64,000 bases of DNA from Fonticella tunisiensis (lineage in GTDB: Bacteria > Bacillota > Clostridia > Clostridiales > Caloramatoraceae): positions 1-64,000 of the forward strand of contig NZ_SOAZ01000006.1 of the NCBI RefSeq assembly GCF_004364155.1. Direction: 5' to 3'. Position numbers and translations under genes: made by a program. Below are positions 1 through 64,000 of this stretch, piece after piece. Positions within the stretch are counted from its first letter, which is position 1. The number at the start of each line of letters is the position of its first letter. The notes below the pieces were generated by a model. It saw only the letters and a program-made list of their open reading frames with translations, was not told where the DNA came from and did no database searches.

Positions 1-95
1 GTATGTTTGGATTAGACACCTATATCATACATGATTTTCACTATGGTTGTTATTTTTTTATTCTATCTGTTGCATTTAATTTTACAATGAACCAA
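1..95 (-). mobile_element. IS30-family element, outer end (continues off the left edge)
   Basis: These 95 bases are an exact reverse-complement copy of 31042-31136, the region upstream of the IS30-type transposase in this window. The element end lies near base 95, and the part around bases 70-93 resembles IS30-family terminal repeats (tgcatttaattttacaatga). The transposase would be read on the minus strand and would start just left of base 1, so only the upstream non-coding end is visible. The window edge falls inside the repeat, which would also be typical of a contig end. Confidence 0.8.
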
Positions 96-185
96 TAAAT
101 ATCTAAAAACAATGTGTAAAATCATAAAGTAATATAAAAGAATATGTTTAATATAATATTATAAAGTAATTCTTGAGGTTGTATC

Positions 186-1238
186 ATGGATAGAATTGTA
201 AGTATAAGCGATCTCATTAACCCAAAGGAACGTAGAAGAATCCTTGAGGTATTAAGCCATTATTCAATCATACCTGAAAAAGTTGAAAAAATTAGAAGCG
301 TTTACAAAGTAAAATGTGGTAATAGGTATTATTGTTTAAAGAAAACTAAAAATGGAGATAAAAAAGCAAAAAAAGGTATGTATCTGGTTGAATACTTGAA
401 AAGCAATGGTTTTTATAATGTTGCGGAATATATTAAAACTGAAGAAGGTAGAGAATATTTTAAAACTCAAAAAAACACCTATTATCTTATGGAGTGGATT
501 GATGGAAGAGAATGCGATGTAGAAAACTTTGAAGAACTGAAGACAGCTGTTAAAATGTTGGCGGAATTCCATATAAAATCTAAGGGATTTAGCCCAGAAG
601 GGGTTAGAGTAGAAAGCAATATAAAAAATTGGCCTGTTATGCTTCAAACCTGTAAAAAGGACCTGGATTTATTTAAACACCTTATTGAAAGAAAAAAGGT
701 ACAGACATCCTTTGATATTGATTATTATAGCTACATTGAAAAGTTTAAATCATCAATGGACACTGCAATAGATCTTCTTAAAAAATCCAATTATATGATT
801 GTTTCATCCAGGGCAAAAAATGAAAAATGCATTTGCCATGATAGTTTTTATTATCAAAATATTTTATTTGACCCAAATAATAACGTATACCTCATTGATC
901 TTGACAGCACAATTTATGATATACATGTCTATGACCTTGCAAAATTCATAAGAAGAATATTGTACAAGAAAATATATTGCTGGAATTTTGAAATAGCAAG
1001 GAAACTTATAGATGTATATTGCAGCGTAAATCCACTTAGTATTGAGGATTATGAAATACTGCTGGCATTTATTATTTTTCCCCATAAATACTGGAAGCTC
1101 GGCAGAAAAAGATACATTAAAAAGAAAAAATGGAGTGAAGATAAGTACCTCAAAAAATTAAGAAAACTGGTAAGATATATTGACAGGCAACAACACTTTA
1201 TAAATTGTTTTATTGATTATTATAAAATCAATATGTAA
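186..1238 (+). CDS. CotS-family spore coat protein / APH-fold kinase-like protein
   Basis: The 350-aa product has the aminoglycoside-phosphotransferase/CotS fold. A catalytic-loop-like motif CHDSFYYQN sits near residues 216-224 (family pattern HxDxxxxN), followed by the metal-site-like LIDLDS near 237-242. Proteins of this family (CotS, CotI, YutH, YsxE) are spore coat components or sporulation-associated kinases in Bacillus and Clostridia; the substrate is generally unknown. The start ATG follows a modest ribosome site (TTGAGG). The gene stands alone between an IS end and a terminator shared with the opposing tRNA genes. A true small-molecule kinase function is possible, but no substrate can be inferred. 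Confidence 0.75.
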   Translation: MDRIVSISDLINPKERRRILEVLSHYSIIPEKVEKIRSVYKVKCGNRYYCLKKTKNGDKKAKKGMYLVEYLKSNGFYNVAEYIKTEEGREYFKTQKNTYYLMEWIDGRECDVENFEELKTAVKMLAEFHIKSKGFSPEGVRVESNIKNWPVMLQTCKKDLDLFKHLIERKKVQTSFDIDYYSYIEKFKSSMDTAIDLLKKSNYMIVSSRAKNEKCICHDSFYYQNILFDPNNNVYLIDLDSTIYDIHVYDLAKFIRRILYKKIYCWNFEIARKLIDVYCSVNPLSIEDYEILLAFIIFPHKYWKLGRKRYIKKKKWSEDKYLKKLRKLVRYIDRQQHFINCFIDYYKINM

Positions 1239-1262
1239 AAGAGCAGCAATGCTGCTCTTTTT
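1237..1262. terminator. bidirectional hairpin between the CotS-like gene and tRNA-Phe
   Basis: An inverted repeat with 11-bp arms (AAAAGAGCAGC / GCTGCTCTTTT) and a 3-base loop lies between the + strand CDS stop and the 3' end of the - strand tRNA-Phe. T-runs on both sides let it stop transcription from either direction. Confidence 0.75.
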
Positions 1263-1337
1263 GGTGCCCAGAGCCGGAATCGAACCAGCGACACGGGGAT
1301 TTTCAGTCCCCTGCTCTACCGACTGAGCTATCTGGGC
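1262..1337 (-). tRNA. tRNA-Phe (anticodon GAA)
   Basis: The minus strand folds as a full cloverleaf: acceptor GCCCAGA/TCTGGGC, D-arm GCTC/GAGC, anticodon stem GGGGA/TCCCC with loop CTGAAAA (anticodon GAA), T-arm GCTGG/CCGGC with loop TTCGATT, and an encoded CCA end. Length is 76 nt. It lies 58 nt downstream of the other tRNA and is probably co-transcribed with it. Confidence 0.95.
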
Positions 1338-1395
1338 AAATATAGATGTTAAAATCAGAATCATCTTTATTCCTAACTTATAAAGTCTGTTATAG

Positions 1396-1472
1396 TGGTG
1401 GGCCTTCAGGGACTCGAACCCCGGACCAACCGGTTATGAGCCGGTTGCTCTAACCAACTGAGCTAAAGGCCC
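1396..1472 (-). tRNA. tRNA with CAT anticodon, most likely tRNA-Ile2 (lysidine-modified)
   Basis: The minus strand forms a 77-nt cloverleaf with acceptor GGGCCTT/AAGGCCC, anticodon loop CTCATAA (anticodon CAT), T-loop TTCGAGT and an encoded CCA. CAT can mean Met, fMet or Ile2. C4-G69 and C5-G68 in the acceptor stem and the loop CTCATAA match bacterial tRNA-Ile2, the TilS substrate, better than elongator tRNA-Met. The tRNA itself is certain; the Ile2 identity is an inference. Confidence 0.9.
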
Positions 1473-1500
1473 TTAAAAAAGTTTTTACAACTACATTAAT

Positions 1501-1529
1501 AATATAACATCTTTCCATATATTCGTCAA
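1501..1529 (-). promoter_or_regulatory. sigma-A promoter for the tRNA pair
   Basis: On the minus strand, a -35 box TTGACG (1524-1529) and a -10 box TATATT (1501-1506) are separated by exactly 17 bases, about 30 bases upstream of tRNA-Ile2. Both tRNAs would be transcribed from here to the hairpin at 1237-1262. Confidence 0.65.
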
Positions 1530-1706
1530 TATCTATCTATTCCTTTTCCAAACTTTAAAAAAACGGTAAAATCCGACTTATTTATACTTTACAAAAAAAA
1601 TAATATAAAATATTGTAGCCTTTAATCAGAATTTTTCTAATAGTTTAGGACCCCAATGAGAAGGAAATTTATATTGTAAAAAGAATAATATATAGGAGGT
1701 GATATC

Positions 1707-2225
1707 ATGGGTGAAATCAAATATACTTTTAAGGAAGTATGTGATATAACGGGGTATAAACCGTCAGTAATTAGATATTATGAAAAGGAATTTAAGCTTG
1801 ACATACCCAGGGATGCAAATGGTAGAAGATTTTTTAGCCAGAAAGAGCTTGACAAATTAATTCAGATAAAAAATCTTCAGCAGGAGGGCTATACTAATGG
1901 ACAAATAAAGAAGATAATGGAAGGTGAGGAACAGGGGGCATTTCTTGAACTCGCCACAACTAAGGAATCCTGCATTTTAAATCCTGTAAAAAGCGATGCT
2001 TTAAACAAACTTGATGAAAAGCTGAATGTTATAAATAGTATTTTAACTGAACTTAACAAAAGTATTGTTGGCAAGGATAAGGACGCTCTGTTAAGTGAAA
2101 ATATGAAATTGAGGATGGAAATTAAACAAAAAACCTACGAAATTATGGAGTTGAAGGAAAAACTAAGGTATGAAAAGGAAAGAAATGCTGGTTTCTTTTC
2201 AAGAATTTTAAAGAGAAAAAAATAA
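1707..2225 (+). CDS. MerR-type DNA-binding protein with coiled-coil tail
   Basis: The 172-aa product begins with a MerR-like winged helix-turn-helix (residues about 4-72, including VIRYYEKEF and a RRFFSQKELD wing). A long heptad-rich coiled coil (about 95-160) and a basic end (ILKRKK) follow. No metal- or drug-binding cysteines typical of metal-sensing MerR proteins are visible. The layout of an HTH plus long coiled coil resembles RacA or other chromosome-binding MerR relatives more than a classical activator, but this is only an architectural analogy. The start is supported by a strong AGGAGGTGA site. The GNAT gene starts 16 bases downstream, so the two are probably co-transcribed. Confidence 0.75.
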   Translation: MGEIKYTFKEVCDITGYKPSVIRYYEKEFKLDIPRDANGRRFFSQKELDKLIQIKNLQQEGYTNGQIKKIMEGEEQGAFLELATTKESCILNPVKSDALNKLDEKLNVINSILTELNKSIVGKDKDALLSENMKLRMEIKQKTYEIMELKEKLRYEKERNAGFFSRILKRKK

Positions 2226-2241
2226 TAGAAAGGTGCAATCT

Positions 2242-3099
2242 ATGACAAAAATTCAAAGGGCTTCAATCAGGGATTTAGTGAGAATAATTAAATTTAAAAA
2301 TCGTTTCAAAGAGATAGAACATAATTTTTACAGCATCATACCAAATAACCTTATATACTATCTTTTTAGAGATAGATGCTTCTTTATATTGAAGAATAAA
2401 ATAATATGTGGAATAGTATTTATAAATACATCAATAAGAGAAATATACTATCTGCCTGTAACTAATCAAATCTATTTTTTCAGCTTAATGCATATACTAA
2501 AGAAAAATTTCAATCTTGAAGGTTATATATTTAAATTTACTTATAAAAATGGTATAAAAATAGATACATATAGAAAGTACTTCAAATTTAATATTATAAG
2601 CAATATAAAAAACATGCAGTGCGATATTGGCAAGCTTAATAATATTTATTCTTTTCCAGATGACATAAGGGTTAGAAAACTCGATATATCAAGGAAGGAT
2701 GAAATTTACCTTAGGTTAGAACTGCAAAATAAAGTGTTTGGCGGTAAAAATGGGAGACAGAATCTGACTATAGATGAGGTTATTGAGGAGCAAAAAAATC
2801 CTAGGTTTTTGAGAAATATGTGTTTTGTGCTTGAAATTAACAGTGTTCCGGCGGGCTATGGACAAATTCTAATAATCGATAATTTGTATCATCTTGTAAA
2901 TTTTGGAGTTATTCCCGAATTCAGGAGAAAAGGATATGGTTATTATTTTCTATTAGGTATAATAGAAGAATGTAAAAAGTATGAAATTGAAGAATTATAT
3001 TTAACCGTCGACAATATGAACCATAGTGCGGTAAATTTATATAAAAAAATTGGTTTTAAAGAAATATTTAATCAGGCGAAAATCGAATTAAAAGAATAA
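2242..3099 (+). CDS. GNAT-family N-acetyltransferase (tandem GNAT folds, N-terminal one degenerate)
   Basis: The C-terminal half (about residues 140-285) carries GNAT motif A, FGVIPEFRRKGYGYYFLLG, the acetyl-CoA pyrophosphate loop, followed by motif B (SAVNLYKKIGFKE). The N-terminal half has similar secondary structure but no recognisable R/QxxGxG/A motif and may be a degenerate second GNAT fold. ATG 2242 is chosen over GTG 2233 because AGAAAGGTG gives normal spacing to the ATG, while the GTG lies inside that site. The substrate is not predictable. It follows the MerR-type gene closely. Its last codons lie inside a terminator shared with the convergent aminotransferase gene. Confidence 0.75.
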   Translation: MTKIQRASIRDLVRIIKFKNRFKEIEHNFYSIIPNNLIYYLFRDRCFFILKNKIICGIVFINTSIREIYYLPVTNQIYFFSLMHILKKNFNLEGYIFKFTYKNGIKIDTYRKYFKFNIISNIKNMQCDIGKLNNIYSFPDDIRVRKLDISRKDEIYLRLELQNKVFGGKNGRQNLTIDEVIEEQKNPRFLRNMCFVLEINSVPAGYGQILIIDNLYHLVNFGVIPEFRRKGYGYYFLLGIIEECKKYEIEELYLTVDNMNHSAVNLYKKIGFKEIFNQAKIELKE

Positions 3100-3130
3100 A
3101 AAGGCAGAAACTGCCTTTTTATTCTTTTAA
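3088..3130. terminator. 20-bp-arm bidirectional terminator overlapping two stop codons
   Basis: A perfect inverted repeat has 20-base arms (3088-3107 and 3111-3130) around a 3-base AAA loop. It contains the stop codons of both convergent genes, and both proteins end in LKE because the same arm sequence is read on each strand. Confidence 0.85.
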
Positions 3131-4318
3131 TTTTCTATATTCTAGTAAACCATTCTTAATTATATTCATAGCTTTTTTCAAATCTTCAGTATTCAAGCAA
3201 TAGGATATTCTAACTTCATCCTTTCCAAGCCCCTGCGTGGCATAGAAGCCCTCAGCAGGTGCCAACATAACTGTTTCATTATCCATGGAGTAATCAGTTA
3301 AAAGCCATTCTACAAAATCCTCAGCGCTTTTTACTGGAAGTTTAGCAATCATATAAAAGGCACCGGTTGGTTTCTCACATATAACTCCAGGCATTTCTTT
3401 TAAAGCACTGTATACTACATCTCTGCGCCTTTGATATTCTTTCTTAATTTCTATGAAATATTCATCTGGTGTGTCAACCAGTTTTGCAGCACCTATCTGT
3501 TCTATAATAGGGACACAGAGTCTTGACTGGCAAAGCTTTAATATATTTTCCATGAGTTCATGATTCTTGCTTGCAACAAGCCCGATTCTAGCACCACATG
3601 CACTATATCTCTTTGAAATACTGTCAACCAATATAACTCTATTGTTCATATCCTTTAAATGCATAAAACTGGTGTACTCAAGCCCATCATACACAAACTC
3701 TCTGTATACCTCATCACTAATTACATAAAGATCATGCTTTTTTGCTATATTAGCAATGCGATTCAATTCTTCTTTACTATATACAACTCCCGTGGGATTT
3801 CCAGGGTTAGACAAAAGAATCGCCTTTGTTCTATCGTCGACATGTTTTTCTATCTCCTCTTCGGATGGTAAATGAAAACCCTGTTTTGCATATGTAAGGA
3901 AAGGTTTTATATTAATTCCTGCTGCCTGGGAAAAACCATTGTAGTTAGTATAGAACGGCTCTGGTATTAATACATTATCACCATAATCTGTAATTGCCAT
4001 CAGGGCAAAAAGAACAGCTTCGCTGCCTCCATTTGTAATAATTATCTCATTCTTATTCAGTTCAATTCCCCATTTTTTATAGTATTTAATAAAGCTACTG
4101 ATAAGCTCGGGAATTCCCTGAGATTCGGAATACTTTAGAACGTGATCTCTAAACTCGCTTATCGCCTTATAGAATATTTCAGGAGTATGGATGTCAGGTT
4201 GTCCTATATTTAGGTAATAAATTTTTTTACCCTTACTTTTAGCATCGTCAGCTAAAGGAGCAAATTTTCTTATTGGTGAAGCTTGCATTCTCAACACCCT
4301 TGATGATAATTTTGGCAT
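3119..4318 (-). CDS. PLP-dependent aminotransferase, class I/II
   Basis: The 399-aa product is a fold-type I aminotransferase. It has NPGNPTG around residue 170, a Schiff-base lysine in SISKRYSACGARIG around residue 235, and a C-terminal arginine region (EVRISYC). Family members transfer amino groups between aspartate, aromatic or other amino acids and 2-oxoacids in the cytoplasm. The specificity is not readable from sequence. ATG 4318 is preferred to an upstream in-frame ATG at 4345 because a GGGGGG site precedes it at correct spacing. It is separate from the similar enzyme at 4626-5810 and differs from it in sequence, so this is not a recent duplication. Confidence 0.85.
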   Translation of the reverse strand: MPKLSSRVLRMQASPIRKFAPLADDAKSKGKKIYYLNIGQPDIHTPEIFYKAISEFRDHVLKYSESQGIPELISSFIKYYKKWGIELNKNEIIITNGGSEAVLFALMAITDYGDNVLIPEPFYTNYNGFSQAAGINIKPFLTYAKQGFHLPSEEEIEKHVDDRTKAILLSNPGNPTGVVYSKEELNRIANIAKKHDLYVISDEVYREFVYDGLEYTSFMHLKDMNNRVILVDSISKRYSACGARIGLVASKNHELMENILKLCQSRLCVPIIEQIGAAKLVDTPDEYFIEIKKEYQRRRDVVYSALKEMPGVICEKPTGAFYMIAKLPVKSAEDFVEWLLTDYSMDNETVMLAPAEGFYATQGLGKDEVRISYCLNTEDLKKAMNIIKNGLLEYRKLKE

Positions 4319-4377
4319 TATATTACCCCCCAGGTAAGTTCTCATTCATATAATATTCAAAAATACCAAAAAAGATG

Positions 4378-4539
4378 TTATTTTAACTTTCCAAAAATGC
4401 TGTTGTAAACATTGCTGTAGTACCCCCATTTACCGTCAAAAATATTGTTAACTGTTGGCCCAAAGTATTTCCTCTCACCAAGGATATACGATATTGAACC
4501 TGCTTTATCCTTACCATTTTCAGATTTTGAGTTATACAT
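4378..4539 (-). CDS. 53-aa protein of unknown function
   Basis: A short frame on the minus strand begins with ATG 4539 directly after a strong GAGGTGG site at good spacing and encodes 53 residues. The N-terminal third is polar and Lys/Ser/Asn-rich (MYNSKSENGKDKAGS). The rest is rich in Gly, Tyr, Phe and Asn (ILGERKYFGPTVNNIFDGKW), ending in GKLK. It has no Cys, no signal peptide and no membrane helix. It sits between two aminotransferase genes on the same strand, downstream of a terminator, so it probably has its own promoter. The site and composition suggest a real gene; no family is recognised. Confidence 0.6.
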   Translation of the reverse strand: MYNSKSENGKDKAGSISYILGERKYFGPTVNNIFDGKWGYYSNVYNSIFGKLK

Positions 4540-4580
4540 ATTACCACCTCAAATATAGTATTGTCACTAAATAAAAATAA

Positions 4581-4611
4581 AATACAACAGGCTTTCACAG
4601 CCTGTTGTATT
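4581..4611 (-). terminator. rho-independent terminator of the second aminotransferase gene
   Basis: 13-base arms (AATACAACAGGCT / AGCCTGTTGTATT) with a 5-base loop lie just past the stop at 4626. On the minus strand the hairpin is followed by a T-rich run. Confidence 0.8.
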
Positions 4612-4625
4612 CATAAAAAAACATG

Positions 4626-5810
4626 TTAATCAAGATTTCTTAAAACTCTACCTAAACGTCTAATTCCTTCAACAATTTTTTCTTCGGGCATATTTGAATA
4701 GTTTAGTCTGAAATGATTTGGATGACCGCCATTGGGGAAGAAAGAACCACCTGGTACAAATGCTACTTTTTCCTTTAGAGCCTTTATGAGTATCTCTGCA
4801 GAATCATAACCTTCAGGAAGAGAAATCCACGTAAACAATCCACCGGAAGGATACGTATACTTGACTGTTTCAGGGAATTCCTTTTTAATAGTTTCAATCA
4901 TTAGATCTCGTCTTCTTCGATATATTTTCTTTATTTTATTTATATGCTCATCTAGCTTATATTTTTCCATAAATAAAGCAGCTTCTCTTTGAGATATGGA
5001 ACTTGCCTGTAGATCAGCACCTTGCTTAACCATTATATATTTAGATAACAATTCAGGAGATGCACAAATCCATCCAAGCCTATAACCAGGGCAAAAAGTT
5101 TTAGAAAAAGTACCAAGATATACAACAAGTCCTTTAGTATCAAAACTTTTTATTGCCGGAAGTCTGTCCCCTTCGTATCGGAGCTCTCCATATGGATTGT
5201 CTTCAATAATAGGTACATTATATTTTTCCGCAAGTTCTACCAATCTCTTTCTTCTTTCTACACTCAGGGTTTTTCCAGTGGGATTTTGAAAATCAGGAAT
5301 TGTATAGATGAGCTTTGCCTTAGGATTTGCTTCCAGGGCCTTTTCCAATTCTTCAATAATCATTCCGTCGTCATCCATAGGAACTTCGACAAATTTTGGC
5401 ATATATGCCTTAAACGCATTTATAGCACCCAAATAACTGGGGCTTTCGCATATGACAACATCGTCTTTATCTAAAAATATCTTGCCCGAGAAGTCGAGTC
5501 CCTGCTGAGAACCGTTTATAATCAAGATATTTTCATAACTCACATTGACTCCTGCCGGTTTCATTCTTTCCTCTGCTATTATCTTTCTAAGGGGTATATA
5601 ACCTTCAGTTGTCGAATATTGAAGTGCTGCTTTACCATCATTTTCTAAAATCTGTATAGTAATTTCTTTCAATTTTTCCACTGGAAACAATTCAGGTGCA
5701 GGCAATCCTCCTGCGAAAGATATTATCTCAGGATTCTCAGTCAATTTTAATATTTCTCTAATTTCTGATGCTTTAAGATTGTTCATCCTTTCTGCTAACC
5801 TAAATTCCAT
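4626..5810 (-). CDS. PLP-dependent aminotransferase, 2-aminoadipate/aromatic type (ARO8/LysN-like)
   Basis: The 394-aa product has the N-terminal signature ISFAGGLPAPELFP of the MocR/LysN/ARO8 aminotransferase group. It also has IPDFQNPTGKTLS near residue 170 and the PLP lysine in GTFSKTFCPGYRLGW near residue 235. It lacks the N-terminal GntR DNA-binding domain of MocR regulators, so it is an enzyme only. Likely substrates are 2-aminoadipate, aromatic or branched amino acids. ATG 5810 follows AGGAGGTG. It ends at its own terminator and is probably monocistronic. Confidence 0.85.
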   Translation of the reverse strand: MEFRLAERMNNLKASEIREILKLTENPEIISFAGGLPAPELFPVEKLKEITIQILENDGKAALQYSTTEGYIPLRKIIAEERMKPAGVNVSYENILIINGSQQGLDFSGKIFLDKDDVVICESPSYLGAINAFKAYMPKFVEVPMDDDGMIIEELEKALEANPKAKLIYTIPDFQNPTGKTLSVERRKRLVELAEKYNVPIIEDNPYGELRYEGDRLPAIKSFDTKGLVVYLGTFSKTFCPGYRLGWICASPELLSKYIMVKQGADLQASSISQREAALFMEKYKLDEHINKIKKIYRRRRDLMIETIKKEFPETVKYTYPSGGLFTWISLPEGYDSAEILIKALKEKVAFVPGGSFFPNGGHPNHFRLNYSNMPEEKIVEGIRRLGRVLRNLD

Positions 5811-6000
5811 AGGATGAGCACCTCCTATATATATTTTTAAAGCTAGAGGGTAAAATAATAACTATTAGGCAATCTTTCTTGAGGTATACAGGGGATTGTA
5901 TACATAATATTCCTATATTAATTATATCAGAACAGAATTATTATAACAATAAAATATTAACTGAATTATAATAACCTGGAAATATTGTGAGGTGATACAC

Positions 6001-6666
6001 GTGATTAACATGATTGTCGTTGCCATAGCTCCATCCCTGGCTTTGATATTGTATATTTATCAGAAGGATAGGTATGATAGAGAACCCCCATTGCTTTTAT
6101 TTTTTCTGTTTATATTTGGTATATTTATAGCGCTTCCAGTTTACTATGTAGAAAAATTTCTTGCTTCATTGTATTATAACATATTTTATCATGCATATAT
6201 TGTTGCCGGTTTTACGGAGGAATCCTTCAAATATGCAGTTGTTAGAAGATATGCATATTCAAACAAGCATTATGATGAAAAACTAGATGGAATCATATAT
6301 TGCGTTTTTGTCTCTCTTGGATTTGCAACAGCAGAAAACGTTTTATATGTTATAAATGGAGATATAAATTACCTTTATACAGGTATAACAAGGGCACTCT
6401 TTGCTGTACCTGCCCATATGTTATTTGCAATAACCATGGGGTATTATCTATCAATCGCAAAGTTTTCAAAAAGAAGGGTGGTTTCCATTGGTTGTTCTGT
6501 AAAATCGCTACTCGTACCTATACTTCTACACGGTACTTATGATTATATTTTATTTTTAAGACAATATGGGGTCTTTCCCATCTTTATACTTTTTGTAGTG
6601 TATCTGTGGAGAATCAACCTTAAGAGACTAAACGAATATGTAAGGGAGTCCAGAGAGGATGCATGA
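6001..6666 (+). CDS. PrsW-family intramembrane metalloprotease
   Basis: The 221-aa polytopic protein has about six hydrophobic segments and the PrsW family residues: an EExxK motif (FTEESFKYAVV), a second acidic motif (ATAEN), and histidines in AHMLFAI and LLHGTYDY. In Bacillus, PrsW cleaves the anti-sigma factor RsiW at site 1; other members act in sporulation or stress, so the substrate here is open. GTG 6001 is preferred because GAGGTG lies 7 bases upstream; an in-frame GTG at 5992 overlaps that site. A long palindromic terminator follows. Confidence 0.8.
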   Translation: MINMIVVAIAPSLALILYIYQKDRYDREPPLLLFFLFIFGIFIALPVYYVEKFLASLYYNIFYHAYIVAGFTEESFKYAVVRRYAYSNKHYDEKLDGIIYCVFVSLGFATAENVLYVINGDINYLYTGITRALFAVPAHMLFAITMGYYLSIAKFSKRRVVSIGCSVKSLLVPILLHGTYDYILFLRQYGVFPIFILFVVYLWRINLKRLNEYVRESREDA

Positions 6667-6675
6667 AATGTTTTA

Positions 6676-6717
6676 CTCAACTACTCTACATAATATATAT
6701 TATGTAGAGTAGTTGAG
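6676..6717 (+). terminator. 42-bp perfect palindrome / terminator after the PrsW-like gene
   Basis: Two 21-base arms with no spacer form a perfect palindrome (arms 6676-6696 and 6697-6717), followed by CTTTTT. It fits a terminator, though the stem is unusually long. Its centre (6688-6705) is an 18-base palindrome that recurs at 17065-17082. Confidence 0.7.
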
Positions 6718-6852
6718 CTTTTTATAAAAAATACATTGCTGATGAGTCATCGCTGCGTGGTCAAAATATTTAAAAATCTACAATTTTATTTTATTTTGTT
6801 GTATAATATAAGGTGCTATTTTTTTGAATATTATTTAGAAAGGTTGATAATT

Positions 6853-8193
6853 ATGGATATTAAAAATAAAAAATATTTTATAGAAACATGGGGCTGCCAG
6901 ATGAATGAAGAGGACTCTGAAAAACTCTCCGGAATGCTTGAAAATATGGGATATGCAAAGGCTTCAAATCGTGAAGAATCTGATGTTATAGTATTTAATA
7001 CATGTGCTGTGAGGGAAAACGCTGAGCTTAAAGTTTATGGAAATCTTGGGCAACTTAAAGCATTGAAGAAGAATAAACCCGATCTTATAATAGCTGTATC
7101 AGGCTGTATGATGCAGCAAAAGGGAATTCCTGAAGAAATAAAAAAGAAATATCCTTTTGTAGATATAATTTTTGGAACTCATAATATACACAGGTTTCCA
7201 GAACTTTTAAATAATGCTTTGCAGAATGACTCAACTATAATAGAAGTGTGGGAAAAGGAAGGGGAGATAGTAGAAGGGCTTCCAATAAACCGTGAAAGCG
7301 ATATAAAGGCCTTTGTTACTATAACCCATGGCTGCAACAATTTCTGCACCTACTGCATAGTTCCCTATACCAGGGGCAGAGAAAGAAGCAGGACCCCTGA
7401 AGCAATAATTGATGAAGTTAAAATGCTGGCTTCCCAAGGCTATAAGGAAATTACTCTTCTCGGCCAGAATGTAAACTCATATGGAAAGGATCTTGAAAAT
7501 ATTACATTTGCTAAGCTGCTAAGATTAGTTAATGAAGTTGAAGGTATTGAAAGAATACGTTTTATGACATCACATCCTAAAGATTTAACTGATGATGTTA
7601 TATTAGCTGTTAAAGAGTGCAGCAAAGTTTGTGAGCACATACATCTTCCAGTTCAATCGGGAAGCACTAATATACTGAAGAGAATGAATAGAAAGTATAC
7701 AAGAGAAAAGTACCTTGAGCTTGTAAAAAAGATTAAATCTCAGATACCAGAAGTTGCATTAACAACTGATATTATTGTGGGATTTCCAGGAGAAACAGAA
7801 GAAGACTTTCAAGAAACATTGGAACTTGTAAAGGAAGTGGAATATGACTCAGCATTTACCTTTATATATTCCATAAGGCCCGGAACGCCTGCCGCAAAGT
7901 ATGAAAAGCAGGTTCCAGAAGACGTAAAGCATGAAAGATTTAACAGATTAGTTGGAGTATTAAACGCTATAAGTGAGAAAAAGAATAGAGAATATAAGGA
8001 TAAAATAGTCGAGGTACTTGTTGAAGGTTTAAGTAAAAATGATGAAAGCAGGCTCACCGGAAGAACAAGAACTGGAAAGCTTGTTAATTTTACCGGTGGG
8101 GACATTGCTCTAAAGGGAAGACTTGTAAGAGTAAAGATTACTGAACCTCAAACATGGTCTTTATTGGGAGAATTGGTTGATATTATAAAATAG
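6853..8193 (+). CDS. miaB: tRNA-2-methylthio-N6-dimethylallyladenosine synthase MiaB
   Basis: The 446-aa radical-SAM methylthiotransferase adds the 2-methylthio group to i6A37 of tRNAs. The N-terminal UPF0004 domain holds three cluster cysteines ([24 protein letters not shown]). The radical-SAM motif CxxxCxxC appears as GCNNFCTYC near residue 160, and a C-terminal TRAM domain spans about 380-446. An in-frame extension to 6736 is rejected: ATG 6853 has a ribosome site (AAAGG), gives the normal family N-terminus ([16 protein letters not shown]) and normal length. MiaB needs the product of MiaA, which is encoded downstream in the same direction. Confidence 0.97.
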
Positions 8194-8219
8194 GGTGTTA
8201 ATTTACTGCTCCCTATTTT
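8187..8219 (+). terminator. terminator of miaB
   Basis: 9-base arms (AAAATAGGG / CCCTATTTT) with a 15-base loop span the miaB stop codon and are followed by a T-rich stretch. A second weaker hairpin (CCCCGG/CCGGGG, 8312-8332) lies nearer mutS. Confidence 0.6.
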
Positions 8220-8406
8220 ATTTTCCTTTTTAAAACACTACATTTGTGCAGGTATTTATTTAATTTAGGCTGTTTTTGATTTATAATTATTACTGAATAA
8301 TCACCCCTTTGCCCCGGGCAGAATGTCCGGGGTATTTATAAATCTATAGAAAAACCTTGGATTTTTCTTTATATATAACAGGTTCGTTTTTAAGGAGGAA
8401 TGTGCT

Positions 8407-11016
8407 TTGGCTTTAACACCAATGATGCAGCAATATCTAGAGATTAAGGAACAGTGCAAGGATTGTATTTTATTTTTCAGGCTTGGGGATTTTTATGAAA
8501 TGTTCTTTGAAGATGCTGAAATAGCTTCAAGGGAACTGGAACTCGTATTAACAGGTAGAGATTGCGGTCTGGATAAAAGAGCTCCAATGTGTGGAGTTCC
8601 ATATCATTCATCAGAGAGCTATATATCAAAACTTATAGAAAAAGGTTATAAGGTAGCTATATGCGAGCAGGTTGAGGATCCTGCCCTTGCAAAGGGAATT
8701 GTAAAGAGGGAAATCATAAGAATTGTAACCCCTGGAACTGTTATGGAAAGCAGCCTTCTTGATGAAAAGAAAAACAATTATATTGGTTGTCTCTATTTCT
8801 CTCGGGATGGTTTTTCGTTATCCGTTTGTGACATTTCGACAGGTGAATTTCTTACTACAAGTTCAAAAGGTAGTTTATCAAGAGCTGTTGATGAACTTTC
8901 AAAATATAATCCTGCCGAGCTTCTTATAATTGATAACAATATTCAAAACAGAGAAAAGCTGGAAAAAACTATTAAAGAAAGGTTTAATCTATTGTTAAGC
9001 TTTGTAAAACACGATTCGCCAGAAAACAATATAATTTTGGAAAGATTTAATGATGATCTATCCAGTCTTAATGAAGATGAACTGAATTGCTGCGGATGCT
9101 TATACAAATATATATATGAAACTCAAAAAAATAGCCTCGGGCATATTGTTCATATAAAGAAATATGAGTTAAATGATTTTATGGTGCTGGATGCTTCTAC
9201 AAGAAAAAATCTGGAACTTACACAGACGATTTTTGGTAAACAGAGAAAGGGATCACTTCTCTGGGCCCTCGATAAAACTCAAACTTCTATGGGAAGCCGA
9301 CTCCTCAGAAAATGGATTGAAGAACCGTTGATAAGCCAGGATGAGATAAACAAGAGGCTCGACTCCGTTGAAGAATTAATGAATAATGTTTACCTTTCCT
9401 CAGATTTAAAGGAATATCTAAAAAATGTTTATGATATAGAAAGGTTGATAAGTAAAATATCATGTGGTTCAGCAAATGCCAGGGATCTTATATCCCTAAA
9501 AGAATCATTAAGGTTCCTGCCTGATATAAAAGCTGCAATATCAGTCTGCAAAACTAAACTGTTGAGTAATATTTATGAAAACTTTGATACACTCGACGAT
9601 GTATATAAACTGATAGATTGTTCAATAGCAGATAATCCTCCACTTCAGCTTAAAGAGGGTGGAATAATAAAGGAAGGATATGAACCTGAAATTGATAAGT
9701 TGAGAGAAGCGATGATAAACGGCAGGGAATGGATAGCAAACCTGGAGCAAAAAGAAAGGGAAGAAACAGGCATAAAGTCTCTAAAGGTAGGATATAATAA
9801 AGTTTTTGGTTACTATATTGAGATTACCAAGAGTAACCTTTCAAGTATACCAGAGGGAAGATATATCAGAAAGCAGACCCTTGCAAATGCTGAAAGGTTC
9901 ATAACTCCAGAGCTTAAAGAAATTGAAAACCTGGTTCTTGGAGCCGAGGAAAAGGTTGTAGAATTGGAGTATGAAAAATTTGTTTCCATCAGGGCTGAGG
10001 TTTCAAAGGAAGTTACAAGAATTCAAAAAATGGCAAGATACATTGCAATAATCGATGTGCTTCTATCATTCTCTCAGGTTTCCTTTGAAAATAACTACGT
10101 AAAACCTAAGATATCATCTGACGGGGAGATCGATATCAAAGATGGAAGGCATCCCGTAGTAGAAAAAGTAATACAGGGAATATTTGTACCAAATGATACT
10201 TTCTTAAATTTAAAGGATGATGTAATTTCCATTATAACGGGGCCTAATATGGCCGGAAAATCCACATATATGAGGCAGGTAGCGCTAATTACATTGATGG
10301 CGCAGATAGGATGCTTTGTTCCGGCAAGATCAGCCAAGATATCTATAGTGGATAGAATTTTTACGAGAATAGGAGCGTCGGATGATTTATCCTCTGGAAA
10401 AAGTACCTTTATGGTTGAAATGTCCGAGGTATCAAACATTTTGCAAAATGCTACTCGAAACAGCCTTATAATATTAGACGAAGTCGGAAGGGGAACAAGT
10501 ACCTTCGATGGACTCAGTATAGCCTGGTCTGTGGTAGAATATATAGGCAGACGAATCGGGGCAAAAACCCTTTTTGCAACACATTATCATGAGTTAACTG
10601 AGCTGGAAGGTAAGATTAAAGGAGTAAAGAACTATTGTATTTCAGTAAAGGAACATGGAGATGATATTTTATTCCTTAGAAAGATAATCCGAGGTGGGGC
10701 TGATCAGAGTTATGGCATTCAGGTAGCAAAGCTTGCCGGTCTTCCTGATGAAGTTGTATCTAAAGCAAAGGAAATATTGTCGAAATTAGAGGAAAGCGAT
10801 ATAAATAAAAATATTAAGGAGAATATAAAAAAGGACGAAATTGCTGCAACAGCTATAGATGAAACTAAAAGCAGGAAGGATGAGCAAATAAGCATGTTCA
10901 ATTATAAAGAAAATGAAATCATCGTTGAACTTAAGGAAATTGACATAGTGAACATAACTCCTATGGAAGCAATGAACATTCTTTATACCCTAAGCCAAAA
11001 AGCTAAAAAGATGTAG
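8407..11016 (+). CDS. mutS: DNA mismatch repair ATPase MutS
   Basis: The 869-aa protein recognises base mismatches and small loops and recruits MutL. The mismatch-binding domain carries FYEMF near residue 30 (the Phe-x-Glu wedge), followed by connector, lever and clamp regions. The ABC-type ATPase has GPNMAGKSTYMRQ near residue 615, LIILDEVGRGTSTFDG near 690 and ATHYHELTE near 720. The start is TTG 8407, placed 8 bases after a strong AAGGAGG; the first ATG lies 5 codons further in with worse spacing. mutL begins 11 bases after the stop, so they form one transcription unit with miaA. Confidence 0.97.
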   Translation: MALTPMMQQYLEIKEQCKDCILFFRLGDFYEMFFEDAEIASRELELVLTGRDCGLDKRAPMCGVPYHSSESYISKLIEKGYKVAICEQVEDPALAKGIVKREIIRIVTPGTVMESSLLDEKKNNYIGCLYFSRDGFSLSVCDISTGEFLTTSSKGSLSRAVDELSKYNPAELLIIDNNIQNREKLEKTIKERFNLLLSFVKHDSPENNIILERFNDDLSSLNEDELNCCGCLYKYIYETQKNSLGHIVHIKKYELNDFMVLDASTRKNLELTQTIFGKQRKGSLLWALDKTQTSMGSRLLRKWIEEPLISQDEINKRLDSVEELMNNVYLSSDLKEYLKNVYDIERLISKISCGSANARDLISLKESLRFLPDIKAAISVCKTKLLSNIYENFDTLDDVYKLIDCSIADNPPLQLKEGGIIKEGYEPEIDKLREAMINGREWIANLEQKEREETGIKSLKVGYNKVFGYYIEITKSNLSSIPEGRYIRKQTLANAERFITPELKEIENLVLGAEEKVVELEYEKFVSIRAEVSKEVTRIQKMARYIAIIDVLLSFSQVSFENNYVKPKISSDGEIDIKDGRHPVVEKVIQGIFVPNDTFLNLKDDVISIITGPNMAGKSTYMRQVALITLMAQIGCFVPARSAKISIVDRIFTRIGASDDLSSGKSTFMVEMSEVSNILQNATRNSLIILDEVGRGTSTFDGLSIAWSVVEYIGRRIGAKTLFATHYHELTELEGKIKGVKNYCISVKEHGDDILFLRKIIRGGADQSYGIQVAKLAGLPDEVVSKAKEILSKLEESDINKNIKENIKKDEIAATAIDETKSRKDEQISMFNYKENEIIVELKEIDIVNITPMEAMNILYTLSQKAKKM

Positions 11017-11027
11017 GAGCTGGTTAA

Positions 11028-12908
11028 ATGGGAATAATAAAATTATTAGATGAAAATACAATAAATAAAATAGCTGCTGGGGAAGTTATCGAAAAGCCTG
11101 CATCCATAGTAAAGGAACTTGTAGAAAATTCTATTGACGCAGGAGCCAGCGAAATATCTGTCGAAGTTAAAGGCGGAGGTATATCTTATATAAGAATTGT
11201 AGATAATGGAAAGGGAATAAATAAAGAAGATATGGGAATTGCTTTTATGAGGCATGCAACAAGCAAACTATCCAGCGAACAGGAGCTTAATAAACTTGTA
11301 ACCCTTGGTTTTAGGGGTGAAGCTTTGGCAAGCATTGCAGCAGTGTCAAAAGTCGAGATGATATCAAAGACTCACGATTCTATTTCGGGATACAGGATTT
11401 ACATTGAAGGGGGAAAGATTATTGAGGAAGGGGAATACGGTTGCCCAGAGGGAACTGTTGTAACGATACGGGATGTATTTTTCAACACTCCTGCAAGACT
11501 TAAATTTTTAAAGTCAGAATCTAAGGAGAGTATGTATATAACCGATATAATGCAAAACTTAGCAATGTCCCATTCAAACATCTCCTTTAAATATATTTCC
11601 AACGGAAAGTTAGTTTTTGCAACCAGGGGAGATGGGGACTTGAAAGGTGTAATTCTTGCTGTTTATGGCAAACAAATAGTGAAAAATCTGATTGATTTGA
11701 ATTGTTCAAGGGATTTTATAACTGTTAAAGGCTATTTAGGCAATAGCAATATTTCAAGGGGTAGCAGAAATTATCAATCTACCTTTATTAATGGCAGATA
11801 CATTAAAAATAAGACCATAACGGCAGCAGTGGAGGCTGCATATAAATCAATGCTTACAATTAATAAATTCCCTTTTTTTGTTCTTCACATATATGTAAAT
11901 CCTGAATTTGTAGATGTTAATGTCCATCCTGCAAAGGCAGAAGTAAAGTTTCAGGATGAACAGCTGATTTTTAAATCTATATATCACTGTGTAAAGGATG
12001 CGCTTATTTCTGCTTCCCATGTACCAGAAATAGAGGATGATAGGAAGGAGTTCATTAGAAACATACAAAAGGTAAATTATTCTCAGCAAAAATTAGATAT
12101 AAAAACTGATATTGAAACGGATAAAAAATACGATGGAATGATAGCCAATGAAAATTTAACTAATAGCTATGAATTGCCCCGAAAAGATATACCCCTTAAT
12201 AGAAATGACGATATTTACTATGAAAAGGATAAAACACAGTATGAACCTGAAGGTGATAGGTCTATATCCGTTGGAAATTATAAAATACCTAACAACTTTG
12301 AAAATGAAGTTACTACTAAAAGGGTTCCTAAGTTTGGTCCCCTTGCTGTTGTAGGCCAAATACATTTTACCTATATAATTGCAGAAGGCCCCGACGATAT
12401 GTACATCATTGACCAGCACGCCGCCCATGAAAGAATATATTACGAAAAGTATTTAAGGGACTATAAAAGTTTTGGAATGCAGAAACAGAATTTGATTGTT
12501 CCTATTGTTCTAGAGTTTTCGGTAAGTGAAAAACAGGCTATTTTTGATAATATAGAGCAATTCAAAAGGCTCGGATACGAAATTGAAGATTTCGGAGGTA
12601 ATTCAGTGGCATTAAGGTGCGTACCTATTATTTACGGAAATCCTGACCCTAAAGTGCTCTTTTATGAGATACTGGAGCAAATAAATTTGAACGATAAGAA
12701 TGTTTTATCGGCCATTGATAAAATTCTCTACACTATGGCCTGCAAAAGTGCAGTAAAAGCCAATGATAAGCTGAGCTATAAGGAAATGGTTGAACTTATT
12801 GAGCAACTGCGTTTTTGTGATAATCCATACAATTGTCCTCATGGACGTCCAACAATAATAAAGATGTCATATATTGAGCTTGAGAAAAAGTTTAAAAGGA
12901 TTCAGTAG
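11028..12908 (+). CDS. mutL: DNA mismatch repair protein MutL (endonuclease-proficient type)
   Basis: The 626-aa product has the N-terminal GHKL ATPase ([20 protein letters not shown] near residue 10, [10 protein letters not shown] near 90). A variable linker (about 330-430) leads to a C-terminal dimerisation domain. The metal-dependent nicking motif [12 protein letters not shown] is present near residue 460, as are the other C-terminal motifs [10 protein letters not shown] and CPHGRP, so it should nick the daughter strand as in organisms lacking MutH. The ribosome site AGGAG is 11 bases behind the mutS stop. miaA starts 11 bases after its stop. Confidence 0.97.
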
Positions 12909-12919
12909 GTGAATGCTAT

Positions 12920-13864
12920 ATGTCGAAGAATATAATAATTATTGCCGGTCCAACCGCATCAGGAAAAACAGAGCTTGGGATAGCATTGGCAAAGAAAATA
13001 AATGGAGAAGTCGTTTCTGCAGATTCAATGCAAATATATAAGTATATGGATATCGGCACAGCAAAACCCACAAAGGAAGAAATGGATGGAATTCAGCACC
13101 ATATGATAGATATTGTTTTCCCGGACGAAGAATTCAGCGTTGCACTGTATAGAAGGATGGCTGGAGAGTGTATTAATGATATTTTAAACCGTGGAAAAAT
13201 TCCTATAGTCATTGGCGGAACAGGGCTATATATTAATTCTCTAACCTATAATCTGGATTTTACTGAAACCAGTGTTGATAAGGAATATAGAGAACACTTA
13301 ACAGCGCTTGCAAGGGAAAAGGGAAAGGAATATGTCCATCAAATGCTAAAGGATATCGATCCAGAATCCTATAACAGGCTTTATCCCAATGATTTAAAAA
13401 GGGTAATCCGGGCTCTTGAAGTTTATAAAAACACAGGAAAGACCATTTCACAGTATCAAAGGGAGTCCAGACAAAAGCCAATAGAATACAATATAGCCTA
13501 TTTCGCCCTTACAATGGATAGAAGCAGGCTTTATGAAAGAATCAATATAAGAGTAGATAGAATGTTTGAAGCAGGACTTATAGATGAAGTTAAAATGCTT
13601 AGAAGAATGGGATATACAAGGGATTTAACCTCTATGCAGGCCATAGGCTATAAAGAGGTATACGATTATTTGGATGGCTTGTATACCCTTGATGAGGTTA
13701 AAGATATTATTAAGCAGGGGACAAGAAGATATGCAAAAAGGCAACTCACGTGGTTTAGAAAGGATACTAGAGTTAATTGGATTGATCTAGATAAACTTGA
13801 CACAAAAGAAGAAATAATCCAAAATATAATTAAGTACGCTGAAGGAAAATTTAGAGGGATATAG
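12920..13864 (+). CDS. miaA: tRNA dimethylallyltransferase MiaA
   Basis: The 314-aa enzyme transfers dimethylallyl from DMAPP to A37 of UNN-decoding tRNAs, producing the substrate of MiaB. The P-loop [11 protein letters not shown] lies at residues about 8-18. The family motif [17 protein letters not shown] near 35-52 contains the catalytic Asp, and [18 protein letters not shown] near 95-112 is also typical. A C-terminal [14 protein letters not shown] motif is present. It is packed between mutL and hfq in the same direction. Confidence 0.97.
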
Positions 13865-13903
13865 AATTACTATATTAATATTATTTACCTGGAGGAGGAT
13901 CCT

Positions 13904-14158
13904 ATGAATAAAAGTGCTAATAACCTGCAAGATGTTTTCTTAAACCAAGCAAGAAAAAACAGAATCAGTGTTACTATACATCTGATTAATGGCTTTCAAT
14001 TAAAGGGATTTGTAAAGGGGTTTGATAATTTCACCATTATTCTTGATAACGATGGAAAACAGGTGATGATATATAAACATGCAGTGTCTACTATAACACC
14101 ACTAAAACCTGTACTCTATACAGTTCAAAACAATGAAATAGGCGAGAGTGATGAATAA
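13904..14158 (+). CDS. hfq: RNA chaperone Hfq
   Basis: The 84-aa Sm-like protein forms hexamers that bind small RNAs and mRNAs. Sm1 ([20 protein letters not shown]) and Sm2 ([10 protein letters not shown]) are complete. The Q of the proximal-face motif is present near residue 9, and YKHA matches the Gram-positive form of YKHAI. The C-terminal tail is short and partly acidic, as in Gram-positive Hfq. A strong GGAGGAGG precedes the ATG. It sits 40 bases after miaA and is followed by a terminator. Confidence 0.95.
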
Positions 14159-14181
14159 ATACCCTTATCAGGGTATTTATT
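14154..14181 (+). terminator. terminator of hfq (end of the mutS-hfq unit)
   Basis: 12-base arms (AATAAATACCCT / AGGGTATTTATT) with a 4-base loop overlap the hfq stop codon and are followed by TTTTTG. Confidence 0.8.
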
Positions 14182-14253
14182 TTTGTGTATATTGATGTAG
14201 CTCAGGCAATTATGTTAAAATTAAACATTATGTTTACCAAGGAGGAACAATCA

Positions 14254-15543
14254 ATGTTGGATATTACTAATAAATATCTAATTGAAAATTTTAATATCAG
14301 ATCTGAAATACTTGAATTATCTGAGAAAGCTTTACAGGACATAGCCAGTACCTTCAATAATATTGATAATATAAAAGAATTTAATCAGATAAAGGTTTTA
14401 AAGGCTATGCAGGAAGAAAAGCTAAGTGATGCGCATTTCACTAATTCAACTGGATATGGATATGGTGATATCGGAAGGGATACACTTGAAAGGGTGTATG
14501 CAAGGATATTCAATGCTGAGGATGCTCTCGTAAGGCCCCAGATCGTTTCAGGCACACATGCAATAACCCTTGCGTTATTTGGCAATCTAAGGCCTGGAGA
14601 TACACTACTTTCAATAACAGGAAAACCCTATGACACGCTTCTTCAGGTAATAGGAATTGAAGGTGAAAACACTGGCTCCCTTAAGGAATATGGCGTTGAT
14701 TATAAACAAATAGATTTAAATGAAGACGGCAAAATCGATATTGATGCAGTTCAAAAACTGATATCACAAGACTCGTCTATCAGGATGATAGAAATTCAAC
14801 GCTCCACCGGCTATGGCTGGAGACCATCCCTTTCTATTTCAGATATAGAAAATGCAATAAAGGAGATTAAGAAGATAAGGGAAGACATAATTTGCTTTGT
14901 TGATAATTGTTATGGAGAATTCATAGATACCAGAGAACCAATTGAGGTTGGAGCAGACATTGTTGCTGGGTCACTGATTAAGAATATAGGAGGTGGTATT
15001 GCACCCACTGGAGGATATGTCGTCGGTAAAGAAAAATATGTAAGACAAGCTGCATTTAGATTAACCGCTCCGGGTCTCGGAAAGGAATGCGGCTCTACAT
15101 ATGGAATTGTAAGGCTTATGTTTCAGGGGTTATTTATGGCTCCCCATATTACGGCTGAAGCCTTGAAATCAGCAATATTCTGTTCAAGGCTAATGGAGCT
15201 TTCAGGTTATGAGGTATCGCCAAAGTATTACGAAAATAGGAGCGATATTATACAGGCCATTAAATTTAACAACCCGAAGGATCTGATTAATTTCTGCAAG
15301 GGAATTCAAAAAGGTTCTCCAGTTGATTCATTTGTTGAATGCGAGCCCTGGGATATGCCTGGATATACCGATCAAGTTATAATGGCAGCAGGCGCCTTTG
15401 TTCAGGGGTCATCAATTGAACTGAGTGCAGATGCACCTATTCGTCCTCCTTACATTGCATATCTGCAGGGAGGATTGACCTTCGAACATGCTAAAATTGG
15501 AATTCTGATAGGGCTATCTAATGTATTAAATAATAAAGAATAA
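14254..15543 (+). CDS. PLP-dependent lyase of the YnbB / 'aluminium resistance' (methionine gamma-lyase-like) family
   Basis: The 429-aa product belongs to the fold-type I family commonly annotated methionine gamma-lyase family protein or YnbB. It shows HFTNSTGYGYGDIGRD near residue 65, EIQRSTGYGWRPS near 185, a DNCYGEF motif near 225, and the likely Schiff-base lysine in GSLIKNIGGGIAPTGGY near 242. The physiological reaction of this family is not well established. ATG 14254 is used because AAGGAGG precedes it at ideal spacing; an upstream in-frame extension to 14185 has no such site. Location after hfq and facing lexA is common in clostridia. Confidence 0.85.
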   Translation: MLDITNKYLIENFNIRSEILELSEKALQDIASTFNNIDNIKEFNQIKVLKAMQEEKLSDAHFTNSTGYGYGDIGRDTLERVYARIFNAEDALVRPQIVSGTHAITLALFGNLRPGDTLLSITGKPYDTLLQVIGIEGENTGSLKEYGVDYKQIDLNEDGKIDIDAVQKLISQDSSIRMIEIQRSTGYGWRPSLSISDIENAIKEIKKIREDIICFVDNCYGEFIDTREPIEVGADIVAGSLIKNIGGGIAPTGGYVVGKEKYVRQAAFRLTAPGLGKECGSTYGIVRLMFQGLFMAPHITAEALKSAIFCSRLMELSGYEVSPKYYENRSDIIQAIKFNNPKDLINFCKGIQKGSPVDSFVECEPWDMPGYTDQVIMAAGAFVQGSSIELSADAPIRPPYIAYLQGGLTFEHAKIGILIGLSNVLNNKE

Positions 15544-15580
15544 AATAAAACCGGCCTGTTAGGCCGGTTTTATTTTATTC
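15538..15580. terminator. 20-bp-arm bidirectional terminator between the YnbB-like gene and lexA
   Basis: Arms 15538-15557 and 15561-15580 form a perfect inverted repeat around a GTT loop with a GC core (CCGGCCT/AGGCCGG) and A/T flanks. It includes the stop codons of both convergent genes. Confidence 0.9.
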
Positions 15581-16184
15581 TTCTAATGAGCCCTACTGCT
15601 TTTCCCAAAATAGTGCAGTTATCTACTATTATTGGCTCCATGTCTGGATTTTCAGGCTGTAGCCTTATATATCCATTTTCCTTATAGAAGCGCTTAACAG
15701 TAGCGCTGTCGTCGATTAATGCTACCACGATATCGCCATTATTGGCTGTTGATTGTTGTTCAACGATTATGTAGTCACCGTCAAGTATTCCACATCCAAT
15801 CATGCTTTCGCCTTTAATTTCCAGCATAAACATGTTATTTTTCATAGGAAAAAAATCGGCGGGAACAGGAAATCTGTCCTCTATATTCTCAACAGCCAAT
15901 ATAGGCTGACCAGCTGCAACTCTACCTACTATAGGCACGTTTATTATTTCCTTTTGATTTAATGTTTCATCTAAAAGCTCAATTGCCCTTGGTTTTGTTG
16001 GATCTCTTCTAATAAGTCCCTTTTTTTCAAGTCTCTCTAAGTGCCCGTGTACTGTTGAAGTGGATTTTAAACCTACAGCATTACATATTTCTCTAACAGA
16101 AGGAGGGTATCCTTTTGCAAATATTTCGCTTTTAATAAAGTCTAATATTTCCTGCTGCTTATCGCTTACTTCGGAATTTGGCAT
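15570..16184 (-). CDS. lexA: SOS repressor LexA
   Basis: The 204-aa repressor has an N-terminal winged helix (residues about 1-68, with [18 protein letters not shown]) and a C-terminal S24 autoprotease. The Ala91-Gly92 cleavage site lies in VGRVAAGQP, the nucleophile Ser127 in GESMIGCG, and Lys164 in ATVKRFYKE. RecA filaments stimulate self-cleavage and induce the SOS genes. ATG 16184 follows AAGGGG. The gene is divergent from yneA, and the shared upstream region has three SOS boxes, one covering its own -35 region, so it is autoregulated. Confidence 0.97.
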
Positions 16185-16216
16185 ATATTACACCCCTTAA
16201 TTCTTAATCTCTATTG

Positions 16217-16245
16217 ATTATAGCACAACTTTAAAGCATAAGCAA
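16217..16245 (-). promoter_or_regulatory. lexA promoter (sigma-A)
   Basis: On the minus strand, TTGCTT (16240-16245) and TATAAT (16217-16222) are separated by 17 bases. The -35 box overlaps the SOS box at 16243-16256. Confidence 0.75.
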
Positions 16246-16256
16246 ACTTATGTTCG
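16243..16256. promoter_or_regulatory. SOS box 1 (LexA operator at lexA)
   Basis: CAAACTTATGTTCG differs slightly from the Gram-positive consensus CGAACRNRYGTTYG and overlaps the lexA -35 box, which would allow autorepression. Confidence 0.7.
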
Positions 16257-16264
16257 TAAAACCG

Positions 16265-16293
16265 TTGACATGAGAACAAATGTTCGATATACT
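16265..16293 (+). promoter_or_regulatory. yneA promoter (sigma-A)
   Basis: TTGACA (16265-16270) and TATACT (16288-16293) have the ideal 17-base spacing. SOS box 2 fills almost the whole spacer, so LexA bound there should block RNA polymerase. Confidence 0.85.
16273..16286. promoter_or_regulatory. SOS box 2 (LexA operator in the yneA promoter spacer)
   Basis: AGAACAAATGTTCG has perfect GAAC/GTTC half-sites and lies between the -35 and -10 boxes of yneA. Confidence 0.85.
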
Positions 16294-16299
16294 TTAAAT

Positions 16300-16313
16300 A
16301 GAACATATGTTCG
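16300..16313. promoter_or_regulatory. SOS box 3 (LexA operator downstream of the yneA -10)
   Basis: AGAACATATGTTCG is a near-palindromic operator 7 bases after the yneA -10 box, 19 bases before the yneA start codon. Confidence 0.85.
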
Positions 16314-16331
16314 TAGAGGGGGGGAATACAT

Positions 16332-16604
16332 ATGAAAAGAAAACTGATGTCAAAAATTATAATTCTTATAATATTATCTATAATGTTTGCATTGCCTTTT
16401 GCAATTCACGTGAAAGGTATCAGCAATAAAAAAGAAAGCATCAAAGTCGTAGTTTATCCAGGCGATACACTGTGGAGTATTGCGGCAGAAAAAAATTCGG
16501 GTTATAGAGATGTAAGACAACTTATTTATGAAATTAGAAAAATAAATAATCTTAAATCACCAGTAATATATCCAGGGCAGGAGCTTGAAATACCCATAAA
16601 ATAA
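16332..16604 (+). CDS. yneA: YneA-type SOS cell-division inhibitor (LysM protein)
   Basis: The 90-aa product has an N-terminal membrane/signal segment (about residues 8-26) and one LysM domain (about 38-88: YPGDTLWSIAAEKNSGYRD then VIYPGQELEIP). In B. subtilis YneA, next to and divergent from lexA, delays septation during the SOS response. Identical placement, size and LysM architecture, plus two SOS boxes in its promoter, support the same role at the outer membrane face or cell wall. Start ATG 16332 follows AGAGGGGGGG. Confidence 0.85.
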   Translation: MKRKLMSKIIILIILSIMFALPFAIHVKGISNKKESIKVVVYPGDTLWSIAAEKNSGYRDVRQLIYEIRKINNLKSPVIYPGQELEIPIK

Positions 16605-16662
16605 TTTATTTATGAATCGATTTTTGATATAATATTAAAAAAATACGATTGAAAAGGATGAT

Positions 16663-17022
16663 ATGGCAATGGATGATATAAAATATTGTGTCCTTGATTC
16701 ATCTAAACTTTGTACCGTCTGCTGTGAATGTGACAGATGTGACCTGTTTCCCGATAAATTTTGCGATAACTGTGGCAAATGCCTTGGAATCGACGGCATT
16801 GATTATAGTGAAATAAGGATCGATGGAATAATTGATGACGCATCTGAGTTAGACGAATATTTGCTTGATGAATATGAACTTCAAAAAATACATAGCTTTG
16901 AGAGTCGGTCAAGGGCTGAAAGGGTAGTGGAGTATGAATTTATAGAAGATATTCCTGAACTTAAAAAAATATATGATAAGAAAATAAATGATATACTGCA
17001 TGGCAGGCATAAAGAAAACTAA
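16663..17022 (+). CDS. Cys-rich N-terminal protein of unknown function (119 aa)
   Basis: Nine cysteines lie in the first 40 residues (positions 9, 17, 20, 21, 23, 26, 34, 37, 40), arranged as CTVCCECDRC and CDNCGKC, a pattern suited to zinc or Fe-S binding. The remaining two thirds are acidic and helical (DDASELDEYLLDEYELQ), with no membrane segment. A GAAAAGGA site supports the start, although ATG 16669 is an alternative. It lies 58 bases after yneA in the same direction and could be co-transcribed with that SOS gene, though I see no terminator to decide this. I do not recognise the family with confidence. Confidence 0.6.
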   Translation: MAMDDIKYCVLDSSKLCTVCCECDRCDLFPDKFCDNCGKCLGIDGIDYSEIRIDGIIDDASELDEYLLDEYELQKIHSFESRSRAERVVEYEFIEDIPELKKIYDKKINDILHGRHKEN

Positions 17023-17048
17023 CCATGAAAAAATGGTTAGTTTTCTTT
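17011..17048. terminator. terminator after the Cys-rich protein gene
   Basis: 15-base arms (AAAGAAAACTAACCA and its complement) with an 8-base loop overlap the stop codon. Confidence 0.75.
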
Positions 17049-17059
17049 ATAAAGACGAT

Positions 17060-17087
17060 AGTTAACATAATATATATTATGTATATT
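17060..17087. other. dif-like half-conserved 28-mer beside the recombinase gene
   Basis: Read on the minus strand, this 28-mer matches 21 of 28 positions of the B. subtilis dif sequence as I recall it. The XerD-side half is close (TTATGTTAACT) and the XerC-side half is poor. It touches the stop codon of the recombinase gene. The region is AT-rich and palindromic, so chance similarity is quite possible. Confidence 0.25.
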
Positions 17088-18055
17088 TATAAATCTGCCA
17101 ACGGATTTGATTTTACAGCTTCTCTTAGCCTTTCATCGTCGACATGGGTATAAATCTGTGTCGTGGATACGCTTTCATGGCCAAGTATATTTTGAAGGGC
17201 CCTGATGTCCACATTACCGTATTTATACATAAGAGTTGCTGCAGTATGCCTTAATTTATGGGGAGTATATTTATCATCGTAAAGTTCAGCACTTATTATA
17301 TATTTTTTAACCAGCATCTCAACGGTTCTTTTATTTATTCTATATCCACGTTCACTGAGAAACAGCGCATCAGAATCAATAATCTTACCCGCAGCTCTAA
17401 CAGGCAGATAGAGGTTTATGGCTTTAATACATGCTGAGTTGAGATATACTGTCCTTTCTTTATTACCTTTACCAATTACGGTTAAAGTGTCTCCCTTTAT
17501 TCTTGAAATATTTATTCCAACAAGTTCCGATAATCTCAACCCACAGTTTAAAAATAACGTAATTATGGCATAATCACGTTCCTTATTTCTGCCATTAATA
17601 GCATTTAAAAGCTTTTTACTTTGATCTAGGGTTAAGTATACCGGGTGCCTCTTGCTTATCTTAGGAGCTTCAAGCTCTCTGGCAGGGTTGTCCTTAATTA
17701 ACTTAGCTTTAGTTTCCAGGTAATTAAAAAAAGCCTTAATCGCAGCGGTTTTACGAGCCCTTGTATAACTTCCATTATCTCTTTTAAGAGTTATGTAGTT
17801 TATAAAAGAGTAGAGATCTCCGAGGCTTATGGTTCTAATAAAATTTTCATCTATGTCAGATATATCTATTTTTTCAACATCATCATCCATTTTATACTTA
17901 AGCCTCTTAACATATTTAAGAAATAGCCTGAGATCCACTTTATAGCCTGAAATAGTATTTATGGATTTGCCCTTTACAGTACATAGGTATCCAAGAAATT
18001 CGTTTAAGATAGAAGGTAAATTCTCATCATATATTTCCATATAATCCAAATCCAT
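17087..18055 (-). CDS. tyrosine recombinase, XerC/XerD-like
   Basis: The 322-aa product has a SAM-like N-terminal core-binding domain (about 12-120) and a catalytic domain with all six expected residues: Arg174 (GLRLSE), Lys196 (GKGNKER), His266 and Arg269 (HKLRHT), His293 (LGHES) and Tyr302 (IYTHV). Such enzymes resolve chromosome dimers at dif or move mobile elements. No phage or integron genes are nearby, and its length fits Xer. The start is uncertain: AGGAGG is only one base from ATG 18055, while TTG 18049 has 7-base spacing. Its promoter coincides with a large inverted repeat. Confidence 0.88.
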   Translation of the reverse strand: MDLDYMEIYDENLPSILNEFLGYLCTVKGKSINTISGYKVDLRLFLKYVKRLKYKMDDDVEKIDISDIDENFIRTISLGDLYSFINYITLKRDNGSYTRARKTAAIKAFFNYLETKAKLIKDNPARELEAPKISKRHPVYLTLDQSKKLLNAINGRNKERDYAIITLFLNCGLRLSELVGINISRIKGDTLTVIGKGNKERTVYLNSACIKAINLYLPVRAAGKIIDSDALFLSERGYRINKRTVEMLVKKYIISAELYDDKYTPHKLRHTAATLMYKYGNVDIRALQNILGHESVSTTQIYTHVDDERLREAVKSNPLADL

Positions 18056-18069
18056 CCCTCCTACTACAC

Positions 18070-18099
18070 ATTATAATCCAACATTTCGCTAAATATCAA
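18070..18099 (-). promoter_or_regulatory. putative promoter of the tyrosine recombinase gene
   Basis: On the minus strand, TTGATA (18094-18099) and TATAAT (18070-18075) are 18 bases apart, just upstream of the AGGAGG site. The -35 box falls at the loop of the inverted repeat 18077-18116. Confidence 0.5.
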
Positions 18100-18116
18100 T
18101 TTAGCGAAATGTTGGA
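18077..18116. repeat. 18-bp-arm inverted repeat at the recombinase promoter
   Basis: Perfect arms 18077-18094 and 18099-18116 surround a 4-base ATCA spacer; the arm core is ACATTTCGCTAAAT. It overlies the promoter and lies 22 bases from the recombinase start. It has no following T-run, so it is not a clear terminator. It could be an operator or a recombination site. Confidence 0.7.
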
Positions 18117-18288
18117 TAGGGCGATTATGACTAATTTTATGCGATTTTTAATTCTAATTACAATAATAACTCATATAATCTAGCCTAAAACCTTTATATA
18201 TTAATAGCAATTTGTATTGATTATATGGTTTTGTATATCAAGCATCAATTAAAGCAATAAATTTCAAATAAGTTGTCGCTATTGTCAC

Positions 18289-18432
18289 CTATCTTGCATT
18301 TTTTAATTTATCTTTCATTTTTCTATCATTTCTTTTTCTGAAGCGATTATTTCCCAGATTTAGAAATAGGGCAGCCGCAAATGAAATATAAAAAGCTATA
18401 GCCGCCAGAAATATCAGTATTCTTATGATCAT
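18289..18432 (-). CDS. 47-aa membrane peptide with basic tail, unknown function
   Basis: ATG 18432 follows AGAGGG at good spacing and opens a 47-codon frame, 18 bases downstream of the proC stop. Residues about 3-24 form one hydrophobic helix (IRILIFLAAIAFYISFAAAL). The remainder is strongly basic (NRFRKRNDRKMKDKLKNAR), so an N-out/C-in or peripheral membrane orientation is expected from the positive-inside rule. It is probably expressed from the proC transcript. No family is recognised. Confidence 0.6.
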   Translation of the reverse strand: MIIRILIFLAAIAFYISFAAALFLNLGNNRFRKRNDRKMKDKLKNAR

Positions 18433-18450
18433 ACGAATCCCTCTTTATTC

Positions 18451-19245
18451 CTATCGTATTTTAGTTATGTCCAAATTTTTCTTGTAGGTATTGATTAGAC
18501 ATTCAATAACAGCCCCTCTAAAATTCTTCTCTTCCAGAGTTCTTACTCCTTCAATTGTAGTACCTCCAGGGGAACATACCATGTCCTTAAGCTCTCCAGG
18601 ATGTTTTCCCGTTTTTAATGCAAGGCTTGCACTTCCTAAGACTGTCGCCTCTACAGCCCTGTACGCTTCCGCACGCGGTATCCCCATTAGGACTGCAGCA
18701 TCGGCCATGGCTTCGATAAGCATAAATACGAATGCCGGTCCGCTTCCACTTACGGCTGAATATGCATTTATAAATGGTTCTTTTATTTCCTGAACATGGC
18801 TAAATGTTTTTAGCATGCTTATTACTTTTTCTTTTTCCTCTTCCTCGATCAATTCATCAAAACAGACCGCTGTAAAACCTTGTCCCACAAGCGCCGGAGT
18901 ATTAGGCATCGTTCTCACTGTTTTTTTATTGCCTATAATGGATTTTACTCTTGCGATTTCATATCCTGCAGCCATTGTAACAATAACCTTCTCTTCACTG
19001 ATAATGTCCTTTATTTCATTTAATACGCTGTCATAAACATTGGGTTTAACTGATAAGAAGATATATTTGCTGTTGGTAACTAGCTCCTTTAAGCCACTAC
19101 AGATATTAACTCCCAGTTTAGACATGAATTGAAGCTTCTCGCCATTTACATCATAAACAAATATGTTTTCTTTATTTATTTTATCTTCCAACATTCCTTT
19201 TATAATAGCCGTTGCCATGTTTCCGGCACCTATAAATCCTATCAT
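18451..19245 (-). CDS. proC: pyrroline-5-carboxylate reductase ProC
   Basis: The 264-aa enzyme reduces 1-pyrroline-5-carboxylate to proline with NAD(P)H, the last step of proline synthesis. It has the Rossmann motif IGFIGAGNMATAI at residues 2-14, VRTMPNTPALVGQG near 110, and the C-terminal signature with SVSGSGPAFVF and VCSPGGTTIEGV. GAGGTGA precedes ATG 19245. No other proline gene is nearby; a 47-aa membrane peptide gene follows. Confidence 0.95.
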   Translation of the reverse strand: MIGFIGAGNMATAIIKGMLEDKINKENIFVYDVNGEKLQFMSKLGVNICSGLKELVTNSKYIFLSVKPNVYDSVLNEIKDIISEEKVIVTMAAGYEIARVKSIIGNKKTVRTMPNTPALVGQGFTAVCFDELIEEEEKEKVISMLKTFSHVQEIKEPFINAYSAVSGSGPAFVFMLIEAMADAAVLMGIPRAEAYRAVEATVLGSASLALKTGKHPGELKDMVCSPGGTTIEGVRTLEEKNFRGAVIECLINTYKKNLDITKIR

Positions 19246-19528
19246 ACATACTCACCTCTAAACAAAGATTTGGTACTTTTATTTTATCACAAAAACAATT
19301 AATTAACATCGGTTGATAACTTCTGTTTATAACCATGAAATATTTTTAAAGCCCTATTCATTTGTATATAAAAACTTCGACATTGACATTTGATAGGAAA
19401 TTTCAATTATAAAAGTAAAAAATGTGTTATATTAAGTAAAATTTTTTATTTTTTAATTCGACATCAATGCAGCTGTAATTCCACAAATTTTTGATATTGT
19501 TAAATATTTAACTTAAACTATTATAAAA
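19246..19528. other. intergenic region upstream of proC with no recognised gene
   Basis: This very AT-rich stretch of about 280 bases separates the purB terminator from proC. I find no frame with a ribosome site on either strand, no RNA gene and no clear riboswitch fold. The proC promoter presumably lies in its lower-coordinate end, but no convincing -35/-10 pair stands out. Confidence 0.5.
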
Positions 19529-19550
19529 AAGAGAGCATTCACGCTCCCTT
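19529..19550 (-). terminator. terminator of purB
   Basis: On the minus strand GGGAGC and GCTCTC pair (one G-U) around a 6-base loop and are followed by TTTTTT, 10 bases past the purB stop. Confidence 0.8.
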
Positions 19551-19560
19551 TAATTGTTGA

Positions 19561-20991
19561 TTATACATTTATTTCTACGTTTATGTTTTCATCTCCATAA
19601 GCCTCTAGAACAGGCTCTACTTCATATCTAATGAACTCTTCTACCTGTTCCTTAGCTCTTCCAGTATAGTTTTCAGGTTTTAAAACCTCGATTATATCTT
19701 CTTTTTTTAATCCAAAGCAAGGATCAGAGCATATTCTATCCAGTAAATCATTGGGTAAACCTTTTTCCTTTACTACCTTTGCAGCTTCCATTGAATGAAC
19801 TCTTATTCTTTCGTGCAGCTCTTGCCTGTCTCCACCTCTTTTTACAGCCTCCATAAGTATATTTTCTGTAGCCATAAAAGGCAACTCTTCCTTTACATGT
19901 TTTTCAATTATTTTAGGGTATACAACCATTTTTTCAGTTATGTTTATATATAAGTTGAGTATACCATCTACTGCTAAAAAAGCTTCCGATATGGATATCC
20001 TTTTATTTGCTGAATCATCAAGTGTTCTTTCAAACCACTGTGTGGCTGCAGTAATCGCTGGATTTAGCGAATCGATTATAACATATCTTGCAAGGGCTGA
20101 AATCCTCTCAGATCTCATAGGATTTCTTTTATATGCCATTGCTGACGATCCGATTTGATTCTTTTCAAAGGGTTCCTCAATCTCCTTCATGTTCTGCAAT
20201 ATCCTTAAATCATTGCTGAATTTATATGCACTCTGTGCAATGCTGCTTAAAACGTGGAGTACCATCATATCCTGCTTCCTTGGATAGGTTTGGCCGGTAA
20301 CAATAAAGCACTTCTCTTTAAATCCCATCTTTTCTGAAATTATTGCATCGAGCATTTTTACCTTATCGTGATCGCCGTCGAATAAACTAAGAAAGCTTGC
20401 CTGTGTACCTGTGGTACCCTTTACACCTAAAAACCTTAATCTATCTTTAACATAGTTTAAATAATCTAAATCCATCAAAAGATCCTGAATCCATAGACAC
20501 CCACGCTTTCCAACAGTGGTTAGCTGGGCAGGCTGCAGGTGAGTAAATGCTAGTGTTGGTATATCTTTATATGTATATGCAAATTTTTTAAGATTTTTTA
20601 TTACTTGTATGATTTTCTTGCTTAGGAGCATTAGGGCATCTCTCATAATGATTAAGTCTGCATTATCACCAACATAGCAGCTGGTAGCCCCCAGATGTAT
20701 TATCCCTTTAGCCTTTGGGCACTGAACCCCATATGCATATACATGTGACATGACATCATGACGGGTTATCTTCTCCCTTTCGGCAGCTACGTCATAGTTT
20801 ATATCATAGACATGTTCTCTTAATTCATTTATCTGTTCATCGGTTATATTAAGTCCTAATTCCTTTTCCGCTTCAGCAAGTGCTAACCATAATTTTCTCC
20901 ATAAAATAAACTTATTCTCATCAGAAAACAAATAGGACATTTCCTTACTGGCATACCTTTTAGTTAGCGGGCTTTCATATAAATCATGCAT
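19561..20991 (-). CDS. purB: adenylosuccinate lyase PurB
   Basis: The 476-aa member of the fumarase/aspartase superfamily catalyses two purine steps: cleavage of SAICAR and of adenylosuccinate, each releasing fumarate. The superfamily signature is SSAMAYKRNPMRSE near residue 285, with its mobile Ser loop. HLGATSCYVGDNADL lies near 95 and LAFTHLQPAQLTTVGKR near 145. The start ATG 20991 follows GAGGAG. It is flanked by terminators and is probably monocistronic; other pur genes are not in the window. Confidence 0.96.
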   Translation of the reverse strand: MHDLYESPLTKRYASKEMSYLFSDENKFILWRKLWLALAEAEKELGLNITDEQINELREHVYDINYDVAAEREKITRHDVMSHVYAYGVQCPKAKGIIHLGATSCYVGDNADLIIMRDALMLLSKKIIQVIKNLKKFAYTYKDIPTLAFTHLQPAQLTTVGKRGCLWIQDLLMDLDYLNYVKDRLRFLGVKGTTGTQASFLSLFDGDHDKVKMLDAIISEKMGFKEKCFIVTGQTYPRKQDMMVLHVLSSIAQSAYKFSNDLRILQNMKEIEEPFEKNQIGSSAMAYKRNPMRSERISALARYVIIDSLNPAITAATQWFERTLDDSANKRISISEAFLAVDGILNLYINITEKMVVYPKIIEKHVKEELPFMATENILMEAVKRGGDRQELHERIRVHSMEAAKVVKEKGLPNDLLDRICSDPCFGLKKEDIIEVLKPENYTGRAKEQVEEFIRYEVEPVLEAYGDENINVEINV

Positions 20992-21089
20992 CTTACCATC
21001 TCCTCTTTATAATTTACGAATATTAATACATTATAAACAATTAAATTTCGTTATATACCGATTATATCACAAAAATAATAATAAAAATA

Positions 21090-21109
21090 GAGGGACTTAT
21101 TTTCCCCTC
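21090..21109 (-). terminator. terminator of the AspB-type aminotransferase gene
   Basis: GAGGG/CCCTC arms with a 10-base loop lie 12 bases past the stop; the minus-strand continuation is TATTTTTATT. Confidence 0.6.
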
Positions 21110-21120
21110 CTACTTATTCT

Positions 21121-22305
21121 TTACTTTAAGAAATTTTCTATCCTTTCTAGACCCTCTATAATGTTTTCCATAGATGTAGCATATGATAATCTAATATAAT
21201 CATCAACACCAAAGGCTGCACCGGGAATAGCTGCTACTTTTGCTACCTCCAGGAGCGCGCTGCATAGATCAAAAGAAGTATTTATTTTATGATTCTTTAT
21301 AGACTCGCCCTTTAATTTCGAAATATTGATCATTACATAAAATGCACCATCGGGCTTTTTACACGATATGTTATTAATGCTGTTTATTTTTTCAACCATG
21401 TAGTCCCTTCGCTTCTCAAATTCACTTCTCATCTTTTCTACATCATCCTGTGGACCTGCTAACGCCTCAACGCTGGCATACTGAGCAATTGAATTCGGAT
21501 TTGAAGTAGCATGGCTCTGAATGTTTGAAATGATCTTTGCAATATTTTCTTCCGAGGCAGCATATCCAATTCTCCATCCTGTCATTGCATATGCCTTTGA
21601 TACTCCATTTATTACTATAGTCCTTTTCTTTATTTCTTGATTTAACGATGCTATGCTTATATGCTTTGCATCGCCATAAATAAGCTTTTCATATATTTCA
21701 TCCGAAATAACAATAAGATCATGTTCTATAGCTATTTCAGCAATTGCACCAAGCTCCTTTTCACTATAGACAGCTCCTGTTGGATTGTTTGGACTATTAA
21801 GTATTATAGCTTTAGTTTTATTGGTAATTGCACTTTCTAAATCTTCCTTTGTGTATTTAAAATTATTTTCCTCCTTGGTTTTCACCATAACAGGAACAGC
21901 ATCTGCAAGTTTTACGATTTCAGGATAGCTTACCCAGTATGGAACAGGAATAATTACCTCATCCCCTGGATTACATATTGCCATAAGTGCATTATAAATT
22001 GAATGTTTTGCACCATTAGATATTACTATTTGCGTTGGCATATAGTCAAGGTTATTATCCCTTTTAAGTTTTCTTGAAATCGCTTCCTTTAGCTCCAGTA
22101 TTCCCGATGCTGGAGTATATCGAATTAGGCCCTTTCTTATAGCTTCTACTGCAGCATTCTGTACATTTGTAGGCGTAGTAAAATCAGGTTCACCTGCACT
22201 AAAGTTAATTACATCAATGCCTTGCTCCTTTAGCTTCTTAGCCTTCGCACTAATCGCAAGAGTTAAGGACGAGGATATTCTCTGAGCCTTATTTGATAAT
22301 TCCAT
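21121..22305 (-). CDS. aspartate aminotransferase family enzyme (AspB/AspC-like, class I)
   Basis: The 394-aa fold-type I aminotransferase has the AspB-like N-terminus (LSNKAQRISSSLTLAIS and INFSAGEPDFTTP). NSPNNPTGAVYSEKEL lies near 170 and the Schiff-base lysine in VSKAYAMTGWRIGY near 235. Likely reaction: aspartate plus 2-oxoglutarate to oxaloacetate plus glutamate; a broader aromatic or prephenate specificity is known in this subgroup. The gene starts after TTGGAGGG and lies 16 bases downstream of a PadR regulator on the same strand, which suggests co-transcription. Confidence 0.9.
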   Translation of the reverse strand: MELSNKAQRISSSLTLAISAKAKKLKEQGIDVINFSAGEPDFTTPTNVQNAAVEAIRKGLIRYTPASGILELKEAISRKLKRDNNLDYMPTQIVISNGAKHSIYNALMAICNPGDEVIIPVPYWVSYPEIVKLADAVPVMVKTKEENNFKYTKEDLESAITNKTKAIILNSPNNPTGAVYSEKELGAIAEIAIEHDLIVISDEIYEKLIYGDAKHISIASLNQEIKKRTIVINGVSKAYAMTGWRIGYAASEENIAKIISNIQSHATSNPNSIAQYASVEALAGPQDDVEKMRSEFEKRRDYMVEKINSINNISCKKPDGAFYVMINISKLKGESIKNHKINTSFDLCSALLEVAKVAAIPGAAFGVDDYIRLSYATSMENIIEGLERIENFLK

Positions 22306-22321
22306 GATATTCCCTCCAAGT

Positions 22322-22690
22322 TCAATAAATAGTTTTTAAAACGCTGTCGATAATAGACAACGATTCCTCAAGCAGAGGCTTATATAAAGACTTTATTTTA
22401 TCGTAATGCTTTATTCCAGTTTCTGTTATTCTATAGTGCCTTTTTGTTTTTTTGTCAGGTTCATCCCACCAACCTTCAATTAGAAGATCATCTTCCATAC
22501 TTCTTAAAAGTGGGTAAATCATTCCAGGACTTGGTTTCCATTTATAATTAAGATTGATTTCGATTAAATCTATCAGTTCGTTGCCATAACAGCTCTTTTT
22601 ACTTAAAAAGTGAAGTATAAGCATTTTCACGATGGTCGTCGTATTCATCTTATTTGGAAATTGCCTGTTTCTATTGCTGCCGTCTGTCAT
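22322..22690 (-). CDS. PadR-family transcriptional regulator
   Basis: The 122-aa winged-helix protein shows the PadR pattern: LILHFLSKKSCYGNELIDLI near residue 30, then a wing with GMIYPLLRSMEDDLLIEGWW and RHYRITETGIKHY near 90, and a short helical dimerisation tail. Members repress nearby efflux or metabolic genes in response to small molecules. The ligand is unknown here. It sits between the PHP phosphoesterase gene (4-base gap) and the aminotransferase gene and probably shares their transcript. Confidence 0.85.
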   Translation of the reverse strand: MTDGSNRNRQFPNKMNTTTIVKMLILHFLSKKSCYGNELIDLIEINLNYKWKPSPGMIYPLLRSMEDDLLIEGWWDEPDKKTKRHYRITETGIKHYDKIKSLYKPLLEESLSIIDSVLKTIY

Positions 22691-22694
22691 TTAA

Positions 22695-23537
22695 TCACCT
22701 TCTTAGATTCTTCAATTCAACCACTTTGTCAGTTGAAACTCCTTTACTTCCAAGCAGATAGTTGATGTTCCTGTCCCTTCCATGGCAATCACTGCCTCCT
22801 GTAATAGTTAAATCATATCTTTCAGCTATGCTGCACAGCCAGTATGAATCTTCTATGGATTGTTTTGTATGAAAAACCTCAATCCCCAATAGACCATGTT
22901 CTTTTAACTTTTTTATCATCTTTTCAATCCCATATTTATCTAAATCCTCTATTAGCATTGGATGTGCAAGTACAGGTATTCCACCTGCATCCAGTATTTT
23001 TTTAATCCCTCCAAATGTACTAACTTTATATTTCTGAACATAAGCAGGCTTTCCAGATCCAATTAATTTATCAAATACTTCTGGAATATCTTTAAAATAA
23101 CCTTTATTGATAAGAACCTGTGCTATATGAGGTCTTCCAATGGAATTATAATTTTCTCCTGCAGTCTTAAGGACTTCATCAAAGGAAATTTCATAACCTA
23201 AATCCGAAATTTTTTTAACCATTTTACTTGCCCTATCATATCTGGATCTTTGCAGTGTATTCAGAAAGGCATTAAAATTCTCATCTGTATAGTCAATATA
23301 ATAACCAAGTATGTGAACTTCTTTGTTTTTGTAAACAGTACTAAGTTCAATGCCAGGTATGAAATCAATCCCAAATTCAAAGCCAAGACGTTTTCCCTGA
23401 CTTAATGAACTAACGGTATCATGATCGGTTATAGATATGCCCTTTAACCGTTTCATATATGCTATTTTAAAAATTTCCTCCGGATTTAAAAGTCCATCCG
23501 ATGCCGTACTATGTATGTGTAAATCATACTCAACCAT
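22695..23537 (-). CDS. PHP-domain phosphoesterase (TrpH/RNase AM-like)
   Basis: The 280-aa PHP protein carries the metal-binding motifs DLHIHSTASDG (residues 5-15), ITDHDTV near 37, a central Glu/His (IPGIELST, VHILGYY), HPMLI near 190 and GGSDCHG near 248. The family hydrolyses nucleoside 3',5'-bisphosphates and trims short 5' ends of RNA (RNase AM in E. coli). An alternative PHP phosphatase role cannot be excluded. The padR start follows within 5 bases of its stop. Confidence 0.85.
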   Translation of the reverse strand: MVEYDLHIHSTASDGLLNPEEIFKIAYMKRLKGISITDHDTVSSLSQGKRLGFEFGIDFIPGIELSTVYKNKEVHILGYYIDYTDENFNAFLNTLQRSRYDRASKMVKKISDLGYEISFDEVLKTAGENYNSIGRPHIAQVLINKGYFKDIPEVFDKLIGSGKPAYVQKYKVSTFGGIKKILDAGGIPVLAHPMLIEDLDKYGIEKMIKKLKEHGLLGIEVFHTKQSIEDSYWLCSIAERYDLTITGGSDCHGRDRNINYLLGSKGVSTDKVVELKNLRR

Positions 23538-23635
23538 TTTTCCACCCTGATTTTACATTTTTTAATTTTAATATAGCACTGTTTTATTCATATGTCTACC
23601 TCATAATGAATAAGATCTTGCAATTATCGTGGATA

Positions 23636-23669
23636 GTATATTTACATAATTAATATTATGTAAATATAC
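23636..23669. repeat. 15-bp-arm inverted repeat between the PHP gene and spoVS
   Basis: Arms GTATATTTACATAAT and its complement surround a TAAT spacer. It is AT-only apart from a few G/C, without a clear T-run, next to the spoVS terminator. It may be a weak terminator or a binding site. Confidence 0.5.
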
Positions 23670-23675
23670 TTAAAT

Positions 23676-23710
23676 AATACCCGGGAGCATATCATTGACT
23701 CCCGGGTATT
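23676..23710 (-). terminator. terminator of spoVS
   Basis: 12-base arms (AATACCCGGGAG / CTCCCGGGTATT) with an 11-base loop end 2 bases from the spoVS stop codon. Confidence 0.85.
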
Positions 23711-23712
23711 TA

Positions 23713-23973
23713 TTATCTAGGCTGCACTATAAACTTAATTGCTGTTCGTTCTTCACCCTCAATGCTAATATCCGTAAAAGCCGGAATACATATCAAATCT
23801 ACACCACTTGGTGCAACAAACCCTCTGGCAATTGCTACAGCTTTAACGGCCTGATTGATTGCACCTGCACCAATTGCTTGAATTTCTGCAGTTCCTTTTT
23901 CTCTAATGACCCCTGCTAAAGCACCTGCAACAGAATTTGGGTTTGACTTTGCTGAAACTTTTAATACTTCCAT
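23713..23973 (-). CDS. spoVS: stage V sporulation protein S
   Basis: The 86-aa product is a near-textbook SpoVS, an Alba-like small protein (VSAKSNPNSVAGALAGVIRE, AIGAGAINQAVKAVAIARG). It is needed for normal sporulation progress and coat assembly in B. subtilis. It is one of the most conserved sporulation proteins and supports an endospore-forming host. AAGGAGG precedes the ATG. A sigma-H-type promoter lies 43-71 bases upstream of the start, between it and the rny terminator. Confidence 0.97.
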   Translation of the reverse strand: MEVLKVSAKSNPNSVAGALAGVIREKGTAEIQAIGAGAINQAVKAVAIARGFVAPSGVDLICIPAFTDISIEGEERTAIKFIVQPR

Positions 23974-24015
23974 TTTAAAACCTCCTTGAGACCATTTAGT
24001 TTAGCCTTTATATAA

Positions 24016-24044
24016 AAATTCTACATAAATTAACTATTTCCTTC
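24016..24044 (-). promoter_or_regulatory. sigma-H promoter of spoVS
   Basis: On the minus strand GAAGGAAAT (24036-24044) matches the sigma-H -35 consensus RNAGGAWWW. GTAGAATTT (24016-24024) matches the -10 consensus RNNGAATWW. The spacer is 11 bases, within the usual range. B. subtilis spoVS is known to be sigma-H dependent. Confidence 0.8.
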
Positions 24045-24077
24045 TTAAATTTCATAAATTTTTAGAAATTGATTAAT

Positions 24078-24123
24078 AAAAAAACAGGACAATTAACTTT
24101 AAAGCTAATTGTCCTGTTTTTTT
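24078..24123 (-). terminator. terminator of rny
   Basis: 18-base perfect arms with seven A/T at each outer end and CAGGACAATTA/TAATTGTCCTG in the stem overlap the rny stop codon. Confidence 0.9.
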
Positions 24124-25672
24124 ATTTAGCATATTCTATTGCTCTGACTTCCCTTATTACATTAACCTTTATTTGTCCAGGATATTCTAATTCATTTTCG
24201 ATTTTCTTAACTATCTCACGAGCCATCAATACAGTTTCAGCATCTGAAATCTGTTCTGGCTTTACCATTATTCTTATTTCACGTCCTGCTTGAATAGCAT
24301 AGGACTTTTCAACACCTTCAAATGAATCAGCAATTTCTTCTAGTTTTTGAAGCCTCTTAATATAAGCCTCAAGGGTTTCTCTCCTAGCTCCAGGTCTTGC
24401 AGCTGATATTGCATCTGCAGCCTGAACCAGTATAGCTTCAATAGATTGCGGTTCTATATCACCATGATGAGCAGCTATAGCATGAACCACTGCTGGAGAC
24501 TCATTGTATCTTTTTGCAAGCTCCCCTCCAAGCAGCGCATGAGGTCCTTCAACTTCATGGTCTACTGCTTTGCCAATGTCATGTAGAAGACCTGCTCTCT
24601 TAGCGAGGGCTACATCCGCTCCAAGCTCTGCAGCCATTAAACCTGCAAGGTACGCAACTTCCATAGAATGCTTTAAAACGTTCTGCCCGTAGCTTGTTCT
24701 ATACTTTAGCCTTCCTAGAAGTTTTACAAGCTCTGAATGCAAGCCGTTAACTCCGGTTTCAAAGGTTGCCTGCTCACCCTGTTCCCTTATGTCATTTTCA
24801 ACTTCTTTTTTAGCTTTTTCAACCATTTCCTCAATTCGAGCAGGGTGTATTCTTCCATCTGCAATTAATTTCTCAAGTGCTAACCTTGCGACCTCCCTTC
24901 TTATAGGATCAAATCCAGATAGGATAACAGCTTCTGGAGTATCATCTATTATAAGATCGATACCTGTGAGCGTTTCCAGCGTCCTTATATTTCTACCTTC
25001 TCTGCCAATGATCCTGCCTTTCATTTCATCATTTGGAAGGGAGACAACTGAAACAGTTGTTTCAGCAACATGATCCGCTGCACACCTTTGAATTGAGCAT
25101 GCAATAATTTCCTTAGCCCTCTTTTCGCCCTCTTCACGAGCCTTTGATTCAATATCCTTAATCATTATAGCTGCTTCATGTTTGATTTCTTTTCTAATGT
25201 CATTTAAGAGCATTTCCTTTGCCTGTTCTTGAGTTAGACCTGCTAACCTTTCAAGCTCTTCAACCTGCTTCTTGTAAAGTTCAGATATTTCATCCTGAAG
25301 ATTTTGTATATCCTGCTGCTTCTTTGTTAAGTTTTCCTCTCTTGCTTCAAGGGCTTCAACCTTCTTATCAAGAATTTCTTCCCTCTGAAGAAGTCTTCTC
25401 TCCATTCTCTGAAGCTCGTTTCTTCTTTCTCTTACTTCCCTTTCAAATTCAACTCTCTGTCTGTGAACCTCTTCTTTGGCTTCAATTATAGCTTCTTTTT
25501 TCTTTGCCTCAGCTTCTCTTTCAGCATCGGCAACTATCTTTTTAGATAATTCCTCCGCACTTTGAATTTTACCTTCGGCTATATTTTTTCTAACTAAATA
25601 ACCTATAAAAAAGGCTACAATTGCAACCAAAACACAAATAATTAGCCATATAAATGCGCTTATCCTAAACAC
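24122..25672 (-). CDS. rny: ribonuclease Y
   Basis: This membrane-anchored endoribonuclease initiates mRNA decay in Firmicutes. An N-terminal membrane helix is followed by a long charged coiled coil ([16 protein letters not shown] and on), a KH domain ([17 protein letters not shown]) and an HD domain ([15 protein letters not shown]) with catalytic His-Asp. The start is unclear. A perfect AAAGGAGGTG site is followed 8 bases later by an ATA codon (25663), which would give 513 aa, the normal family length. GTG 25672 overlaps that site, and an upstream ATG at 25762 has no ribosome site and would add about 30 atypical residues. I give the nearest legal start. Confidence 0.93.
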
Positions 25673-25893
25673 CTCCTTTTCCCATAAATTTCTTCCTATA
25701 CTTTTTATACAAACTAATGCTTTTGGATAATTATAAAAATATATATTTTTATAGTTATCCATACAATTCGCTAATTATAGAAAATGTTTTGTTAATTATA
25801 CTCAGCGAATTATAAGCATAAAAAATAATGAAAATTAAAATACAATATTTTAAATTAGCCATTATTTGTCTTTATTTTATTATAGTTTTAATT

Positions 25894-26562
25894 TTATGTC
25901 AAGTTAAGAGGAGTTACAATACTGACCCCATCTTTAAGCTCTACTCGGTAACATACATCTGCACTTTCTAAAAGATGATTATTGTGAGTAACCATAATAA
26001 TTTGCCTTTTAAAGATGGAACTAACCTGTTTAATAAAATCTGCAACATTCATTATATAATCTTCACTAACATGCTTGGCAGGTTCATCTAAAATCAAAGG
26101 GCCCTGAATTTTAGGTTCTGATATTTGCATCATGGCAATTCTTATAGCGAGGGATATAACGTCTACAACCCCGCCCCCCCTGGAATCCTGAGGCCTTGTT
26201 ACAATCTCCTGGCCATTGACTTTGGAAACCACATAAAACTCCCCTTCAATTCTGTTTGCCTTTTCTACAATTTCTATCCTGAATTCAAAGGATGGATCGA
26301 ATATATACTGTAAACACTGTGTTACCAGATGTTCCATCTGTCTTTTCGATTGTTCCCTGGCAAAATGGGATACATTTTGAAAAAGCAGCTTTACCTGAAG
26401 GAGTCTATCGCTTTTTAACTTTATCTCATTAAGTTTTTTTTCATTATCCTTTATCTGCTCAATAATATTTTCCATTTTGCCTTTTTCTTTATAGTATTCT
26501 TCTTTTTCCCTCTGAACCTGATGTTTTAGTTTATCAATATATTCATCGTACAAAACCATCAC
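25894..26562 (-). CDS. C-terminal half of a split Rad50/SbcC-like ATPase
   Basis: The 222-aa product resembles the C-terminal part of Rad50/SbcC. A coiled coil (about 10-75) comes first, then a signature-like segment DSRGGGVVDVISLA (127-140), Walker B PLILDE (155-160) with the D-loop-like PAKHVSED, and a switch histidine His193 in MVTHNNH. No Walker A is present; that motif lies in the gene at 26793-28259. The two would have to associate to form an ATP site. Initiation is at GTG 26562 or the adjacent ATG 26559. The gene follows the small coiled-coil gene with a 4-base gap. Confidence 0.8.
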   Translation of the reverse strand: MMVLYDEYIDKLKHQVQREKEEYYKEKGKMENIIEQIKDNEKKLNEIKLKSDRLLQVKLLFQNVSHFAREQSKRQMEHLVTQCLQYIFDPSFEFRIEIVEKANRIEGEFYVVSKVNGQEIVTRPQDSRGGGVVDVISLAIRIAMMQISEPKIQGPLILDEPAKHVSEDYIMNVADFIKQVSSIFKRQIIMVTHNNHLLESADVCYRVELKDGVSIVTPLNLT

Positions 26563-26566
26563 CCCA

Positions 26567-26806
26567 TTAAATATCCTTTGGGACCATGTTGTCTACTTCC
26601 ATAATGAGTTTTTCTATTTCGCTTTCCAGTTTTTTTATTTCATCATCAAGATTTTCAGGTGACACTCCCATATTTTTTAATTCCTTAATAATGTCGTTTT
26701 TTTGATTTTGAAGCTGCTCAAGTTTCGTTTCAGCTTTTATTTTTTTATTCTTTGAAGTTTCTAATCTATCCTTTAGCTCTGATAACTTTGCTTCATAATT
26801 TTTCAT
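26567..26806 (-). CDS. small coiled-coil protein in the split Rad50-like operon
   Basis: About 79 residues are almost wholly charged heptad coiled coil (KLSELKDRLETSKNKKIKAE, then ELKNMGVSPENLDDEIKKLE), with no catalytic motif. ATG 26806 is chosen because AAAGGGG lies 9 bases upstream; ATG 26815 touches that site. Its start overlaps the end of the N-terminal half gene by 14 bases, and its stop lies 4 bases before the C-terminal half gene. It corresponds in position to part of the returning coiled-coil arm of Rad50, made as a separate chain. A bridging role is inferred, not shown. Confidence 0.7.
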   Translation of the reverse strand: MKNYEAKLSELKDRLETSKNKKIKAETKLEQLQNQKNDIIKELKNMGVSPENLDDEIKKLESEIEKLIMEVDNMVPKDI

Positions 26807-28259
26807 ATACTTCATCCCCTTTAAATTCGTTTATTATTTGCTCAATGGTATGTTCTTCTATGGGCGACATGCATACCGGACATTTGCCTATTTTTTTTAG
26901 CAATGCCATATATTCATTGATATCCTCTTTAATCGATTCATTACACGTTTTTATGTTTTTAATTGTAATTTTTTCATCATGTACAATAGCAATATATTTC
27001 TGATACATCTCATACATTTTTTTATATTTTTCGGTCATACTTACAGACTCTGAAAAACTATTCATAGCTTTTTCCATCTGCTCAAACTTTTTTAAATATA
27101 CTTCTCCCTTTGTTATTCTATCACTTAAAGCAGTCATTTCATCTTTTAATTCAACCAGGTTGTTAAACTTTTTGGTATAGATTTCTATCTCATTAGTAAT
27201 AATATTTGCCTTATCTAATGTTGCAAGCTTGTTTAATACACCATATATATTTTCTAGTTCTCTGTTATATTGTGTGATTTTTCTATGATAATCTAATAAT
27301 TTATTATAATGAGAAATCATATTGATTCCATTTAAAAGCTTTAAAGTTCCCTGATCAATAAACCTTGTTTTATGAAGTATAGTTTTCTGATAATCTATGT
27401 CCTGTATAACCATTCCATATCTAGCGTTTAAATCATACAGCATGCCAATTCTTTTAACCTGTGATTCTAATAAAGAAACTGCATTTTCAGCTTTTTCAAT
27501 ACTTTTTAGCTTTTTCAGCATAATTAATGTTTCTTTCTCTTCATTTCGAAGGGTTTCATATTGATCTTTCAAATCCTTTAACTTTTTAATTCTTTCATTT
27601 TTATTTACTAAATCCATTATTATGCGTTCTTTTCTCTCTATTTCCTTTTTTCTATCCTTAAGGTATTCATACTCCTTTAGTTTATCATTTAGCTCATCTA
27701 TGTTTTTATATATTCGTTTCTCATCGCTTTGTAGATTAGATATATCCCTGTTCAATTCTTTTAATGCTTCATCAACAATATGAACTCCTACGAGCCTTCC
27801 AATTGCCTTCGCCTTTATTGAACCAGGCTGGCTTATTAAAAATGGTCCTTCAAGCTGCTCGGATAGGTTTATACTCTGGGCAGAGGATGCATCGATGTAC
27901 ATTCTTAGAATACCATGGGCCTTTAAGATTTCTTCAGGTATTTCATTCCCAAAGCCCTCAAAAACACTTTCTTTTCCTTCACTATTAATAATTTTATAAA
28001 GGTTTTTACTTTTAGTTCTCTCCCGGACTATTGTAGTATTATCGCTTAAAATCAGCGTCACTTTGCAGCTGCTTTCTCCCTGCCTGATAAAATCTGTTCC
28101 CTTGGGTTCATTGTATAATACCCATTTTAGAGCCCTTATTATTGCAGACTTTCCATTATCAGAAGGTCCGCTGATTACGTTAAGCCCATTTTCAAAACTT
28201 ATAAATGAGTTCTTGTGCGATTGAAAATTGATTAGTTCTATGCTTTTAATGTATTTCAT
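26793..28259 (-). CDS. N-terminal half of a split Rad50/SbcC-like ATPase with terminal CPVC hook
   Basis: The 488-aa product begins like SbcC/Rad50 (SIELINFQSHKNSFISF) with Walker A GPSDNGKS at residues 31-38. It has a Q-loop region (LEGPFLISQPGSIKAKAIGRL near 135-155) and then a long coiled coil (about 165-455). Cys460 and Cys463 (KCPVCMSP) match the Rad50 zinc hook CxxC. The protein ends 25 residues after the hook, so the returning coil, signature and Walker B are absent from this chain and are encoded by the next two genes. The start overlaps the stop of the Mre11-like gene by 4 bases (ATGA). Confidence 0.82.
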   Translation of the reverse strand: MKYIKSIELINFQSHKNSFISFENGLNVISGPSDNGKSAIIRALKWVLYNEPKGTDFIRQGESSCKVTLILSDNTTIVRERTKSKNLYKIINSEGKESVFEGFGNEIPEEILKAHGILRMYIDASSAQSINLSEQLEGPFLISQPGSIKAKAIGRLVGVHIVDEALKELNRDISNLQSDEKRIYKNIDELNDKLKEYEYLKDRKKEIERKERIIMDLVNKNERIKKLKDLKDQYETLRNEEKETLIMLKKLKSIEKAENAVSLLESQVKRIGMLYDLNARYGMVIQDIDYQKTILHKTRFIDQGTLKLLNGINMISHYNKLLDYHRKITQYNRELENIYGVLNKLATLDKANIITNEIEIYTKKFNNLVELKDEMTALSDRITKGEVYLKKFEQMEKAMNSFSESVSMTEKYKKMYEMYQKYIAIVHDEKITIKNIKTCNESIKEDINEYMALLKKIGKCPVCMSPIEEHTIEQIINEFKGDEVYEKL

Positions 28260-29248
28260 TTTAACACTTCCCTGCTGGAGAGTATCCTCTGTGACTCTGA
28301 AATTCTTCTTAATGCCTCGTCCTTTATCTCTTTCGGTATATTTTCTCTTAAAGCTATTTCATTTATTATCCTTTGTAGGTTTAGTTCTTCAAAATCTCCG
28401 TATGAGTTGACCTGCTGTATGAAGCGGTTAAGGGTTTGCTGTCTGAACTCTTCACGCCTTAAAATATCCCTGTCCAACACTTCATCTCCAGGTCTTGCAC
28501 AGATAAGCTCCTTAATTGTAAGCTTTATTTCATTTCCAAGTTCAATAATAAGATAGGAGGGGATCCTTTCAACCTCTGAAATAGTGTTGCTTATTCTGGC
28601 AATCGCCCCTGGATTTATAAAATATTTACCATCCATTTTCTTAATCCCAAATCCTGTATGATAATGCCCGCAAAGCGTTATATCTGCCTGTGTTTTATTT
28701 ACAATATCATCAATCAGTGTATAGGGTATGCCCTGAATAAATGGTTTATCCATAAGAAAACCATGTGCCATATGTATTGAATAATCACAATCCCTTTTAT
28801 CGGTTATATATCCCTGCCGCGACTCTGATACATCTATATCATAATAATATGAGCACCCAGTTAACTGAAGAGTAATCCCCTCTTTTTTTAAATATATTTT
28901 CTCACCCCTATAAATCAGTTTAATTATGCCTAAAGTATCTAAAAGGCCTATAATTGTTCTGTTTACAGTATCAGGGTTTTGACCATAAACGTCATGATTT
29001 CCGAGCACAGCATATATAGGTAAAGGCATTGTTTTTAATACACCAAGAAAATCCTTCACAATTGAGAGTGAGACATCTGGCCTGTCAAATAAATCCCCCC
29101 CAAATAGAACATAATCTATGGATTCTTCACTGCATACCTTTGCTATTTCTCCGAACTTTCTTTTTAATGACTCTGTAAAGTTATCTTTTCTTGACTTTGG
29201 ATTATTACCTCTTATGTGTGTATCTGTAAAATATAATAGCTTTATCAT
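28256..29248 (-). CDS. Mre11/SbcD-like metallophosphoesterase nuclease
   Basis: The 330-aa calcineurin-like phosphoesterase has all metal motifs: FTDTHI (residues 7-12), FGGDLFDRPD near 50, LGNHDVYG near 85, AHGF near 165 and CGHYHTG near 193. A C-terminal extension (about 255-330) is helical and could bind the partner ATPase. The order nuclease then ATPase is that of sbcDC operons. It overlaps recX (ATGA, 4 bases) and the ATPase gene (4 bases), so all three are translationally coupled. Likely role: processing of double-strand DNA ends with the ATPase encoded downstream. Confidence 0.85.
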   Translation of the reverse strand: MIKLLYFTDTHIRGNNPKSRKDNFTESLKRKFGEIAKVCSEESIDYVLFGGDLFDRPDVSLSIVKDFLGVLKTMPLPIYAVLGNHDVYGQNPDTVNRTIIGLLDTLGIIKLIYRGEKIYLKKEGITLQLTGCSYYYDIDVSESRQGYITDKRDCDYSIHMAHGFLMDKPFIQGIPYTLIDDIVNKTQADITLCGHYHTGFGIKKMDGKYFINPGAIARISNTISEVERIPSYLIIELGNEIKLTIKELICARPGDEVLDRDILRREEFRQQTLNRFIQQVNSYGDFEELNLQRIINEIALRENIPKEIKDEALRRISESQRILSSREVLK

Positions 29249-29874
29249 ATATCATCACTCTCACTATTTGATAGTATTTCATTCAATACTCGCTTAACTA
29301 AACCATACTCATATCCCTTTGAAATCAGATACCTGCATATTCTCTCTATTCTATCAGGCTTTTCCTTTACCAAATTAAGTTTTTTTAAAGCAAGATTATA
29401 TGCATTTTCATACTCAGTATTTTCATCTATATTGATCATTTGCAACATTTCCCCTGGTATTCCTTTATTTCCTAAATTAAATAATATTTTCTTTTTTCCA
29501 TGCTTCTTAAACCTTTGACTGTTATTTATATATTTTTTAATATATCGGTCATCATTTATGATATCATATATTTTTAACTTTTCTAATACCTTTTCAATGG
29601 TTTTGTTAGAATAATACTTTTGCTCCAACTTTCTTCTCAGTTCAGTTTCTGTATAGTCTCTTCTACCTAACAATTTCAAGCAATAGTTATAGGCCTTAGT
29701 ACCTTCACAGTTTTCAATAAGAAAGTCTAGACTATTTTGATCCAGCTTCACCCCTTCTTTTATATCATATTTAATTATATCTTCAATATCCGCTGAAAAG
29801 GTAAAGTTATTATCGATGTAAATATTGTACCTTTCATCATTTCTCTTTTGCTTTACAATGGAAGTTATAATCAA
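29245..29874 (-). CDS. recX: RecA regulator RecX
   Basis: The 209-aa RecX has tandem three-helix repeats. The family motif CLKLLGRRDYTETELRRKL lies near residue 65-85, and later repeats include YIKKYINNSQRFKKHGKKKI. RecX modulates RecA filaments. TTG 29874 is preferred as start: GAGGTG lies 6 bases upstream. The upstream in-frame ATG 29898 lies inside the recA terminator stem and has no ribosome site. The gene is 49 bases after recA and is coupled to the Mre11-like gene. Confidence 0.88.
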   Translation of the reverse strand: MIITSIVKQKRNDERYNIYIDNNFTFSADIEDIIKYDIKEGVKLDQNSLDFLIENCEGTKAYNYCLKLLGRRDYTETELRRKLEQKYYSNKTIEKVLEKLKIYDIINDDRYIKKYINNSQRFKKHGKKKILFNLGNKGIPGEMLQMINIDENTEYENAYNLALKKLNLVKEKPDRIERICRYLISKGYEYGLVKRVLNEILSNSESDDI

Positions 29875-29892
29875 AATAATCACCTCAAAATA

Positions 29893-29918
29893 AAGCATCC
29901 CTTCCTTTAGGGATGCTT
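29893..29918 (-). terminator. hairpin between recA and recX, probably a partial terminator
   Basis: Arms AAGCATCCC/GGGATGCTT with an 8-base loop follow the recA stop. The T-run is short (TTTATTTTG) and merges with the recX ribosome site, so some read-through into recX is expected. Confidence 0.65.
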
Positions 29919-29922
29919 ATAA

Positions 29923-30948
29923 TTACTCAGCCTGTGCTTCTTCTTTTTTTACTGCTGCTAAAGGCAGATTATACTTTGCCCTTATCTTGTTTTCAATTTC
30001 AAGGGCTATGTGGGGATTTTCCCTTAAAAAGTTTTTGGCATTTTCTCTTCCTTGACCTAACTTCTGTTCGTTATACGAAAACCATGATCCACTTTTTTGA
30101 ACTATATCGTTATTAACTGCGACATCTAATATGTTGCCTTCCTTAGAAATACCCTCACCATACATTATATCAAATTCAGCAACCTTGAAAGGAGGAGCAA
30201 CTTTATTTTTTACAACCTTTACCCTTGTTCTGCTTCCAAGAACATCTTCTCCCTGCTTTATCGAGTCCACTTTTCTAACATCAAGCCTTACTGATGCATA
30301 GAATTTTAACGCCCTTCCACCAGGGGTAGTTTCAGGATTACCAAACATAACGCCAACCTTTTCACGAAGCTGATTGATAAATATGGCTACACATTTTGAT
30401 TTGTTAATAGCTCCTGCAAGCTTTCTGAGGGCCTGTGACATTAATCGTGCCTGAAGCCCAACATGGGCATCTCCCATTTCTCCTTCAATTTCTGCCTTAG
30501 GTACCAGAGCAGCAACTGAGTCAATTACGATAACATCTATGGCACCTGATCTTACAAGTGCTTCTGCTATTTCAAGTGCCTGTTCACCGGTATCCGGCTG
30601 CGAAACAACAAGGTTTTCGATATCTACGCCAAGCTTTTTCGCATAAACAGGGTCCAGGGCATGCTCAGCATCCACAAAGGCTGCTGCACCTCCATTTTTT
30701 TGTGCCTCTGCTATAATGTGAAGAGCAACTGTCGTTTTACCCGAAGACTCAGGTCCGAATATTTCGACGATTCTTCCTCTAGGTACTCCACCTATGCCGA
30801 GAGCTATATCCAAATCTAAAGAACCGCTCGATATTGCCTCTACATTCAATTTTGAATCTTCACCAAGCTTCATTATTGAACCTTTTCCAAACTGTTTTTC
30901 TATCTGGCCAAGCGCTAATTCAAGTGCCTTTTGTTTTTCAATATTCAT
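29923..30948 (-). CDS. recA: recombinase RecA
   Basis: The 341-aa strand-exchange and LexA co-protease protein has Walker A GPESSGKT near residue 66, [13 protein letters not shown] (Walker B) near 140, the L1/L2 DNA-binding loops (region of [20 protein letters not shown] and [14 protein letters not shown]) and a short acidic C-terminus (KKEEAQAE). AAAGGATG precedes the ATG. An SOS box lies between promoter and gene. recX and the Mre11/Rad50-like set follow in the same direction. Confidence 0.98.
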
Positions 30949-30969
30949 AATATCATCCTTTCTCGTTTC

Positions 30970-30983
30970 CGAACATTTGTTCT
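30970..30983. promoter_or_regulatory. SOS box of recA
   Basis: CGAACATTTGTTCT (AGAACAAATGTTCG on the minus strand, identical to SOS box 2 of yneA) lies just downstream of the recA -10 box and 22 bases upstream of the start codon. Confidence 0.9.
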
Positions 30984-30989
30984 TATAGT

Positions 30990-31018
30990 ATTATATTATA
31001 TATAAAATATTTGGTCAA
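30990..31018 (-). promoter_or_regulatory. recA promoter (sigma-A)
   Basis: On the minus strand TTGACC (31013-31018) and TATAAT (30990-30995) are separated by 17 bases, with the SOS box immediately downstream. Confidence 0.85.
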
Positions 31019-31087
31019 TATGAATGTTTATGTTTTTTTATTTGGTTCATTGTAAAATTAAATGCAACAGATAGAATAAAAAAATAA

Positions 31088-31935
<848 letters not shown>

Positions 31936-31955
31936 TAAAATAATATATAAAAATA

Positions 31956-31977
31956 CCCCATGGCAGGGGCCATGAGG
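31956..31977 (-). terminator. terminator of pgsA
   Basis: On the minus strand CCTCATGGC and GCCATGGGG pair with one internal mismatch around a short loop, followed by TATTTTTATA. Confidence 0.65.
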
Positions 31978-31983
31978 TTATTT

Positions 31984-32502
31984 CTATTCCCGGGGATTCA
32001 AGAGCTTTTTGTTTTTTATTATATAATCAACACCGGATATTATAGTTATTATAACAGCGAGTGATATTAGTACATCATTATAGGGAAGCTCCATTAATGC
32101 TGCAACTATTGCAATAATTTGAGTTACTGTTTTTAATTTTCCCCACTTGCTTGCTGCAATAACAACACCTTCAGAAGCCGCTATTGCTCTTAGACCCGTT
32201 ATAGCGAATTCTCGGGCTACTATAATCATAACTACCCATGTTGGAAGTTTCTTCATTTCCACCATCGAAATAAGGGCAGCAGTTACAATTAACTTATCAG
32301 CAAGGGGGTCCATAAATTTTCCAAACCTGGTTATTTGATTTTTGCTTCGAGCGATATAACCATCAAGGGTATCTGTAAGGGCTGCTATAATAAAAACCGC
32401 TGTAGCAATATAGTTACCATATTTCACTTTTATCGCTATTATAAACAAAAATATTGGCACTAAAAAAATTCTAAGTATTGTTAACTTATTTGCAAGGTTC
32501 AT
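31984..32502 (-). CDS. pgsA: CDP-diacylglycerol--glycerol-3-phosphate 3-phosphatidyltransferase
   Basis: The 172-aa integral membrane enzyme makes phosphatidylglycerophosphate. The CDP-alcohol phosphotransferase motif D-G-x2-A-R-x8-G-x3-D-x3-D is complete (DGYIARSKNQITRFGKFMDP then LAD, near residues 47-68). About five membrane helices follow the family topology. Its start overlaps the end of rimO by 17 bases. In Bacillus and clostridia it commonly precedes recA; here the broken IS30 copy lies between them. Confidence 0.93.
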   Translation of the reverse strand: MNLANKLTILRIFLVPIFLFIIAIKVKYGNYIATAVFIIAALTDTLDGYIARSKNQITRFGKFMDPLADKLIVTAALISMVEMKKLPTWVVMIIVAREFAITGLRAIAASEGVVIAASKWGKLKTVTQIIAIVAALMELPYNDVLISLAVIITIISGVDYIIKNKKLLNPRE

Positions 32503-33829
32503 TTTGTATCTCTCCTATTAAATCGTAAGTGTAAGCCTTGGTTATTTTTACTCTAACAATATCGCCTTTTTTAAGTTCATTAATATTGTTGTTGATATAA
32601 ACCTCCTGATCAATTTCAGGTGCATCTCCGTATGTTCTTCCATAATATTGCCCTTCGTTGTTCATACCATCTATTATAACATTTAATACATTGTTAGTTA
32701 AATCCCTATTTTTATTTAACGATATTGTACTTTGAAGCTTCATTAGTACTTCCCTTCTCTTCTGTTTAATTTCTTCCGAGATCTGATCTTCCATTTCAGC
32801 AGCTTCGGTATCCTCCTCTGCAGAATAGGTGAATATACCTACTCTGTCTAATTTATACTCCTGTAAGAAATTTTTTAATTCATTGAAATCTTCCTCAGTT
32901 TCTCCTGGAAAACCTACGATAATGGAGGTTCTAATAACTGCATCTGGAATTTCCCTTCTGATCTTCTCAATTAGATTAATAATTTTTTCCTTTCTGCTCT
33001 TTCTTTTCATCTTCTTCAATATTTTATCACTTACATGCTGAAGAGGTATATCAAAATAGTGGCAGACTTTTTTACTCATCTTTATGATCTCAATCAGTTC
33101 ATCGGTTATCTCTTCCGGATAAGTATACATTATCCTTATCCATTCAATTCCTTCAACTTCTTCAACCCTTTTAACGAGCTCTGATAGCATCTTTTTCCTA
33201 TAAATATCAACGCCATACATAGTTGTATCCTGTGCAACAAGTATTATTTCCTTTACACCTTTTTCTGCAAGAATCTTTACCTCCTGTACAATACTTTCGA
33301 TTTTCCTGCTTCTAAAACTTCCTCTTAGCTTAGGTATTATACAGTAGCTGCAATTATTATTACAACCCTCTGCTATCTTTACATACGCATAGTGCTGAGG
33401 TGTACTGATAATTCTTTCTTCAAAATCCAGATCAAAATTTATATCATCTGCTTTTACAATGCCTTTTTTACCAGAAAGAACATTATCAATTATATCGCAT
33501 ATTTCTCTGTAGCTTCCTGTTCCTACAACAGCATCGATTTCCGGTATCTCTTTAATGAGTTCTTCCTTATATCTTTCTGCCATACATCCAGTTGCGATTA
33601 CACACTTGCATCTGCCCGTACCCTTATGCTGTGACATTTCCAGGATGGTTTCAATAGATTCCATTTTTGCAGATTCGATGAACCCACATGTATTTACAAT
33701 TATAATATCAGCATCCCTTTCATTGTTTACAATTCTGTACCCCTTCTTTGATAGTTTGGAAAGCATTATTTCTGCATCCACTCTATTTTTATCACATCCA
33801 AGCGAAATCATTCCTACATTTAATCCCAT
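32486..33829 (-). CDS. rimO: ribosomal protein S12 methylthiotransferase RimO
   Basis: The 447-aa MiaB-family radical-SAM enzyme methylthiolates Asp of ribosomal protein S12. The N-terminal domain starts MGLNVGMISLGCDKNRVDAE, with RimO-typical NTCGFIESA and ATGCMAERY. The radical-SAM cluster motif is GCNNNCSYC near residue 145, and a TRAM domain closes the protein. ATG 33829 follows AGGAGG at 7 bases; the in-frame start at 33847 precedes that site. It is distinct from miaB at 6853 by these RimO motifs. Confidence 0.95.
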   Translation of the reverse strand: MGLNVGMISLGCDKNRVDAEIMLSKLSKKGYRIVNNERDADIIIVNTCGFIESAKMESIETILEMSQHKGTGRCKCVIATGCMAERYKEELIKEIPEIDAVVGTGSYREICDIIDNVLSGKKGIVKADDINFDLDFEERIISTPQHYAYVKIAEGCNNNCSYCIIPKLRGSFRSRKIESIVQEVKILAEKGVKEIILVAQDTTMYGVDIYRKKMLSELVKRVEEVEGIEWIRIMYTYPEEITDELIEIIKMSKKVCHYFDIPLQHVSDKILKKMKRKSRKEKIINLIEKIRREIPDAVIRTSIIVGFPGETEEDFNELKNFLQEYKLDRVGIFTYSAEEDTEAAEMEDQISEEIKQKRREVLMKLQSTISLNKNRDLTNNVLNVIIDGMNNEGQYYGRTYGDAPEIDQEVYINNNINELKKGDIVRVKITKAYTYDLIGEIQNEPCK

Positions 33830-34020
33830 GTCAATACCTCCTACCACGATTTCCCGGGCAATTATCTACTGTATTTCAATATTATTTTTAGATATCTGCA
33901 TATAACATAATATTTCACTAAATATCTTTATTTTACAGACCTTTTTATTTTATGACAAACATATCTTTAATCATACATATCATATCATAACAAATTTGAT
34001 ATAATACGACAATATAAAAT

Positions 34021-34044
34021 AGAGCAAAAGAAACCTTTTGCCCT
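34021..34044 (-). terminator. terminator of ftsK
   Basis: 10-base arms (AGAGCAAAAG / CTTTTGCCCT, one G-U) with a 4-base loop overlap the ftsK stop; on the minus strand TATTTTATAT follows. Confidence 0.75.
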
Positions 34045-36301
34045 ATAAACTATCATCAATCTCGCTCTTTTTCATTATTACCTGTCTTGGCTTGCTTCCC
34101 TCCTGAGGTCCTACAATGCCCCTAAGTTCCATTTCTTCAATCAGCCTTGCCGCCCTATTAAATCCTATTCGAAGCCTTCTTTGAAGCATAGATGCGGAAA
34201 CCTGGCCGTAATCAATGGCTATATTTATGGCTTCAGGCAGTAATTCATCAGTCTCTCTGTCAATTTCAGATAAATCGGATTTATTTTCAATTTCCTCAAT
34301 TATTTCGCTATCGTAGGTAGTACTTGTGGACTGCTTTAGAAATTCTACAACTTTCTCCACTTCTTTTTCAGATATAAACGCTCCCTGTATCCTGATGGGC
34401 TTACTTTCACCAATGGGCATAAACAGCATATCACCTTTACCAAGCAGCTTTTCGGCCCCTGACATATCAAGTATAGTTCTTGAATCTATCTGGCTGGAAA
34501 CAGCAAAGGAAATTCTAGAAGGTATATTAGCCTTAATTACACCTGTTATAACGTCTACAGATGGTCTCTGGGTTGCAATAACAAGATGCATTCCTGCCGC
34601 CCTTGCCATTTGCGCGAGCCTGCATACTGCATCTTCAACATCGTTTGGTGCAACCATCATAAGGTCTGCAAGCTCATCTATAATGATCACAATCTGAGGA
34701 AGCCTCTTTTCAGGATCCTTGGATTCCATCAGGCTATTGTAACTTTCTATATTTCTCACATTGTTATCTGCAAACAGCTTATATCTTTGTGTCATCTCAT
34801 TTACAGCCCAGTAAAGAGCTGACGCAGCCTTCTTAGGATCAGTAACAACAGGTATAAGAAGGTGAGGAATGCCGTTATAAACAGAAAGTTCAACAACTTT
34901 TGGATCTATCATAAGAAGCCTGACTTCTGCAGGAGAGGCTTTATATATTAAGCTTATTATGAGGGTATTTATACATACGCTTTTTCCAGAGCCTGTAGCC
35001 CCTGCAATAAGAAGATGAGGCATCTTAGACAAATCAGTAACTATACATCTTCCACCTATATCCTTTCCAAGGGCAAATGCAAGTTTTGAATTGAATTCCA
35101 TAAACTCATTGGATTCTATAACTTCCCTTAAAGTTACGGGCACCACCTCTTTATTCGGTACCTCTATGCCGACGGCTGCCTTTCCAGGTATGGGCGCCTC
35201 TATTCTTACGGAAGGTGCTGCAAGATTTAGAGCAATGTCGTCTGCAAGATTTACTATTCTGCTTACCTTTACTCCTGGGCTTGGATGAAGTTCATATCTT
35301 GTTACAGATGGCCCTCTGCTGACCTGTACAACCTTTGCATCCACACTAAAGCTTTGAAGCGTGTCTTCAAGTATTCTTGCGTTATTTAATAAATCCTTTT
35401 TATCCTGAGAATTGGATATATTTTTATTTTCATTCAATAAGTTAATATCTGGATAAACATATTCGACATTTCTCGACTCATTTCTGTTTTTAATTATTTC
35501 ATCCTCAATATCATCACTTTCCGTTTCTTTCTTTCTATTATATTGTTTATACTTATCCTTATCGTTATCTTTATTCGATTGTTCAAGCTTTAAATAATCT
35601 AGAACCTTTATCTTTCTATCTATCTTTTCGATGTTCTCTTCATACATCTTTCTGTCCTCTTCAGCGGCAGCTTCTACAGAATTGTTTATAACAGGATTGC
35701 TATCATCGATTAATATTTTTCTTTGTTTTTTATTTATTTTTAAATCTTTTAATCTACCAAGGACCAAATTAGCAATTTCACCAATTGAAACCTCTAATGC
35801 TAGTACAACAAGTATTAATCCAGCACAAACCAATACTATATACGATCCAATCCTGCCGAAAATATATAGAAGAGGTATGTTTACAAGCTCACTAATTATT
35901 CCCCCTCCTCTTGAATTAAGCCCCAGTTTGAATGATTCCTCAAGCCTATCTATCAATCCACGGTTTATGTTTGAATATGAAAAAGTATTGTTTATTAAAA
36001 GCATCAAGTCGTATATAATTCCTACAATAGACATAAACCTCTGACTTATTTTTATGACTCCTTTATTTATAACAAGTGCACTTCCTATTATAAAAACAAA
36101 AATGGGAAATAAATATGCCCCAATCCCCAATAGGCCTAAAAAAAACTCTCTAAAGAACATGCCAGCGATTCCAGAGGGCTTAATATATATACTTAAACCA
36201 ATAAGGAAGGATAAGGCTACTAAAACGATCCCATAAATTTCATTTTTATAGCTGCTTTTACTATTACCTTTACTGCGTAACTTTTTATTTCGTCTTGCCA
36301 T
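34043..36301 (-). CDS. ftsK: DNA translocase FtsK/SpoIIIE
   Basis: The 752-aa product has a basic N-terminus, about four membrane helices (residues 20-180), a charged linker and a RecA-like motor with Walker A GATGSGKS near residue 435 and IVIIIDELADLMM. A C-terminal gamma winged helix (QVSASMLQRRLRIGFNRAARLIEEME) reads SRS/KOPS-type sequences. It pumps DNA through the division or sporulation septum. Whether it acts as vegetative FtsK or SpoIIIE cannot be told here. ATG 36301 follows GGGTGGTG; an upstream TTG at 36316 is less likely. Confidence 0.94.
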   Translation of the reverse strand: MARRNKKLRSKGNSKSSYKNEIYGIVLVALSFLIGLSIYIKPSGIAGMFFREFFLGLLGIGAYLFPIFVFIIGSALVINKGVIKISQRFMSIVGIIYDLMLLINNTFSYSNINRGLIDRLEESFKLGLNSRGGGIISELVNIPLLYIFGRIGSYIVLVCAGLILVVLALEVSIGEIANLVLGRLKDLKINKKQRKILIDDSNPVINNSVEAAAEEDRKMYEENIEKIDRKIKVLDYLKLEQSNKDNDKDKYKQYNRKKETESDDIEDEIIKNRNESRNVEYVYPDINLLNENKNISNSQDKKDLLNNARILEDTLQSFSVDAKVVQVSRGPSVTRYELHPSPGVKVSRIVNLADDIALNLAAPSVRIEAPIPGKAAVGIEVPNKEVVPVTLREVIESNEFMEFNSKLAFALGKDIGGRCIVTDLSKMPHLLIAGATGSGKSVCINTLIISLIYKASPAEVRLLMIDPKVVELSVYNGIPHLLIPVVTDPKKAASALYWAVNEMTQRYKLFADNNVRNIESYNSLMESKDPEKRLPQIVIIIDELADLMMVAPNDVEDAVCRLAQMARAAGMHLVIATQRPSVDVITGVIKANIPSRISFAVSSQIDSRTILDMSGAEKLLGKGDMLFMPIGESKPIRIQGAFISEKEVEKVVEFLKQSTSTTYDSEIIEEIENKSDLSEIDRETDELLPEAINIAIDYGQVSASMLQRRLRIGFNRAARLIEEMELRGIVGPQEGSKPRQVIMKKSEIDDSL

Positions 36302-36398
36302 TATATCACCACCCAATATATTATTCTATACCGCCTGAAATTTCCCTTCAAACGTTGTTAATCATTGTTATTATATTTAAAATAAAAAGCAAATGCAA

Positions 36399-37130
36399 TT
36401 ACTGCACTTGCCTCTTATTGATCATATCCCTTAATTTGGATATAGCATCGCTTATACCACCGATGCTATCTATAAGACCCACATCTACAGCCTGTTGGCC
36501 AATAAGTATAGTGCCCATATCATTTACTAGTTCATCGGTTTGAAGCATAAGCTCCCTAACCTTTTCATGACCTATTTTTGAATTTCTGACAATAAAGCTT
36601 ATAATTCGCTCCTGCATTTTTCTGAAGTATTCAAATGTTTGTGGAACTCCTATCACAAGTCCATTCATTCTAATTGGATGAATTATCATTGTTGCAGTGG
36701 GAGATATAAATGAGAACTGCGATGATACTGCAAGAGGAACGCCGATACTGTGTCCTCCTCCTACAACCAGTGAAACCGTTGGCTTAGAGAGACTGTTTAT
36801 CATTTCTGCAATAGCTAGCCCAGCTTCTACATCTCCCCCAACAGTATTAAGTATAACAAGAAGGCCTTTTATATTTGGATTTTCTTCAATTGCCACCAAC
36901 TGTGGAATAACATGTTCATATTTTGTAGATTTAGTTTGAGGCGGCAATACTCCATGGCCTTCTATCTGGCCAATAATCGGAAGAGTATAAATATCTGAAA
37001 CAGGTCTTGGAATTTCCGAAGCGCCTATTTCCTTTAAGTTTTGAAGCTCTTTATTTTTAATTGTTTCTGATGGAGTTTCCTCGGTTTTAAACTCAAATTT
37101 TTTCTCATCCAGTTCCTTTTTTCCTGACAT
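36399..37130 (-). CDS. tepA: ClpP-class serine protease TepA-like
   Basis: The 243-aa protein of the ClpP/crotonase fold has catalytic Ser128 (GGGHSIGVPLA) and His151 (TMIIHPIRM); the oxyanion region is NTVGGDVEAG near 95-104. A polar N-terminal segment of about 45 residues precedes the fold, and no signal peptide or membrane helix is present. The homologue TepA/YmfB of Bacillus is encoded next to ftsK/spoIIIE, as here, and has been linked to protein export and spore outgrowth. The start follows GAGGTGA. Confidence 0.85.
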   Translation of the reverse strand: MSGKKELDEKKFEFKTEETPSETIKNKELQNLKEIGASEIPRPVSDIYTLPIIGQIEGHGVLPPQTKSTKYEHVIPQLVAIEENPNIKGLLVILNTVGGDVEAGLAIAEMINSLSKPTVSLVVGGGHSIGVPLAVSSQFSFISPTATMIIHPIRMNGLVIGVPQTFEYFRKMQERIISFIVRNSKIGHEKVRELMLQTDELVNDMGTILIGQQAVDVGLIDSIGGISDAISKLRDMINKRQVQ

Positions 37131-37253
37131 TAAATCACCTCATTTTAGTGGTATACTTTCCTTAATATTTTATCCATTAATTTATAATATTATGGGGAAT
37201 AAAGATAAATTGATTCTGTAACGGATTATTTAAAACCTCAGTTTAATAAAAAA

Positions 37254-37287
37254 AAAGAAAAACCTTGATACATCAAAGTTTTTCTTT
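37254..37287 (-). terminator. terminator of the aspartokinase gene
   Basis: 15-base arms (one G-U) with a 4-base loop sit 14 bases past the stop and are followed on the minus strand by a run of T. Confidence 0.8.
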
Positions 37288-37300
37288 CTAATACAATTGA

Positions 37301-38485
37301 TTAAAGAGAGAATTCTTTGTGGAGTGCATTAATTGCCTTTATGGTATCTTCTTCACTGACAAGGCACCAAATTGTTGTATGGGAATCTGCCGTTTGAAGT
37401 ACTTTAATATTGTTTTGAACAAGTGTCTTTAGTATTTTAGCCATGACACCTGGAACGCCTCTCATGCCATTTCCAATTAACGCTATCTTGCTGCAGTTAT
37501 TTATGATACTGTATTCCAGTCCTAAATCCTTCAATATGTTATTTACCCTCAAAGAATCCTTGCCATCTATAGTAAATACTCTATATTCGGGAAATACATT
37601 TATAAGATCAATGCTTATGCCGCACCCGGCAAGTATTTCAAATAAATCCTTTTCATTGCCAGTGTCTTTACATTTAACGCTTATCTGGCTTCTGTTTGAC
37701 ATATGAGTTATTCCCGTTACAATTCTTCCTTCATTGTGCTTTGCTGATGTAATCATAGTTCCTTGAGCATCTGACATAGTATTTTTTATCCATAACGGCA
37801 CGTTTCCACGCATTGCATATTCAACAGCCTTTGGATGTATAACCTTTGCCCCCTGGTCAGCAAGTTGAAATACTTCATTATAACTTATTTTTTCTATAAC
37901 TTTTGCTTCCGGGACTATTCTCGGATCAGCGGTCATTATTCCATCAACATCCGTGTAAATTTCAATCGCTTCCGCCCTTAAGGCTTCTCCTAGAACAGCA
38001 CCTGTTACATCACTGCCTCCCCTTCCCAGGGTTGTAATATCGCCTTCAGAAGTCATTCCTTGAAAACCTGTAACTATAGGAACAATGCCTTTATTTAACA
38101 AATCAATTATTCTTTTAGTATCAACTCTTAATATTGTCGCATCATTAAAGTTATCATCCGTTATAATCCCCGCCTGGCCGCCAGTTAATACACTGGATTT
38201 GATTCCACGCCTTTGCAGGGTTTCTGCCATGACAACAGCTGATATAATCTCTCCACAACTCATTAATAAATCCATTTCTCTTTTTTCAAGATGGGTTTCG
38301 TTATTATTAATAAGTGAAAGAAGCGTATCAGTAGCATAGGGATCACCTTTTCTACCTATTGCAGATACAACTACAACGGGAGAATACCCTTTTTCAATTG
38401 CACTTTCTATTTTATTCGAAACTAATTCTCTTCTCTGCTGAGTTGCAACAGACGTACCTCCGAATTTTTGTATGATTATCCTCAT
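37301..38485 (-). CDS. dapG: aspartate kinase (DapG/LysC type)
   Basis: The enzyme phosphorylates aspartate, the first step to lysine, threonine, methionine and diaminopimelate. The N-terminal kinase domain holds QKFGGTSV (residues 5-12), GFQGMTSEGDITTLGRGGSD near 150-170 and TDVDGIMTADPR near 200. Two ACT domains (about 265-394) suggest feedback control. ATG 38485 follows AGGAGG at 9 bases. In Bacillus the copy in this neighbourhood is DapG, hence the symbol; the isozyme identity is inferred from position. No lysine riboswitch is visible upstream. Confidence 0.88.
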   Translation of the reverse strand: MRIIIQKFGGTSVATQQRRELVSNKIESAIEKGYSPVVVVSAIGRKGDPYATDTLLSLINNNETHLEKREMDLLMSCGEIISAVVMAETLQRRGIKSSVLTGGQAGIITDDNFNDATILRVDTKRIIDLLNKGIVPIVTGFQGMTSEGDITTLGRGGSDVTGAVLGEALRAEAIEIYTDVDGIMTADPRIVPEAKVIEKISYNEVFQLADQGAKVIHPKAVEYAMRGNVPLWIKNTMSDAQGTMITSAKHNEGRIVTGITHMSNRSQISVKCKDTGNEKDLFEILAGCGISIDLINVFPEYRVFTIDGKDSLRVNNILKDLGLEYSIINNCSKIALIGNGMRGVPGVMAKILKTLVQNNIKVLQTADSHTTIWCLVSEEDTIKAINALHKEFSL

Positions 38486-38567
38486 ATAAAACTGCCTCCT
38501 TATATTAAATTGCACATGCTAACTAATAATATAATATACACCTATATAAGGAGGTTGTGAAGAAAAC

Positions 38568-38822
38568 TTATACTGTAAAGTCAAAAAGTAACGTTTTAGT
38601 TCCTCCCTTAAGCCTCTTGTCTCTCTTGTCCCACGGTATTTCCAGAAAATCACCTTCCTTAAATGAAAAAATAGAAGACTTCCCCTGGCTTACAAGTATC
38701 TTATCTATCTTTCCAGTTTTCTTATTGAAAACAATTTCGCAATCTCCAAAATACCCATACTTGTCTCCATTGTATATATTTATTATTTCAAGCGATGCTA
38801 CCTCTGAAAGCCTTTTACCCAT
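38568..38822 (-). CDS. ylmC: YlmC/YmxH-family PRC-barrel sporulation protein
   Basis: The 84-aa PRC-barrel protein has the family core: LSEVASLEIINIYNGDKYG, DCEIVFNKKTGKIDKILV and a C-terminal IPWDKRDK. Members are encoded near pepR-like peptidases and dapG in many spore formers and are induced in sporulation, but the function is not known. AGGAGGG precedes the ATG. It lies between dut and the aspartokinase gene on the same strand. Confidence 0.85.
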   Translation of the reverse strand: MGKRLSEVASLEIINIYNGDKYGYFGDCEIVFNKKTGKIDKILVSQGKSSIFSFKEGDFLEIPWDKRDKRLKGGTKTLLFDFTV

Positions 38823-38879
38823 AGTTTTTTCCCTCCTTTTGTCTTTAACATATTATTATATATATTAAAAAAGGGCGGT

Positions 38880-39320
38880 TTATATACCAGTTGAACCAAA
38901 ACCGCCTTCTCCTCTTGTTGTACTTTCCAGATTCTCTACTTCGACTATTTGAGGGATTTCAATCTTATTTATTACCATCTGTGCAATTCTGTCTCCACGA
39001 TGAATCGTAAAATTTTCCTTTCCAAAATTTATCATAATCAAATTTATTTCTCCCCTATAATCACTATCTATTGTACCTGGTGTATTCACAAAAGAAATAC
39101 CATGTTTAAGTGCCAGACCACTCCTTGGCCTTATCTGCGCTTCATAGCCCTCTGGCAGCGATATTGCAATTCCTGTTGGAATAAGTTTAATTTCACCAGG
39201 TTTAATTATGACATCATCTTTCACATTTGCAAATAAATCCATTCCTGCAGCGCCTTTAGTCATGTAGTTGGGTAAAGGCAAATCTCTGGCAGATTCTATT
39301 CTTTTAATGTATAACTTCAT
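38880..39320 (-). CDS. dut: dUTP diphosphatase
   Basis: The 146-aa trimeric dUTPase hydrolyses dUTP to dUMP, keeping uracil out of DNA. All five motifs are seen in order: [10 protein letters not shown] (1), [11 protein letters not shown] (2), [14 protein letters not shown] (3), [10 protein letters not shown] (4) and [12 protein letters not shown] (5). It starts within 3 bases of the stop of the M16 peptidase gene, so the two are coupled. The GC content and codon usage match its neighbours. Confidence 0.96.
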
Positions 39321-39322
39321 AA

Positions 39323-40582
39323 TTACCTCCAGACTATTTTCTTAAAATCTTCCTGATTTACATTTCTTCCAACGGCAGCTGCAGATATAATTCCTTCACT
39401 GAATACGTAATCTATTGTCTCGTATACATCTTCTTTTGTTATGCTGTCTATTTTATCTAAAATTTCCTTTGGCTCGCTTATCTTTTTTAGCATGATCTCT
39501 GACTTTCCCATACTGAACATTCTACTTGATACGCTTTCAAGTCCAAGAATATAGCTGCCTTTTAACTGTTCCTTTGCCTTTTTAATCTTGTCATCGTCTA
39601 TTTTTTTGAGGAGTATATTCTGTATTTCGTTGTGTACAAGTTCCATAGCATTTTCAATATAATTTTCATTGAGGGCAAAATAAATATTATAGATACCAGC
39701 ATTTTTATATGAAGAAGGATATGAGTAGATTGTATAAACATAACCCTTTTCTTCCCTAAGCTTCTGAAAAAGTTGTGAACTGGTTCCTCCACCAAAATAA
39801 TTATTTACTGCCAGAAGCGTATAGAGTCTATCGTTTCCAAGCTCTATCCCCTTTAATGTAAGACATATATGAACTTGCTCAATATCCTTGTTTTTAACCA
39901 GGATTTCTTTATTGGGAACAGGTGATGAAATCATTGGGTTGAAATTACTTTTTCTGGTTAAATTTCCAAAGAAGTCTTCAAGCTTATAGATCAATTTATC
40001 TTCATCAAAATTGCCTGCAACTGAAATTACAATATTATGGGGATTATAGGTTTTTAGGATGTAATCCATTATGATGTCTTTGTTCATATTTTTTATAGTT
40101 TGCTCAGTACCAAGTATAGGATATGCCAGTGTATCGTTTTTCCATGTCGCATATGACAGCAAATCCGCAACTAGTTCTTCAGGCGAATCCTCATACATAT
40201 ATATCTCTTCTTGAATTACGCTTTTTTCCTTCTCAATATCCTCCTCTGAAAGGCGCGGGTTAATCAGCATATCACTCAATACATCTATTCCTGTCTCATA
40301 ATGCTGATCTAAAAGCTTTACATAAAAACATGTTGCTTCCTTCCCTGTAAAGGCATTTATTTGTCCTCCTAATTCCTCTATTTCGCTTGCCAGCTGTTTT
40401 GCACTTCTATTATAAGTTCCCTTAAAAAGCATATGTTCTATAAAATGTGATACTCCATTGTTGTGCTCGTTTTCATACCTTGAACCACTGCCTATCCATA
40501 CACCTATACTGATGGAATTTACATATGGAATATACTCTGTAACAACTTTGATACCATTCTTTAATGTATATCTTTTGTGCAT
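39323..40582 (-). CDS. M16 (pitrilysin) zinc peptidase, MlpA/YmxG-like
   Basis: The 419-aa M16 peptidase has the inverted zinc motif HFIEH (His46, Glu49, His50) and the distal Glu in [17 protein letters not shown] near 125; a second, non-catalytic M16 domain occupies the C-terminal half. ATG 40582 follows GGGAGG at normal spacing; a longer in-frame reading to 40645 is not supported. In Bacillus the equivalent gene (mlpA/ymxG) lies in the same order between ylxY and dut/ymxH. It is probably cytoplasmic since no signal peptide is seen. Confidence 0.88.
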
Positions 40583-40658
40583 AATTTCCTCCCGTACTTC
40601 ATAATTTAGCACTTTAATTATAAATAATATTTTTGCCTCAAGCAACCTTTAGCAGACT

Positions 40659-41360
40659 TTAATTTTCCTTTAAAAGCTCAGGAACTGACTTGATTTCATA
40701 TCCCTGACTTTCAATATAATTAATAATCCTTTCAAAATTATCTGCTGTAACCTGCTTTGGATGTATGAGTATTATTCCTCCTGGATGCAGCTTTTTTCTT
40801 ATTCTCTCCAGTATAAGCTCACCGGTTGCATCCTTTCTCCAATCTATCGTATCTATACTCCAGGTTATCATCTTATAGTTCAACGAGTTAACGATGCTAA
40901 TGGTATTTTCATCATAATCTCCAGAAGGTGGTTCGAACAGATATGTCCTAACTCCTGAAATTTTATATATTATATCCTCGGCATCCTTTATCTCTCTGAT
41001 ATTTCTTTCTCTGCTGATTCTAGACGGGAGTTTATGATTATACCCGTGGTTCTGTATATCCTGCCCCATATTTTTTAACAATTTGACACAGTCAGCATTG
41101 TTTTTAACCCATATTCCTCCCAAAAAAAAGCTTATTTTTATATTTTTCTTATTTAATACTTTTACCATTCTTTTAATTTGATCACTTCCCTCATACACAT
41201 TGCATGCAATGGCAACAACTTTTTTATCAGTTTTGACACTTGTTATAGGAAGTGATTTTTGAATATAAGCTATTTCATCTGCATTAAAAAATATTAAAGA
41301 TAATATTAACATAATTATTATTATGGAAACTATAAACAATTTGGAATTTAAATTATTCAA
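40659..41360 (-). CDS. ylxY: polysaccharide deacetylase-fold protein, YlxY-like
   Basis: The 233-aa product has an N-terminal membrane anchor (about 8-26) and a NodB-like fold: FFLGGIWVKNN, QDIQNHGYNH with His105 and His109, FEPPSGDYDENT and a C-terminal IILIHP. The usual first catalytic motif TFDDG is replaced by CNVYEG (residues 53-58), so the metal/catalytic aspartates are missing and activity is doubtful. It begins with TTG after AGGAGG at 9 bases. Position directly downstream of pnp matches ylxY of Bacillus. Confidence 0.8.
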   Translation of the reverse strand: MNNLNSKLFIVSIIIIMLILSLIFFNADEIAYIQKSLPITSVKTDKKVVAIACNVYEGSDQIKRMVKVLNKKNIKISFFLGGIWVKNNADCVKLLKNMGQDIQNHGYNHKLPSRISRERNIREIKDAEDIIYKISGVRTYLFEPPSGDYDENTISIVNSLNYKMITWSIDTIDWRKDATGELILERIRKKLHPGGIILIHPKQVTADNFERIINYIESQGYEIKSVPELLKEN

Positions 41361-41424
41361 ATACTCAAGCCTCCTAACATTTCTTTATATATTATTATTC
41401 ACATCAGGAGGCTAAAATAACACA

Positions 41425-41450
41425 AAAAGGCTTATGCATAAGCCCTTTTA
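41425..41450 (-). terminator. terminator of pnp
   Basis: GGCTTA/TAAGCC arms around TGCA, flanked by A/T runs, overlap the pnp stop region. A second long-loop pairing of AGCCTCCT with the ylxY ribosome site region (AGGAGGCT) lies just downstream. Confidence 0.75.
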
Positions 41451-43553
41451 TTCTTTGTTTTCTTCTAATTCTTTTTTAATGAGATCCTTTCTTGACAAGT
41501 TGATTCTTCCCTGACTGTCGATATCTATTACTTTTACAAGTACTTCGTCTCCTACGTTTAATACGTCCTCAACTTTGTTAACTCTTTCATGCGCAAGCTT
41601 TGATATATGAACAAGACCTTCTTTTCCAGGAAGCACCTCAACAAATGCTCCAAAGGATGTTATTCTATTAACCTTTCCAAGATATATATCGCCAGGCTGT
41701 ATTTCCTTGGTTATGCCTTCAATTATCCTTTGAGCCTTTTTCCCGCTTTCCATATCAGTTGCACATATGAATAACCTTCCATCATCTTCTATATCTATTT
41801 TGACTCCTGTATCGGCAATTATCTTGTTGATAGTCTTACCGCCAGGTCCGATTACTTCTCTTATTTTGTCAGGATCAATAGTCATGGTTATTATTCTTGG
41901 AGCATACTTCGAAAGCTCTTTTCTTGGTTCAGGGATTGTTTTTAACATATTGTCAAGTATTTCCATTCTAGCCTTTCTTGCTTGATAAATAGCCCTTTTA
42001 ATTGCTTCCTCAGGCAGCCCTTTAAGCTTTGTATCAACTTGAATTGCTGTAATACCTTTCTCCGTACCTGCAACTTTAAAGTCCATATCTCCAAAGAAGT
42101 CCTCAAGGCCCTGTATATCAGTTAAAACCTCAACCTGTGACATATCTTCACTTGTCACAAGCCCCATAGCTATACCAGCAACTGGTCTTTTTATTGGAAC
42201 TCCAGCATCCATAAGTGCAAGTGTACTTGCACAAACGCTCGCCTGAGAAGTTGAACCATTTGAACTTAAAACTTCAGATACAAGCCTTATAGTATATGGG
42301 AATTCATCTTCACTTGGAATTACTGGTTCCAGTGCCCTTTCAGCAAGCGCACCATGGCCTATTTCTCTTCTTCCTGGTCCCCTTAAAAATTTAACTTCAC
42401 CAGTGCTATACGGAGGGAAATTATAATGATGCATATATCTTTTAGCATCTTCGTCCCCAAGGCCATCAAGTATCTGCACGTCTCCAAGAGCACCCAATGT
42501 AGCTACAGTCAATACTTGCGTTTGCCCTCTTTGGAAAAGTCCCGATCCATGTGTCCTTGGAAGTATTGAAACCTCGGAACTTAATGGTCTTATCTCTTCA
42601 AAACCTCTTCCATCCGGCCTTCTTTTATCTTCAAGTATCATCTTTCTCACATGTTCTTTTTGTATTCTATACATTACATCTGCAATATCCTTTTCACTTT
42701 CTGGGAATATTTCCGCAAAGTGTTCAAGAACTTCCTGTTCAACTAAATCTGTGTGTTCCTGTCTTTCCTGCCTGTCTGTATATTGCATTGCCTCCCAGAG
42801 TTTGTCAGTTGCATACTCCCTTACAGCATTTTCAATCTCTTCAGAAACCTTATAGATTTGTGGTATAACTTTTTCCTTTCCTACTTTGGCTGTAACCTCT
42901 TCCTGAAATTTAATTAAATCCTGGCAAGCTTCAAATCCATACATTATAGCGTCTATCATTACATCTTCAGGTACTTCATCAGCGCCTGCTTCTATCATCA
43001 TTACCCTTTCCCTGGTAGCACATACAAGCAGATGAAGATCGCTCTTTTCCCTTTGCTCAGCAGTTGGATTCAAAACGAATTTATCTTCTATTCTTCCAAC
43101 TAAAACAGCCGCCACAGGGCCTTCAAAGGGGATATCGGAAATACATAGAGCTAAAGAAGCACCATTAATTGCAAGTACTTCTGGTGGATTATCAGGTTCA
43201 ACCGATAACACTGTACAAATAACTTGGACATCATTTCTATATCCCTTTGGAAATAAGGGCCTTATAGGCCTATCAATAGACCTTGCTGAAAGAATTGCTT
43301 TTTCAGTTGGCTTACCCTCTCTCTTGATAAAACCACCGGGTATTTTACCTACTGCATACAGCCTTTCTTCATAATCAACGCTTAAAGGGAAAAAATCAAC
43401 CCCTTCTTTAGGTTCCTTTGCTGCATTAGCTGTTACCAGTACAGCAGTATCTCCGTAGCTAATCATAACTGCTCCATTTGATAACATTGCATATTTACCT
43501 GTATCAGCTTTCATTATCCTTCCAGCAAAAGTAGTGCTCAGTATTTCTTGCAT
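41448..43553 (-). CDS. pnp: polynucleotide phosphorylase
   Basis: The 701-aa 3'-5' phosphorolytic exoribonuclease consists of two RNase PH domains (the second with [20 protein letters not shown] and [20 protein letters not shown]), a KH domain ([15 protein letters not shown] near residue 560) and an S1 domain ([19 protein letters not shown] near 620). It degrades mRNA and, with RNase Y, forms part of the decay machinery. AGGAGG precedes the ATG. It follows rpsO, the conserved rpsO-pnp order. Confidence 0.97.
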
Positions 43554-43700
43554 TAATTAACCTCCTCTCATTAAATAACTACCTTAATAGTATGCCATAT
43601 TTTTTCAGATTTTAAAACAGGCCTTATTCTTTATTATACCATAATTACCATTAAAGTGACTATATAAACGAGCGTTATGCTTTCAATGATATGTACAAAA

Positions 43701-43730
43701 AATAATGGAGCGGACAGCCGCCCCATTATT
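43701..43730 (-). terminator. terminator of rpsO
   Basis: 13-base arms (one G-U) AATAATGGAGCGG/CCGCCCCATTATT with a 4-base loop lie at the rpsO stop, followed by TTTTTTG on the minus strand. It separates rpsO from pnp at least in part. Confidence 0.8.
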
Positions 43731-43731
43731 T

Positions 43732-44007
43732 CTAATCTCTCTCGATTGTTCTTATTCCAAGTTCATCTATTATAGCACGATATCTTTCGATGTCTGTTTT
43801 TAGAAGATAGTTAAGTAACCCTCTTCTTTGACCAACCATTTTAAGAAGTCCTCTTCTTGAGTGATGGTCCTTCTTATGAACCTTTAAATGATCGGTTAAA
43901 TGATTAATTCTTTCTGTTAAAAGAGCGATTTGAACTTCTGGTGATCCTGTATCACCTTCGTGTCTCTGATACTTAGTTATTATTTCTTGCTTTCTTGCCT
44001 TATCCAT
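43732..44007 (-). CDS. rpsO: 30S ribosomal protein S15
   Basis: The 91-aa primary 16S-binding protein includes the family region [20 protein letters not shown] and [20 protein letters not shown] with the RNA-contacting His-Asp-His-Ser. It organises the platform of the 30S subunit. AGGAGGTG precedes the ATG. Its own promoter lies in the 3' end of ribF, and the leader in between can fold into a possible S15-binding structure. Confidence 0.98.
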
Positions 44008-44083
44008 ATTGCACCTCCTGAATTTATAAACGCCTCATGCCAGCTTTTGCGACGGAGAACCGCAGAACCCAGCATAGGTTACA
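44008..44083 (-). promoter_or_regulatory. rpsO leader RNA, possible S15 autoregulatory structure
   Basis: In the minus-strand transcript, ATGCTGG pairs with CTGGCAT (two G-U pairs next to a G-C) enclosing a smaller CGG/CCG hairpin, just upstream of AGGAGGTG. S15 is known to repress its own mRNA in several bacteria by binding folds with a G-U/G-C motif like that in 16S rRNA. Assignment rests on hand folding only. Confidence 0.45.
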
Positions 44084-44089
44084 AGGGTT

Positions 44090-44118
44090 ATTATATCAAA
44101 GCTAACGTTGCTTGTAAA
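44090..44118 (-). promoter_or_regulatory. rpsO promoter (sigma-A)
   Basis: On the minus strand TTTACA (44113-44118) and TATAAT (44090-44095) are 17 bases apart, at the 3' end of ribF. Confidence 0.75.
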
Positions 44119-45043
44119 CATTGTTTTTATTAAAATATTCCCTTGCAGTATTTATATCCATTAATACCCTGTCCTTTAGTTCATCAATTGATTCGAACTT
44201 CCTCTCTTCCCTTAAGAATTCAACAAATTCAATCTTTATCTTTTTATTATAAAGGTTGCCTTCAAAGTTAAAGATGTGAACTTCAATCAACCTTTCATTT
44301 TTACCGACAGTGGGTTTATTACCTACATTTGATATTGAGGAATAAGCTATTCCATCAACGTATGTCCATGTGATATATACGCCATTTTTAATACATAAAT
44401 TGTTAGATATCGGTACATTTGCAGTAGGAAAACCTAGCTTTCGTCCCAGCTTATTTCCTTCTATTACTCTGCCAATATAAAAATAATTATGTCCTAATAG
44501 AATATTGGCTTCAGATAATTCACCAGATTCGATTTTCTCTCTTATAATGCTGCTTGATATATTTCGTTCTTCAAATGACACCTTATCAATTACATTAAGT
44601 TCATATCCAAGCTTTTCTTGATACTTTTCAAGGAGTTTGACATCACCTTTACCATATTTTCCAAATGTATAGTTATAACCACAAACAAGCACCCTTGCTC
44701 TTAATTTTCTCTTAAGAAGAAAAAGGAATTCTTCTGCATCGGTACCTGCAAAGTCTTCATTAAAGTCTGTAAAAAATAAGTAATCGACTCCAAGCCCTTC
44801 AATGATATTTGCTTTGGTATTATTGTCTGTCAATATCTTTACTTCTGTACCAGGCCTTAAAACCATAAGAGGATGCTTATTAAATGTAAAAACTGCGCTT
44901 TTAATACCTTTTTTCTTTCCTTCATAAACTGCTCTTTCAATTATTTTTTGATGCCCCCTATGGACACCATCAAATGTTCCTAAAGCAATACTTAATTCAT
45001 CATGTACGATTATGTTTTCAAACTTATCTTCAACTATTTTCAT
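44102..45043 (-). CDS. ribF: bifunctional riboflavin kinase / FAD synthetase
   Basis: The 313-aa RibF phosphorylates riboflavin to FMN and adenylates FMN to FAD. The N-terminal nucleotidyltransferase has ALGTFDGVHRGHQ near residue 20-32 and NISSSIIREKIESGEL near 155. The C-terminal flavokinase has GRKLGFPTANVPI near 200 and NVGNKPTVG near 240. ATG 45043 follows AAAGGTG. It is placed 11 bases after truB in the conserved truB-ribF-rpsO order. Confidence 0.96.
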   Translation of the reverse strand: MKIVEDKFENIIVHDELSIALGTFDGVHRGHQKIIERAVYEGKKKGIKSAVFTFNKHPLMVLRPGTEVKILTDNNTKANIIEGLGVDYLFFTDFNEDFAGTDAEEFLFLLKRKLRARVLVCGYNYTFGKYGKGDVKLLEKYQEKLGYELNVIDKVSFEERNISSSIIREKIESGELSEANILLGHNYFYIGRVIEGNKLGRKLGFPTANVPISNNLCIKNGVYITWTYVDGIAYSSISNVGNKPTVGKNERLIEVHIFNFEGNLYNKKIKIEFVEFLREERKFESIDELKDRVLMDINTAREYFNKNNVYKQR

Positions 45044-45054
45044 TGCAAACACCT

Positions 45055-45927
45055 TTACAACATTAGTTTATCTATTTTTAACAAGTTACCTTTTACTTTA
45101 CCAATACCAATGAACTCCTTATCTTGTGAATATACTTTTAATGATTCATCCCTGCTACAATTCTCATTACTTTTGATCCTAACTGCATTTCCATTTATCA
45201 ATCTATGAGAAACCTTATCATCAACATAAATAGATCTCATATTAAGAGCAAAGTCAGGATTAAATAGGTAGTTTTTTAAACTATCTTTATTTATATTATC
45301 CAAAATACAGCTGTTTTTTAAATTAAAATTACCCGTAGCCTCTCTTAAAAGAAAGCTCATATATCCACCGCATCCGAGTTCATACCCTATATCATTACAT
45401 ATGCTTCTTATATATGTACCCTTTGAACATGTAATCCTCATCATTATAACAGGTGGATCAAATTTCAAAACTTCTATAGCATAGATTATAACCCTTCGTG
45501 CAGGGATGTCAACCTCCACTCCTCGCCTTGCAAGCTCGTAGCTTCTCTTTCCATTTATTTTTACTGCTGAATATGCCGGGGGTTTTTGATAAATTTCACC
45601 TTTAAATTTTTTCAATACCCCATTAAACTCGTCAATTGTTAAATCCTTAACCTTCTTATCTTCTTCATATAAAAAGGTGCCATATTTGTCATAGGTATCC
45701 GTTACATTACCGAGGGTTAACTCACATATATAGCTCTTTTTATCGTTCAATATATAATCTACAATTTTGGTTGCCTTTCCAATACAAATGGGGAGAACAC
45801 CGGCAGCCCCTGGATCCAGCGTTCCAGTGTGTCCAACCTTTTTTATTCCTGTTACTTTTCTGATATATGAAACAACATCATAAGAAGTCATTCCAGGAGG
45901 CTTGAGTACATTCAATATGCCGTTCAT
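45055..45927 (-). CDS. truB: tRNA pseudouridine-55 synthase TruB
   Basis: The 290-aa pseudouridine synthase modifies U55 in the T-loop of all tRNAs. Motif I KPPGMTSYDVV (residues 9-19) and the catalytic Asp in GHTGTLDPGAAGVLPICIG near residue 38 are present, with YSAVKINGKRSYELARRG near 125 and a C-terminal PUA-like region. The start ATG overlaps the nrnA stop (TAATG), and GGAAGGG lies upstream. Confidence 0.96.
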   Translation of the reverse strand: MNGILNVLKPPGMTSYDVVSYIRKVTGIKKVGHTGTLDPGAAGVLPICIGKATKIVDYILNDKKSYICELTLGNVTDTYDKYGTFLYEEDKKVKDLTIDEFNGVLKKFKGEIYQKPPAYSAVKINGKRSYELARRGVEVDIPARRVIIYAIEVLKFDPPVIMMRITCSKGTYIRSICNDIGYELGCGGYMSFLLREATGNFNLKNSCILDNINKDSLKNYLFNPDFALNMRSIYVDDKVSHRLINGNAVRIKSNENCSRDESLKVYSQDKEFIGIGKVKGNLLKIDKLML

Positions 45928-46895
45928 TATTGCATCCCTTCCATAGCCTTTTGTACTTCGCTTATTATATGATTTTTCACATCCGTCATGCTGCCTTTAA
46001 TTGTACATCCTGCTGCCCTTATGTGCCCTCCTCCGCCGAATTTCTCTGCAATTTTTCTAACATCAATGTATTCCTTTGATCTCAAACTTACCCTGCATAA
46101 GCCATTGCTTAATTCTTTAATAAATACGGCAACTTCAACACTATCAATGTCCCTTGCTATATTTACAAACTCGCCTGCATCTTCCTCACTTGCATTACAT
46201 TCTTCCAGCATTTCTTTATTAAGGCTCATTAGGGCTAACTTATTATCTAACGCCATTTCAAGCGTCGAAGTTACCTTTGACATCAGCCTTACCTGTGGCA
46301 GGGTCTTTACATCATATACTTTGCTGTATATGTCGGTAAAGTTTATTCCTGTATTTATCAAGTCACCTGCAATAGAAAAAGTCATGGAAGTTGTATTTGA
46401 ATACTTAAATCCTCCTGTGTCAGTTAAAATAGATGTATAAAGGCACATTGCAACATTTTTCGATATTTCGAAACCGTTCAGCTTTAATAACTGATATATC
46501 ATTTCTCCAACACTGGACGAATTAGTATCTACGATATTAAGATCTCCAAATAAATTATTGGTTATATGATGATCTATATTGACAACTGTATCCGAAACCT
46601 TAATCAATTCTTTACACCTTCCTGTTCTGTCAGCATCTCCTGAGTCCAGAACAAAAAGGCAGCTATACCTTCCTTCAACGTTTTCTATACCTTTTATGTC
46701 ATTAAACCCTGGTAGGAAGGAATATTTATAGGGAAGATTATCATCAATGAACATGTCAACACTTTTTCCAGATTCTTTAAGGGCATTATATAATCCAAGC
46801 ATAGACCCAATGCTATCCCCATCTGGGGATAGATGGGCAGTAATAGCAAATTTATCTTTGCTCTTAATTATTTCGCCAATTCTTAAATAAATCAT
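45927..46895 (-). CDS. nrnA: DHH-family oligoribonuclease / pAp phosphatase NrnA
   Basis: The 322-aa DHH/DHHA1 protein has LSPDGDSIGSMLGL near residue 23, VLDSGD near 78, the DHH motif NIDHHITN near 105 and the DHHA1 glycine motif FGGGGHIRAAGC near 292. It degrades nano-RNAs (2-5 nt) and dephosphorylates pAp; in some species the equivalent also cleaves c-di-AMP/pApA. Its start overlaps the rbfA stop (ATGA), and truB starts in its own stop codon, so all are coupled. Confidence 0.92.
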   Translation of the reverse strand: MIYLRIGEIIKSKDKFAITAHLSPDGDSIGSMLGLYNALKESGKSVDMFIDDNLPYKYSFLPGFNDIKGIENVEGRYSCLFVLDSGDADRTGRCKELIKVSDTVVNIDHHITNNLFGDLNIVDTNSSSVGEMIYQLLKLNGFEISKNVAMCLYTSILTDTGGFKYSNTTSMTFSIAGDLINTGINFTDIYSKVYDVKTLPQVRLMSKVTSTLEMALDNKLALMSLNKEMLEECNASEEDAGEFVNIARDIDSVEVAVFIKELSNGLCRVSLRSKEYIDVRKIAEKFGGGGHIRAAGCTIKGSMTDVKNHIISEVQKAMEGMQ

Positions 46896-47242
46896 TCTTT
46901 TTTACCCAAGTCATTGAGGAGTCTGGAAATGTGAAGACTATGTTCAATAGATTTATCAATTTCAAATATAAGCTCAGGTGTATACCTTGCCTTTATTCTA
47001 CTTCCTACCTCTTTTCTAATATAACCTGCTGCACTTTTTAACCCGTCAAGGCAGGCTTTCTTTTGTTCTTCATCTCCAAATACGCTAACATATACCTTAG
47101 CATATCTTAAATCATTTGTAACTTCCACAGAAGTGACGGAGGTAAGCATAGGTATGCGCGGATCCTTTAAATCATTTTGAATTATGCTGCTTATTATCTT
47201 TTTTATTTCTTCTGAAAGCCTGGAAATCCTGTTAAAGCTCAT
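46892..47242 (-). CDS. rbfA: 30S ribosome-binding factor RbfA
   Basis: The 116-aa KH-like protein helps 16S rRNA maturation and cold adaptation. The family pattern RISRLSEEIKKIISSIIQ, PRIPMLTSVTSVEVTNDLRYAKVYVS and RTPELxF-like RYTPELIFEIDKSIEHS are present. ATG 47242 follows GAGGTG at 7 bases. It is placed between infB and nrnA. Confidence 0.95.
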   Translation of the reverse strand: MSFNRISRLSEEIKKIISSIIQNDLKDPRIPMLTSVTSVEVTNDLRYAKVYVSVFGDEEQKKACLDGLKSAAGYIRKEVGSRIKARYTPELIFEIDKSIEHSLHISRLLNDLGKKE

Positions 47243-47255
47243 ATAAAGCACCTCT

Positions 47256-49385
47256 TTATTTTCTTTCTACTTTTTCCATTGTATAGCCTTCAATTATGTC
47301 TCCTTCTTTTATGTCATTGAATCTTTCAATGGTTATTCCGCATTCATATCCTGCGGCTACTTCCCTTACATCATCCTTAAACCTCTTTAATGAGCTTATC
47401 TTTCCCTCATATATTACTATACCGTTTCTAATTACTCTTACATCATTGTTTCTGTTTATCTTACCTTCTTCGACATAGCAGCCAGCTATGGTACCAACAC
47501 TTGAGACCTTAAAAGTTGCCCTGACTACAAGCTTTGCTGTTATAACCTCACTGTACTCCGGCTCAAGCATACCCTTCATAGCGGCGGTAACGTCATCGAT
47601 TGCTTCGTATATTATTCTGTATGTCTTTATATCCACTTTTTCCCTCTCAGCAGCCTGCCTTGCCATAGAATCGGGCCTCACATTGAAACCTATAATTATG
47701 GCGTTTGAAGCCGAAGCTAGTGATACGTCGGTTTCAGTTATAGCGCCAACTCCACCATGTATAACCCTTACCCTTATTTCCTCATTAGATATCTTCTCAA
47801 GTGATTGTTTTAAAGCTTCAACTGAACCTTGAACATCTGCTTTTACAATTATATTAAGTTCCTTAACCTTTCCTTCTCGTATCTGACTGTATAGATCCTC
47901 AAGCGATACCTTTGAAGTTGACTCAAAATATTCAACCCTCTGCTTCTCTTGATTTATCTCGGCTATTTGTCTTGCTTTTTTATCATCCTCTACACAATAT
48001 AAAATGTCTCCAGCATTGGGCACCTCTGAAAGTCCTAATACCTCCACTGGAATAGAGGGTGATGCGGATTTAACCTTCCTGCCCTTGTCATCTATCATTG
48101 CCCTTACCTTACCATATGCAGTTCCGGCAACGATAGCATCTCCAATATGAAGAGTACCTTTTTGCACAAGTACAGTTGCAACAGGTCCTCTTCCTTTATC
48201 AAGCTTAGCTTCAATGATAATTCCCTTTGCAGGTCTATCAGGATTAGCCTTTAGCTCCTGCATTTCAGCAACCAGAAGTATCATTTCCAACAGATTATCA
48301 ATACCTTCTTTAGTTTTTGCTGAAACTGGAACGCAAATTGTATCTCCACCCCAATCCTCGGGGATAAGTCCATACTCGGTTAATTCCTGCTTTACTCTAT
48401 CGGGATTTGCACCATTTTTATCAATCTTATTTATCGCAACAATTATTGGCACTTTGGCCGCTTTTGCGTGATTAATTGCCTCAATAGTTTGAGGCATAAC
48501 ACCATCGTCTGCAGCAACAACAAGCACTGCGATGTCAGTAGCCTGCGCTCCCCTTGATCTCATAGCTGTAAAAGCCTCATGTCCTGGAGTATCAAGGAAA
48601 ACGATCTTATTATCGTCAATATCTACAGTATAGGCACCTATATGCTGTGTAATTCCACCAGCTTCTGACTCTGTTACCCTTGAGTGTCTTATGCAATCAA
48701 GAAGCGATGTTTTACCATGGTCAACATGTCCCATGACAGTTACAACTGGAGGCCTTGGTTTTAAATCCTCCTCTTTATCTTCAAAATCATTTATTAAGAC
48801 CTCTTTTTTATCCTTCTTCTCTTCTTTTTCAAGCAGGATGCCATATTGCTCAGCAATTTTTTCAGCAACTTCAAAGGTTATTTCATGATTTATGGAAGCC
48901 ATTACGCCTGACAGAATAAGCTTCTTTATTATTTCTGAAGCAGGCTTTTTAATTCTTTCAGCAAAATCCCCAACCTTTATGGTATCTGGTATTTGTACAA
49001 GTTTTATTTCCTCTAAACATTCTTCGCTTTTTTTCCCTTCCCTTATAAAGCGATTCTTTGGTTTCTCTGATTTTGGTCTTTTCCTTATCTTCTCATTTCT
49101 TTTAAAGTCATCATCTAGAAGCTCAAGCTCATCAAAGTCCTCATCCTTATTCTTTTCCTCATCCGATGTTTTGCTAGAACTCTTCGCATTATCCATAGAT
49201 GATGCATCATCATCTTTTTTCTGAATTTCTTCTACAAACTCAAGAATTATGTTTGCATCATCTCCTTCTATAACACTCATATGATTTTTAACTTCTATCC
49301 CAAACTCCTTATTTATAAGCTCAATAACCTCTTTACTGGACATATTAAGCCTTTTAGCAAGTTCATATATTCTAACTTTTGACAA
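47256..49385 (-). CDS. infB: translation initiation factor IF-2
   Basis: The 709-aa GTPase brings fMet-tRNA to the 30S subunit. An N-terminal IF2_N domain ([12 protein letters not shown]) is followed by a charged linker (about 55-130) shorter than in enterobacteria. A second IF2_N repeat and the G domain come next, with [12 protein letters not shown] near 220, DTPGHEAFT and NKIDK, then domains II-IV. TTG 49385 is taken as the start: GGGGGTG is 6 bases upstream and the product then begins [14 protein letters not shown] as usual. It overlaps the ylxQ stop by 14 bases. Confidence 0.96.
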
Positions 49386-49701
49386 TATCTGCACCCCCAT
49401 TATCGTTCATTTTTTTTACAAAAGCATTTGCAAAACCATCATCGTTTACTGATAAAACTGCCGTGCTTGATTTTCCGATATGGCTTCCAAGATGTTCCTT
49501 TGTACCAAAATATACAAAGGGTATACCTCGATATCTTGCCGAATCAACAAATCTTTTTTTAGTATTTTCCGATGCATCTTCAGCTATAATAATAAGTCTG
49601 CTTTTTCCCTTTTTAATATCATATTCTACTGCATCATCACCAGAGGAAAGCCTTCCGGACTTTTTCATAAGACCGATAAAAGAATAAAGGTTATTGCCCA
49701 T
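49372..49701 (-). CDS. ylxQ: L7Ae-family ribosomal/K-turn-binding protein YlxQ
   Basis: The 109-aa protein of the L7Ae/L30e/YlxQ family, likely a K-turn RNA binder, has [11 protein letters not shown]-like [29 protein letters not shown] and the loop [18 protein letters not shown]. It lies between rnpM and infB as in Bacillus. Its start overlaps the end of rnpM by 11 bases, and AGGAG in the rnpM 3' end serves as the ribosome site. Confidence 0.9.
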
Positions 49702-49960
49702 TTGAAAGCTCCTCCCTTAACTTTTCATATATGTCCTCTGAAATTTTAGTTTCAAATGCACGCTCAAACCTTTTCGCTTTAATAGCCTTTTCCAAACACT
49801 CTATATCCCTGCAGATATATGCACCCCTTCCTGAGGCTTTACCCGTTAAATCAATCTTTATTTCGCCTTCAGGGCTTTTAACAACTCTAATCAATTCCTT
49901 TTTGGCCTTCATCGTTTGACATCCTATGCACATTCTTTGTGGAATTTTTTTTACTTTCAT
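49691..49960 (-). CDS. rnpM: RNase P modulator RnpM (YlxR)
   Basis: The 89-aa YlxR-fold protein has the invariant CIGC motif (RMCIGCQTMKAKKELIRVV) and KASGRGAYICRDIECLEKAI near 40-60. YlxR proteins bind nucleic acid; in B. subtilis YlxR has been described as a modulator of RNase P. It lies 15 bases after nusA and overlaps ylxQ. ATG 49960 is used because GGGGTG precedes it; GTG 49972 lies on that site. Confidence 0.9.
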   Translation of the reverse strand: MKVKKIPQRMCIGCQTMKAKKELIRVVKSPEGEIKIDLTGKASGRGAYICRDIECLEKAIKAKRFERAFETKISEDIYEKLREELSNGQ

Positions 49961-49975
49961 AGCTTTTTCCACCCC

Positions 49976-51034
49976 TTATTGATCCTTTTCTTTTAGCTCT
50001 GCCGCTTGAGACTCGCTCTTTATGTCTATTTTCCATCCAGTTAACTTTGCTGCAAGCCTTGCGTTTTGACCCTCTTTTCCAATTGCGAGCGAGAGCTGAT
50101 AGTCCGGAACAATTACCTTTGCACTTCTCTGCTCTTCATCCACTTCAACACTTATTACTTTGGCAGGGCTTAATGCATTAGCTATAAACTCACCAGGATC
50201 CTTACTCCATTTAACAATATCTATTTTTTCTCCTTTAAGTTCATTGACTACATTCTGTACTCTTATACCTTTAGGGCCTACACATGCACCGGTAGCATCA
50301 ACGTTTTTATCCTTGGAATGTACTGCTATCTTCGTTCTTGAACCCGCTTCCCTTGAAATACTTTTAATTTCAACAATTCCATCATAAATTTCCGGAACTT
50401 CTAATTCAAACAGCCTCTTTACAAGACCGGGATGGGTTCTGGAAACAACAATATTAGGTCCCTTTGATGTTTTCTTTACTTCAACTACATAAAGTTTCAA
50501 TCTGTCGCCATGATTATACTCTTCATTGGGCATTTGCTCGGATGGTGCTAAAAGAGTTTCAGTGGGCCCTATATCAACAAGCACATTTTGCTTTTCCTTT
50601 TTTTGCACAATCCCGGTTATCAAATCATTTTCTTTTTCTATGAAATTTTCATATATTATTTCCCTCTCTGCTTCCCTTATTTCCTGTACAACTCTCTGCT
50701 TTGCAGTCTGTGCAGCTACTCTTCCAAAATCCTTTGGAGTTACCTCTATATCTACTATATCGCCTATATTATACCTTATATTAATGGATTTAGCATCCTC
50801 AAGGCTTATTTCAAGCAGGTTATCATACACATCCTCAACAACTTCTTTTTGGGCATAAACATGAATATCACCTGTTTCTCTATTTACAGTAACCTTAACG
50901 TTTTGTGACGTTCCGTAATTTTTTTTATAGGCAGTTACCAGTGCGGATTCAAGGGCCTTAAATATACGTTCTTTATCTATTCCTTTTTCCTTTACAATTT
51001 GATTCAAAGCTTCAATGAGTTCGGCAGTATTCAT
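49976..51034 (-). CDS. nusA: transcription elongation/termination factor NusA
   Basis: The 352-aa NusA has an N-terminal RNAP-binding domain (about 1-130), an S1 domain (about 135-200, GIVQKKEKQNVLVDIG) and two KH domains (ACVGPKGIRVQNVVNEL and LAIGKEGQNARLAAKLTGWKID). It lacks the C-terminal acidic repeats of enterobacteria, as usual in Firmicutes. It modulates pausing and hairpin-dependent termination. It starts 13 bases after rimP in the conserved rimP-nusA-rnpM-ylxQ-infB operon. Confidence 0.97.
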   Translation of the reverse strand: MNTAELIEALNQIVKEKGIDKERIFKALESALVTAYKKNYGTSQNVKVTVNRETGDIHVYAQKEVVEDVYDNLLEISLEDAKSINIRYNIGDIVDIEVTPKDFGRVAAQTAKQRVVQEIREAEREIIYENFIEKENDLITGIVQKKEKQNVLVDIGPTETLLAPSEQMPNEEYNHGDRLKLYVVEVKKTSKGPNIVVSRTHPGLVKRLFELEVPEIYDGIVEIKSISREAGSRTKIAVHSKDKNVDATGACVGPKGIRVQNVVNELKGEKIDIVKWSKDPGEFIANALSPAKVISVEVDEEQRSAKVIVPDYQLSLAIGKEGQNARLAAKLTGWKIDIKSESQAAELKEKDQ

Positions 51035-51046
51035 TCTAAAACCTCC

Positions 51047-51505
51047 TTAATATTCGTTTAATCTTATAGATGATGCTAAATTTTTATTGATTCTCATTTC
51101 TTCTCCAGCCTTCTCGAATACAACCATATCTCCTTCCAGGCCCTTTAGCTTTCCTGTGTATACTTTTTTACCGTTTAGAGGACTAAACAACTTTATTTTT
51201 ATATCTCTGCCAGAAAATCTTTCAAAGTCCTTTTCCTTTTTAATGGGCCTATCAAGTCCTGGAGATGAAACCTCAAGATAATAACTATAATCTATAGGAT
51301 CTATTTCATCCAGCCTATCACTTAATATTCTGCTTACGTTTGCGCAATCATCCAAATTGACTCCGTTTTCCTTATCAATATAAACTCTAAGGTACCATTC
51401 TCCCTCTTCCTTTACAAATTCCACATCAACAAGTTCATATCCCAATTGTTCTGTAACAGGCAGTGCAATATCTTCAACCGTTCTTTCAATCTTTAGTTTA
51501 TCCAT
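51047..51505 (-). CDS. rimP: ribosome maturation factor RimP
   Basis: The 152-aa RimP (YhbC/YlxS family) is needed for 30S maturation. Family segments LGYELVDVEFVKEEGEWYLR, VNLDDCANVSRILSDRLDE and YYLEVSSPGLDRPIKKEKDF are clear. ATG 51505 follows AGGAGG at 7 bases; ATG 51511 touches that site. It is the first gene of the nusA-infB operon and is preceded by a promoter and hairpin leader. Confidence 0.95.
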   Translation of the reverse strand: MDKLKIERTVEDIALPVTEQLGYELVDVEFVKEEGEWYLRVYIDKENGVNLDDCANVSRILSDRLDEIDPIDYSYYLEVSSPGLDRPIKKEKDFERFSGRDIKIKLFSPLNGKKVYTGKLKGLEGDMVVFEKAGEEMRINKNLASSIRLNEY

Positions 51506-51558
51506 AACCATACCTCCTGAATTTACTCTTTTTTCTATTGTTTGTAGTAATCAGGGAG

Positions 51559-51574
51559 TTATGCGCAAGCATAA
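51559..51574 (-). other. second hairpin of the rimP-nusA leader
   Basis: TTATGC/GCATAA with a GCAA/TTGC tetraloop lies 5 bases after the stronger leader hairpin and about 45 bases before the rimP ribosome site. Confidence 0.45.
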
Positions 51575-51578
51575 AGCA

Positions 51579-51600
51579 AAGAGTGGGTTTCCCCACTCTT
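51579..51600 (-). terminator. leader hairpin: polC terminator or rimP-nusA attenuator
   Basis: 9-base arms AAGAGTGGG/CCCACTCTT with a 4-base loop form a stable stem, followed by TTGCTTTATG rather than a clean T-run. The promoter at 51632-51660 lies upstream, so the hairpin is inside the rimP-nusA leader and may attenuate it; it can also end polC transcripts. Confidence 0.6.
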
Positions 51601-51631
51601 ATGTGTCAAGTATATCTGTGCCTTATTTTTG

Positions 51632-51660
51632 ATTATAACACTGTTTTCATATATTTACAA
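51632..51660 (-). promoter_or_regulatory. promoter of the rimP-nusA-infB operon (sigma-A)
   Basis: On the minus strand TTGTAA (51655-51660) and TATAAT (51632-51637) are 17 bases apart, right after the polC stop codon. The leader to rimP would be about 120 nt. Confidence 0.65.
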
Positions 51661-51661
51661 G

Positions 51662-54600
51662 TTAAAACAAGGAAAGTTGGTTAGTTTCAGGCAAACCCTT
51701 TAAACATCCATGATTTTCCAAAATTTCTATAACGGTTTTCGATACTTTACTTCTTAGCCTTAGATCCTCCTTAGATAGGAATACACCTTCTTCCCTTGCA
51801 GCAACTATGCTCTTTGCAGCGCTTTCTCCTACTCCCTGAAGTGCCTTAAATGGAGGAAGTATACCGCTGTCTGTTATTTTAAATTTTACTGCTTCAGATT
51901 CATATAAATCAACAGGCCTGAATTTTAACCCTCTCATATACATTTCAAGCGCTATCTCAAGGATGGTCAGCAGACCTTTGTCCTTCTGGGTTGCATTATT
52001 GCCCATATTTTCAATTTCCTTTATCTTTGCCCTTATGGCCTTTTCCCCTTTTGTTATAAGATCTGCATCAAAATCATCGGCCCTAACAGTAAAGTATGTT
52101 GTATAATATGCTTCTGGATAATACACTTTAAAATAGGCTATCCTTACTGCCATCATAACATACGCAACAGCATGACCCTTCGGAAACATGTATTTTATCT
52201 TATTGCAGGAATCAATATACCACTGCGGTACATTGTTTTTCTTCATGTCCTCGATATCTTCATCCCTTAAGCCTTTACCCTTTCTAACCCTCTCCATGAT
52301 AGTAAAGGCTGTCTTTGGTTTTAAACCTTTTTGAATGAGATAAAGCATTATGTCATCACGTGTAGAAATAACTTCTTTAAGGGTAGCCAGGCCATTTTTT
52401 ATTAAATCCTGGGCATTGTTTAACCATACGTCAGTTCCGTGGGATAGACCTGAAATTCTAACTAGCTCTGCAAAGGTCTTAGGCTGTGTATCCAAAAGCA
52501 TCTGCCTTACAAATTTTGTTCCAAATTCAGGTAGACCCAAAGTTCCAACTTCACAATTAATATCTTCTGGCTTAACTCCAAGTGGCTCTGTCGATGTAAA
52601 AAGCTTTAAAACCTTTTCATCGCCTAATGGTATTTTTGTAGGATCGATACCTGTAAGATCCTGGAGCATTCTTATAACAGTTGGGTCATCATGTCCCAGT
52701 ATATCAAGTTTCAGCAGCCTACCACTTATTGAATGATAATCGAAGTGTGTTGTTATTATGTCTGAGTTTACATCATCCGCCGGCCTTTGAATGGGGGTGA
52801 ATTCATATATTTCTTTATCCCTCGGAACAACCATAATTCCACCCGGATGCTGTCCAGTAGTCCTCTTTACACCTGTACACCCTTTAACAAGGCGCTCTAT
52901 TTCTGCCTGTGTTGCCACTATATTTCTCTCATCCAGATAGTTTTTTACCATACCATAGGCTGTTTTTTCAGCAACAGTACCTATGGTTCCTGCTCTGAAG
53001 ACATGCCCTGCTCCAAATAGCTCCTCAGTATATTTATGAGCTACAGGCTGATAGTCCCCTGAAAAGTTAAGGTCTATATCAGGCTCTTTATCTCCTTCAA
53101 AGCCAAGGAATACTTCAAATGGTATATCATGCCCATCCTTTTTATAGTCTGAACCACACACAGGGCATTTCTTCTCTGGAAGATCAGCACCGGACCCTAT
53201 TGAACCATCGGTGAAGAATTCAGAGTGCTTACAGTTAGGGCATACATAGTGGGGAGGAAGAGGATTAACCTCCGTTATTCCACACATTGTAGCTACAAAG
53301 GATGAACCAACTGAACCTCTTGATCCGACCAGATAACCGTCTTGCATTGATTTTGCAACAAGCTTATGTGCTATTAGGTAAAGAACCGCATAACCATTGT
53401 TTATAATGGAATTTAACTCCTTCTCAAGCCTTTTCTCAACAATTTCTGGAAGCTTTTCACCATATATCTCATGTGCTTTATTCAGCGTCATGTTTCTAAC
53501 TTCCTCTTCAGCGCCATCGATTTTAGGTGGAAAGGTTTCATCTGGTATAGGCTTTATAATTTCAATCTGATCTGCGATTAAATTTGTATTCTTAATTACT
53601 ACCTCATAAGCCTTTTCCTTCCCAAGATAGCTGAACTCCTCCAGCATCTCATCAGTGGTTTTAAAATATAAGGGTGCCTGATTATCAGCATCGCTAAACC
53701 CTTTACTTGCCATAAGAATTCTTCTAAAGTATTCGTCCTGAGGATCTAAAAAATGCACGTCCCCTGTTGCTACAACGGGTTTATTATATTTCTCGCCAAG
53801 CTTTACAATTCTCCTGTTTAAATCCAGAAGCCTTCCTTCATTTTCCACTGTTCCATTATCAACCATAAAGGCATTATTTCCTCTAGGCTGAATTTCAAGA
53901 TAATCATAAAATTTAATTATCTCCATCATTTCAGAATCAGAAAGATTATTAAGAACTCCTCTGAAAACCTGTCCTGCTTCACAGGCTGAACCGATTATAA
54001 GGCCTTCCCGATACTGCTCAATCAAACTCTTTGGCATTCTAGGCCTCTTGTGATAATAATCAAGATGCGACATGGAAATTAGCTTATACAGGTTGTATAA
54101 CCCTTCATAGTTTTTCGCCAAAATAATAGTATGGTAAGTATCGGCCTTTTTAACATCAAAGTTTCCAATATATAAATTGTTTATGTCTATTAACTTTTCA
54201 GCACCTTTCTCTTTCAACATATCAAGAAACTTTATAAAAACAAGAGCTGTTGCTTCCGCATCATCAACCGCCCTGTGATGATTCTCAAGCTTTATTCCAA
54301 GGTGCTCAGCAATTATATTTAATTTATGCCTCTTTAAATCCTTTAACAGCCATCTGGAAAGGGGGAGGGTGTCAATTATAGGATTTGAAAAATTAAGGCC
54401 AAGCTTTTTTGTTTTCTCCCTTATAAATCCTGTATCAAATTTTGCATTATGAGCTACCACCGGGCAGCCCTTGATGAAATCCAGAAACTTCGGTAGAACA
54501 TCACGTATTGTTGGCATATCCTTAACCATTTCATTCGTTATACCCGTAAGTTCAACTATATTTTCAGGTATGTTCTTTTCTGGATTAACAAGCGTTGAAA

Positions 54601-55972
54601 ATCTATCAACTATTTGATAATTTTTTATTTTTACAGCCCCAATTTCGGTTATTTCTTCAATGGCAGGGTTAAAACCGGTTGTTTCTATATCGAATACGAC
54701 AAACTCCTCATCAATCCCCTGATCGTTGGGCTTGATAACAATAGGTTCTCCGTCATCTACCAAATATGCCTCAACTCCATAAATGACCTTAATTCCAGTT
54801 TTCTTTGCAGCCTCCATTGCTTCTGGAAAAGCTTGTACAACACCGTGGTCAGTAATTGCAATTGCACTATGTCCCCATTCTTTAGCCCTCTTGATAAGAG
54901 CAGATGCTGAAGATACTCCGTCTGTGGTGCTCATCTGGGTATGTAAATGCAGCTCAACCCTTTTTTCTTCAGAGGTATCCATCCTCTTAACAGGTTCGAC
55001 TTCTTCTATAGCAGTGGCAATAATGACGAGCTCCTTAGCAAATTTGTCATTCGTTACCTCTCCCTGTACCCTTAAATATGAACCTTCTTTAATCCTACTT
55101 TTGATTTCTTCTATCGTTTCAGGTTTTGGGAAAAACTTTACAGTTATAGAGCTTGTATAGTCAGTAATATAGAAGGAAAAGATATATTTTCCATTTTTAG
55201 TTTCCTTTATGTCTACTTTAAATACTTCTCCTACTATAACTACTACGCCTGATTCTTCATTTAAAGTTCCTATGTTGACTTTCTCACCGTTTATTCTCCT
55301 TCCGTATAAAAGGCTTGATGCCACAGCTTTTTTCTCGCTGTATGAATTATCGCTTTGTCTTTGATTACTATTTACACTTTTGGAAGCAGCATCAATGTTA
55401 GAAGCCTCTGAAAGAACATAGGATAAAATTTTTTTATCTTCTTCTTCCTTTATTGACATATATTTATCAATTTCCAGCTCTTTTCTTTCAAATACAACTC
55501 TGATATCGAGATTGCATATATTTTTTAAATAGTTTTGAAGAAGCCTGTCAACGTTTTTTTTCTTTATAAGCGACAGCAAGAAATCATTTTCTATGTATAT
55601 ATTAATTTTATTGTTTTCAATTTCATATTTAGAGGATTGAAGTAAACAGCTTATAGAAGGACTTCCTTTAACTGCCTTTTGTATAATACTTTTAAATATT
55701 TCACCTTTTCTTAAGTCCTCTTCCGTATATGAAGCAATACGGTTCTTCTGTACAGAAATATTAAGCTGTCCTGACACATAAAACATGCTTGCAAGTTCTT
55801 CTTTTATAAAGCTCAGACATTCATCATTTATTTCTGAACTTGTAACCAGATTTACATCCCATACATTTTTTTGTTTATTAACATAAATCTTATCTATATA
55901 AATATCGTTTAGATTATTTGCAAAGTTGCATGTATTATCTTTTTTTAGAATCTCTTGAAGCGTCTTTAGCAT
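51662..55972 (-). CDS. polC: DNA polymerase III alpha subunit, Gram-positive PolC
   Basis: The 1436-aa replicative polymerase contains its own proofreading exonuclease. An N-terminal region and OB domain ([20 protein letters not shown]) lead to a PHP domain ([22 protein letters not shown]) interrupted by a DEDD exonuclease ([13 protein letters not shown] near residue 425, [10 protein letters not shown]). Polymerase motifs follow, with the catalytic [13 protein letters not shown] near 975, a zinc-finger-like CPNC...CPVC segment near 910-940, and helix-hairpin-helix elements. ATG 55972 follows AGGAGG at 9 bases; ATG 55996 has no site. Confidence 0.97.
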
Positions 55973-55985
55973 TAAAATTTGCCTC

Positions 55986-56621
55986 CTAATGTTCATAGGG
56001 TTTTAAACATTTAATTATATCCCAGTACATTTTCATCCTCAATTTGAAGCCCTTTCTAAACCCTAGTTTTTCCTCTTTCATAATATGTGTCATATCCTTC
56101 AATTCAACCGTTTTTACTCGATAGCCTTTTTTGTTCGCAAACTGAGTTAAGGCAACTTCTACACCATATCTCATAATATCAAGGTTGTTTATAGAATCTA
56201 TGATGTTCCTTCTAACGGCCCTCTGTCCTGATAGGTTGGGAGCAATACGCTGAGCAAGATCCGTAGAAAACCTTCCATTTGAAAAAACACCAACCGTCAT
56301 ATCAGCTTCTTCTTTTAAAACCGGCATTAATAAATCAACAACATGTTTCCTGGTTAGTCCAATAAGATCCGCATCAAGTAAAAGAAGTATATCGGATCTC
56401 GTATTTTCAACTCCTATTTTTATGGCTGCGCCCTTTCCCCTATTTTCAGAATACTCTATAACACAAACTCCTAAACTTCGAGCCGCAGCTGCAGTACCAT
56501 CATTTGAACCATCGCTGACAACTACAATATTATCGATCATGTTTGATTCTTTTACAGCCTTTATAACATTTCCTATCGTTTTTTCTTCATTGTAAGCTGG
56601 AATGATACATTCAATACCCAT
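55986..56621 (-). CDS. family 2 glycosyltransferase-like protein
   Basis: The 211-aa GT-A protein has [17 protein letters not shown] at residues 3-19, [10 protein letters not shown] near 35, ENRGKGAAI near 60 and the metal-binding [11 protein letters not shown] near 80. No C-terminal membrane helices are present, unlike dolichyl-phosphate-mannose synthase relatives. It is likely a cytoplasmic nucleotide-sugar transferase; the acceptor is unknown. It sits between ispG and polC, 13 bases ahead of polC, which is not part of the usual conserved order. ATG 56621 follows AAGGTGG. Confidence 0.82.
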
Positions 56622-56646
56622 ACAAACCACCTTATCCAGTGCATTT

Positions 56647-57693
56647 TTACATTTTTTCTATTTCATTAATCAATTCTTCAAGAAGCTTATCTTCAGGTAC
56701 TTTCTTTATTATTTCACCTTTTTTAAATATTAAACCTTCGCCTTTTCCTCCAGCTATTCCTATATCCGCCTCTCTGGCTTCTCCAGGTCCATTAACAGCA
56801 CACCCCATTATTGCAACCTTAATATGCTTGTTTATGTTTCCGAGGACCTCCTCTGCCTGCTTTGCGATCTTTATTAAATCTATATTTGTTCTCCCACAAG
56901 TAGGGCATGAAATGAATTCTATTCCAAACTTTCTAACTCCACATGCTTTTAATATCTCACGTCCTACCCTTACTTCTTCAAGGGGACTATCGGTTAAAGA
57001 AACTCTTATTGTATCTCCAATACCTTCACAAATCAATGAACCAATACCAATTGAAGATTTAATTGTACCAGAAAATATAGTACCAGCCTCCGTTACTCCT
57101 ATATGAAGAGGGTAGGATGTTTTTTGAGAAAGCAGTCTGTAGCTTTCTATGTTTTCTATTACATTAGATGATTTAACAGATATTACGATATTGGTAAATC
57201 TATGTTTTTCCAGAATATCTACATGCCTCAGAGCACTTTCTACAAGGGCTTCAGGTGTTGGTTTACCATACTTTTTAAGTAGGTCCCTCTCCAGGGAACC
57301 AGCATTTACACCAATCCTTATCGGTATGCCCTTAAAATCTGCAGCCTTTACAACTTCGGATATTCTTTCTTCGCTTCCTATGTTTCCGGGATTGATTCTT
57401 AATGCGTCAACCCCATTTTTAATGGCCTCTAGAGCAAGGCGATAATCAAAGTGAATATCTGCTACCAGTGGAATGCCAATATTTCTTTTTATTTCTTTTA
57501 AAGCTTCAGCAGCCTCCATATCCGGTACTGCAACCCTTATTATTTCGCATCCCGCCTTTTCAAGTTCATGTATTTGCCTTATGGTGGATTTTACATCCCT
57601 TGTATCTGTATTTGTCATTGATTGAACGGAGATTGGAGAATCCCCTCCAATATATATATCTCCTACCTTTATTTTCTTCGTTTGTTTTCTCAT
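56647..57693 (-). CDS. ispG: 4-hydroxy-3-methylbut-2-en-1-yl diphosphate synthase IspG
   Basis: The 348-aa Fe-S enzyme performs the penultimate MEP-pathway step to isoprenoids. A TIM barrel (VGDIYIGGDSPISVQSMTNT, ADIHFDYRLALEAI, RINPGNIG) is joined to a [4Fe-4S] domain with cysteines in SCPTCGRTN near 265 and IMGCAVNGPGEA near 300. ATG 57693 follows AAGGGATG; the first ATG at 57702 lies on that site. Together with dxr upstream it gives two MEP steps in this run. Confidence 0.96.
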   Translation of the reverse strand: MRKQTKKIKVGDIYIGGDSPISVQSMTNTDTRDVKSTIRQIHELEKAGCEIIRVAVPDMEAAEALKEIKRNIGIPLVADIHFDYRLALEAIKNGVDALRINPGNIGSEERISEVVKAADFKGIPIRIGVNAGSLERDLLKKYGKPTPEALVESALRHVDILEKHRFTNIVISVKSSNVIENIESYRLLSQKTSYPLHIGVTEAGTIFSGTIKSSIGIGSLICEGIGDTIRVSLTDSPLEEVRVGREILKACGVRKFGIEFISCPTCGRTNIDLIKIAKQAEEVLGNINKHIKVAIMGCAVNGPGEAREADIGIAGGKGEGLIFKKGEIIKKVPEDKLLEELINEIEKM

Positions 57694-57709
57694 TTTTATC
57701 ATCCCTTAT

Positions 57710-58726
57710 CTACATAATAGTCATGAAATCTTTTACTATAACAACAGCTGCCAGTATCATTAACAGTGTAAAACCTATCATGTTTACAAAACCAATCTTG
57801 TTTTCATCTATCTTCCTTCCAGTTATTCCCTCAATTAAAAGTATTATAACCCATCCACCATCCAGTGCAGGGAAAGGAAGTAGATTGATAACGCCCAGAT
57901 TAATGCTTAAAAAACCTGCAAAGTACAAAAGCGTGGAGATTCCAAGCCTTGCTGCCTGCCCTGACATCTGAACTATTGCTACCGGACCTCCAACGTCCTT
58001 TAACGATGCCTTACCTGTAAAGGCCCTTCCAAGCCACTCCCACATTAGTTTTATTGATGAAGTCGTTTCAATTAAGCTCTGCTTTAAGGATTCCAAAAAA
58101 TTGCCACTCTCAACCAAAGTGCCATAAATGCCTATTTTATACTTTCCCGACTCCTTATCCAACATGGGATTAACTTTAAAACTCGTAATATTTCCATTTC
58201 TATCTACCCATATATTCAAAGGTCTGTTTCCATTTTCCTGAACATACATTACAAATTCTGGCCAAGTACTTATTTTTTTATCATCAACCTTCAGAATTTT
58301 ATCGTTTTCCTTAATACCTGCATTATACGCCGGAGAATTTGGCTGAACTTCACTTACAACCGGTTTTTCAAAACCTGTATTTGTAAAGGAAATGGAAAAA
58401 AGAATTATTGCTATAAGAAAGTTCATAAAGGCTCCAGCAACAATAATTGGCATCCTTTTCCACGGGCTTTGATTGCAGAATGCCCTTGGATCGCTTGATT
58501 CTCCCTCCTCTCCAAGCATCTTAACATAACCACCTATTGGCAGAATCCTTATTGAATAATCGGTTTCATTTCTGCGGAATCCAACAAACTTAGGTCCCAT
58601 ACCAAGGGAGAACTCTAAAACCTTAACTCCCGATAGTTTTGCAACAATAAAATGGCCTAATTCATGACTTGCTATCAGCAGTCCAAATACAAAAAGAGAG
58701 GCTAAAAGTGTAACCAATATAACCAC
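57710..58726 (-). CDS. rseP: site-2 zinc metalloprotease RseP/RasP
   Basis: The 338-aa intramembrane protease has HELGH at residues about 21-25 in the first membrane helix. One PDZ domain (PVVSEVQPNSPAYNAGIKEND, about 115-185) and the third-helix LDGGW motif (PFPALDGGW near 290) are also seen. It cleaves anti-sigma factors and signal-peptide remnants in Bacillus (RasP). The start is GTG 58726 or TTG 58717; the ribosome site GGTGGT favours neither strongly. It lies between dxr and ispG in conserved order. Confidence 0.94.
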   Translation of the reverse strand: MVILVTLLASLFVFGLLIASHELGHFIVAKLSGVKVLEFSLGMGPKFVGFRRNETDYSIRILPIGGYVKMLGEEGESSDPRAFCNQSPWKRMPIIVAGAFMNFLIAIILFSISFTNTGFEKPVVSEVQPNSPAYNAGIKENDKILKVDDKKISTWPEFVMYVQENGNRPLNIWVDRNGNITSFKVNPMLDKESGKYKIGIYGTLVESGNFLESLKQSLIETTSSIKLMWEWLGRAFTGKASLKDVGGPVAIVQMSGQAARLGISTLLYFAGFLSINLGVINLLPFPALDGGWVIILLIEGITGRKIDENKIGFVNMIGFTLLMILAAVVIVKDFMTIM

Positions 58727-58730
58727 CGTC

Positions 58731-59879
58731 CTATTTTATTAATTGATTTACGAAATCCCTTGTTGACATTTCAATTTCAAATATTCTTTCAAGAGTAACA
58801 TTATACTCCACTTTAAAGTGATTCATAGATTCCTTTATAATTTCTGCTATTTCTAAAAATTTTATTTTTCTTTTCAGGAATAATTCTACTGCCTCTTCAT
58901 TTGCAGCATTTAAAACCGTTGGCATGCTTCCTCCCGTTTTCCCCGCCTTGTATCCAAGCTCTAAACATTCAAAGGTCTCATAATCTGGTTGTTCAAAGGT
59001 TAAGACGTTATTCTTTATAAGATCGAGATATCCAACAACGGAAGGGTTCCTGTTTGGATATTCAAATGCATATTGAATAGGGTGTCTCATATCAGTATTG
59101 CCCAACTGTGCAATAATTGATCCGTCAACATACTCTACCATGGAATGTATTATGCTTTGGGGATGAACCACAACATCTATGCTATCATAATCAATATCAA
59201 ACAGCCAGTGTGCTTCAATTACCTCAAGAGCTTTGTTCATAAGCGTGGCAGAGTCTATTGATATCTTTTTGCCCATATTCCATCTTGGATGCTTTAATGC
59301 CATCTCAGGAGTTACATATATTAAATCCGCTTTTCTTTTCCCTCTGAATGGCCCTCCAGACGCTGTTAAGATGAGCCTATGTATAGACTTCCTGTCCTCT
59401 CCTTTTAAGCATTGGAATAATGCACTGTGTTCACTATCAACTGGAAGTAATTTAGACTTTGACTTTTCAAGCTCTTTTGTTATTATATCCCCTCCCACAA
59501 CAAGAGTCTCTTTGTTAGCAAGGGCTATAGTTTTACCTGCCCGTATGGCAGCAATCGTCGGTTTTAATCCAACCATTCCTACAAGTGATGTTAACACCAT
59601 ATCTACATTATGTAGAGTACAGATAAATTCAAGGCCTTCCATACCCTTTAACACTTTAATTCCATGTATGAATAGTTTTTCCTTTAGAAATTTAAAACCT
59701 TCATCATCCATAATCACTACATAATCAGGCTGAAACTCCACGGCCTGTTCATACAACAATTTAGCATTTGAATTAGCCGATAAAGCTATAACATCATAAC
59801 TGTTCCTATCCCTTCTTATAATATCCAGTGCCTGCGTACCAATTGACCCGGTAGAACCTAATATACACAATCCTTTCAT
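58731..59879 (-). CDS. dxr: 1-deoxy-D-xylulose 5-phosphate reductoisomerase
   Basis: The 382-aa enzyme converts DXP to MEP with NADPH. ILGSTGSIGTQALDII at residues 6-21 is the NADPH loop; ANKETLVVGG near 120 and SEHSALFQCL near 148 carry metal and substrate residues; TASGGPFRG near 170 is the flexible lid. AGGGTG precedes the ATG. A permease gene lies 2 bases upstream in the transcript, breaking the common cdsA-dxr pair. Confidence 0.96.
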   Translation of the reverse strand: MKGLCILGSTGSIGTQALDIIRRDRNSYDVIALSANSNAKLLYEQAVEFQPDYVVIMDDEGFKFLKEKLFIHGIKVLKGMEGLEFICTLHNVDMVLTSLVGMVGLKPTIAAIRAGKTIALANKETLVVGGDIITKELEKSKSKLLPVDSEHSALFQCLKGEDRKSIHRLILTASGGPFRGKRKADLIYVTPEMALKHPRWNMGKKISIDSATLMNKALEVIEAHWLFDIDYDSIDVVVHPQSIIHSMVEYVDGSIIAQLGNTDMRHPIQYAFEYPNRNPSVVGYLDLIKNNVLTFEQPDYETFECLELGYKAGKTGGSMPTVLNAANEEAVELFLKRKIKFLEIAEIIKESMNHFKVEYNVTLERIFEIEMSTRDFVNQLIK

Positions 59880-59881
59880 TG

Positions 59882-60865
59882 TTAAAGCACCCTTCTCCCT
59901 TCGTAATAATAAAGTATGAGTTCCTGTAAAAGCAATAATATTACAGGTCCTAATATTACTCCCCAGACTCCATATATAATAAACCCTATATATAAAGAGA
60001 ATATAGCAGCTAGGGGGTGTATTTTTAAGTTTCTCCCCATTAGTTTAACCTGCATAATCTCCCTGTTTATTTCCAAAAGAATATAAAGAAATAGCAACCC
60101 TATTGCAGCAAATATCTTATTAGCTAATAATTCATAGGCTATCCAGGGTATAAAAATTATTCCAGGACCAACTACTGGCAGTATATCTAGTATACCACAA
60201 AATAACCCTATAGTTAATGGGTCGCCGATACCAAGAACATAAAGACCAATTATAGTTTGAAAAGTTGTGGCAAATACCAGTTTAATCTCAACGTTGATCA
60301 CATCGCTTATTCTTTTAATTACATTTATTATAATCAAATAGATTTCATAGGGCAGAATCCTTATCATTATATGATCGATTTTCTCCAAATCTACGCTTAT
60401 AAAAACTGTTGTAAACAATATTATAATTCCATATACAAAACCCTCAATAGTACTAACAAGTGTATTAAATATATTATTCCTGTAAGTTATTAATATATTT
60501 TGCGCCGTGCTTATTATTTGATCGTAATTTATGTTTCTTTCCCTTAGAAATTGAATGTTCTCCACAAAGGTTTTAAATATGCCTGGAAGCCTGTCGAAAA
60601 AGAATATTAAATGGTAATAAATATAACTGATTAAATAAAAAAGTATAAATAATGCGGCCAGCATTATCGCGGTGAAACTTAAAATAACGCTTCCCCGTCT
60701 TTTAAATCCCATTTTCTTCATAAATTTAACAACAGGTTCTAATAATACTACAAAAAGCGCTGCACACATGAATGGCCATAAAAAAATAAGGCAAAGCTTA
60801 AGTAATATCATAACAACAACTACTATGAATATTATCTTAAGTATTGCCTTACCAGTTTTCATCAT
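59882..60865 (-). CDS. AI-2E/YtvI-family membrane permease
   Basis: The 327-aa protein has about seven to eight membrane segments and the family's C-terminal block (GLFCGILDILPVVGPGIIFIPW, HPLAAIFSLYIGFIIYGVWGVILGPV). Family members export autoinducer-2, pump Na+/H+ or are sporulation membrane proteins (YtvI); the substrate is not predictable. It is inserted between cdsA and dxr with 2- and 4-base gaps, so it is co-transcribed with lipid and isoprenoid genes. GGGATG precedes the double ATG start. Confidence 0.82.
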   Translation of the reverse strand: MMKTGKAILKIIFIVVVVMILLKLCLIFLWPFMCAALFVVLLEPVVKFMKKMGFKRRGSVILSFTAIMLAALFILFYLISYIYYHLIFFFDRLPGIFKTFVENIQFLRERNINYDQIISTAQNILITYRNNIFNTLVSTIEGFVYGIIILFTTVFISVDLEKIDHIMIRILPYEIYLIIINVIKRISDVINVEIKLVFATTFQTIIGLYVLGIGDPLTIGLFCGILDILPVVGPGIIFIPWIAYELLANKIFAAIGLLFLYILLEINREIMQVKLMGRNLKIHPLAAIFSLYIGFIIYGVWGVILGPVILLLLQELILYYYEGRRVL

Positions 60866-60869
60866 ACTA

Positions 60870-61661
60870 TCATCCCAGAAACAGTACTATATAATAATAT
60901 ACTACAGGTGCTGTAAAAAGTATGCTATCAAACCTGTCAAGTATTCCCCCATGCCCCGGCATGATATTTCCATAATCTTTGACTCCAGCATAACGTTTTA
61001 TAAGGGATGCTGATAAATCTCCGATTTGAGATATTATGCTTCCCACTGTACCCATCATTATAAGCTGATACCAATGAAAATTTATATGTGGATTTATATA
61101 TCCCCACAAACTGACTCCCAATATACTGCCTAGAATGCCTCCAATAGAGCCTTCTACGGTTTTTTTAGGGCTTACCTCGGGGCATAGCTTAGTTCTTCCG
61201 AAGAACCTTCCGGAATAATATGCAAAGGTATCTGTACCAAATGCTATTATAAATACAAGCCATATCAATGTAGAACCATTGGGTGCTTGAATTATGTAGA
61301 TTAACATACTGAAAAAAACAACAATATAAATATATCCTGTGATTGTAAGAGCTGAAGACACAACATTATATTTTTTAGCAAATATAGGCGTTGCCATACT
61401 CGTAATAACAACAAGTAAAATTGCAGGTATTATGACGTTCTTGTTGCTGATAATTACTGAATAAGCATTAAGGAAATACCCGATTAATATTGGAAAAAAA
61501 ATCACTTTATGATTGGTATTCTTATAAACGCATATATATTCATATAAAGCAATTGCAGTAATTGCTAGAACTCCAATGGTAAATGCAATGCCCCCCCGCA
61601 GTACAAAAAAAAGGAGAATAGGTAACGCGATAGCCGCACTTATTACTCTTTTATTTATCAT
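60870..61661 (-). CDS. cdsA: phosphatidate cytidylyltransferase CdsA
   Basis: The 263-aa polytopic enzyme makes CDP-diacylglycerol from CTP and phosphatidate, supplying PgsA. The signature near the C-terminus is complete (SASLIKRYAGVKDYGNIMPG, then HGGILDRFDSILFTAP), and SPKKTVEGSIGG near residue 165 is present. GAGGAGAG precedes the ATG. It follows uppS by 16 bases. Confidence 0.95.
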   Translation of the reverse strand: MINKRVISAAIALPILLFFVLRGGIAFTIGVLAITAIALYEYICVYKNTNHKVIFFPILIGYFLNAYSVIISNKNVIIPAILLVVITSMATPIFAKKYNVVSSALTITGYIYIVVFFSMLIYIIQAPNGSTLIWLVFIIAFGTDTFAYYSGRFFGRTKLCPEVSPKKTVEGSIGGILGSILGVSLWGYINPHINFHWYQLIMMGTVGSIISQIGDLSASLIKRYAGVKDYGNIMPGHGGILDRFDSILFTAPVVYYYIVLFLG

Positions 61662-61677
61662 AACTATCTCTCCTCAG

Positions 61678-62439
61678 TTATTTAATACCACCAAATCTCC
61701 TATCTCTATTTTGAAAGTCCACAATAGCCTGGTACAGATTATCTGGTTTAAAATCCGGCCAGTATACATCAGAAAACCATAATTCAGCATAAGCTATTTG
61801 CCATAACAGAAAGTTGCTTATCCTATATTCACCGCTTGGCCTGATTATGAGATCAGGGTCGGGCATATCCGAAGTATAGAGATAAGAAGATATAAGTTTT
61901 TCATCAATATCGCCAATAGCAACTTTTCCCTCACTGACATCTGAGACTATCGCTTTAACTGCCTTTTTAATCTCATCACGTCCACCATAATTTAATGCCA
62001 GATTTAATTTTAAACCACTGTTGTTTTTGGTCTTTTCATATGCCCTTTTAAGTTCATCCTGGCAAATTTGCGGTAGTCCCCCAATATCCCCTATTGCCCT
62101 TACAACTACATTGTTTTTATGAAGTTCATTCACTTCACCCCTGAGATACTCCACAAGCAGGTTCATAAGCACACTTACTTCGTCACTGGGCCTTTTCCAA
62201 TTTTCAGTTGAAAAAGCATAAAGGGTTAAATACTTGATTCCCAGTTTTGAACAGGCCTTAACTATCTCCCTTATCGTTTCCACTCCTGCACGGTGTCCCA
62301 TAGTCCTTGGCATGTTTTTCTTCTTCGCCCATCTACCATTGCCATCCATTATTATAGCTATATGTGCTGGCAATTTATTTTTATCAATTTTACTTAGTAT
62401 ATTTTCTTCTACGGAAGGCCTATTCTTTTTAAAAAACAT
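61678..62439 (-). CDS. uppS: undecaprenyl diphosphate synthase (cis-prenyltransferase)
   Basis: The 253-aa enzyme condenses eight IPP with FPP to C55-PP, the carrier lipid for peptidoglycan. Conserved region I HIAIIMDGNGRWAKKKNMPR near residues 26-45 holds the catalytic Asp, and the C-terminal LIRPSGEYRISNFLLWQIAY and DVYWPDF motifs are present. GGGAGGA precedes the ATG. Confidence 0.97.
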   Translation of the reverse strand: MFFKKNRPSVEENILSKIDKNKLPAHIAIIMDGNGRWAKKKNMPRTMGHRAGVETIREIVKACSKLGIKYLTLYAFSTENWKRPSDEVSVLMNLLVEYLRGEVNELHKNNVVVRAIGDIGGLPQICQDELKRAYEKTKNNSGLKLNLALNYGGRDEIKKAVKAIVSDVSEGKVAIGDIDEKLISSYLYTSDMPDPDLIIRPSGEYRISNFLLWQIAYAELWFSDVYWPDFKPDNLYQAIVDFQNRDRRFGGIK

Positions 62440-62465
62440 ATATCCGTCCTCCCTTATTTAAAAAT

Positions 62466-62481
62466 CCCCTCAAAGGAGGGG
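62466..62481 (-). terminator. hairpin between the 60-aa gene and uppS
   Basis: CCCCTC/GAGGGG arms with a 4-base loop are followed on the minus strand by ATTTTTAAAT. It probably reduces or ends transcription coming from pyrH-frr. Confidence 0.65.
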
Positions 62482-62482
62482 C

Positions 62483-62665
62483 TTAAAAATAGGCAACATA
62501 TATTTCATATATTTCTTTTTTTACGATATTGATTATTCTTAAATCGTTCCCTATTTTTGTTTTTTTAGTATCGAAAACTTCGATAATTCTAAAGTCTATA
62601 CTACTATTATCCAACAAAGGTTTTATTTCATTCATCTTAAAACCTATATATTTTTCAGGATTCAT
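62483..62665 (-). CDS. 60-aa protein of unknown function between frr and uppS
   Basis: The 60-residue frame starts 1 base after the frr stop and ends at a hairpin. It has an amphipathic start (MNPEKYIGFKMNEIKPLLDN) and then alternating beta-like segments (IDFRIIEVFD, DLRIINIVKKEIYEIYVAYF), with no Cys or membrane helix. GGAGAT inside the frr 3' end is a distant ribosome site, so translational coupling to frr is likely. The short alpha/beta pattern resembles small inhibitor-like proteins, but I do not recognise a family. Confidence 0.6.
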   Translation of the reverse strand: MNPEKYIGFKMNEIKPLLDNSSIDFRIIEVFDTKKTKIGNDLRIINIVKKEIYEIYVAYF

Positions 62666-62666
62666 A

Positions 62667-63224
62667 TTATACCGACATTATCTCCTTTTCTTTAGCCTCT
62701 ACTAATTTATCCACTTCTTTAACATATATATCGGTTAGCTTCTGTATCTCATCTTCAGTTCTCTTTATTTCATCTTCTGAATAATTTCCTTCCTTTTTAA
62801 GTGTCTTAAGCTTATCATTTCCATCTTTTCTCACATTCCTTATTGCTATCTTGGCTTCTTCACCAAGTTTCTTTACAACCTTAACGAGGTTTTTTCTTGT
62901 TTCCTCTGTTAGTTCTGGTATCATAAGCCTAATAACCTGACCATCGTTTGTTGGATTTAAACCTAAATCTGATTTTAAAATGGCCTTTTCAATATCCTTA
63001 ATAGCGTTTCTATCCCATGGCTGTATAACTAAAAGTCTTGGTTCAGGTGCAGAAATCGTTGCCAGCTGTGACACATGTGTTGGGGTACCATAATAATCCA
63101 CCATTATTTTGTCAAGCATTGATGGATTTGCTCTTCCTGCTTTAAGGCTTTGAAGTTCTCTTTTAAACGCCTCAACACTTTTTTTCATCTTGTTTTCACA
63201 GGCAGTCGTAACTTCTTTAATCAT
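62667..63224 (-). CDS. frr: ribosome recycling factor
   Basis: The 185-aa tRNA-mimic protein splits post-termination ribosomes with EF-G. Family motifs include [21 protein letters not shown] near residues 26-46, [17 protein letters not shown] near 58-74 and [20 protein letters not shown] near 110. GAGGGA precedes the ATG. It follows pyrH by 12 bases in the conserved pyrH-frr-uppS-cdsA order. Confidence 0.97.
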
Positions 63225-63236
63225 AATTATCCCTCC

Positions 63237-63950
63237 TTATAAATTTCCAACCAAAGTACCTATATTTTCTCCGCATAAAGCTCTCTTAATATTGCCAGGT
63301 TCGTCAAGTGCAAATACAATTATTGGTATGTCATTGTCTTTACAAAGTGACGTAGCCGTAGAGTCCATAACTTTTAAATCCTTCTCAAGGACTTCATAGA
63401 AGGAGAGCTTATCGAATTTTTTAGCGTCCTTATTGATTCTGGGATCGCTGTCGTATACTCCATCAACTTTTTTTGCCAGCAGAATAACCTCAGCTTCTAT
63501 TTCCGCCGCTCTCAAAGCTGCTGCAGTATCAGTTGAGAAGTAGGGATTTCCCGAACCAGCTGCAAATATTACAACTCTACCCTTTTCAAGATGTCTTACT
63601 GCTTTCCTTCTAATAAAAGGCTCAGCTATTTCTCTCATCTCTATTGCAGTCTGAACACGTGTAATTACTCCCATTCTCTCAAGGGAATCCTGGAGAGTAA
63701 GAGCATTTATGCAAGTTGCCAGCATTCCCATATAATCCGATGTGGTTCTATCCATACTTCTTCCATCTCTACCCCTCCAGATATTACCACCGCCGACAAC
63801 AGCAGCAACCTGAACACCCAAGTCTACGACTTCTTTAATCTCCTGTGATATTCTGTTTACTACATCAAAATCTATACCAAAACCATTAGTACCTGCCAGC
63901 GCTTCTCCGCTTAACTTAAGCATAATCCTTTTATATTTAGGATTTCCCAT
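63237..63950 (-). CDS. pyrH: UMP kinase PyrH
   Basis: The 237-aa amino-acid-kinase-fold enzyme phosphorylates UMP to [14 protein letters not shown] at residues 10-20, [13 protein letters not shown] near 52-64, the [31 protein letters not shown] region near 120-150 and [11 protein letters not shown] near 165 fit the bacterial hexameric type. ATG 63950 follows GGAGGTT; an upstream in-frame ATG at 63983 has no site. The next upstream gene, normally tsf, would lie beyond the window edge. Confidence 0.97.
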
Positions 63951-64000
63951 ATTGATAACCTCCAAGAAAATAATTAAACGCAAAATGGGCTTTCCTGCAT

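Follow-up and report, generated by a model that had tools for sequence, protein, structure and literature searches.

A Mre11-Rad50-type nuclease whose Rad50 is probably divided among three separately encoded chains

Results

A four-gene block with the motifs of Mre11 and Rad50

Four genes on the minus strand of a 64,000-nt window of Fonticella tunisiensis DNA (NZ_SOAZ01000006.1 positions 1-64,000, to which all coordinates refer) probably encode a Mre11-Rad50 nuclease with a heteromeric, three-chain Rad50, the chains being termed here the N-chain, the cc chain and the C-chain. We give this reading a probability of about 85%. Far from being a decayed gene, the split form has long persisted as an alternative to SbcCD, and phages bear it too. 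We judge the three-chain Mre11-Rad50 to be a new, widespread variant that is apparently undescribed, as no description of a split Rad50/SbcC was found in open-licence PMC papers. The first-pass annotation had proposed a heteromeric Rad50 with hook and signature subunits made separately, and this proposal appears largely right, in that the split is conserved, the motifs are divided between chains and a joint head is predicted.

Reading of the open reading frames gives the gene order recA-recX-mre11-N-cc-C-rny, with all block genes on the minus strand, and the four overlapping or abutting genes first reported were confirmed where they had been placed (Table 1). In the Mre11/SbcD-like nuclease, the complete set of metal motifs that had been claimed was located (DTH at residue 9, GGDLFD at 50, GNHD at 83, HG at 162 and GHYH at 194), with D9, H11, D52, N84, H162, H195 and H197 as the metal-motif residues. 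The DxH, GDxxD, GNHD, HG and GHxH motifs are near-invariant across 32 sequences, and the protein scores 32.7 bits against the curated SbcD model TIGR00619, below the cut-off of 77.65. Its gene adjoins that of the N-chain in most named loci.

Table 1 Features of the split-Rad50 block and its neighbours in the window
Feature	Position	Strand	Evidence
LexA-type box GAACATTTGTTC	30971..30982	.	between predicted recA -10 and recA start
recA	29923..30948	-	head of cluster; conserved block neighbour in most named loci
recX	29245..29898	-	upstream gene; RecX domains; ATGA overlap (4 nt) with mre11
Mre11/SbcD-like nuclease, 330 aa	28256..29248	-	Pfam Metallophos 2.3e-13; full set of phosphoesterase metal motifs
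N-chain of split Rad50, 488 aa	26793..28259	-	AAA_23 4.3e-11; Rad50_zn_hook 3e-4; phrog_16465 2e-79; conserved in 75 sequences
Walker A GPSDNGKS, N-chain residues 31-38	28146..28169	-	G31, G36, K37 invariant
Five tandem 47-residue arm units, N-chain residues about 219-453	26901..27605	-	profile correlation and HHalign
Zinc hook CPVC, N-chain residues 460-463	26871..26882	-	C460, P461, C463 invariant in 75 sequences
cc chain, 82 aa (79 from second ATG)	26567..26815	-	alignment of 29; phrog_18563 4.9e-9
C-chain of split Rad50, 222 aa (219 if TTG 26553 is the start)	25894..26562	-	phrog_15167 2.2e-61; solved Rad50 C-lobes 1.9e-10
Signature-like SRGGG, C-chain residues 127-131	26170..26184	-	G129-G131 invariant; residue 127 Ser/Ala
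Walker B LILDEP, C-chain residues 156-161	26080..26097	-	L158, D159, E160 invariant in 32
rny (RNase Y)	24122..25762	-	conserved neighbour downstream of block

The N-chain runs from an N-lobe with Walker A and a Q-loop (Q135), through an arm of 47-residue repeats, to the CPVC zinc hook and a 25-residue tail; both the placement of Walker A and the stop 25 residues past CPVC were as first annotated. Its best curated profile is archaeal Rad50 (PRK03918, 2e-21), and Foldseek with the N-chain alone returned Rad50/SMC/RecF-type heads as its best matches. Along the arm, the hydrophobic profile correlates at 0.77, 0.74 and 0.69 at lags of 47, 94 and 141 residues, and HHalign pairs the units in register (1-47 with 1-47). 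In addition, arm length differs among genomes by steps of 47 residues. The canonical SbcC of relatives, used as a control for this period, gave no peak at 47.

The best curated profile of the C-chain is likewise archaeal Rad50 (PRK01156, 2e-11). Of the features first ascribed to this 222-aa protein, the coiled coil, Walker B and the switch His (MVTH, residues 190-193) stand, while the signature Ser is not conserved: in nearly all relatives the signature-like motif is [SA]RGGG, not LSGGE, with RGGG as the conserved core. Since the Ser of LSGGE is not kept, the ATP mechanism may differ.

The cc chain is helical, with two helices flanking an invariant Pro (LGxxPENLxxEI) in the alignment. It measures 79-82 aa depending on the start codon, and the coiled coil of about 79 aa first described corresponds to the start at the second ATG, which is preceded by an AAAGGGG ribosome site. 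A cc HMM match or a cc-like ORF is present in the examined phage-like loci. The idea that cc is an extra 47-residue unit of the opposite strand is unsupported (HHalign probability 0.1-1.4% against the units), and the HHalign value of 61% for cc with the C-chain coil may reflect mere coiled-coil likeness.

Distribution and genomic context

C-chain relatives occur in 64 of the 397 sampled phylum genomes (about one in six), the window's own genome excluded, and the three-way split spans Clostridia, Tissierellia and Bacilli as well as phages, with the recA and rny neighbours kept in the bacteria. The split block was also recovered from relatives within the class and at most of the 80 named loci. 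This recurrence, and the PHROG families that exist for each separate chain, lie far outside what chance would give. No fused gene was found in close relatives: frames with strong C-chain matches measure about 155-314 aa in the family, class and phylum searches, except for three in a distant family (f122, described below). Viral contigs gave no relatives when searched with a single C-chain sequence and 8 when searched with the C-chain alignment.

The split form stands in for the usual SbcCD and is nearly mutually exclusive with canonical SbcC. Canonical SbcC was not found in the window's own genome, which has no match to TIGR00618, a model whose cut-off canonical clostridial SbcC also fails to reach. 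Three genomes of the same family (G008, G009 and G010) have canonical SbcC and no split form. The two occur together in 1/20 in the class and, across the phylum, in 2 genomes compared with 27 expected (Fisher 3e-14).

The LexA-type motif before recA is also found twice before lexA, and SOS induction of the split-Rad50 block together with recA may be inferred. This box, the adjoining recA and recX genes and the 47-residue repeat did not figure in the first-pass annotation. A heteromeric Rad50-like complex might have its main role in defence, or in chromosome or plasmid handling, and not in general repair; carriage by phages and weak profile matches to ATPases of defence systems (mad3, 9e-15, for the C-chain and LmuB, 6e-16, for the N-chain) are consistent with this. 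We consider such a role quite unlikely, however, since the recurrent site between recA/recX and rny, the LexA box and the near-exclusion of SbcC all point to core repair.

Fusions and structure prediction

Mre11 is fused to the N-chain in two viral loci (L188 and L189), and three f122 genomes encode Mre11, the N-lobe and the C-lobe in frames of 686-702 aa with the arm and hook missing. These natural fusions argue that the split parts belong to one machine. The correlation between N-chain and C-chain trees beyond RecA/Rny is modest and weak (partial r 0.59, compared with 0.49 for the RecA-Rny control).

AlphaFold was run on an in-frame read-through of a relative whose chains naturally share one frame (L051); the construct joins the chains artificially, so the proximity of the N- and C-lobes is partly imposed. 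In this model the two lobes pair, as the first-pass annotation had anticipated for a split ATPase, and form a complete Rad50 head with pLDDT mostly 80-95 in the lobes, which aligns with Rad50 3av0_B over 352 residues (Z 28.7; model range 1..784). The predicted joint ABC head draws its Walker A lobe from the N-chain and its Walker B/switch His lobe from the C-chain. When the N-chain was modelled alone, the strand before Walker A (residues 26-30) was unformed, with pLDDT there of about 78-80 versus about 90-94, a comparison between different sequences and alignments. The N-arm of the L051 model has about 300 helical residues (159-457) and the returning strand 13 + 67 + 83 (about 160). With the N-arm so much longer in the model, a simple Rad50-type antiparallel coil would probably not fit along the whole arm.

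It is very unlikely that the chains act as independent proteins with unrelated roles, the N-chain as a DNA tether, say, and the C-chain as the ATPase of another complex. The C gene does lie away from mre11-N-cc in one clade (f54), where it is placed with folD and rny, but Walker A is found only in the N-chain and Walker B and the switch His only in the C-chain, so that neither is a complete ABC ATPase, and both lobes are fused to Mre11 in f122 and share one head in the fold model.

Junctions between the chains

At the N-cc and cc-C junctions of bacterial loci, gaps range from -56 to +16 nt and reading frames vary by genome. In L051 all three chains lie in one frame, separated by TAG and TAA stops alone, and the chains of another locus (L057) likewise share a frame. 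The f54 C gene is 1.1 Mb (G238) and 0.33 Mb (G294) from mre11-N-cc in closed genomes and on a separate contig in three others (G102, G128 and G196), while the N and C genes of phage Magritte are about 93 kb apart. Given the variable junction frames and the distant C gene of f54, the split cannot be put down to frameshift, recoding or assembly error, which bears out the initial view that a simple frameshift was not involved.

Synthesis of a full-length Rad50 by programmed frameshifting or stop read-through would fit genes whose ends overlap or lie only a few bases apart and the single frame of L051 and L057, but is extremely improbable with gap lengths and frames that differ by genome and with N and C unlinked in f54 and Magritte. 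A conventional sbcC gene disrupted by frameshifts or stops, or mis-assembled, in the window's genome would match three fragments that are in order and abutting, and the bare stops of L051, but its probability is close to nil and it is already refuted by the conserved distribution of the split, with the identical three-way break in most of the 80 named loci and in phages, invariant catalytic residues, C distant from N in f54 and Magritte, and a PHROG family of its own for each of N, cc and C.

Discussion

In the proposed three-chain Rad50, the N-chain would give one lobe, with Walker A, as well as an arm and the zinc hook, and the C-chain the other lobe (Walker B, signature and switch His) together with the base of the returning coil, of which the cc chain would supply a further stretch. 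The N- and C-lobes would assemble into one ABC head. Two such heads, seated on a Mre11 dimer, would engage around ATP, and the zinc hook would join two arms, each probably built of 47-residue helical units whose number changes in whole steps. The complex may then tether and clip DNA ends in the manner of SbcCD.

A further, rather unlikely possibility is a modular Rad50, in which the hook-chain arm of 47-residue units is a ruler altered in length by whole units, the opposite strand is supplied in trans by cc, perhaps in multiple or exchangeable copies, and the ring that tethers DNA could come apart where the chains meet, unlike that of a one-chain Rad50.

The natural three-chain form and the fusions, one of them without arm or hook, offer ready-made tests of the roles of the arm, the hook and the connection between chains. 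As about one-sixth of the sampled phylum genomes have the split form, a complete Mre11-Rad50 may be present, under uninformative labels, in genomes recorded as having no SbcCD.

Mre11-Rad50 is among the best-known DNA-break machines, and Rad50 is known as one chain with both ATPase lobes and both arms. Like archaeal and bacterial Rad50/SbcC with Mre11/SbcD, the split form has a Walker A lobe, coil, CPxC hook, coil and Walker B lobe and a Mre11-type partner gene. It differs in having three chains rather than one, RGGG in place of LSGGE, and a 47-residue repeat arm; it scores far under the family cut-offs, and its genomes are largely without canonical SbcC. In the engineered two-chain Rad50 catalytic domain (PDB 1f2t, 1ii8), the N- and C-lobes are also separate chains of one head, and these solved heads (1f2t_A/B, 1ii8_A/B) are sequence matches of the N and C queries. 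That domain is a laboratory construct from which most of the arm and the hook are absent, whereas the split form occurs in nature and retains its arm.

Archaea-specific SMC-related proteins (ASRP), SMC-type ATPases with a zinc hook, give a weak profile match to the N-chain (6e-15); as presented in the consulted passages of PMC9389158, they are single-chain proteins of Archaea only, with no split. Fusion proteins in which a single chain carries both Mre11 and Rad50 parts have been described from Mimivirus (R555) and Bacillus phage 0305phi8-36 (A7KV18; PMC3175470). L188, L189 and f122 resemble them in this respect, although f122 joins all catalytic parts without the arm. The Bacillus phage protein was noted to be without one P-loop segment (PMC3175470), and the separate downstream C-lobe and cc genes seen in L189 explain this missing lobe.

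Organization of the divided rad50 genes

The first-pass annotation had described an Mre11-like nuclease gene followed by a Rad50 divided into three chains. The four genes were recovered at those positions and on that strand, in the order recA-recX-mre11-N-cc-C-rny, and each motif residue claimed was checked and confirmed. The N-chain (N, 488 aa) carries the Walker A lobe with its Q-loop, the arm and a CPVC zinc hook but no Walker B, while Walker B and the switch His lie in the C-chain (C), which has no Walker A; each chain by itself is thus less than a whole ABC ATPase. Between them lies cc, a short helical chain. The recX/mre11 and mre11/N pairs overlap by 4 nt each, N and cc overlap by 23 nt if cc starts at its first ATG, or by 14 nt if it starts at the second, whose ribosome site (AAAGGGG) is the better one. 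Between cc and C there are 4 nt. A GTG start gives C 222 aa, and a TTG start at 26553 (219 aa) fits the homologues better.

Features of the cluster and its surroundings in the window
Feature	Position	Strand	Remark
lexA	15570-16184	minus
LexA-type boxes	16274-16285, 16301-16312		before lexA
rny	24122-25762	minus	last gene of cluster
C-chain	25894-26562	minus
cc	26567-26815	minus
N-chain	26793-28259	minus
N arm repeat	26901-27605		N residues ~219-453
mre11-like	28256-29248	minus
recX	29245-29898	minus
Terminator-like hairpin	29893-29918		between recA and recX
recA	29923-30948	minus
LexA-type box	30971-30982		between predicted recA -10 and recA start
209-aa ORF	31118-31747	plus	between pgsA-like gene and recA
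LexA-type box	31807-31818		beside IS30-like ORF
pgsA-like	31984-32502

The window holds four LexA-type boxes (GAACN4GTTC) against 0.26 expected, and with boxes before recA and lexA the cluster is likely induced by DNA damage. The recA/recX hairpin may damp this induction, as a possible attenuator ahead of recX-mre11-N-cc-C. By eye, the 209-aa ORF resembles the N-terminal part of an IS30-type transposase and is probably a remnant.

The split is conserved across genomes

Each chain matched its own PHROGs family (phrog_16465 for N, 2e-79; phrog_18563 for cc, 5e-9; phrog_15167 for C, 2e-61), with separate, unlinked labels. The recA-(recX)-mre11-N-cc-C-rny order is repeated in relatives of the same class, and a C-chain alignment used as query found 242 relatives, including 80 named genome loci (among them Caloramator, Thermobrachium, Acetivibrio, Tissierella, Peptoniphilus, Thermosediminibacter, Tepidanaerobacter, Alkalihalophilus pseudofirmus OF4, Alkalicoccobacillus, Halalkalibacter, Thermoactinomyces vulgaris and Shimazuella). 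The full block is present in most of these 80, a few having a single broken gene or a contig edge. In an even phylum sample, 64 of 397 other genomes encode a C-chain relative (E<=1e-12). The per-chain families and the recurring block rule out chance and gene decay. A simple frameshift does not explain the breaks either, in agreement with the first-pass annotation: at bacterial loci with intact genes both junctions have offsets of -56 to +16 nt, and reading frames at N/cc and cc/C vary among genomes, which excludes a common recoding signal.

Three genomes (G374, G412, G592) hold second copies of the split genes, possibly prophage (L229, L230, L231), with a higher-scoring C-chain elsewhere.

The subunit genes are physically separable. 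In the Acetivibrio group of the named loci C is present and N is not nearby; five genomes of family f54, which named matches suggest is this group, have C adjoining folD and rny, with mre11-N-cc kept together at another site. The distance is 1.1 Mb in G238, a closed genome, and 0.33 Mb in G294; in G102, G128 and G196 the two lie on different contigs. Microbacterium phage Magritte encodes C at 284-934 and a 350-aa N relative at 93838-94890, ~93 kb apart, and in Bacillus phage vB_BboS-125 an AP2-domain ORF (L045:5026-5598), a possible homing endonuclease, separates N and cc.

Relation to canonical SbcC

The window's genome has a single N relative and a single Mre11 relative, and one-chain SbcC was not found in it. 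Genomes of the same family without the split encode SbcC-type full-length frames (1021 aa in G010, 1046 aa in G008), or, in G009, a match split across frames of 1107 and 108 aa. SbcC (E<=1e-20) occurred in 1/20 split genomes versus 122/270 others in the class sample (Fisher 2e-4), and in 2/64 versus 27 expected in the phylum sample (Fisher 3e-14); both tests ignore kinship, and several families hold both kinds in different genomes. The two genomes with both (G401, G679) have a phage-like order, N-cc-C-Mre11. This distribution suggests that the split form stands in for SbcCD.

Natural fusions and predicted structure

On viral contigs L188 and L189, Mre11 and N form a single ORF with C downstream. 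The fused ORF of L189, probably Bacillus phage 0305phi8-36, has 769 aa, the same length as A7KV18, a match in the viral structure library. A 2011 paper (PMC3175470) describes A7KV18 as a Mre11/Rad50 fusion from this phage and did not observe one of its P-loop segments. Provided that L189 is identified correctly, the absent segment corresponds to the separate C gene. In family f122, three genomes each encode a fusion ORF of 684-700 aa (L226:3464-5518 +, L227:3152-5254 -, L228:3083-5170 -), with Mre11 at ~1-326, the N-lobe at ~337-502 and the C-lobe at ~514-682; arm and zinc hook are absent from all three, which are thus predicted to be armless Mre11-Rad50 proteins, the catalytic parts joined and the coiled-coil arm gone. 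Because Mre11-N and Mre11-N-C are fused naturally, the parts belong to one machine.

In the relative L051 the three genes share one frame with only TAG and TAA between them, so their read-through served as a single artificial chain for AlphaFold. The lobes are well modelled (block pLDDT mostly 80-95) and the arm less well (50-75), and the joint head aligns with 3av0_B (Z 28.7, 352 residues, 4.5 A), 3qku_A (Z 28.3) and 5xns_A (Z 31.5). The expected pairing of N and C lobes is thus borne out in the model, where together they match solved Rad50 and SMC heads. When the window's N-chain is modelled by itself, the strand preceding Walker A is missing and confidence drops there; this comparison is between two homologues with different alignments.

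A 47-residue repeat in the arm

The N arm consists of five tandem 47-residue units, which pair 1-47 with 1-47 in alignment. Its conserved hydrophobic pattern recurs at lag 47 (correlation 0.77), lag 94 (0.74) and lag 141 (0.69), against a mean over lags of 0 (sd 0.33); canonical SbcC controls have no such 47-residue peak. In most cellular relatives the distance from Q-loop/N-lobe to hook varies by no more than 1-4 residues, and otherwise it differs by whole units (-1 in L136, L155, L171, L184 and viral L190; -2 in L079; +1 in L080 and L107); some phage forms fall off whole steps, at -2.1 to -2.2 units. Such length steps were not seen in the cc (~77-117 aa, first-ATG ORFs) or C (mostly 210-235 aa) of relatives. 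The returning strand would therefore be shorter than the N arm and could pair with only part of it.

Proposed mechanism and comparison with known systems

The simplest reading of the motif division is a hetero-Rad50 dimerising around ATP, with Mre11 at its base and the hook at its tip. The signature-like motif of C is RGGG preceded by Ser or Ala, and the details of ATP sensing may therefore not be those of Rad50 with LSGGE. Text searches of the open-licence literature, itself of partial coverage, turned up no account of a naturally split Rad50, and we rate this form as a new variant of Mre11-Rad50. Two separate chains likewise make up 1f2t and 1ii8, long-used crystal constructs of Rad50, and these chains match N and C in sequence. 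By all indirect evidence the split form appears to behave like Mre11-Rad50, although it departs from the Rad50 family in lacking a single chain and the LSGGE signature.
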